Source: a virus. Taken from it: DNA of 28,490 nt. Location of the stretch: IMG/VR virus record IMGVR_UViG_3300042890_001989, positions 1 through 28,490 of that record. The stretch is one strand, 5' to 3'. Of the stretch, positions 1 through 28,490 are shown piece by piece. Position 1 is the first letter of the stretch, and the number at the start of each line of letters is the position of its first letter. The notes under the pieces are model-generated. The model saw only the letters and a program-made list of their open reading frames with translations, was not told where the DNA came from and ran no database searches. The translations under genes and the position numbers were made by a program.

Positions 1-224
1 TTCACTTCTTCTTCAAGAATCTCATCAATCCCTTCAAACAAGAATTGAGAATATCCATCAGAAATCATTGAGTTGAAGTGTTGTTTCAATCCATCCTTTG
101 TGAAGTGGAAGAACTCAATAACCTGTTCTTCTGTCAATCCATTGTCATAAATTACAGAATCACACAAATCCTCAAATGTCTCAAAGGACACATGTTTACC
201 ATTTACCAATTCAATCTTTTCCAT
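1..224 (-). CDS. Hypothetical protein, C terminus cut by window edge
   Basis: An open frame begins at an ATG on the minus strand (222-224) and runs without a stop off the left edge, giving about 74 visible residues starting MEKIELVNGKHVSFETFEDL. It is acidic, and its end is Glu-rich (EILEEEV). I recognise no domain. The start is supported by a host-type promoter (229-260) that ends 4 nt before the ATG. It belongs to the block of small minus-strand genes with individual promoters that flanks the late operon, so an early or accessory role is inferred. Function unknown. Confidence 0.75.
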   Translation of the reverse strand, partial: MEKIELVNGKHVSFETFEDLCDSVIYDNGLTEEQVIEFFHFTKDGLKQHFNSMISDGYSQFLFEGIDEILEEEV

Positions 225-228
225 AGTT

Positions 229-260
229 CAAAGTTCGTTAATTAGTTTGACATTACCAAA
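229..260 (-). promoter_or_regulatory. Bacteroidota-type promoter for the 1-224 gene
   Basis: On the minus strand TTTG (257-260) is followed by 20 nt and then GAACTTTG (229-236), close to the Bacteroidota -33 TTTG and -7 TAnnTTTG elements; the first base of the -7 box deviates. The box ends 4 nt before the ATG. It lies inside the 3' end of the upstream gene. Confidence 0.6.
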
Positions 261-685
261 TTGATTTCACATTCATCATAACATTTTTTCCAACCACCAT
301 TTCTCTTTGTGTTGAATCCCATCTTTGTCAATCTCTTGTCTTCATCTTTGGTAATCCAACAACAGGGGGAATACTCTTGAATGGTCTTAACCCACAACTC
401 CTCAGGCAATGTCAACACATGGTTGATGAAACTCATGATTGGGGTTGTGTGTTCCAATACCAACTTACCCCTTCTTTTGTTGAATGCTTGAATGGAATGT
501 AAATCAAGATTGTTGTGTTGTTTGTTGTATTCATACGCCTCAACAGAGACCAGTCTTGGCAATGTCTCAGTGTAGTATTGAAACACACGTCTGATTGACT
601 TTCTCAAAGCACTCTTGGTTTTCTTGTTATCACAGATTTTCAACTCTGTCAACAAAGCAATGATTGGTTTTTCAAAGTGTTCCAT
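242..685 (-). CDS. Hypothetical 147-residue protein
   Basis: A complete frame of 147 residues. The N-terminal half is basic and helical-looking (KKTKSALRKSIRR at about 21-33). The C-terminal part has a CCW motif and a KRNGGWKKCYDECE segment with further cysteines, so metal binding is possible but unproven. I do not recognise the family. The start at 685 is supported by a strong promoter ending 4 nt upstream. The promoter of the next minus-strand gene is embedded in its last codons, so the two genes can be transcribed separately although they lie 17 nt apart. It diverges from the late operon that starts at 873. Confidence 0.8.
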   Translation of the reverse strand: MEHFEKPIIALLTELKICDNKKTKSALRKSIRRVFQYYTETLPRLVSVEAYEYNKQHNNLDLHSIQAFNKRRGKLVLEHTTPIMSFINHVLTLPEELWVKTIQEYSPCCWITKDEDKRLTKMGFNTKRNGGWKKCYDECEINLVMSN

Positions 686-689
686 ACAT

Positions 690-721
690 CAAAGGTACAA
701 CCAATACTTTACACTACCAAA
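690..721 (-). promoter_or_regulatory. Bacteroidota-type promoter for the 242-685 gene
   Basis: On the minus strand TTTG (718-721), a 20-nt spacer and TACCTTTG (690-697) match the -33/-7 consensus fully. Four bases (ATGT) separate the box from the ATG, so the transcript would begin at or next to the start codon. Confidence 0.75.
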
Positions 722-730
722 CTTTTTTTG

Positions 731-738
731 ATATTTAT
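731..738 (+). promoter_or_regulatory. Candidate phage-type promoter box for a small RNA
   Basis: ATATTTAT, the same box found upstream of the genes at 873, 15628 and 20443, is followed by 4 nt and then GGGGTGAG, the 5' arm of a predicted stem. There is no TTTG at the -33 distance. The match is short and the DNA is AT-rich, so context carries the argument. Confidence 0.35.
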
Positions 739-742
739 TAAT

Positions 743-836
743 GGGGTGAGACGTTCTTAATCTTACTGTCATTATTTTTTTTTTACCTCATCCCAACTTA
801 TGTCCATAGAACCCCTGCTTTAGGTAGGGGTTTTTT
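743..836 (+). ncRNA. Candidate ~95-nt small RNA
   Basis: Nothing here encodes a convincing protein, yet the stretch has the outline of a transcript. It has a promoter-like box at 731-738. A 9-bp stem joins TGGGGTGAG (742-750) to CTCATCCCA (787-795) with one G-U pair, closing a loop that includes a T10 run. It ends in a plus-strand intrinsic terminator (811-836). A terminator here is otherwise hard to explain, because the genes to the left run on the opposite strand. An attenuated leader of the late operon is an alternative. No match to a known RNA family is claimed. Confidence 0.4.
811..836 (+). terminator. Intrinsic terminator upstream of the late operon
   Basis: ACCCCTGC (811-818) pairs with GTAGGGGT (824-831), an 8-bp stem including one G-U, with loop TTTAG and then a T6 run (831-836). 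On the minus strand no T run follows, so it acts on plus-strand transcripts only. Confidence 0.8.
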
Positions 837-859
837 ATTTCCTTATTTTTTGATAGTGG

Positions 860-868
860 TATATTTAT
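860..868 (+). promoter_or_regulatory. Candidate late promoter of the terminase/tail operon
   Basis: TATATTTAT lies between the terminator and the first plus-strand gene, 4 nt before the ATG at 873. The identical box precedes the gene at 20443, which also follows a terminator. It resembles the Bacteroidota -7 element with the final G changed to A, but has no TTTG at -33. A single-box phage-specific late promoter is an inference. Confidence 0.45.
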
Positions 869-872
869 TAGT

Positions 873-1127
873 ATGAACGTGGATGAACTAATCAACAACT
901 ATTTCAAGTTATCTCCTGATGAGAAGGAGGACTTGTTGTGTGTGTTGATTAAGGATTACTTTCATAGGAACTTGGCTCATGGTTTCTCTGTTAAGGAAAT
1001 CATCAATGGTGTTGATGAGGTTATTGATTATTCAATATCCAAAGAAGATTATGAAATGAGTCAAGCATTCAAAGATATAAAAGAAGCGATGGCTATCGCA
1101 ATTAAAGAAATGAATTTAGATGTGTAA
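873..1127 (+). CDS. Hypothetical small acidic protein, first gene of the late operon
   Basis: 84 residues, acidic and predicted mostly helical. Its second half (about 53-79, with DYEMSQAFKDIKEAM) faintly resembles the helical UVR-type motif of UvrB/UvrC, but too weakly to name it. It overlaps the next gene by 8 nt. The position just upstream of the terminase genes suggests a role in packaging or late-gene control, which is only inferred from place. Confidence 0.75.
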   Translation: MNVDELINNYFKLSPDEKEDLLCVLIKDYFHRNLAHGFSVKEIINGVDEVIDYSISKEDYEMSQAFKDIKEAMAIAIKEMNLDV

Positions 1128-1377
1128 TTGTAAGAAAGGTAGAAAACAAGTGGTGAACAACCTGGATAGTCCAGACCACATTAATAACGCAAGGGAGGTC
1201 TTTAGAACCATTATCTTGGACAAAGAGACATCTGACTTCACTGACTATGATAAGATAGAAGTGAACATGGCATATTTATCATTATACCCCAATGTCAAAG
1301 GTGAGCCATCACTTGAAGATATGGTTGGGGGAATAAAACAAGGAATTGAATTATACGATGTCAAATACAAACGATAA
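1120..1377 (+). CDS. Hypothetical 85-residue protein with N-terminal CNC motif
   Basis: 85 residues starting MCNCKKGRKQ: two cysteines in a basic tip, then a helical, acidic body. The cysteine pair could bind metal only by dimerising, since no second pair is present. Its ATG overlaps the end of the preceding gene, and its own 3' end overlaps the start of the small terminase gene by 20 nt, so the three are translationally coupled. Family not recognised. Confidence 0.75.
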   Translation: MCNCKKGRKQVVNNLDSPDHINNAREVFRTIILDKETSDFTDYDKIEVNMAYLSLYPNVKGEPSLEDMVGGIKQGIELYDVKYKR

Positions 1378-1792
1378 AAGAAAGAATAACTTGGGTCAAG
1401 GAATGAAGGCCGAGGATAGGTTTCCTGAGAACTGGAAGGAGATAATGATTGATTGTGGGAAACGTGGAAAGAATCAAACTGAGATATTCATTAAGTTGAA
1501 TATTCATCATTCAACACATTATGAGATAATGGAAAGGAATGAAGAATACAAAGAAACTTATGAAGAGTATCTTAAACATTGTGAACAGTGGTGGTACGAT
1601 AGGGCTCATGATGCGATTGTTGAGGGTAAATCAAAGATGTTTAACCAGAACTTATGGTCCATGATTATGAGAAACAAGTTCAAGAGCAATTGGAAAGATG
1701 AGAAACAATTGGACGTATCCACAATGGGTGAAAAACTTACATCTGTTGACCCAATCAAGATTGAGGTTATCAGAAAATCAATGGAGGAATAA
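1358..1792 (+). CDS. terS: Terminase small subunit
   Basis: 144 residues from the ATG at 1358; an upstream in-frame TTG at 1346 is possible but less likely. The small terminase recognises packaging DNA and loads the large subunit. Residues about 38-60 (QTEIFIKLNIHHSTHYEIME) fit a helix-turn-helix of the kind in phage small terminases, followed by a long charged helix with YKETYEEYLKHCEQWWYDRA, typical of these proteins. The large subunit follows at once. AGGAA 12 nt upstream may serve as a ribosome site. Oddity: the 60 bases after the stop are open in the +1 frame right up to an ATGA overlap with the large-subunit start, suggesting a shortened C terminus (see the entry at 1791-1856). Confidence 0.8.
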   Translation: MSNTNDKRKNNLGQGMKAEDRFPENWKEIMIDCGKRGKNQTEIFIKLNIHHSTHYEIMERNEEYKETYEEYLKHCEQWWYDRAHDAIVEGKSKMFNQNLWSMIMRNKFKSNWKDEKQLDVSTMGEKLTSVDPIKIEVIRKSMEE

Positions 1793-1856
1793 TTGGAATC
1801 CTGACTTGGAATGGCCAGGTGAGGATTCCGAAATCTCCCCAAATGAAAAATTATGA
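1791..1856 (+). pseudogene. Possible frame-shifted tail of the small terminase
   Basis: Read one base out of frame from the small terminase, this stretch encodes about 21 residues (NWNPDLEWPGEDSEISP and a few more) and stops at a TGA that overlaps the ATG of the large subunit. Such a 4-nt overlap is the usual junction between packed phage genes and occurs at other junctions here. This suggests that the small terminase once ended there and that one indel near AATAATT (1788-1794) shortened it, or that the assembly has an error. Confidence 0.4.
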
Positions 1857-3007
1857 CAACAGTAAAAACGACAGTAGTATTTGATGAGTTATTGAAATCT
1901 GATGAGTTGGATAAAAGACTTGTTGTTGCTGTTGGTGGTTCTCGTTCAGGGAAGACATATAACATTTTGATATATTGGATTTATAAATTACTTCAAGAGG
2001 AAGGAAAGACATTATCCATTGTCAGAAAAACCTTACCATCATTAAAGAATTCAGTATTAAAGGACTTAATTGAGGTCCTTGAGTTGTTTGGGGTTTATGA
2101 CCCTTCCAACTTCCATAAGATGGATGGATATTACATTCTTGGAACAAACATGATTAACTGGTTCTCAGTGGATGAACCACAAAAGTTACGTGGTAGTAAA
2201 AGAAATTATCTGTATTGTAATGAAGCCAACGAATTAAAGATTGAGGATTGGAATCAATTGATATTCAGAACGACTGACAAGGTTATATGTGATTTGAACC
2301 CATCTGAGATTACATCATGGGTTTATGATTTGGAAGATAGGGATGATTGTTATTCATTCAAAACAACATGGAGGGATAATCCCTTTGTTGATAAGAACAT
2401 CATTAAGGAACTTGAATCATTAAAAGACAAAGATGAAAACCTTTATAGAATATATGCGATGGGTGAGAGGGGTTTACCACAACAGTTGGTATTCAATAAA
2501 TTCAATATCATTGATGAGGTTCCACGTGGAATCAAGTTATTGGGTATGGGAATTGACTGGGGATTTAATGACCCCACAGCGCTTGTCAACGTTTATAAAA
2601 ATGGTGATGAGTTATATTTGAAGGAGATAATGTATGTGAAGGGAATGACCGTTCCTGATATTATCTACCAAATGGAAAAGATGAAGATTTCAAGGGTGGA
2701 GAACATATGGGCAGATTCAGCATTACCACAGAACATTGAGGAGGTTAAACGAAATAGATTCAATATTAAACCAGTTAGTAAGAAAACAATTCTTCATGGT
2801 TTAGATTTAATTCGTAGACATCATGTGTATATTACAAAAGATTCAAAGAACATCATTAACGAGTTTTCATCTTATCGTTATAGGGAAGATAAGGACGGGA
2901 ACTTGCTTGATGTACCAGAGGATGACAACAACCACGCCATTGATGCCATCCGTTATGTGTTGGAATCAGAATTAAATAAAAGAACAGGAAAAATTACAAT
3001 AGTATGA
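1853..3007 (+). CDS. terL: Terminase large subunit (packaging ATPase-nuclease)
   Basis: 384 residues, slightly short for the family but with all the landmarks. It pumps DNA into the prohead through the portal and cuts the concatemer. ATPase half: Walker A GGSRSGKT (28-35), an arginine/lysine-rich stretch RKTLPSLKNS (58-67), Walker B YLYCNEAN with catalytic Glu124, and the coupling motif CDLNPSEITSW (146-156), as in Terminase_3-type proteins. RNase H-like nuclease half: GIDWGFNDPTALV with Asp235, WADSA with Asp288, and DDNNHAIDAIRYVL with Asp364, a plausible metal-binding triad. The stop overlaps the ATG of the next gene (ATGA). The portal, its physical partner, is encoded some 20 kb away. Confidence 0.95.
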   Translation: MTTVKTTVVFDELLKSDELDKRLVVAVGGSRSGKTYNILIYWIYKLLQEEGKTLSIVRKTLPSLKNSVLKDLIEVLELFGVYDPSNFHKMDGYYILGTNMINWFSVDEPQKLRGSKRNYLYCNEANELKIEDWNQLIFRTTDKVICDLNPSEITSWVYDLEDRDDCYSFKTTWRDNPFVDKNIIKELESLKDKDENLYRIYAMGERGLPQQLVFNKFNIIDEVPRGIKLLGMGIDWGFNDPTALVNVYKNGDELYLKEIMYVKGMTVPDIIYQMEKMKISRVENIWADSALPQNIEEVKRNRFNIKPVSKKTILHGLDLIRRHHVYITKDSKNIINEFSSYRYREDKDGNLLDVPEDDNNHAIDAIRYVLESELNKRTGKITIV

Positions 3008-3687
3008 TAGAAGTGGTAATGGAAGATAAGGTGATTAAAGTATCACCTCACATGACAATAGGTCAGTATCAAAAGTTTATTAAGAAACAAGACATCTATA
3101 AAACAAATGCTGCTGAGTTATTATCGTTATATTTGAATATCTCTGTGGATGAATTAAGGGACTTGCCATTGAACCAAGTTAAGATGGTTGAGGACTACAT
3201 CACAAATGAAATGAGCAAGGACTTCTCAAAGGACGAGATGTATCAAACATTTGAATTCAACGGGATTGAGTATGGATTGGAGAATGATTGGTCCAAATTG
3301 TCTTGGGGAGCATGGGTTGATTTACAGGTGTATTCATCACAGAACATTGAAGAGTCAATTCATTTGATTATGTCCACATTGTATAGACCAGTTGTATCAA
3401 GGGATAAGAAAGGGAAATACAAGATTGAGAAATACAAATCTGAGGAGATTGAGGACAGGGCAATACAATTCAAGGACTTGCCGATATTATACTGGTTTGG
3501 AGTTGCTAGTTTTTTTTTGCTAACATCAACGCTGTACACCACCAATATAAAGAATTCTTTGGTATTGACGAACAAAGTAAACAAGATGACGATGAAGGGG
3601 TGGGAGATTCTACCGAAATGGCTTCAAAAGAGAATACCGTTAGATTCTATTTTAATCTCACATACCAACTTGCGGGCGAAGATATAA
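3004..3687 (+). CDS. Probable tail assembly chaperone, zero-frame product
   Basis: 227 residues in the zero frame, starting at an ATGA overlap with the large terminase. It has an N-terminal helical part (about 1-75) and a mixed region with TFEFNGIEYGLENDWSKL (about 81-98), HLIMSTLYRPVV and YKIEKYKSEE. This layout resembles a Bacteroidota phage family found in tail modules. At codons 170-172 it meets a T9 run (3510-3518). After the run the zero frame turns basic and looks unlike a folded domain (about 55 residues), whereas the -1 frame continues sensibly to 3812. Long and short products from a -1 shift would match the gpG/gpGT style of tail chaperones. The family assignment is moderate; the tape measure lies about 8.5 kb downstream, farther than usual. 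Confidence 0.6.
   Translation: MIEVVMEDKVIKVSPHMTIGQYQKFIKKQDIYKTNAAELLSLYLNISVDELRDLPLNQVKMVEDYITNEMSKDFSKDEMYQTFEFNGIEYGLENDWSKLSWGAWVDLQVYSSQNIEESIHLIMSTLYRPVVSRDKKGKYKIEKYKSEEIEDRAIQFKDLPILYWFGVASFFLLTSTLYTTNIKNSLVLTNKVNKMTMKGWEILPKWLQKRIPLDSILISHTNLRAKI
3513..3519 (+). promoter_or_regulatory. Candidate -1 ribosomal frameshift site, T TTT TTG
   Basis: In the zero frame the codons read TTT TTT TTG. The heptamer T TTT TTG at 3513-3519 has the X XXY YYZ form, allowing both tRNAs to re-pair one base back, after which translation continues GCT AAC ATC in the -1 frame. It lies within T9 (3510-3518). A homopolymer indel is the rival explanation. Confidence 0.55.
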
Positions 3688-3812
3688 CAAAGGTACAACA
3701 AATGGACGATATTCCCATGTATTTATGTCTAAATGTTGCTGCTTTATTGAAGGAAAGACATGACAAGGAGCAAGAAGAAATAAGAAAAATGGAAAGACAA
3801 TTGAAAAAATAA
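3516..3812 (+). CDS. Frameshift extension of the tail assembly chaperone (-1 frame)
   Basis: The -1 frame is open from the T run to a TAA at 3810-3812. It encodes about 97 residues after the slip: [20 protein letters not shown], then an acidic linker (SKQDDDEG), a folded-looking stretch with [19 protein letters not shown], and a highly charged helical end ([20 protein letters not shown]). The fused product would be about 269 residues. An internal ATG at 3600 could give a 70-residue protein alone, but the coding-like character begins well upstream of it, right at the T run. The stop overlaps the next gene's start as TAATG. Either a programmed shift or an indel in T9 is required. Confidence 0.6.
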
Positions 3813-6802
3813 TGGAAGAGTACGTTTCATATCATAAAATCTTACAGAATTTCCAAGATTATCAGGTTTCCCAAACAGGTATTGGGTTAAATTCCTTTGG
3901 TCATGGTAACATTTATGAGTTCTCAATGAACCAATCAGGGTCAACAACCGTGTATCCTTTGATGTTTGTTAACCCAACCAATGTTTCTTATGATATGAAC
4001 ACCACAACATATACGTTCCAAATCCTATTTGCGGACCGTATAAACGATGATATGACCAATCAGGTTGATGTTGTATCAGACATGTCAATTCAGATGAAGA
4101 GATTCGTTTCTTTTATCAAACGTGGAATGAATCAAAATCCTGATTTGTATAACAAAATGGATTCAAATCTTCCAATTACAGGTCTTCCATTTATGGAAAG
4201 ATTTAATGATTATGTTGGAGGTATTTCTTTGGATATTGAGGTTACAATTTTTGAAGATATCAATGCTTGTAATTATTACATTCCACCATCACCAACTCCA
4301 AGTATTACTCCAACAAATACAGTCACACCAACCATTACCCCAACTGTTAGTATCACACCAAGTATCACCCCAACTGTCACTCAGACCCCAACATTAACTC
4401 TTACTCCTACAAGTACTGAGACCCCGACACCAACGGTAACATCCACTGTGACCCCAACTGAAACGCCTACAAATACCCCAACGAATACTCCAACGGTGAC
4501 ATCTACTGTTACCCCTACAATAACGCCAACAAGTAGTGAAACACCTACTCCAACGGTGACGCAAACACCAACCGAGACTCCTACAAACACTCCAACTCAG
4601 ACTCCTACAGAAACGCCTACAAATACTCCAACACAGACCGTTACACCTACTAACACTGAAACACCTACTAACACTCCTACACCAACAAGTACTGAGGCTC
4701 CAACCCCTACCGTTACATCTACACCAACAATAACACCTACAAATACTTTAACACCAAGTGTTACCGCAACACCAAACGCTTTGTGTCCTCAACAGATTAT
4801 TGAAAGTAATTCTGGTGATGCCAACTATAATGGAACTTATGACTTTAATAGTTATGGTTATTGGGATGGTGGTATTGGTCCATCATCATGGATTCCTGGT
4901 GTTGCTCCTGATGGAAATTACTATGTTAGATATGATATAACAGGTGGAACAAGAAATATTGTATTTGGATTTAATGTTTCAACACCTCTTGGTTGGTATA
5001 ACACAAATAATTTTGGAATACCTGGTCGTAAAATACAATCTAATTCACTTACAAGTGGATTGTTTGTATATCCAGCAACAGGTCTTGGGGTTGGTTCTTG
5101 GGATTCATCAACATACTTGGCGTATCCACCATCATGTCCAACTCCTACACCAACAAACACATCAACACAAACACCTACTCCAACTATAACCCCTTCAGGT
5201 GCTGGTTCAGGTCCTGTGATGTCAGGATTACAACTTTGGTTTGACCCAAGTGATGTTTCAACAATGACATTGGCTGGTTCAAATGTTACATCAATCCGTT
5301 CAAAAGGTATTAAAACAACCGTATTAAATGGATTAGCAGGAACTACAGCAGGAACAGCAAGACCAATTTATACAGCCTCAACATTAAATCCATCGTTGAA
5401 TATTATTCGTTTCTTGTCAGGAAGTACAGCAGCAACAAGAGCAGTGTTATCAAACTCAGGAAATACAGCAGATGCCATATTTGTTAATTCAGGTATGACC
5501 GTATTTAGTGTTTTACATCCTGGTACTCAGTGGATTCCAAACAGTGGTTTTAATGTTAGCGTAGCACAATTACCATCAATTAACTTACAAAATAAAACCG
5601 TTGGTACAAGCCAACAAACAACAATTGGGAATACAAACAATATTATTAATAATTTCTTTTTAATACCAGGAAATGGTGTTACGGCTGCTGGTCAAGGAAT
5701 GACTGCCCTTTCCCAAGCATCAGGAGCAACATCAACAAAATGGGTTGCTCAAGGAGCATATCAAAATTTATGGATGAATGAGGTAGTAATTCCTGGTAAT
5801 AATCATATTGGATATGGTGAGTGGAATGTTAATGATACACCAACTAATACTCAGGGTACCTTAACTGCCGCATCAGGTATAACAATATCATCTTGTACCG
5901 TTCCATTATCAGCGTTTACAATCAATGGTAGTGTAGTTGCTGGAGCATCAATAACACATCCAACAGCAGCAACAAACAACAAAGGTGATTTCTATGAATT
6001 ATTGGTTTATAATAGAGTATTAAGTCAATCAGAAAGACAACAAGTAATTGATTATTTAAAAACCAAGTGGGGATTTGACGCATTATTTGATTCCGCTAAC
6101 TACCATAAAAACTATATGGAATTTGATAATTGGTATTACGCTTGGCCTGGTAATATACAAGCAGGTGCAACTAATAATGTCAGTTCTTATTATAGCGGAG
6201 GAACAACTTTATTCACATTATTTAGTAATAGAGGTTGGACAAGACCAGGTCCATTTACTTATGTATATCCAAACAATTTTGGTTCAATTAATACACTTAC
6301 TGTTAAAGGTAGTGTATCAGGTCCTAATCCACAGGGTATATCAGGTTATACAATTACATCAGCAACAACTGTTACAACTGATTGTAATTATACCAATTAT
6401 TTTGAAATTACAGGAATTACAAATGCTTCAAGTTGGGTACAAAAGTATGATTTCCAACCACAGATGTCTTTCTGTACTCCAACAGCAACACCAACACAAA
6501 CACCAACAAACACTCCAACAAGAACTGTAACCCCAACGGTAACACCGACAAAAACACCAACACAGACACCTACTCCAACTGTAACCCCATTTGCTTGTAG
6601 AACATATCAAATAACAGGAACTAATAGTGGTACATTAGGTAGTGTTTCTTGGAGAAGATGTAGTGATGGTCTAATTGATGGTTGGACTAATCAACCAATC
6701 CCAACTGATTATACATTCTGTGCTAGAAACTACCCAATTCCACCTGCTATGACTGGCGCAGCAGCATTTGGAAGAACTATTGTTGATATAGGTTCATGTT
6801 AA
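3812..6802 (+). CDS. Tail-completion-like protein with Pro/Thr-tethered lectin-like extension
   Basis: 996 residues in modules. Residues 1-156 form a compact domain shared with the 157-residue protein encoded just downstream; both begin [20 protein letters not shown] and share [10 protein letters not shown] and FNDYVGGIS. The family resembles tail-terminator or head-tail completion proteins of Bacteroidota phages. Next come a 164-residue Thr/Pro tract (159-322), a ~120-residue domain bounded by Cys325 and Cys442, a short TP linker (443-462), a ~290-residue domain resembling LamG/concanavalin-A-like folds that ends in [19 protein letters not shown] (about 727-745), a Gly/Asn/Tyr-rich domain (759-888), a third TP tract (889-927) and a C-terminal four-cysteine module (929-996). 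Likely a virion surface protein: anchor first, display domains after. Glycan binding is inferred from the fold type. Confidence 0.75.
4286..4777 (+). repeat. Long Thr/Pro coding repeat tract
   Basis: About 164 codons of degenerate TPT/TPS-x units (TNTPT, TETPT, TSTVTPT) within the 3812-6802 gene. The codons are mixed (acc, act, aca, acg), so it is a protein-level repeat rather than a recent DNA expansion. It probably forms a stiff, extended, possibly glycosylated spacer. Confidence 0.85.
5138..5197 (+). repeat. Short Thr/Pro linker
   Basis: About 20 codons ([20 protein letters not shown]) joining the first cysteine-bounded domain to the lectin-like domain in the 3812-6802 gene. Confidence 0.8.
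6476..6592 (+). repeat. Third Thr/Pro linker
   Basis: About 39 codons ([15 protein letters not shown] and similar) leading to the C-terminal four-cysteine module of the 3812-6802 gene. Confidence 0.8.
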
Positions 6803-6819
6803 AAAATAATTAAATAAAA

Positions 6820-7293
6820 ATGGAACAATACGTATCATATCATAAAATAATTCAGAATCTAAAAGATTACCAACAATCTCAAGTGGGTGTTGGTCTAAAC
6901 TCATTTGGGTATGGAAACATTGTTGATTTTGGAAATGTTGGGTCAGGTATGACACCAACTTATCCATTTATGTTTGTATCACCTCAATTGGTTACATGTG
7001 ATGAAAATACAACCACATATAATCTATCAATCATTTTTGCTGATAGAATTAATGATGATATGTCAAATCAGATTGATGTAATATCTGATATGTCCATTCA
7101 AGCCAAAAGATTTATATCTTACATAGTCAGAGGTATGAATCAAACACCAAATCTTTATGATAAGATGGATACAACTTTACCTATTGTTGGATTACCTTAT
7201 TTGGAAAGGTTTAATGACTACGTAGGGGGAATTTCAATTGATATACCAATTGTTGTTTTTGAATACATTGATGCTTGTGATTATTACGACTAA
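6820..7293 (+). CDS. Tail-completion-like protein, undecorated paralogue
   Basis: 157 residues, collinear end to end with residues 1-156 of the protein encoded upstream. Shared blocks include [48 protein letters not shown] and [11 protein letters not shown]. By eye roughly 60% of positions agree. It stops where the Thr/Pro tract begins in the sister. A stable short form argues that this domain folds alone and does a structural job, probably at the head-tail or tail-end interface, since an HK97-gp10-like gene follows with a TAATG overlap. The leader AATTAAATAAAA is A-rich, like that of the capsid gene. Confidence 0.75.
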   Translation: MEQYVSYHKIIQNLKDYQQSQVGVGLNSFGYGNIVDFGNVGSGMTPTYPFMFVSPQLVTCDENTTTYNLSIIFADRINDDMSNQIDVISDMSIQAKRFISYIVRGMNQTPNLYDKMDTTLPIVGLPYLERFNDYVGGISIDIPIVVFEYIDACDYYD

Positions 7294-7829
7294 TGGAAGA
7301 ACAGATACTAGCAGAAATAGCGGCAATGTTAAAGAAGTCTCTGGTTACTCAACTACAGATTCCAAGACCCGTGCGTACTTATGCTGGTCAACAAAAGACA
7401 GTTAATGGTAGACCTGTTCCACCATCACCACCTGTTGCTAGTGGTAATTTGCTAAGAAATATCAACGTTTACTGGGTTGATTCAGACTTTGAAGGACAAC
7501 CTGAATTGATTGTTGAAATGCCTGACTACTACTACTTTGTAGAACAAGGTAGAAGACCTGGTAGATACCCACCACTAAATGTTATTAGAAATTGGGCAAG
7601 AGTTAAAAAATCAGTTCCACAATTTAGAGATAAAAAAGGTAGATTTATCTCCAACGAAAGTAGAGCATTCTTAATTGCTCGTTCAATAGCCACATATGGT
7701 TTTGGAGGAACACCATTTATAGATGGAGCAATTGCTGATGTTTTACCTAAAATATTACCTAAATTAGGAGATGCCGCAGCAGCCTTTTTCCAAAACGCAA
7801 TAAATGAAAATAGAATTATAGTAGGATGA
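7293..7829 (+). CDS. HK97 gp10-like head-tail/tail-completion protein
   Basis: 178 residues. The pattern DYYYFVEQGRRPGRYPPL (about 76-93), then VIRNWARVKK and FLIARSIATYGFGGTPFIDGA (about 128-148), is the signature order of HK97 gp10-like neck proteins: an edge strand, a basic loop, a helix and a GTxF loop. These proteins cap the tail tube or join it to the connector. It starts at a TAATG overlap and ends at an ATGA overlap, so it is tightly coupled to both neighbours. Confidence in the family is fair; which side of the neck it occupies cannot be read from sequence. Confidence 0.7.
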   Translation: MEEQILAEIAAMLKKSLVTQLQIPRPVRTYAGQQKTVNGRPVPPSPPVASGNLLRNINVYWVDSDFEGQPELIVEMPDYYYFVEQGRRPGRYPPLNVIRNWARVKKSVPQFRDKKGRFISNESRAFLIARSIATYGFGGTPFIDGAIADVLPKILPKLGDAAAAFFQNAINENRIIVG

Positions 7830-9226
7830 GCATATCAATTATTCACGAACCACCTTCATTTCAACCAGTTCTTACTGATGGAATATTTTACACCGTTTCA
7901 GCAGATACAACTGGTGTTTATAAATTTAGATATACATACGATGTGTATGTTAATGGTACATTGGAGTTTTCAGCCAAAGCAACTCCAAACCCATTTGGTG
8001 TGGGACTTGCCGATGTTTCAAGGGTATTGAAGACATATTGTCAAAACAACCCAATTGGTCTTTGGAACACAACACAAATATACCAACACCAAACATTCCC
8101 TTTTGCAGCACCTTACCTAAATGAAACTGTAAACTACCAAGTGTATTTTGGTTATGAGTATTCATCAACTCCATTGGGCTCTGTAACAGGATTTACTGGT
8201 GTAGGTAGTGCTGATACTCAAGGAAATCCAAGTTTTACAACTCCATTGAAGAAAGTATTCAAATCTACAATGGGTGTTAACGGTAGAGCAACACAACAGG
8301 ACTTCAATATGAGTCCATTTGTATTGTCAGGAAGTCCAACAACATCAAATCCAACTACTTCAGGTTTGTTCTTAACGAACTCACCAAGAACAAGAAATAT
8401 TCAACCAACAGAATATTATACCTTACCTTTCACAAACTATTATTTAGATGATTCAACATTGTCTGAACCATATTATGCTGAATGGAAATTTTATGATGAT
8501 AGTGGTGTTTTAATTACTGGTGTTACAGCAGATAACATTACAACCAATGGTGGTGGTCCAAGAACAAATTGTAATGATGTTTATCCAGCATTACCTTTAA
8601 TTATTCCATCAGCAAATACAAACTATAATACACTTTATGTCGCAGCAGGACCAGCAAACTTTCCATTTTGGAGTTCAATATCTGCCGACACATTCCAATA
8701 TACGGTTCAGTTGTTTGGTAAATTCACTGGTACAACATCACCAATTCAACCAACACCTACTCCAACACCGACACCATCATCAACTCCTGTAAGTTGTCCT
8801 TGTCTTACATACGAAGCGTTTAACGCATCTTTGGAGTCTCAGGGTATCTTGACATACAGAGATTGTTCAAACATCAGTAGAACACTTGTAATTGACCCAC
8901 AACAGACATTCTTTGTTTGTGTGTGTAATACAAACTCATGGACAATTCAAGGAAATATTATTATGACTTATGATAGTCCTTGTGTGATTCCATCACCAAC
9001 ACCTACTCCAACACCATCATCAACTCCAAATGTGTGTGGTGAATACGAACTTGAAAACACATCGGCAACATCAGGAGCAACCGTTACTTGGACATTCTGT
9101 GATGGAACCCCAATAACTTATAATTTAGCACCATCAGAAATCTCATATCAATGTGGTTATGTTGGTTCATTTGTTGTAACATCTGGTTCATCTTACACAA
9201 ATATAACTTACGCAGGACCTTGTTAA
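7826..9226 (+). CDS. Tail-associated virion protein with two Cys modules on TP linkers
   Basis: 466 residues. Residues 1-305 form a beta-rich structural domain of unknown family, with no signal peptide. Two nearly identical TP linkers follow (309-321 and 389-401, both ending TPTPTPSSTP). Each is followed by a ~62-residue module with four main cysteines: 326-386 (CLTYEAFN...YDSPC, with extra cysteines at 324 and 367) and 404-466 (CGEYELEN...YAGPC). The same module ends the 996-residue protein upstream. Likely a tail surface protein displaying small disulphide- or metal-stabilised domains; the receptor is unknown. Confidence 0.65.
   Translation: MSISIIHEPPSFQPVLTDGIFYTVSADTTGVYKFRYTYDVYVNGTLEFSAKATPNPFGVGLADVSRVLKTYCQNNPIGLWNTTQIYQHQTFPFAAPYLNETVNYQVYFGYEYSSTPLGSVTGFTGVGSADTQGNPSFTTPLKKVFKSTMGVNGRATQQDFNMSPFVLSGSPTTSNPTTSGLFLTNSPRTRNIQPTEYYTLPFTNYYLDDSTLSEPYYAEWKFYDDSGVLITGVTADNITTNGGGPRTNCNDVYPALPLIIPSANTNYNTLYVAAGPANFPFWSSISADTFQYTVQLFGKFTGTTSPIQPTPTPTPTPSSTPVSCPCLTYEAFNASLESQGILTYRDCSNISRTLVIDPQQTFFVCVCNTNSWTIQGNIIMTYDSPCVIPSPTPTPTPSSTPNVCGEYELENTSATSGATVTWTFCDGTPITYNLAPSEISYQCGYVGSFVVTSGSSYTNITYAGPC
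8750..8788 (+). repeat. TP linker, first copy
   Basis: Codons for PTPTPTPTPSSTP before the first four-cysteine module of the 7826-9226 gene. The same linker recurs at 8990-9028, so linker plus module was duplicated as a unit. Confidence 0.75.
8990..9028 (+). repeat. TP linker, second copy
   Basis: Codons for SPTPTPTPSSTP before the second four-cysteine module; a near-duplicate of 8750-8788 at both DNA and protein level. Confidence 0.75.
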
Positions 9227-9229
9227 ACT

Positions 9230-9763
9230 ATGGCAAATATACCTAATCCAGTACCTACAACTTATACCTTAGGAAATTGTTCAGGATATACTCCTGTTTC
9301 TGAGGTTTTTACATTCAATGTTGAAACGATTTGTAATCGTTCAGGAAATCAACAACTACAATTAATGTGGCAAAACCGTTATGGTCATTTTGACTATTAT
9401 ACATTTACAGCATCCAAGATTGAAGGTCTTGAAATTGATAGACAAAACTACAATCAATATGATGTTGATTGGGGTGCTGCAAATCCATCAAAACAACAAT
9501 GGGGATATGGACTTGCTGAATTTGATGTTACGATGTCTGAAGTTCACATTATCAATTCAGGATTTTTGAATCAACCAGACTTTATGTATCTTCAAGAATT
9601 ATACACATCAAATCAAGTTTATGAGATTACCCCTGATGGAGGTTTAAGACCGATTGTTGTTGTTAACACTGAATTTAGTATCAAGAACAAAGGAAATAGA
9701 GAAATCACAAACATTGAATTAACTTACGTTTACTCAAACAATATCTCACTAATAGGATTCTAA
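9230..9763 (+). CDS. Probable tail structural protein
   Basis: 177 residues, beta-rich. The segment LMWQNRYGHFDYYTFTASKI (about 45-64), followed by a basic/acidic stretch and a strand-rich C-terminal half, is a pattern I associate with a family of Bacteroidota phage tail proteins encoded just before the baseplate or hub gene. It sits 3 nt after one structural gene and 1 nt before another. A distal-tail or baseplate role is inferred from the order (before the hub-like protein and tape measure). No enzymatic motif is seen. Confidence 0.55.
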   Translation: MANIPNPVPTTYTLGNCSGYTPVSEVFTFNVETICNRSGNQQLQLMWQNRYGHFDYYTFTASKIEGLEIDRQNYNQYDVDWGAANPSKQQWGYGLAEFDVTMSEVHIINSGFLNQPDFMYLQELYTSNQVYEITPDGGLRPIVVVNTEFSIKNKGNREITNIELTYVYSNNISLIGF

Positions 9764-9764
9764 T

Positions 9765-12326
9765 ATGGATACTACGCTACTTGTCTATTTGAATAATGTT
9801 TGGAACAGATTGGATATCTACGAAGATATTCCAATTACTGTTGTTATACAAGAGGTTGATACCACAATTTTGGATGGTAGAAAATCATCTTATTCAAAAC
9901 AATTTGTAATACCAAATACCGATAATAATGCTAATATCTTGGAACATTATTTTGAGGTTAATGGTGTTGATTTCAACCCATTACAAAAAGTAGATTGTGT
10001 GGTTCAATATCGTGGAACAGATATATTTGTGGGATACATGCGTCTTTCTGCTGTAATCAATAATCCAAATTATGTTGACTATGAAGTTTATATCTTGGGT
10101 GATATTGGAGATTTTGCATCAGAAATTAGAAACATCACACTCCAAGATTTAGATTGGACTGATTTATTACATGAATTGAACTATTCATCAATCACAACAT
10201 CTTGGAGCGCCAATACAACATATACTGATGGTTTATTTGGAGGTAAAATTCTTTACCCAATGATTAACTATGGGTTAACTTACACAACAGGTAATACTCC
10301 AACTTGGACTTACACATTTGATGAACCTCGTTCATTTGATAGTCCAACAAGACCAGTACCTGAGAATATTTGGAAACCAGCAATTAGAGTCAAAGAAGTT
10401 GTTGATAGAATATTTGCAAGAACTGGTTATGAAATTGATTCAGAGTTTTTTGAAACAGATTATTTCCGTTCAATGTATATGGATACATTTGTTAATGGAA
10501 AATTAGGTGTTGATGTTGCATCAGGAGTATCAAACCAAAACATCTTTAAGATTTATACAAACTCATCTGTTGTTTACAATAATGCTTCAGGAAATATCCA
10601 ACTATTATTTAACAACCTATTACCTGATGGTTATGACCCGTTGAATAACTTTAACGAAGCATTACCATACAATTCAATAAATCCTGGTAATCAACCTGGT
10701 TACTCATACTTTGCAACACCTTATGGTGGTCAATACTCATTTAACATCAGATTCAATTATGATGATAATAACAATTGTGTTGGTGATGTCTACTTCCAAG
10801 TTGTTATGAAGAAAGGTAGAAAAACTGATTTGAGTGATGCTGTAACCATAGCAACCACTGACACATACCAATTACCAACTTGTGGTACACAGGCATCAAT
10901 TAACTGGTTTCCAACAGTAAGTTTGGATGCTGGTGATATTGTTTCTGTTGGAATTCAAGTTAACAAAAATGTGGGTGGAACTGATTTAAGAATTACAGGG
11001 TATGATAGTTTTACTATTACTTCACCTGCTCCAATGTGGGATTTATACACATCACCAACACTTGCTGGTACTCAATTGGTAGATATTAGATTGGGACTTC
11101 CTGCAACCAACTGTATTGATTTCATTAAAGGATTAATAACCCTATTCAATTTGGTATTGGTTCAGAACGAAACAAACAGAGCAATCAAAATAACACCATT
11201 TAACTGGTATTATAATGAACCTGAAAGGGCTGAGGTAGATTGGACAAAACGATTGGACCTTAACTCAACATTCAGAGTTGAACCATTGTCATTTGAATTA
11301 CCAAAGATACTGAATTTTACCTATGATAAAGGTTCAGAAGAGTACTTAAATAAGTTATTTGAGGATACAAACAACTACGTTTATGGTAGATATAAATTCA
11401 CATCAAGTAGTAATTTGTTTACTGGTGAACAGGACTATTCATTACCATTTGCCGCACTTCCTACAACAGTTGTAAATGGAGCAGACAATTTCATTATTCC
11501 TGCTGTTTATAGGGAATTGCTACCACAATTACAACCTTATTCAAGTAAAAACCATTTGTTCTTTTGGGTTGGAAATAGATACGCTTACAAAGATAAGTTC
11601 AAACAAGTTCAAGGTTCTTGGTATCTGTCATCAGGAACTACACAGATTGAGCAAACAACTTACCCATGTGTATCACATTTAAGTTCATTGGATATTCAAA
11701 TTCCTGATTTGGTTTCAGATTTGAACTTTGCTTCAACTTGGGATTTCTTCGGTAATTACAATAATTTACCAGTTCAATTTACACCATACAATTTATACAA
11801 TGTGTTTTGGGAAGATTATGTTGAGAACATCTATTCTTCAGAAACAAGAAGATTGACAGGTAGATTCTTATTGAGACCTTTGGACATCTATGAAACAAAA
11901 TTGACTGATAAAATTTATGTTAAAGATAGTTTCTATAGAATTGAGAAAATTAATGAAGCAGATTTAACGGATAATAAATTAACTGAGTGTTCTTTAATTA
12001 AAGAATTGGGTGGTTATTATAAAGTAACTCCACCAGCACCATATTATACGATTGAACCAAACGCACCGTATCCTGGTATAAGTACTGCTTATAATATTGG
12101 ATGTTACACAGGAACAACAATATCTCCTGTATGTCTTGGTTCAGCATCTACCGTTACTTTAATAACATTTGGTGTTTCAGGATTGAGTAATAACCAACAA
12201 GTATATTATGATACAGGAACTGAATACATACCTGTAAATCAAGGAACATACGTCAGATACACTGGTGAAACGGATACTTATGTTGTAATAAATAGCGTAG
12301 GAACTCTCCTACAACAAAATTGTTAA
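9765..12326 (+). CDS. Large tail/baseplate hub-like protein
   Basis: 853 residues. The N-terminal region holds DGRKSSYSKQFVIPNT, FNPLQKVDCVVQYRGTDIF and YEVYILGDIGDFASEI, blocks typical of a large Bacteroidota phage tail protein family. The middle is beta-rich, and around 440-460 there is CIDFIKGLITLFNLVLV, a hydrophobic helix that need not be membrane-spanning. The last ~75 residues (about 779-853) start and end with cysteines (CYTGTTISPVC...QQNC) and look like a bolt-on module. Encoded right before the tape measure, it fits a tail-tip or hub component, like the tail-associated proteins of siphoviruses. The precise role is inferred. Confidence 0.65.
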   Translation: MDTTLLVYLNNVWNRLDIYEDIPITVVIQEVDTTILDGRKSSYSKQFVIPNTDNNANILEHYFEVNGVDFNPLQKVDCVVQYRGTDIFVGYMRLSAVINNPNYVDYEVYILGDIGDFASEIRNITLQDLDWTDLLHELNYSSITTSWSANTTYTDGLFGGKILYPMINYGLTYTTGNTPTWTYTFDEPRSFDSPTRPVPENIWKPAIRVKEVVDRIFARTGYEIDSEFFETDYFRSMYMDTFVNGKLGVDVASGVSNQNIFKIYTNSSVVYNNASGNIQLLFNNLLPDGYDPLNNFNEALPYNSINPGNQPGYSYFATPYGGQYSFNIRFNYDDNNNCVGDVYFQVVMKKGRKTDLSDAVTIATTDTYQLPTCGTQASINWFPTVSLDAGDIVSVGIQVNKNVGGTDLRITGYDSFTITSPAPMWDLYTSPTLAGTQLVDIRLGLPATNCIDFIKGLITLFNLVLVQNETNRAIKITPFNWYYNEPERAEVDWTKRLDLNSTFRVEPLSFELPKILNFTYDKGSEEYLNKLFEDTNNYVYGRYKFTSSSNLFTGEQDYSLPFAALPTTVVNGADNFIIPAVYRELLPQLQPYSSKNHLFFWVGNRYAYKDKFKQVQGSWYLSSGTTQIEQTTYPCVSHLSSLDIQIPDLVSDLNFASTWDFFGNYNNLPVQFTPYNLYNVFWEDYVENIYSSETRRLTGRFLLRPLDIYETKLTDKIYVKDSFYRIEKINEADLTDNKLTECSLIKELGGYYKVTPPAPYYTIEPNAPYPGISTAYNIGCYTGTTISPVCLGSASTVTLITFGVSGLSNNQQVYYDTGTEYIPVNQGTYVRYTGETDTYVVINSVGTLLQQNC

Positions 12327-12329
12327 AAG

Positions 12330-15300
12330 ATGGCTGAAAAAACTATTGGTATTAAAATACAATTGAATGGCGTAGATACGGTTATTTCCGATATTAAAAC
12401 ATTTGAAAATGAAATTAAAAAGGCTCGTGAAGACCTTAAAGGTATAGAGATTGGTTCTGCTCAATTTAAGAAATTATCATCTGAAATTGGTCTTGCAGAA
12501 TCTCAAATGTTGGGATTGATTCAATCAACAAAACGTCTTACAAAAGAACGTGAGATTGAAGGTATTGGTAAATTAGGTCAAGGTATTGCATCATCTTTTG
12601 CGGCTGCTACAGCGGCTGTATCTTTGTTTGGAAATGAGAGTGAAGAAGTACAAAAAGCCGCAACGGCAGCATCAAACTTGTTAACATTGGCTTTATCTGC
12701 AAGGGGTATCGCTGAGGTTAAATTGGGTGCTCAACTTGTATTACGTACTATCGCTGAAAGAGCCGCAGCCAAGGCTAACGAACTTAGTAGGGCAGCAAAC
12801 CTTGCCGAGGTTGCGTCATTGGATGCATCAACTACAGCCTTTGCCGCAAACACAACAGCAGAGGCGGTAAACACAACTGTTACCCAAGCCAACTCAACGG
12901 CTACGGCTCAGGGAACAATTGAAGCAAACCTTAATACAGGTGCTCAGGCTGCTAATACTGTCGCAACAGGGGCTGCCGCAGGTGCTACAACTTTATTAAC
13001 AAGAGCCCAAGTTGCTCTTTATACTGCCATAGCGGCAAATCCAATTCTTGCTCTTGTTTCAGCATTGGGACTTTTGGTTACTTTATTCGTTGCCTTTGGT
13101 AAAGAACAAGACAAAGAAATTGTTAAAACAAAAACATTAAATGAATTAAGAAACGAAGGTGTTGCTCAAACTGAAACTGAGATTACAAAGATACAGATTC
13201 TTACTTCAATAATCAAAGATAATAATTCTTCTTTAGATGCTCGTTATGGAGCATACGAACAATTAAAGAAGTTGGTACCAGAACTTTCTGATTTGACATT
13301 AGAAGAGGCAGAAAGTCAGGGTTTATTAAATGTTGCCATTGAACGTGAAATTCAGTTAATTGGATTAAGAGCAGAACAAAAAGCAATTGAAAATTTCTTG
13401 GTTCAAGAAGCAGAAAAAAGAATTAAGGCTCAAGATGATGCCAGATTAAAAGAAATTGAAACCTTAAAAGAAGTAACTTTTTGGGAAGGTGTTAGAAATG
13501 GTTTATTAAAAGTATATTATGGTATTGATGTTGGAAACAAAAATCAAAAAGAAATTGATAGATTAGAAAAAGGTTCTGTTGCCACCAAAAAAGATTTGGC
13601 TAACATAACCAAACAAATTGTTACATTGGAAGGTCAAGCCGACAAAACCAAGAAAAATAGTAAAGCGTCTACTGAGAAAGCAACTCAGGCTGAAGCAAAT
13701 AGAAAAAAACAATTGGAAGGATTGGTTGATGCTTTAGCGAAACAAGTTGATTTACAATCAAAATTATTATTCCAAACGTTCTCACTTGAAGGACCTGATG
13801 CAACAATTTTGGCTAACTTGGAAGATAGAGTTGGTAAATCTGAAGCGTTGGTTGAGGTTATTAGAAAACTAAAATCAGTTTCAGAACTTTATAATGAAAC
13901 TCAAATGGAACTTGTCGGACTTGAAGATGAAGTTGGTCAAGCATTTTTGAAAGCAACCAAGGCAGGTGAGGGATTATTTGATTCATTAAAAAAGGGTGAT
14001 GATAGAACAGCAATACAACAAAATCTTACCAAATCACTTGAAGACTATAGAAAGACAATTGAAGAAGTTAGATTGGAATCTGGTAAGTATTTCAACCAAG
14101 ACCAATTAAATCAATTATCAAATCTTGAATTAATTTATGAGGACTTAACAAAGTCATTACAAAAATTTGTTCAAATTTCACCAGTATTTGAAACAAAAAA
14201 ATGGGAAAAAAATTTAGTTGATTTTGCTCTTGCAACAGGAGAAATATTAACTGACCCATATAAAAGAACTGAAGAAGAAATTAACAAGGCTAAAGCCTCA
14301 GCATTAAAAAGTATTCAGGATAGTGAAAAAGAATTTGTAAAATCATTTGTGGCTGCTGAAAAAGCGGCAAATGCTCAAAGAATTAAAAACATTGAAGCCC
14401 AAAAAGGTGGTGCTGAACAGTTGGTTGAACTATTCAAATCATTTGAAGAATCAGGTCAAGCGGCATTTCAAAACTTACAAAAACAAGGTATTGAGATTCT
14501 TAAGTTTGAAGATGGTGTTAGAAAAACTGCTACTCAAATTGATATATTAAATGCGAAATTAAGAGAACTGGCTCCTGAGGCAAGAAAAGGTTTTATCATC
14601 CAAAATGCTGAAGAAATTGCCAAAGAATACGACAGCGTATTTATACCTTTGGTTTTAAGAAAAGAAGAAGAGTTAAAAACTTTACAGGATAAGATTAGAA
14701 CCAGAAACTTTGAAGAAGATGTAAAATATAAAGATGCGTTAGTTTTATTAGAAACAGAATTAGCAAATCAAAAAATTGATATTTCAACTTTATCTTATGA
14801 AGAAAGATTAATTCTATTAGAGAAATTCTTAAAGAAAGAAGTAGAAAAAACCAAAGAGGCTGAAGATGAAAAGGCGGAAGCAAGAAAAAAAACCTTAGAC
14901 ACATTACAACAAGCATTTGACATGTTTAATGATTTAATTGGTGAAACATCATCATTAATTCAACAGAAGATTGCTATGGATTTGAAGATGTTGGAAAGGT
15001 CGTTTAATGAATCATTAACCACAGTTGTTGGTGATACAGAAGAAGCAAATCAAAAAAGATTGGAATTAACAAAACAATATGAAATCCAAAAGGCTCAAAT
15101 TGAAAAAGAAGCAACAATCAAATCATTACAGGCTCAAAAACTACAAGCGATAGCAAGTGCCGCATCAGCAATCATCGCAGCACAGGAATTATTACCACCA
15201 TTTAACGTAATTCAAACAGGAATTGTTGCGGGTGTTGCGGCAGCACAAGTCGCTTTAATTCAACAACAAATTGAACAAGCAAGGTCAATGGCTGGTGGAG

Positions 15301-15608
15301 GTATGATATTCGGTGCATCACATGAGAACGGTGGAGTTATGGTTGGTGGAGGATACAACCTTGAAGGTGGTGAATCTGTTATCAACAAAGTATCTACAGT
15401 TCAGTATGGAAGTTTATTATCTTCAATTAACCAAATGGGTGGTGGTAGAGCAATTACAAACAGCACACAGAACGGATTGATGGAAGAAAGATTAATGCAA
15501 GCAATAGCAAAAACAAAAAATGAACCTATAAGAGCGTATGTCTTGAACTCAGAAATAACAAGTGGTCAAGCAATCAACAGAAGATTGAGTGAACTTGCGT
15601 CCTTATAA
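12330..15608 (+). CDS. Tail tape-measure protein
   Basis: 1,092 residues, the longest protein here, mostly helical and coiled-coil-like. An Ala-rich region (about 85-220) leads into a hydrophobic stretch (about 234-256, PILALVSALGLLVTLFVAF). A long Lys/Glu-rich coiled-coil body follows, then a second hydrophobic region (about 955-1000) and a Gly-rich end with HENGGVMVGGGYNLEGGESV, the usual tape-measure C terminus in Bacteroidota phages. It sets tail length; at about 0.15 nm per residue it would give a tail near 160 nm (a rule-of-thumb inference). It starts 4 nt after the hub-like gene. Confidence 0.9.
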   Translation: MAEKTIGIKIQLNGVDTVISDIKTFENEIKKAREDLKGIEIGSAQFKKLSSEIGLAESQMLGLIQSTKRLTKEREIEGIGKLGQGIASSFAAATAAVSLFGNESEEVQKAATAASNLLTLALSARGIAEVKLGAQLVLRTIAERAAAKANELSRAANLAEVASLDASTTAFAANTTAEAVNTTVTQANSTATAQGTIEANLNTGAQAANTVATGAAAGATTLLTRAQVALYTAIAANPILALVSALGLLVTLFVAFGKEQDKEIVKTKTLNELRNEGVAQTETEITKIQILTSIIKDNNSSLDARYGAYEQLKKLVPELSDLTLEEAESQGLLNVAIEREIQLIGLRAEQKAIENFLVQEAEKRIKAQDDARLKEIETLKEVTFWEGVRNGLLKVYYGIDVGNKNQKEIDRLEKGSVATKKDLANITKQIVTLEGQADKTKKNSKASTEKATQAEANRKKQLEGLVDALAKQVDLQSKLLFQTFSLEGPDATILANLEDRVGKSEALVEVIRKLKSVSELYNETQMELVGLEDEVGQAFLKATKAGEGLFDSLKKGDDRTAIQQNLTKSLEDYRKTIEEVRLESGKYFNQDQLNQLSNLELIYEDLTKSLQKFVQISPVFETKKWEKNLVDFALATGEILTDPYKRTEEEINKAKASALKSIQDSEKEFVKSFVAAEKAANAQRIKNIEAQKGGAEQLVELFKSFEESGQAAFQNLQKQGIEILKFEDGVRKTATQIDILNAKLRELAPEARKGFIIQNAEEIAKEYDSVFIPLVLRKEEELKTLQDKIRTRNFEEDVKYKDALVLLETELANQKIDISTLSYEERLILLEKFLKKEVEKTKEAEDEKAEARKKTLDTLQQAFDMFNDLIGETSSLIQQKIAMDLKMLERSFNESLTTVVGDTEEANQKRLELTKQYEIQKAQIEKEATIKSLQAQKLQAIASAASAIIAAQELLPPFNVIQTGIVAGVAAAQVALIQQQIEQARSMAGGGMIFGASHENGGVMVGGGYNLEGGESVINKVSTVQYGSLLSSINQMGGGRAITNSTQNGLMEERLMQAIAKTKNEPIRAYVLNSEITSGQAINRRLSELASL

Positions 15609-15616
15609 TTAAAAAG

Positions 15617-15623
15617 TATTTAT
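15617..15623 (+). promoter_or_regulatory. Possible internal promoter box for the head genes
   Basis: TATTTAT followed by AGAA and the ATG at 15628. It matches the TATATTTAT box of 860 and 20430 with the same 4-nt spacing but lacks the first two bases. It may restart transcription for the capsid genes after the tape measure. Confidence 0.3.
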
Positions 15624-15627
15624 AGAA

Positions 15628-18000
15628 ATGTTACGAGTAATAGATTTAGATATTGAAGGAACCTTAACTGGTGATACACGAGTTGAAGAAATAGCGATGG
15701 TTGAAATGCCTGCGATTGAGCAGGATTTTATCTATTTTGAAAAACAAGAATTTGAGTCGTATAATGATTATCCACAAGCGGCAACAACAAATGCTTGTAG
15801 GGCTGTCAAATGGGCTGAAGAGAATGGTTGGGGAAGTTGTCTCCAAACCGAAGGTAAAAATAGAGCGAATCAATTATGTAATCGTGAGAATATAACTGAA
15901 GAAACAATTGCTCGTATGTCAGCATTTAGAAGACATCAACAACACAAAGATGTTCCGTATAGTGAAGGTTGTGGTGGTATTGCTTGGGATGCATGGGGTG
16001 GTGATGCTGGTGTTGATTGGGCTGAAAGAAAGTTGGAACAGATTAGAAAGTCAAAAGAAAAAATGGCTGAAGTAGGTCCAAGAGGTGGAATTAAAGAAAG
16101 TGATAAAGCACCAAAATCAGATACACCAAATAAAAACCCTGAAGGTGAAGGTTCAGCAAAGGGTGATGCAAGTGGAAAAAGAGGAGCCAAGGTTACAGCG
16201 GAACAAGAAAAAACATTACAGGGAAAGGTTGATGATTTCAACGAAAAAGAATCAAATACCAAAAATGGAAATGCTACATTGGGAGCATTAAAATCTGTAT
16301 TCCAAAGAGGATTAGGAGCGTTCAATACATCTCACTCCCCTCAAGTAAAATCAGCAGAACAATGGGCATATGCTCGTGTAAATGCGTTTCTTTACTTGTT
16401 AAAAAATGGTAGACCTGAAAATCCAAAATATACAACAGATTACGATTTATTACCTGAGAAACATCCAAAGTCAGGTAAAAAAGAAGAGATGGATTATGCT
16501 CCAACATTACCTGGTTATGTAAATTATCCAAGTGGTGATACAAGTAATGATATGTTAATTAAACCTGTATTATTTGTTGAAAGAGAACCAGGTGAAGATA
16601 AAAAAGCATATGTTTCCCGTTGTACAGCATACCTAATTAAAAATGAAGGTTATGACTCTGACCAAGCATACGCCATTTGTCAAAGTGAGTCTGAGGATTT
16701 TGCAAAGGGTGAGAAGGTCTCATTTGATTATGATGATACCTTGAATACTCCAAAGGGTCGTGGACTTGCCATGGGGGAAATTAGAAGTGGTTCTGAGGTG
16801 TATATCATTTCAGCAAGAGGTTCAAAAGAAGGAATCTATCCAATAGCGGATGAATTGGGTATTCCACATGATAGAATATTTGCTACTGGTTCAAACAGAT
16901 TAAAAGTTCAAAAGGTTAAAAACTTGAGAATTGATAGACACTACGATAACAATGAAGATGTTATTGATGAACTTGGAAGAGTGGGTCAACAGTTTTGTTT
17001 TACTTGTGAACCTGTGGAATACAATTATTCTGAGGAAGAGTTGGAAGTAAAAAACTTATTAACTTATTTAAGAAGAACTGACTTACAAAAGTTTGAAGCA
17101 GTTGTTGGAGCAATGAGAGGTAGAACAGCAGACGAAGTTAAGAAATTAAATCATAAAAACCCAACAAATTATTTCAAATATGAAAGAGTTTTATCTGGTT
17201 CTCCTGACAGAGATTTCTGTATGTCAATTGAAGGTAGATATTTTCGTAGAGTTGAAATAGATGTTTTAAGGGATACAAATATTGAGTTTGGTCATGAAGG
17301 TCAACCATACTCAAAATGGTTGTATAAAGGTGGACCAAATTGTGTTCATGCTTGGAGAAAGTATATTGCTCAAGGTGATGTACTTGCTGACCAAGGCATG
17401 GCTGAAGGACTGGCAGGAACAGCACCTAAATCAATGCCAAATAACGGATATTATTCTGAAGAAACAAAACGAAAGTCTGAGGTGGCTTACATTGTTTCTC
17501 AAGGAATGTCAAAAGAAATGTTCAAAGCAGATACTGAAAAGAGGATGGTATATTCTCCATTGATGATTCCAAACATGTTAATACCAAGAATGGATGAAGT
17601 TAGTAATGAAAAGTATTATGTTAAATTCACACCTCAAGTTATAGAAAAAATTCAAAATCTTTATATGATTGAAAAGAGGATGGATAAAACCAACTACGAA
17701 CATACAGAAGAAAAAATGTCTGATGTTGTAATGGTTGAGTCTTGGTTAGTTTCTGGTAAATCAGATAAAGCATATCAATTAGGTTTCAACAGGGATAGTA
17801 TTCCTGATGGTACTTGGATGGGTGGGTTCAAAGTGTTGGATACAAAAGAAGGAGATAACATTTGGAATAATTTCATCAAAACAGGCAAGGTAAAAGGATT
17901 CAGTGTTGAAGGTAATTTCATCACCAATTTTTCCCGTCTAAAAAATGACGAATATTTATTACAAGAAATCATAAACATATTAAATAAAATAACCGATTAA
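15628..18000 (+). CDS. Multidomain prohead protein: XkdF-like protease with HAD-like and MuF-like parts
   Basis: 790 residues, a mosaic. Residues 1-37 are an XkdF-type start (MLRVIDLDIEGTLTGDTRVE). Residues 52-137 are a Cys/Trp-rich domain with NQLCNRENIT and GGIAWDAWGGDAG, as in phage capsid-maturation proteins. A charged linker (150-215) precedes RGLGAFNTSHSPQVKSAEQW (227-246). VSRCTAYLIKNEGYDSDQAY (329-348) is a motif seen in prohead proteins. Residues 364-450 are a HAD-like domain: DYDDT (367-371), ISARG (394-398), Lys near 426-431, and D436/D440/D444. Residues 523-583 are MuF-like (YSKWLYKGGPNCVHAWRKYI). Residues 640-770 are XkdF-like, with EH (His692), VESW (Ser705) and KGFSVEGNF (Ser759). 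Probably processes scaffold and capsid protein and joins the portal vertex; the HAD role is unknown. Confidence 0.75.
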   Translation: MLRVIDLDIEGTLTGDTRVEEIAMVEMPAIEQDFIYFEKQEFESYNDYPQAATTNACRAVKWAEENGWGSCLQTEGKNRANQLCNRENITEETIARMSAFRRHQQHKDVPYSEGCGGIAWDAWGGDAGVDWAERKLEQIRKSKEKMAEVGPRGGIKESDKAPKSDTPNKNPEGEGSAKGDASGKRGAKVTAEQEKTLQGKVDDFNEKESNTKNGNATLGALKSVFQRGLGAFNTSHSPQVKSAEQWAYARVNAFLYLLKNGRPENPKYTTDYDLLPEKHPKSGKKEEMDYAPTLPGYVNYPSGDTSNDMLIKPVLFVEREPGEDKKAYVSRCTAYLIKNEGYDSDQAYAICQSESEDFAKGEKVSFDYDDTLNTPKGRGLAMGEIRSGSEVYIISARGSKEGIYPIADELGIPHDRIFATGSNRLKVQKVKNLRIDRHYDNNEDVIDELGRVGQQFCFTCEPVEYNYSEEELEVKNLLTYLRRTDLQKFEAVVGAMRGRTADEVKKLNHKNPTNYFKYERVLSGSPDRDFCMSIEGRYFRRVEIDVLRDTNIEFGHEGQPYSKWLYKGGPNCVHAWRKYIAQGDVLADQGMAEGLAGTAPKSMPNNGYYSEETKRKSEVAYIVSQGMSKEMFKADTEKRMVYSPLMIPNMLIPRMDEVSNEKYYVKFTPQVIEKIQNLYMIEKRMDKTNYEHTEEKMSDVVMVESWLVSGKSDKAYQLGFNRDSIPDGTWMGGFKVLDTKEGDNIWNNFIKTGKVKGFSVEGNFITNFSRLKNDEYLLQEIINILNKITD

Positions 18001-18005
18001 AAATT

Positions 18006-18815
18006 ATGAATGCTACGGAAGCAATTAACAGTATCGTTAAATTGTTAGGTTTACAATTCAAGAAAGAAAATTTCACATCAACATTTTTGGTTGATGGAAC
18101 AACTGAGGTTACAAACAATTCTGATTCAGAATTGGAAGTAGGTCAGACTCTTTTTATTGTAAAGGAAGGCACTCTTGTACCTGCACCTGAAGGTTCACAC
18201 GAAACCAGAGATGGTTTTCTTGTTACTTTGGATGGAGAATCAACAATCATCGCAATCGCATCAAAAGACAAAGAAATGAAATCAGAGGTAAACACAGAGG
18301 ATAAATCCCTTATGGAATATACTGAGGCTAGAGACGCTCAGGGTCAAATCTTGGAATCAAACACATTTGATGTAGGTGAAAAAGTTTACACAGTTAAAGA
18401 AGATGGTTCAAAAGAACCTTGTCCTGATGGTGAAAAACAAGTGGTGTTGAAAGACGAGAGTGGTAATGAAAACAAAATTAGAATTCAAGTTAAAGATGGT
18501 GTCATCACTGAAAGAGAAAATGTTGAAGAAGAAGATTCTGAAGACATGATGAAACCAGCAATGATGAGTTCTGACTTTTCAAAAGACATTAACGACATTA
18601 AAGAATCTATGAGTCAATTATTGGCTTTGGTTGATTCAATGAACGGAAAGTTCAAAACTGAGTTAAACTCATTAAAAACCGATTTTGATAGTTTCAAAAA
18701 ATTACCAGAAAGAAAGGCTGTAGAAGAAAAGAAAACCTACACAGAATCTTTTGCTGATTTCAAAGAGTCAGTTGCTGATAAGAAATTAGAAATTATTAAG
18801 TCATTAAGAAAATAA
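18006..18815 (+). CDS. Probable capsid scaffolding protein
   Basis: 269 residues, strongly acidic in the middle (NVEEEDSEDMM at about 172-182) with a helical coiled-coil C terminus (about 190-269, ending in a Lys-rich tip). Two related beta segments occur: VGQTLFIVKEGTLVPAPEGS (about 46-65) and VGEKVYTVKEDGSKEPCPDG (about 122-141). It lies between the protease-containing protein and the major capsid protein, the normal site for a scaffold, which the protease would digest. Charge, coiled coil and position support the call; there is no sequence proof of scaffolding. Confidence 0.6.
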   Translation: MNATEAINSIVKLLGLQFKKENFTSTFLVDGTTEVTNNSDSELEVGQTLFIVKEGTLVPAPEGSHETRDGFLVTLDGESTIIAIASKDKEMKSEVNTEDKSLMEYTEARDAQGQILESNTFDVGEKVYTVKEDGSKEPCPDGEKQVVLKDESGNENKIRIQVKDGVITERENVEEEDSEDMMKPAMMSSDFSKDINDIKESMSQLLALVDSMNGKFKTELNSLKTDFDSFKKLPERKAVEEKKTYTESFADFKESVADKKLEIIKSLRK

Positions 18816-18837
18816 AATAAAACAAAAATTAAATAAA

Positions 18838-19788
18838 ATGGAAAACAAGAAAAAATTATCGTTTAACTACGATTTAACGGCTCTTCCAACTTACAACTCA
18901 TATGGTTCAGATATGTTGATTAAAGCAATCTTGGGATTGACTTTACCAAAATATGCTACAATCAGACCAAATTTGAAAGGTACAACTGAAAAAGTTGGTT
19001 GGTTGGAAAACGATGTTATTCTTCAAGACTTGTCTTGCGGATTTGACCCTACTGGTACAACTTACCAAGAATTGGTAACAGTTGACTTATGTAATAAAAA
19101 AGTGAACCAACAATTATGTCCATACGATTTGTATGATACTTATTTGTCTCAATCTTTAACAAATGCTAACTTCCAAGAGACAGTTCCATTTGAAGAAGTT
19201 ATCTTGACAGATATTTCAAACAGAATCGCAAACCAAGTTGAAAAACAACTTTGGCAGAACACAGTTGCAACTGGTGGTACAATCTACAACAGTGCTTGTT
19301 TCAACGGTGTTGGTGCGTTGATTACCTCAGGTAACGGTGCTACACAAATCGCTTACTCAGCAGCAACTCCATCAAATGGTTTGGATGTATTCACTACTAT
19401 CTACCAAAACATCCCTGCTAACGTATTACACAGAGACGATTTAACTATCTTCTGTTCTTACGCTAACTACAGAGGTTTGGTTGCTTCTATGAGAAACAAC
19501 TCATTCGTGAACTTGTTCACAATGGACACTGCTGGTACTACTTCAGGTCAAGACTGGGTATTGATGTTACCAGGTACTAACGTTAAAGTTATCCCAACTG
19601 TAGGTTTGGATGGTGTTAACGCTTACTACGCAGGTGCTTCAGGATACTACATGGTTGGTATGAACAACGAAATCATGACTGTGAAATCAATCTACGACCC
19701 TTTTGAGGATATCGTAAAAATCCAGGCACACGTAACTTACGGATTAGGTATATTTGACCCAGCATCATTCTGTGTTTGTAAATCTTAA
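18838..19788 (+). CDS. Major capsid protein
   Basis: 316 residues, resembling the capsid proteins of flavobacterial phages: a polar N terminus, LPTYNSYGSDMLIKAILG (about 16-33), CPYDLYDTYLSQ (about 98-109), a long helix FEEVILTDISNRIANQVEKQ (about 120-139) and a beta-rich end. An HK97-type fold is assumed. The gene stands out by codon choice: AAC, TAC, TTC and ATC prevail over the AAT/TAT/TTT/ATT of its neighbours, as expected of the most abundant protein. Its leader AATTAAATAAA is A-rich, suiting Bacteroidota translation initiation. It follows the scaffold-like gene by 22 nt. No large N-terminal delta domain is visible, in keeping with a separate scaffold. Confidence 0.8.
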   Translation: MENKKKLSFNYDLTALPTYNSYGSDMLIKAILGLTLPKYATIRPNLKGTTEKVGWLENDVILQDLSCGFDPTGTTYQELVTVDLCNKKVNQQLCPYDLYDTYLSQSLTNANFQETVPFEEVILTDISNRIANQVEKQLWQNTVATGGTIYNSACFNGVGALITSGNGATQIAYSAATPSNGLDVFTTIYQNIPANVLHRDDLTIFCSYANYRGLVASMRNNSFVNLFTMDTAGTTSGQDWVLMLPGTNVKVIPTVGLDGVNAYYAGASGYYMVGMNNEIMTVKSIYDPFEDIVKIQAHVTYGLGIFDPASFCVCKS

Positions 19789-19823
19789 TCCATAAACTAT
19801 TAACTTTTAAGAAATAGAAAATT

Positions 19824-20375
19824 ATGGCAGCATGTTTTATAACAACAGGATATACACTTGATTGTCGTACCGCTTCAACAGGTGGTTTACGTTCAATGTG
19901 GATTTTAGGTGGTTCAGGAAGTACAATTAGTGGTTACACAATCACTAACAATGAAGTTTCTGCTATCGGCGGAACTGGTACTTGGTTCCAATTTGAATTA
20001 CCAAAACAATCAAGTTCGTTAAGTGAAACTTTGGGCATCAACACAACTTCTCAGTCGGTAACATTCCAACCTGAGATTGTGGTTAACTTACCAAAGTTAC
20101 AAAATTCACTTAGAAATACCTTCGTAGACTTGGTTTCTCAAAACTCAATCTACGCATTGGTAGAAGATAACAACAACAGATACTGGTTGGTAGGTTTGGA
20201 CAATGGTCTATTGGTTACTGCAGGTTCTTTGAATTCAGGTCAGGCTTACACAGATTTGAACGGAGCAACAGCAATCACAATGACTGGTGGAGAACCAACT
20301 TCAATCAGAGAAGTGTTAGTTACTACAACGATTGCAGCAGTATTCACCGCTGGTGGATTTACTTTCCAATCGTAA
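19824..20375 (+). CDS. Virion structural protein downstream of the capsid gene
   Basis: 183 residues, beta-rich with no charged helices. FQFELPKQSSSLSETLGINT (about 51-70), RNTFVDLVSQNSIYALVEDN and NNRYWLVGLDNGLLVTAGSL form a pattern I have seen in proteins encoded next to the capsid gene of Bacteroidota phages. Codon use keeps some of the capsid gene's C-ending bias, suggesting high expression. Candidates are the tail-tube protein, otherwise not identified in this window, or a capsid-decoration protein; I cannot decide. It is the last gene before the terminator at 20392. Confidence 0.6.
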   Translation: MAACFITTGYTLDCRTASTGGLRSMWILGGSGSTISGYTITNNEVSAIGGTGTWFQFELPKQSSSLSETLGINTTSQSVTFQPEIVVNLPKLQNSLRNTFVDLVSQNSIYALVEDNNNRYWLVGLDNGLLVTAGSLNSGQAYTDLNGATAITMTGGEPTSIREVLVTTTIAAVFTAGGFTFQS

Positions 20376-20391
20376 TAAAAACCTTGAAATT

Positions 20392-20417
20392 TGGGGAGGT
20401 TAAAATCTCCCCATTTT
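20392..20417 (+). terminator. Intrinsic terminator ending the first late operon
   Basis: TGGGGAG (20392-20398) pairs with CTCCCCA (20407-20413) around an 8-nt loop and is followed by TTTT. The T run is short but the stem is GC-rich. It lies 17 nt after the last stop codon. Confidence 0.75.
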
Positions 20418-20429
20418 CATTAGCCGAAT

Positions 20430-20438
20430 TATATTTAT
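20430..20438 (+). promoter_or_regulatory. Candidate late promoter of the fibre/portal operon
   Basis: TATATTTAT, identical to 860-868, ends 4 nt (CAAT) before the ATG at 20443 and directly follows a terminator. No TTTG lies at the -33 distance. Its placement makes a promoter likely. Confidence 0.5.
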
Positions 20439-20442
20439 CAAT

Positions 20443-21618
20443 ATGCCAATCAGACCATATAGTCCAAACCCACACCAACCAATTAATCAACCTTCTTTGA
20501 ATAGTATGCTTTACCCAAAAGGTTCAAAGCAACCAGTTCAGGTATGGGGTTCTGTGATGAATGTCTATAAAGCACCACCATCAGATGTTACCCCAACTCC
20601 TACACCGAGTATTACCCCGACATCAACAGTAACGCCTACACCAAGTATTACACCTACTTTAACAAGTACACCAACAAATACTCCTACACCAAGTATTACA
20701 CCTACAATTACTATTACTCCAAGTGTTAGTTTATCACCTACTTTAACACCAACACCGACTATTAGTTTGAGTCCAACACAGACACCTACAAACACACCAA
20801 CACCTTCAACATCACCAATTCCATCAGGAACAACTGAAGCCAATACTTACTTATCAGCAGTTGTTGATGCGGGTGGAACAGGTATTACATCTACCGTATC
20901 TGCGGCTACAAGAACATTATTTACATCACTTGTTAGTAATGGATTGTATAATAAAATGACTGCTATGTATCCAATGTTAGGTGGTGTATCAGCAAGTGCT
21001 AAATTTAACGCATTAAACCCTGTTGATACAAACGGAGCATACCGACTAACCTTTAATGGTGGTTGGACTTTTAATGCTAGTGGAGCAACTCCAAATGGTT
21101 CTAATGGATATGCTAAAACATATTTAACAGGAAATACTATAAATAGATATTCACAACACATGTCATTCTATTCATCAACCCAACAAACAGGAAACATACA
21201 AGATATGGGTTGTAGAAGTGGTAGTGGTGGTGGAGGAACTTATAGTGAATTAGTTATTTGTTTAACTGCTTTTGGTGGTAATTTTAGGTCATATAATATC
21301 AACTCTATTGGACTTGGTAATGATACAACAGCAAATACAGGAACAACAGGATATTTTGTATCATCAAGGGAAACTGATACAAAGTCATATATGTATAAAA
21401 ATGGTTCATTAGACCAAAGTGGAACAACCACAACAAATGGAACAATAGCATTTGACTTCTTTATTGGAGCAACAAATGATAATGGTAGTCCATTAGCATA
21501 TTCAAGTAGAAGATGTAGTTTCGCATCTATTGGAACAGGATTAACACCAGCAGAAATAACAACATTATCAACAATAATAAACACTTGGGCAACAGCCATA
21601 AGTAGAAACACATATTAA
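20443..21618 (+). CDS. Pro/Thr-tethered lectin-like virion protein, copy 1
   Basis: 391 residues in three parts. A 48-residue N-terminal piece (MPIRPYSPNPHQPINQP...) probably anchors it to the virion. A TP tract covers 49-128 ([19 protein letters not shown] and similar). The C-terminal ~260 residues are a beta-rich LamG/concanavalin-A-like domain with [52 protein letters not shown] and a closing helix LTPAEITTLSTIINTWATAI. This domain type is common on surface proteins of environmental phages and probably binds sugars on cells. The C-terminal domain is duplicated in the gene at 22040, but the N-terminal anchor differs. First gene of the second late operon. Confidence 0.75.
   Translation: MPIRPYSPNPHQPINQPSLNSMLYPKGSKQPVQVWGSVMNVYKAPPSDVTPTPTPSITPTSTVTPTPSITPTLTSTPTNTPTPSITPTITITPSVSLSPTLTPTPTISLSPTQTPTNTPTPSTSPIPSGTTEANTYLSAVVDAGGTGITSTVSAATRTLFTSLVSNGLYNKMTAMYPMLGGVSASAKFNALNPVDTNGAYRLTFNGGWTFNASGATPNGSNGYAKTYLTGNTINRYSQHMSFYSSTQQTGNIQDMGCRSGSGGGGTYSELVICLTAFGGNFRSYNINSIGLGNDTTANTGTTGYFVSSRETDTKSYMYKNGSLDQSGTTTTNGTIAFDFFIGATNDNGSPLAYSSRRCSFASIGTGLTPAEITTLSTIINTWATAISRNTY
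20587..20826 (+). repeat. Thr/Pro coding tract in fibre-like gene, copy 1
   Basis: About 80 codons of TPT/TPS-x repeats ([16 protein letters not shown] and variants) between anchor and lectin-like domain. The reverse strand is open here (GVGV-type), a by-product of the repeat. Confidence 0.85.
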
Positions 21619-21625
21619 AAAAATT

Positions 21626-21838
21626 ATGAAAGTAGTATTACTAACAGAAAATGAAAAAAATAGTTTAGTTGGAGAATTAGTTCAACCTGATTGGTATTTT
21701 AATCCTGTATTAGATTGTGATGATAATTGGATTATATCAACCGAAGAGGTTGATAATTCTATTTATCCACAACACGATTGGATTAAATCAATGCCATTGA
21801 TTGATTGGTGTCCTCCAATAGTTCCACCAATAGATTAA
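21626..21838 (+). CDS. Small acidic protein after a fibre-like gene
   Basis: 70 residues: MKVVLLTENEKNSLVGELVQ followed by PDWYFNPVLDCDDNWIISTE and a Trp/Pro-rich end (IDWCPPIVPPID). I have seen small proteins of this NPVLDCDDNWIIS type next to lectin-like fibre genes in environmental phages. A companion or small decoration role is a guess. It sits 7 nt after the fibre-like gene and 1 nt before the next, clearly in the same operon. Confidence 0.65.
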   Translation: MKVVLLTENEKNSLVGELVQPDWYFNPVLDCDDNWIISTEEVDNSIYPQHDWIKSMPLIDWCPPIVPPID

Positions 21839-21839
21839 A

Positions 21840-22043
21840 ATGTATAGAGTGGATGATATAGCATTTGATGAATATAAAGTTCAGAGCGTTGAGATGGACT
21901 TAGAAAGTTGTGATGTACATTTACGAGTTTTATTCAGTAAAGAAGATAAAAGAATTGAAAGAAGAAAGTCATTTAGATTTGAAACAGATTGTAATGTTGA
22001 TGTAAATAAATTGATTGAAGAATTAAAAAGTATAATTAAATGA
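21840..22043 (+). CDS. Hypothetical 67-residue protein
   Basis: 67 residues, highly charged, with an [11 protein letters not shown] stretch and a Lys/Glu helix at the end. No family recognised. It overlaps the next gene's start by 4 nt (ATGA) and follows its neighbour after 1 nt, so it is co-translated with the two lectin-like genes. The segment from 21626 to 22043 separates the two paralogues. Confidence 0.65.
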
Positions 22044-23182
22044 GTCAGGTTTTTTATAGAAAAAAGTTTAGTGATTATCTTGGTGAACAAAGAGCCATAG
22101 ATGATATTGTTCAATTCTATCAACCTGATGCACCATTACCATCACCAACTCCTACGCCAAGTATTACACCAACATCTACATTAACACCTACACCATCTAT
22201 AACACCTTCAATTACACCTACTTTAACAAGTACACCTACTCAAACACCTACTGCGAGTATTACACCTACTTTAACAAGTACACCTACCCAAACACCTACT
22301 GCGAGTATTACTCCTACTTTAACAAGGACACCTACTCAAACACCTACTCCTACAATCACACCTTCATCAACACCAATTCCAAGTGGAACAACTGAAGCAA
22401 ATCTCTACTTATCTACAGTTATTGGTTCGGGTGGAACAGGTATTACACCTACAGTATCAGCCGCTACAATAACATTATTTACAGAATTAGTATCTAATGG
22501 ATTGTATAATAAAATTGTTGCAATGTATCCAATGTTGGGTGGAAATGCTGCAGGTTGTAAATTCAATGCTAAAAACCCACTTGATACAAATGCAGCCTAT
22601 AGATTGAGTTGGGCTGGTGGATGGAGTTATAACGCAAGTGGTGCTACTGGTAATGGTTCTAATGCTTTTGCGATTACACACTTAACAGGAAGCACATTGA
22701 GTAGAACTTCAACTCACATGTCTTATTATTCATTAACTCAATCATCCGCTGGAAATCAACTTGAAATGGGTTGTAGAAGTGGTAGTGGGGGTTCAGGAAC
22801 TTATAGTGAATTCGCAGCAAACTACATTGCGTTTGGTGGAAATTACAGACAATATAATATAAACTCAATTGGTTTGGCTACGGATTCAGCATCAGCCAAT
22901 AGTGCTACAACAGGTTATTTTGTGGCATCAAGAACAAGTGATAGCACAACATACTTGTTTAAGAACGGAGCGTCTAATTTGAGCGGAACTACAGCAACAA
23001 ATGGAACAATTGCATTCTCGTTCTATCTTAACGCAACAAATGATAACGGAACACCAACCTCGTATAGTACTAAACAAATAGGTTTCTCATCATTAGGAAA
23101 TGGATTAACACCATCAGAAATCACTACCCTATCAAGCATAGTCAATACTTGGGCAACAACTATAGGTAGAAACACATATTAA
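22040..23182 (+). CDS. Pro/Thr-tethered lectin-like virion protein, copy 2
   Basis: 380 residues. A short N-terminal anchor ([20 protein letters not shown]) is unlike that of copy 1. The TP tract covers about 34-115. The C-terminal domain aligns with copy 1 along its length ([69 protein letters not shown]), with roughly two thirds of residues the same by eye. Differences cluster in presumed loops, as if binding specificity had diverged. The TP tract contains a recent 48-bp tandem repeat. Likely a second exposed binding protein of the same virion, attached elsewhere. Confidence 0.75.
22139..22384 (+). repeat. Thr/Pro coding tract in fibre-like gene, copy 2
   Basis: About 82 codons of TPT/TPS-x units between the anchor and the lectin-like domain. 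It contains the exact 48-bp tandem repeats at 22211-22354. Confidence 0.85.
22211..22354 (+). repeat. Three tandem 48-bp repeats
   Basis: Units at 22211-22258, 22259-22306 and 22307-22354, each coding a 16-residue [16 protein letters not shown]-type block. Units 1 and 2 differ at one base; unit 3 has several changes. Being in frame, gain or loss of a unit would change spacer length by 16 residues without breaking the gene. Confidence 0.9.
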
Positions 23183-23183
23183 G

Positions 23184-23621
23184 ATGATAATACTAAACGA
23201 AGGATATAATAATGCAAACGCAACGTGTTCAAGAAACAAAAACTTGACTGGTTCAGTTTGTTATTTGTTTTCATTTAAGCATAAACTTTCACAGGAGGTT
23301 TGGAGGCTCGTTCCATTTAGAATTCAACCAAGTGTTGGTTATTCACCTGGTTATGATTTATTTAGTATTACAATAGACCCAAGTCAACCTGAGGCATTTT
23401 TGACAGGGGCAACAATGACAGGACAAACAAATGTTCACTTAATAGAAGGTGAATATTATGTTAAGGTGTGGGAGCAATCAACAGCCTTATCAGGAAATAC
23501 AAATCCTGCTTTGGCATATGATGTAGTTTATGAGACCATTGCTCAGGTGAACTACTCAGCCTCAACTAACCCTATCACTTACTCTGGAACAAGTGATATT
23601 TATAAGATATACGAAGGATGA
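23184..23621 (+). CDS. Virion structural protein upstream of the portal
   Basis: 145 residues, beta-rich, with YLFSFKHKLSQEVWRLVPFR (about 27-46), YDLFSITIDPS and VHLIEGEYYVKVWEQ. It resembles a family of Bacteroidota phage proteins encoded beside fibre genes, probably an immunoglobulin-like sandwich. It starts 1 nt after the lectin-like copy 2 gene and ends in an ATGA overlap with the portal gene. Possible roles are a neck or whisker attachment point for the lectin-like proteins, or a small connector; neither is shown by sequence. Confidence 0.55.
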   Translation: MIILNEGYNNANATCSRNKNLTGSVCYLFSFKHKLSQEVWRLVPFRIQPSVGYSPGYDLFSITIDPSQPEAFLTGATMTGQTNVHLIEGEYYVKVWEQSTALSGNTNPALAYDVVYETIAQVNYSASTNPITYSGTSDIYKIYEG

Positions 23622-24688
23622 TTCAAGTAGAGAAATTAACATTTGCGGTAGATACCCTAACCAATTTCACAGAAAATGTGAATAGAAACAATGCGTTTGT
23701 TAGTTGGGGCTTAGATAACATGTTCCCTGAAGAACTATACAGATTGTTGGACATGTCTCCAATTCACAACGCATGTGTTCGTTCAAAAGTAGATAACTGC
23801 TTTGGAGCAGGATATGTTAACGATTACAAAGTTAACTCAAAACAAACATTAAATGACGTTGGAAGACAATTATACTTTGAACTAATTGTTACAGGAAATT
23901 TATTCTTGGAAATTGTATGGAGACAAGACAGGTCTCAAGGTATTGCAGGTTTTCACATTGTTCCATCAAAATACATGAGGGTTCACAAACCAATTGAACT
24001 TGGAGCACCAGCAACCAAATACCTTTATTGTAGAGATTGGGCTAATTGGAGAAAAGCAGGTATGATTGAGTTTTCTGAGTTTGACCCAATGAACTTTACT
24101 GATAGACAAATCGTTCATATTAGAATGTTCCAACCAGGTTATGAATACTACGGAGCACCTGACTATCTATCTACCATCAATGATATACGTCTAAACCACC
24201 AAATAACGGTCTATAACTTAGCCAATTTAATAAATGGAGCAAACCCTTCACTATGGGTACATTTCAACACTCCTGCTCCTGATTCTGAAAACGAACAAAC
24301 TCAAATATTAAGAAACATTGAGAACCGTTATCAGGGTTCAGAAAACGCAGGTAGGGTAATTGTATCTTATGGAGATTCAAATGAAAAACCTGACATCACA
24401 CAAATCAGTTCAAACCTACAACAAGGTTTCTATTCTGAGGTGTTTGAGTTGGTCCAAAAACAAATCCTTTCAGGTCATAAAATTGTGGACGGGTCTTTGA
24501 TTGGACTTCCAAACCCTGGTGGATTTTCATCATCATCTGAGCAATTACAAACAGCCTATCAATTGTTCTTAAAGACATCTATTAACCCATTACAGACATT
24601 TATGAACCGTGAGTTAAAAGATGTATTTGAATTAATATATCCAGGTCAAGAAATAGATTTGACCATAACCCAACAAAATATAGTGTAA
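23618..24688 (+). CDS. Portal protein
   Basis: 356 residues, short for a portal but with the family's order. The N-terminal region has FVSWGLDNMFPEEL (27-40) and IHNACVRSKVDNCFGAGY (49-66). A beta domain carries LIVTGNLFLEIVWR, FHIVPSKYMRVHKP and IVHIRMFQ. Then come YYGAPDYLSTINDIRLN and a clip/stem region, and the C-terminal wing has GFSSSSEQLQTAYQLFLKTS and NRELKDVFELI. Portals form the dodecameric DNA channel that binds the large terminase and head-tail adaptor. The adaptor gene follows 1 nt later, as expected, but the terminase lies about 20 kb upstream, which is unusual. Confidence 0.85.
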   Translation: MIQVEKLTFAVDTLTNFTENVNRNNAFVSWGLDNMFPEELYRLLDMSPIHNACVRSKVDNCFGAGYVNDYKVNSKQTLNDVGRQLYFELIVTGNLFLEIVWRQDRSQGIAGFHIVPSKYMRVHKPIELGAPATKYLYCRDWANWRKAGMIEFSEFDPMNFTDRQIVHIRMFQPGYEYYGAPDYLSTINDIRLNHQITVYNLANLINGANPSLWVHFNTPAPDSENEQTQILRNIENRYQGSENAGRVIVSYGDSNEKPDITQISSNLQQGFYSEVFELVQKQILSGHKIVDGSLIGLPNPGGFSSSSEQLQTAYQLFLKTSINPLQTFMNRELKDVFELIYPGQEIDLTITQQNIV

Positions 24689-24689
24689 G

Positions 24690-25343
24690 ATGACTTATAA
24701 TGTTTTATTTATCTCAGAGCAAAAACTTAAAGATAATACTCCGATTACCGATAATGTTGACTCTTCTGAATTAAGATTTGCTATTCAACAGGCTCAAGCA
24801 ATTCAAATCCAAGAAACACTTGGAACAAACCTGTATGAAAAATTACAACAGTTGGTGGATACTAATGACATTCAATTACCAGCAAACATTAGATACAAAG
24901 AGTTGTTGAATAACTACGTTCAACCTACTTTGATTGCTTACTCTTACTACTTGGCGTTGGACAACTTTTGGGTTAAGTTCATCAACATTGGATTGGTTCA
25001 GAACAGAAGTGAACAGGGTCAACCAGTTGATTTGAAAACATTACAATATCTTAAAACAAATGCTAATAACCAAGCAGAGTTCCAAGATAACTTAATGAGA
25101 AGACATTTGATATTCCGTTCAGGTTGGTATCCTGAATACAACAACGGAAATCTTAATGATGGTCAATTACCACCACAGGTTAAATCTGCGTTTAACTCAC
25201 AGATTACAATGCCTGGTAATTCTTACTATTGGGGTAATAGTGCTTGGAGAGGTGGTTCGTTCAATGCTATGGGACCACTATGTGCTGACTCAACTTTACC
25301 TACTTGGTATGGTTCAGCATCAAATTCAAGAGGCATAAGATAA
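24690..25343 (+). CDS. Head-tail adaptor/connector-like protein (DUF6712-like)
   Basis: 217 residues. The helical N-terminal part (about 1-135), with MTYNVLFISEQKLKDNTPIT, SSELRFAIQQAQAIQIQETL, NIRYKELLNNYVQPTLIAYS and HLIFRSGWYPEY further on, matches a family commonly encoded after the portal in Bacteroidota phages; it is comparable to the gp6-like adaptors that seat under the portal. The last ~55 residues are Gly/Asn/Ser/Trp-rich and low in charge, perhaps a flexible tail docking to neck proteins. Last gene of the late operon: its stop codon is part of the terminator hairpin. Confidence 0.7.
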   Translation: MTYNVLFISEQKLKDNTPITDNVDSSELRFAIQQAQAIQIQETLGTNLYEKLQQLVDTNDIQLPANIRYKELLNNYVQPTLIAYSYYLALDNFWVKFINIGLVQNRSEQGQPVDLKTLQYLKTNANNQAEFQDNLMRRHLIFRSGWYPEYNNGNLNDGQLPPQVKSAFNSQITMPGNSYYWGNSAWRGGSFNAMGPLCADSTLPTWYGSASNSRGIR

Positions 25344-25369
25344 ACCCCCTGGCATCACTCAGAGGGTTT
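25342..25369 (+). terminator. Terminator-like hairpin between convergent operons
   Basis: AAACCC (25342-25347) pairs with GGGTTT (25364-25369), extended by CTG/CAG across one mismatch, with an 8-nt loop. No T run follows on the plus strand. It lies between converging operons and may serve both; the minus-strand side ends GGGGGTTTAT. Confidence 0.55.
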
Positions 25370-25383
25370 AAGCAAATGGACGA

Positions 25384-25599
25384 TTACTTGATTGTGTTGA
25401 TGTGTTCATCAATCTTCACAAATGATTCACCCAATTCTTTTGAGTAACCATTGTGAATGTATTTTTCCATCATGGTGGAAATTTTGATTACATCACTGAG
25501 GTTTGGTTTTTTGTCAACGAGTTTGAAATATTCAATCAAAGCGTTGATTTGTGATTGTCTGACAATCAGTTCTTGTTTTTTGTCTTCGTAGTTTTTCAT
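25384..25599 (-). CDS. Hypothetical 71-residue protein
   Basis: 71 residues, helical and charged (MKNYEDKKQELIVRQSQINA start, then SDVIKISTMMEKYIHNGYSK). No family recognised. It is the last gene of a three-gene minus-strand operon, its ATG 1 nt after the preceding stop, and converges on the portal operon. Small helical proteins in such places are often host-interaction or regulatory proteins, but nothing here proves it. Confidence 0.7.
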   Translation of the reverse strand: MKNYEDKKQELIVRQSQINALIEYFKLVDKKPNLSDVIKISTMMEKYIHNGYSKELGESFVKIDEHINTIK

Positions 25600-25600
25600 A

Positions 25601-25762
25601 TTAATATCTGTCTGCTAAGTGTTGTTCGTATGCTTGTTGTTCTGCTTCAAGTTGTCTTTGTCTGTATTCTTCGTATTGGTAATCATCATCCTCATGACCA
25701 GGATAATGTCCCAACAATTCTTCCATTGTCATTTCAGCGTAGGTTTTTTTTGTCTGTCCCAT
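25601..25762 (-). CDS. Hypothetical small acidic protein
   Basis: 53 residues from the ATG at 25762 (MGQTKKTYAEMTMEELLGHY), with a Tyr/Glu/Gln-rich second half (HEDDDYQYEEYRQRQLEAEQ). An upstream in-frame ATG at 25804 would add 14 residues, but these lie wholly inside the preceding gene, whereas the chosen start is 1 nt after that gene's stop. That fits the tight spacing in this operon. Strongly acidic, so protein mimicry of DNA is conceivable but unsupported. Confidence 0.6.
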   Translation of the reverse strand: MGQTKKTYAEMTMEELLGHYPGHEDDDYQYEEYRQRQLEAEQQAYEQHLADRY

Positions 25763-25763
25763 G

Positions 25764-25928
25764 TTATTTGATATTGATTGTGATGTAGATTGTCCAAGTT
25801 CCATCTGTCATATTTTTGTGAACATAACTAACATGATGTCTAAATTCTTTTAACATTTCAACTGGTACTTCCAATGATTGAACTGTCCTTTTATTTCTTT
25901 TGAAATTTATGATTAACTTATTTTCCAT
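25764..25928 (-). CDS. Hypothetical 54-residue protein
   Basis: 54 residues from the ATG at 25928 (MENKLIINFKRNKRTVQSLE), basic at first and ending TDGTWTIYITINIK, a small beta-like protein. The frame is open to an ATG at 25997, but a complete host-type promoter (25933-25964) lies inside that extension and ends 4 nt before the inner ATG, so the inner start is chosen. It heads a three-gene operon with 25601-25762 and 25384-25599. Function unknown. Confidence 0.65.
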   Translation of the reverse strand: MENKLIINFKRNKRTVQSLEVPVEMLKEFRHHVSYVHKNMTDGTWTIYITINIK

Positions 25929-25932
25929 ACCA

Positions 25933-25964
25933 CAAATATAGTAAAAAGTTTTGGTTGGTTCAAA
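25933..25964 (-). promoter_or_regulatory. Bacteroidota-type promoter for the 25928-25384 operon
   Basis: On the minus strand TTTG (25961-25964), a 20-nt spacer and TATATTTG (25933-25940), then 4 nt (TGGT) to the ATG. Matches TAnnTTTG fully and fixes the start of the first gene. Confidence 0.75.
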
Positions 25965-25995
25965 TTTGAAAACATTTTTTTTTCGTGAATTTTTC

Positions 25996-26027
25996 AAAAA
26001 AAAAGTGGGAGACCATCAACTCCCACT
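25996..26027 (-). terminator. Strong intrinsic terminator for the 26074-26415 gene
   Basis: On the minus strand AGTGGGAG (26027-26020) pairs perfectly with CTCCCACT (26011-26004) around loop TTGATGGT and is followed by nine Ts (A9 at 25996-26004 on the plus strand). Textbook intrinsic terminator. Confidence 0.9.
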
Positions 26028-26065
26028 CTGTGTTATGAAACGAGGGACACCACTCCCTTGATGGT
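26012..26065 (-). other. Inverted repeat linking terminator loop to upstream RNA
   Basis: The terminator loop (ACCATCAA on the plus strand, 26012-26019) has an exact 8-base reverse complement at 26058-26065 (TTGATGGT). Between them CGAGGGA/TCCCTTG (26041-26047/26054-26060) can form another small hairpin. The upstream RNA could pair with the terminator loop. Confidence 0.5.
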
Positions 26066-26073
26066 TTTAAGGT

Positions 26074-26415
26074 CTATCTTGGTTTGACAAAGTGTTTTGC
26101 GAACACGATTTGAAATTCTCTTGGAAGACATCCAGTCATTCCCATCATCTCTGATTGTGAGAATTTGTATTCTTTGAAATATGAAATCAAATAAAACAAT
26201 GGTGAAATGTCATTGAAGGCTTTGGTCATTTCCCAACTTGTTTGAAATTGTTTTTGGTTTTGTTTCAATTCACGAACCAATTGTGGTGAACATGCTTCTT
26301 CAACAGAATCAATTTTTGACATGAATTCATTGACAACACGAGTTGAGTTGTTGAACAATTTGTTTTCCTTGATGAGTTGAGCATCTGATTTGAATTTGAA
26401 TGTCTGTGTTTTCAT
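26074..26415 (-). CDS. Hypothetical 113-residue protein
   Basis: 113 residues, helical, with basic ends (MKTQTFKFKSDAQLIKENKL start, FAKHFVKPR end). It has an aromatic patch (SPLFYLISYFKEYKFSQSEM at about 71-90). No domain recognised. The start at 26415 is fixed by the promoter that ends 4 nt upstream, and the gene has its own strong terminator, so it is a single-gene transcript. Its promoter is nearly identical to that of the GNAT-like gene next to it, suggesting the same timing of expression. Confidence 0.75.
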   Translation of the reverse strand: MKTQTFKFKSDAQLIKENKLFNNSTRVVNEFMSKIDSVEEACSPQLVRELKQNQKQFQTSWEMTKAFNDISPLFYLISYFKEYKFSQSEMMGMTGCLPREFQIVFAKHFVKPR

Positions 26416-26419
26416 AGTA

Positions 26420-26450
26420 CAAAGTTAAGGTTTAGTTTTTTAATTACAAA
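26420..26450 (-). promoter_or_regulatory. Bacteroidota-type promoter, repeated copy A
   Basis: On the minus strand TTTG (26447-26450), a 19-nt spacer, TAACTTTG (26420-26427), then TACT and ATG. It lies in a 40-bp block (26420-26459) that recurs at 27030-27069 with one mismatch and that also covers the stop codon of the upstream gene. Confidence 0.8.
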
Positions 26451-26452
26451 AT

Positions 26453-27025
26453 TTATTTTGGAAGATATCTGTAAATGATTTTTCTTTCTTTCACAAATCC
26501 AAAACTTGAATAGAATTGTCTGATTCTCAACAATTCAGTTTGAGTTCCTTTGATGTCAGTTGGGACACAAGCAATTTGATTTTTGAATTCATCCATCACA
26601 TCCAAAATGATGTTCATCAAAAATGTTCCAAAACCTTTTTCTTTGTTCTTCACTTCAATGTGATGAAGCCAAAGTGCTGTGGGTGTGATGAGAAATTTCA
26701 AATCAAAATCATCGTGAATCAATCCCAAACCAACTCCTTGAACTGAATAACGAATCAATTTTGAATTCATTGGGATGAATTCACGAACATAACCATCACA
26801 TGTTTGAATTCCATAATTGAAAATTCTTGGTTTCAATCCATGCTCTTTCAAAATGTTTGAAATTGAACTGATTGATTGGAAATCTTTCAAAAGACTTTTT
26901 TGATTTCTTTTGAACATTTTTTCCAAAACTTTCAACTCATCATATTCTGGAATGATGATGTAAGGAAGTTCAACCTTTCCATTTTTCACCAACTCTTCTG
27001 TCATTTGTTCAAGTGTCTTTTCCAT
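26453..27025 (-). CDS. GNAT-like N-acetyltransferase domain protein
   Basis: 190 residues. The C-terminal half fits the GNAT fold: LHHIEVKNKEKGFGTFLMNI (120-139) resembles motif A with its acetyl-CoA pyrophosphate loop (here K-x-x-GFGTF in place of R-x-x-GxGxG/A), followed by a helix. FYSSFGFVKERKIIYRY (171-187) is the usual closing FYxxxGF strand. The N-terminal half (1-90) is Lys/Glu-rich and not recognised. Such phage enzymes may acetylate a host protein, small molecule or toxin; the substrate is unknown. It has its own promoter (27030-27060); its stop lies inside the next gene's promoter repeat. Confidence 0.6.
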   Translation of the reverse strand: MEKTLEQMTEELVKNGKVELPYIIIPEYDELKVLEKMFKRNQKSLLKDFQSISSISNILKEHGLKPRIFNYGIQTCDGYVREFIPMNSKLIRYSVQGVGLGLIHDDFDLKFLITPTALWLHHIEVKNKEKGFGTFLMNIILDVMDEFKNQIACVPTDIKGTQTELLRIRQFYSSFGFVKERKIIYRYLPK

Positions 27026-27029
27026 ATTT

Positions 27030-27060
27030 CAAAGTTAAGGTTTAGTTTTCTAATTACAAA
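27030..27060 (-). promoter_or_regulatory. Bacteroidota-type promoter, repeated copy B
   Basis: On the minus strand TTTG (27057-27060), a 19-nt spacer, TAACTTTG (27030-27037), then AAAT and ATG. One base differs from copy A over 40 bp, far more alike than the function of the two boxes requires. Confidence 0.8.
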
Positions 27061-27068
27061 ATTTATTT

Positions 27069-27329
27069 TTAGTTCAAGTCAAATGGATTGTGAAAGTAAA
27101 GCACATCACCTTTTGGTTTCTCACCCATGAAACACAACCAATGAAGGATTGATGCAACCATGACATCAATTTGTTTTCCTGCTTTGATGCAATCCTGAAT
27201 GTGTTCCAATCTGATTTCAGGTGGAACATCCATTCCTTCACGAGAACTGTCCCACAACTGTTTGAATGGGATTTTGATTTGAAGCAAACCCAATGCTGGG
27301 TCAGTGTAGTAAATGGTTTTGTCTTTCAT
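27069..27329 (-). CDS. Hypothetical 86-residue protein
   Basis: 86 residues from the ATG at 27329 (MKDKTIYYTDPALGLLQIKI), with PPEIRLEHIQDCIKAGKQID (about 41-60) and a tail VLYFHNPFDLN. An upstream ATG at 27356 would add 9 residues, but the promoter lies over that segment and ends 4 nt before the inner ATG, so the inner start is preferred. Family not recognised. It sits between the GNAT-like gene and the zinc-finger pair. Confidence 0.7.
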   Translation of the reverse strand: MKDKTIYYTDPALGLLQIKIPFKQLWDSSREGMDVPPEIRLEHIQDCIKAGKQIDVMVASILHWLCFMGEKPKGDVLYFHNPFDLN

Positions 27330-27333
27330 ACCA

Positions 27334-27365
27334 CGAAGGTACAAATAAGATTTCACTTAACCAAA
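27334..27365 (-). promoter_or_regulatory. Bacteroidota-type promoter for the 27069-27329 gene
   Basis: On the minus strand TTTG (27362-27365), a 20-nt spacer, TACCTTCG (27334-27341; one mismatch to TAnnTTTG), then TGGT and ATG. It overlaps the 3' end of the upstream gene. Confidence 0.65.
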
Positions 27366-27664
27366 TTATGTTTGATTAAAAATTGTTCGTGGATTGTATA
27401 TTCACTGTCATAGTTGTATCCAATGTTCTCAAGAAGTATCTTTGATTGTTCAGAATCAAAATCCTTTCTGTGTTTGGCTGATTGAACATACATCTCACGT
27501 TGGTCCTCAGACATGGCTACGGCACATTTAATGCACCACATTTTGAAGTTACCGTTCTTATCAAGTTCAAACTCAACGGCTGGTATGTATTCTTTTTCTT
27601 TTGAACACCATACCATCTCTTCATCATCTAAATAAATTACTTTGTTAATCTTTTTGTATGCCAT
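27353..27664 (-). CDS. Degenerate zinc-finger protein, paralogue of its neighbour
   Basis: 103 residues. Cys20, Cys44 and Cys47 (WC...WCIKC) line up with the CCCH finger of the protein encoded upstream, but the second ligand of the first pair is Glu23 in place of Cys. The C-terminal part also aligns (LLENIGYNYDS...HEQFLIKHNL against LLETLGYKFGI...WKQFNTRHNL). The pair is a tandem duplication. It has no promoter of its own and overlaps the upstream gene by 20 nt, so both are made from one mRNA. DNA or RNA binding is likely for a small finger protein, but the target is unknown. Confidence 0.65.
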   Translation of the reverse strand: MAYKKINKVIYLDDEEMVWCSKEKEYIPAVEFELDKNGNFKMWCIKCAVAMSEDQREMYVQSAKHRKDFDSEQSKILLENIGYNYDSEYTIHEQFLIKHNLVK

Positions 27665-27992
27665 CTAAATTATGTCTTGTATTAAATTGTTTCCATATGG
27701 GTGGAGTATCTATACCAAATTTGTATCCGAGTGTCTCTAATAGTCTCTGAGCCCCTTCAAAGTCCTCATCTGATAGTGGGTCCAACTTCATGTAATCCAT
27801 TGTACCGTCATCCTCCTTATCTTTCTTGGTGTAATGTATTCTACACTTTGTATCAATCTTAAATGGTCCTGTCTTAGATTTGTAGAATTGGTCCTCATTC
27901 AAATAGTCCCCACATATTCTACAGAAATAAACCCAACCTGTCTCTGTTAACATTCTTCTTTTGAGATATGACTCAATTTGTTGTTTACCCAT
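27645..27992 (-). CDS. CCCH-type zinc-finger protein
   Basis: 115 residues. Cys24-x2-Cys27 and Cys50-x2-His53 (FCRICGDY...TKCRIHYTKK) make a plausible four-ligand zinc site, followed by an acidic helical region (about 58-90) and a C-terminal block shared with the downstream paralogue. Small zinc-ribbon proteins of this look in phages are sometimes nucleases or transcription factors; no HNH catalytic pair is visible here. It starts the minus-strand block, 6 nt from a TATATTTAT box rather than a TTTG/TAnnTTTG promoter, so its control may differ from the genes beyond it. Confidence 0.65.
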   Translation of the reverse strand: MGKQQIESYLKRRMLTETGWVYFCRICGDYLNEDQFYKSKTGPFKIDTKCRIHYTKKDKEDDGTMDYMKLDPLSDEDFEGAQRLLETLGYKFGIDTPPIWKQFNTRHNLDGIQKD

Positions 27993-27997
27993 ATTTG

Positions 27998-28006
27998 ATA
28001 AATATA
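27998..28006 (-). promoter_or_regulatory. Candidate TATATTTAT promoter of the zinc-finger operon
   Basis: TATATTTAT on the minus strand, 5 nt before the ATG at 27992. Same box as at 860 and 20430 on the plus strand; no TTTG at -33. The spacing differs by one base from the others. Confidence 0.4.
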
Positions 28007-28341
28007 TTCTAAAAAAAATTAAGACATGCTTTACTGAATGAAATTTAATTACTATAATTTGTTTGTTATGTCTGAAATGATATAACTCACTTGTCTATAA
28101 TTCAGGGACTTATAAAAGACAACATCAAAGATTCAAGATGTAAAGGTGGTAAGGTCTTATTCTTATAACTAATGTTAAATTGGTTATGGGGGTAAGGGGG
28201 ACTTATCACTTTCATAAATCTTCAAGGGATATTACCAGTACTCTAATAACCAGCACTAGCAAACAAAATAACTAGTATTTACTAATAACCAAGATATTAC
28301 TATACTTATACTACTTCTAATGTACCCACAATAGAAACAAT
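28007..28341 (+). other. Non-coding divergent region with repeats and a hairpin
   Basis: No credible coding frame. Visible structure: GGGACTTAT twice (28105-28113, 28198-28206); GATATTAC twice (28228-28235, 28293-28300); CTAATAACCA twice (28243-28252, 28282-28291); a 9-bp hairpin ATAACTAAT/ATTGGTTAT (28165-28173/28079+100 i.e. 28179-28187) with loop GTTAA, extendable by G-U pairs; two imperfect dyads TAAG-N2-CTTA and TAAG-N5-CTTA near 28150 and 28193; and a G-rich stretch (28188-28200). Candidate uses are a regulatory leader or RNA, operator sites, or a replication origin; none is proven. Confidence 0.45.
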
Positions 28342-28376
28342 AACCCTAACTAAGTCCCAACTTGTTAGGGTTTTTT
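28342..28376 (+). terminator. Strong intrinsic terminator
   Basis: AACCCTAAC (28342-28350) pairs perfectly with GTTAGGGTT (28364-28372), with an inner AAGT/ACTT stem across a one-base bulge, followed by T6 and more Ts. It acts on the plus strand and lies just before the next plus-strand gene, as the terminator at 811 does before 873. Confidence 0.85.
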
Positions 28377-28402
28377 GTTTTTACAATGTCAGTTTTATTT
28401 CT

Positions 28403-28411
28403 TATATTTTA
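28403..28411 (+). promoter_or_regulatory. Possible promoter box for the 28415 gene
   Basis: TATATTTTA, one or two bases from TATATTTAT, ends 3 nt before the ATG and follows a terminator, the same arrangement as at 860 and 20430. Weak on its own. Confidence 0.3.
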
Positions 28412-28414
28412 ACT

Positions 28415-28490
28415 ATGACAAAGAAGTTCGGAAGAGTATACAAAACAAAAACTTATGACAACATTCAACTTGAAGTTGGGATAATAAATA
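28415..28490 (+). CDS. Start of a hypothetical protein, cut by the window end
   Basis: An ATG opens a frame with no stop to the end of the window: 25 residues starting MTKKFGRVYKTKTYDNIQLE. It is basic. The terminator and promoter-like box just upstream support it as the first gene of a new plus-strand transcript. Too short to identify. Confidence 0.55.
   Translation, partial: MTKKFGRVYKTKTYDNIQLEVGIIN

Follow-up and report, generated by a model that had tools for sequence, protein, structure and literature searches.

Introduction

Polyvalent proteins are phage chains in which several unrelated domains are combined, and in one account of them a C-terminal assemblin-like peptidase is a rare form, fusions to portal and MuF proteins are reported, and processing, packaging and injection are proposed (Iyer et al. 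2017, PMC5512222). The internal proteins of T4 and the ejection proteins of giant phages are reported to be packed in the head, cut by the head protease and ejected (PMC10052503 for SPN3US). The main text of a general survey of phage protein mosaicism mentions neither proteases nor portals (PMC10684548). Proteins named XkdF that have a HAD region are present in UniProt (A0A6J7WUA4, A0A6J7WEB6, A0A6J7WLI9 and others), so that the combination of HAD and XkdF is already in the databases, and unexplained: these entries carry automatic names only, and no account of the HAD–XkdF fusion was found for them.

Here we analyze a 790-residue XkdF-type protein encoded in a 28,490-nucleotide stretch of viral DNA (IMG/VR record IMGVR_UViG_3300042890_001989, positions 1 to 28,490; the window). 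The HAD domain of this protein is of the same family as those of the UniProt entries (42-53% identity), and the window's protein has more modules. Like the polyvalent proteins of PMC5512222, it is a multi-domain chain with its peptidase at the C-terminus, and it fits the sequence-level definition of that class, by which at least two disparate domains share a chain encoded among packaging genes. It differs from them in that its protease is split, with the first segment ahead of small (25-140 aa), fast-shuffling modules. The split protease, the small fast-shuffling modules, the HAD payload, the copy of a capsid N-arm and the junction motif reported below were not found in the parts of PMC5512222 consulted or in the literature searched. 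For the internal proteins of T4 and the ejection proteins of giant phages, the cargo is encoded apart from the protease, whereas here the putative cargo is on the protease chain itself.

Results and Discussion

Layout of the split protease

The ORF was recovered at exactly the coordinates given in the initial annotation, and its layout is summarized in Table 1. That annotation had described an XkdF-like protease region at both ends of the protein, and this was upheld: Peptidase_S78_2/XkdF (PF14550) was matched at residues 629-763 (E=1.4e-10; 41.7 bits versus a curated cut-off of 24), and residues 1-41 match, by profile, the beginnings of insert-free XkdF proteins (iE 3e-3 to 1e-14). About 590 residues of modules separate residues 1-41 from the catalytic part (629-790), and we judge from these matches that the XkdF protease is genuinely split by module insertion, because in the insert-free proteins the N-terminal segment stops 7-13 residues before the catalytic part. 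H692 and S759 occupy invariant alignment columns among the relatives and are candidate catalytic residues. We take XkdF to be grouped with proteins of the assemblin-like fold.

The Cys/Trp-rich domain noted initially (CW; residues ~43-143) matches PHROG 2859 (residues 45-144, E=8e-14), and the layout now also includes DUF5824 (Pfam match at residues 187-263, E=4e-6 in the whole-protein search), D1 (288-313) and D2 (313-353), none of which had been recognized. The claim of a MuF-like segment was not borne out, as residues 467-627 had no Pfam match even at E<=10 and no PHROG match. In a full-length AlphaFold2 model, HAD, CW and some of DUF5824 were the only regions of good quality, the protease part was poor, and several of the linkers between modules were predicted to be disordered. 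A PDB search with the predicted model of the protease part returned nothing significant, and a PDB sequence search with the whole 790-aa protein returned no match.

Table 1. Positions in the window of the ORF, its modules and candidate junctions, and the neighboring head genes
Feature	Coordinates	Strand	Basis
Whole ORF, 790 aa: XkdF-type head-maturation protease carrying module inserts	15628..18000	+	ORF; Pfam and PHROG matches
XkdF N-terminal segment, residues 1-41, apart from catalytic part	15628..15750	+	Profile match to the start of XkdF proteins lacking inserts
CW (Cys/Trp) module, residues 43-143	15754..16056	+	PHROG 2859; AF2 helical, blocks of pLDDT 73-92
Junction E-K-M-A, residues 144-147, CW/DUF5824	16057..16068	+	Junction enrichment; clean insertions at homologous point
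DUF5824 module, residues 147-286	16066..16485	+	PF19141 E=2.7e-7 (segment alone), 4e-6 (whole protein)
D1 module, residues 288-313, copy of N-arm of probable capsid protein	16489..16566	+	Profile-profile score
D2 module, residues 313-353, pattern RC..YLI...QAYAIC	16564..16686	+	Recurs at differing positions among relatives
Junction E-D-F-A, residues 356-359, precedes HAD	16693..16704	+	Junction enrichment; insertion comparisons
HAD domain, residues 360-460; D367, D369, T371, S395, K426, D440, D444	16705..17007	+	Alignment, profile, AF2, fold search
MuFa module, residues 467-600, 'MuF-like' family unproven	17026..17427	+	Conserved block; no Pfam match
XkdF catalytic part, residues 629-768	17512..17931	+	PF14550 E=1.4e-10; invariant columns
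C-terminal tail, residues 769-790, predicted helix, N-F-S in front	17932..17997	+	Low-confidence model
Probable scaffold protein, 269 aa	18006..18815	+	Position and conservation; directly downstream of protease in relatives too
Probable major capsid protein, 316 aa	18838..19788	+	Position and size
Portal protein	23618..24688	+	PF04860 E=1.6e-15; PHROG portal families

The HAD domain

Structure prediction and a fold search agreed with the earlier proposal of a HAD-like domain. The AlphaFold2 model of the domain reached a pLDDT of 94.4 and a pTM of 0.88, and HAD phosphatases headed the PDB fold search, the best solved folds being the KdsC-type capless phosphatases AQ2171 (2p9j, E=4.7e-4) and YrbI (E=3e-3). 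The domain shares 18% identity with the KdsC/YrbI phosphatases and is about 60 residues shorter, so their substrate is not transferable to it; a capless HAD form hints at a large or exposed substrate. The Asp set noted initially is likewise confirmed: in the model, motifs I (D367/D369/T371), II (S395), III (K426) and IV (D440/D444) are at or just past the predicted strands' C-terminal ends, as in HADs. In an alignment of 53 distinct homologous segments, the first Asp of motif I (D367), the Lys of motif III (K426) and the Asp of motif IV (D440) are present in all 53, the second Asp of motif I in 52 and its Thr in 47 (a few members thus lack one or other of the latter two), and motif II is Ser or Thr.

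No Pfam family matched the HAD segment of this protein, which therefore falls outside the named HAD families; PHROG 8630 ('nucleotidase') was matched at residues 385-456 (E=9e-4). When the PDB was searched with the 53-member profile, HADs came first, led by a phosphoserine-phosphatase-like HAD (E=4e-4). A non-HAD Rossmann domain, for example an NAD-binding one, would account for other Rossmann folds coming close behind the HADs in the fold search, many of them dehydrogenases with only slightly weaker scores, and for the weak matches of nine members to ADH_zinc_N. However, we regard that identity as very improbable, given that HADs rank first both by profile and by fold, that the D/D/T, S/T, K and D set is conserved and that the commonest NCBIfam match is HAD-IIB. 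Based on profiles and the predicted fold, residues ~358-460 are accordingly considered a true HAD domain. In BFVD, the ten best matches (31-56% identity) all come from uncultured Caudovirales, and their UniProt names are XkdF, 'HAD-like' or uncharacterized protein. A genome search with the HAD profile confirmed none of 31 candidates for a bacterial copy, which is weak evidence of absence because one pattern was used.

D1 and the capsid protein

Matches of the first D1 profile to capsid proteins were weak (E 0.14-4), and only the profile-profile test was convincing: D1 scored 44.4 against the N-arm of the probable capsid protein (18859-18939), with 41% identity over 29 columns, whereas none of 200 column shuffles scored above 15.2. 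The resemblance suggests that D1, as a copy of the N-arm, may dock to the shell or share a binding partner with it. The pairing of D1 and N-arm was also observed in relatives, and its details co-vary in L046 and L037 (viral loci are numbered with the prefix L).

Module shuffling among relatives

Eighty viral loci were kept from a first scan and 77 loci matched a HAD scan, and their ORFs were cut into segments with the module profiles; apparent frameshifts led us to leave L039, L044 and L131 out of the architectures. Among 82 complete homologous ORFs (some being one contig counted twice) there were 20 different module orders, with small modules filling the region between the XkdF N-segment and the catalytic part. 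The smallest form with HAD is XkdFn-D2-HAD-XkdFc (L113 and L124; 344-347 aa). Comparisons of close relatives revealed in-frame insertions of 366 bp at EHFA (L124 versus L126), 420 bp at an EEM/EKM junction (L034 versus L016 and L026 versus L025) and 327 bp (L019 versus L016). In these pairs exactly one module is gained or lost between flanks that are 87-98% identical, and in all but the last the inserted unit carries one more copy of the junction. Every complete form keeps the reading frame, and we conclude from these comparisons that the inserts behave as swappable cassettes.

In three close pairs, dN/dS was 0.02-0.35 in every module, indicating purifying selection. The dS of CW and DUF5824 (0.13-0.28) was below that of the rest in two of the three pairs, which fits recent exchange of these modules. 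In L117 (468-2966) and L120 (3738-6215) the N-segment piece with a MuFb module and the remainder of the protease are separate ORFs. A third ORF of ~130 aa, helical-looking, lies between the split pieces in both.

A junction motif

Module junctions were counted in 41 dereplicated proteins with 199 module starts. The motif [DEN][FML][AS] was present near 64 of these starts, versus 11.4 +/- 3.4 when windows were drawn at random from those proteins (~5-fold enrichment), and FA alone near 47 versus 10.6 expected. It recurs at unrelated modules, with EEFA before DUF5824, EDFA before HAD, DEFA before CW and EDFA before DYPW, and is a candidate cleavage site; about two-thirds of junctions are without the strict motif, and, homologous modules not being independent samples, some of the enrichment may simply come along with the modules themselves. 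A second pattern, [DEKN][DEKNQ]M[ASDEN], was found at 24 of the 199 junctions versus 5.5 expected, and such M-type junctions may be what is left of start codons after gene fusion. In portal N-termini a loose F-[ASNDG] was seen by eye within the first 32 residues in 7 of 11 (strict count 6 or 7), a pattern too loose to count.

Other carriers of the modules

The modules also occur on other head-interior proteins. In L135, HAD and CW come ahead of an HK97-type S78 protease (PF04586 E=4e-21), the ORFs of L138 and L140 read like that of L135, and the L135-type locus adjoins genes that by eye resemble a MuF-type protein and a capsid protein. CW stands in front of ClpP-type head-maturation proteases (L157, L170) and within or after portal proteins (L190, L220, L189), DUF5824 follows portals (L053, L060), and in a weaker case CW is ahead of a scaffold-like protein (L215). 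A single 974-aa ORF of the cultured Roseobacter phage CRP-821 encodes CW (E=1e-21), DUF5824 and an S78 protease together with the capsid protein, a polyprotein that should need cutting to yield the shell protein. The cultured Salinibacter phage 2_3 is a further carrier of modules. In the Actinomycetia phage DSL-LC01, a module CWE is joined to DUF5824 by TEFA. The fusion singled out as striking in the initial annotation is therefore real but not a lone case: it belongs to a large family of cassettes that are shuffled among head proteins.

A small Gh-type module (GC.G.H.H...VYMPC) in protease/head ORFs of L178, L164 and L166 matches Pfam DUF3721 (E down to 6e-14), and L164 has an additional weak TUDOR-like module. 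Many viral contigs (L165, L188, L192, L195, L204 and others) encode free proteins of ~140 aa in which CW is combined with a C(S/T)NGKxR(I/V)G module, frequently through KFA, and which have no protease on the chain.

Proposed function and alternatives

We consider it fairly probable that the protein is a 'polyvalent' polyprotein with the protease as its tether: small domains, among them HAD, would be loaded into the prohead on the protease chain, cut apart at the junctions and probably ejected. CW, DUF5824, D2, HAD and MuFa would be mini-domains on flexible linkers between the first XkdF segment and the catalytic part, and the chain would enter the prohead together with the scaffold, D1 possibly docking it to the shell. 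At maturation the protease would cut the junctions E/D-[F/M/L]-[A/S] and release the domains inside the head, some or all of which may exit with the DNA; HAD might then act early in infection as a capless phosphatase whose target is a nucleotide, a phosphoprotein or the end of a nucleic acid. Context argues strongly for the loading step, cleavage is moderately well indicated, and ejection and the HAD substrate are weakly so. We favor this explanation because the split XkdF holds strings of modules with a conserved HAD in 20 orders that change by single modules, and because the modules recur on S78- and ClpP-type proteases, portals, a scaffold-like protein and the CRP-821 polyprotein; the motif at unrelated modules, the disordered linkers, the purifying selection and the polyvalent precedent also speak for it. 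Among the roles floated initially for HAD, entry into the capsid is thus the best supported, whereas a structural insert is disfavored: relatives gain, lose and move the module, it also occurs on its own, its catalytic residues are retained, and it turns up again next to an unrelated S78 protease.

Against a loading vehicle is the existence of stand-alone CW proteins, from which fusion to a protease appears not to be obligatory. A broader reading, which we hold tentatively, is that a cassette pool common to tailed phages is loaded via any prohead-lining protein (three unrelated protease families, portals, scaffold), freed at a common motif and docked here by the copied N-arm, with HAD as one payload. 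The modules could instead be assembly parts only, for scaffolding, docking or size-setting, that are degraded or expelled before packaging, with HAD idle or confined to assembly. Every carrier is indeed an assembly protein and the N-arm copy in D1 fits an assembly contact, but fast gain, loss and reordering are unlike an essential geometric part, and the retained catalytic residues and the minimal forms with just D2 and HAD (L113, L124) also make this unlikely. Somewhat less likely still is that the junctions are scars of recombination or gene fusion, where loss of stop codons has joined independent module genes in frame, perhaps with separate production from internal starts, and that cleavage plays no role. 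Many junctions do look like gene starts of the [DEKN][DEKNQ]M[ASDEN] type, ATG opens inserted units, and the pieces are separate ORFs in L117 and L120. However, F-type junctions (EEFA, EDFA) cannot be starts, the frame is kept in every complete form, and the junction Met residues have no excess of Shine-Dalgarno sequences, a blunt test given that real starts here are without them too.

Should loading and ejection be correct, phages of freshwater, marine and hypersaline waters would deliver interchangeable payloads by means of the protease that trims their shell, and cassettes on head proteases and portals would offer a simple rule for finding injected phage proteins. The orphan families DUF5824, the DUF3721-like modules and PHROG 2859 would become testable virion cargo, and the system would hint at ways of loading chosen proteins into phage heads.

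Neighboring genes

The gene order at 1853-25343 of the window is unusual: terminase, tail-type genes (one of them for a probable tape measure of 1092 aa, 12330-15608), protease, scaffold and capsid protein are followed by the portal and a DUF6712 protein, and the portal is downstream of the protease in several relatives also. Gene starts in the window and its relatives have A-rich leaders and no Shine-Dalgarno pairing, as is typical of Bacteroidota, which is a weak hint of the host. Two related proteins (20443-21618 and 22040-23182; PHROG 15511/17104) each have long Thr/Pro/Ser repeats (TPTPSITPT) ahead of a C-terminal domain that is similar in the two.
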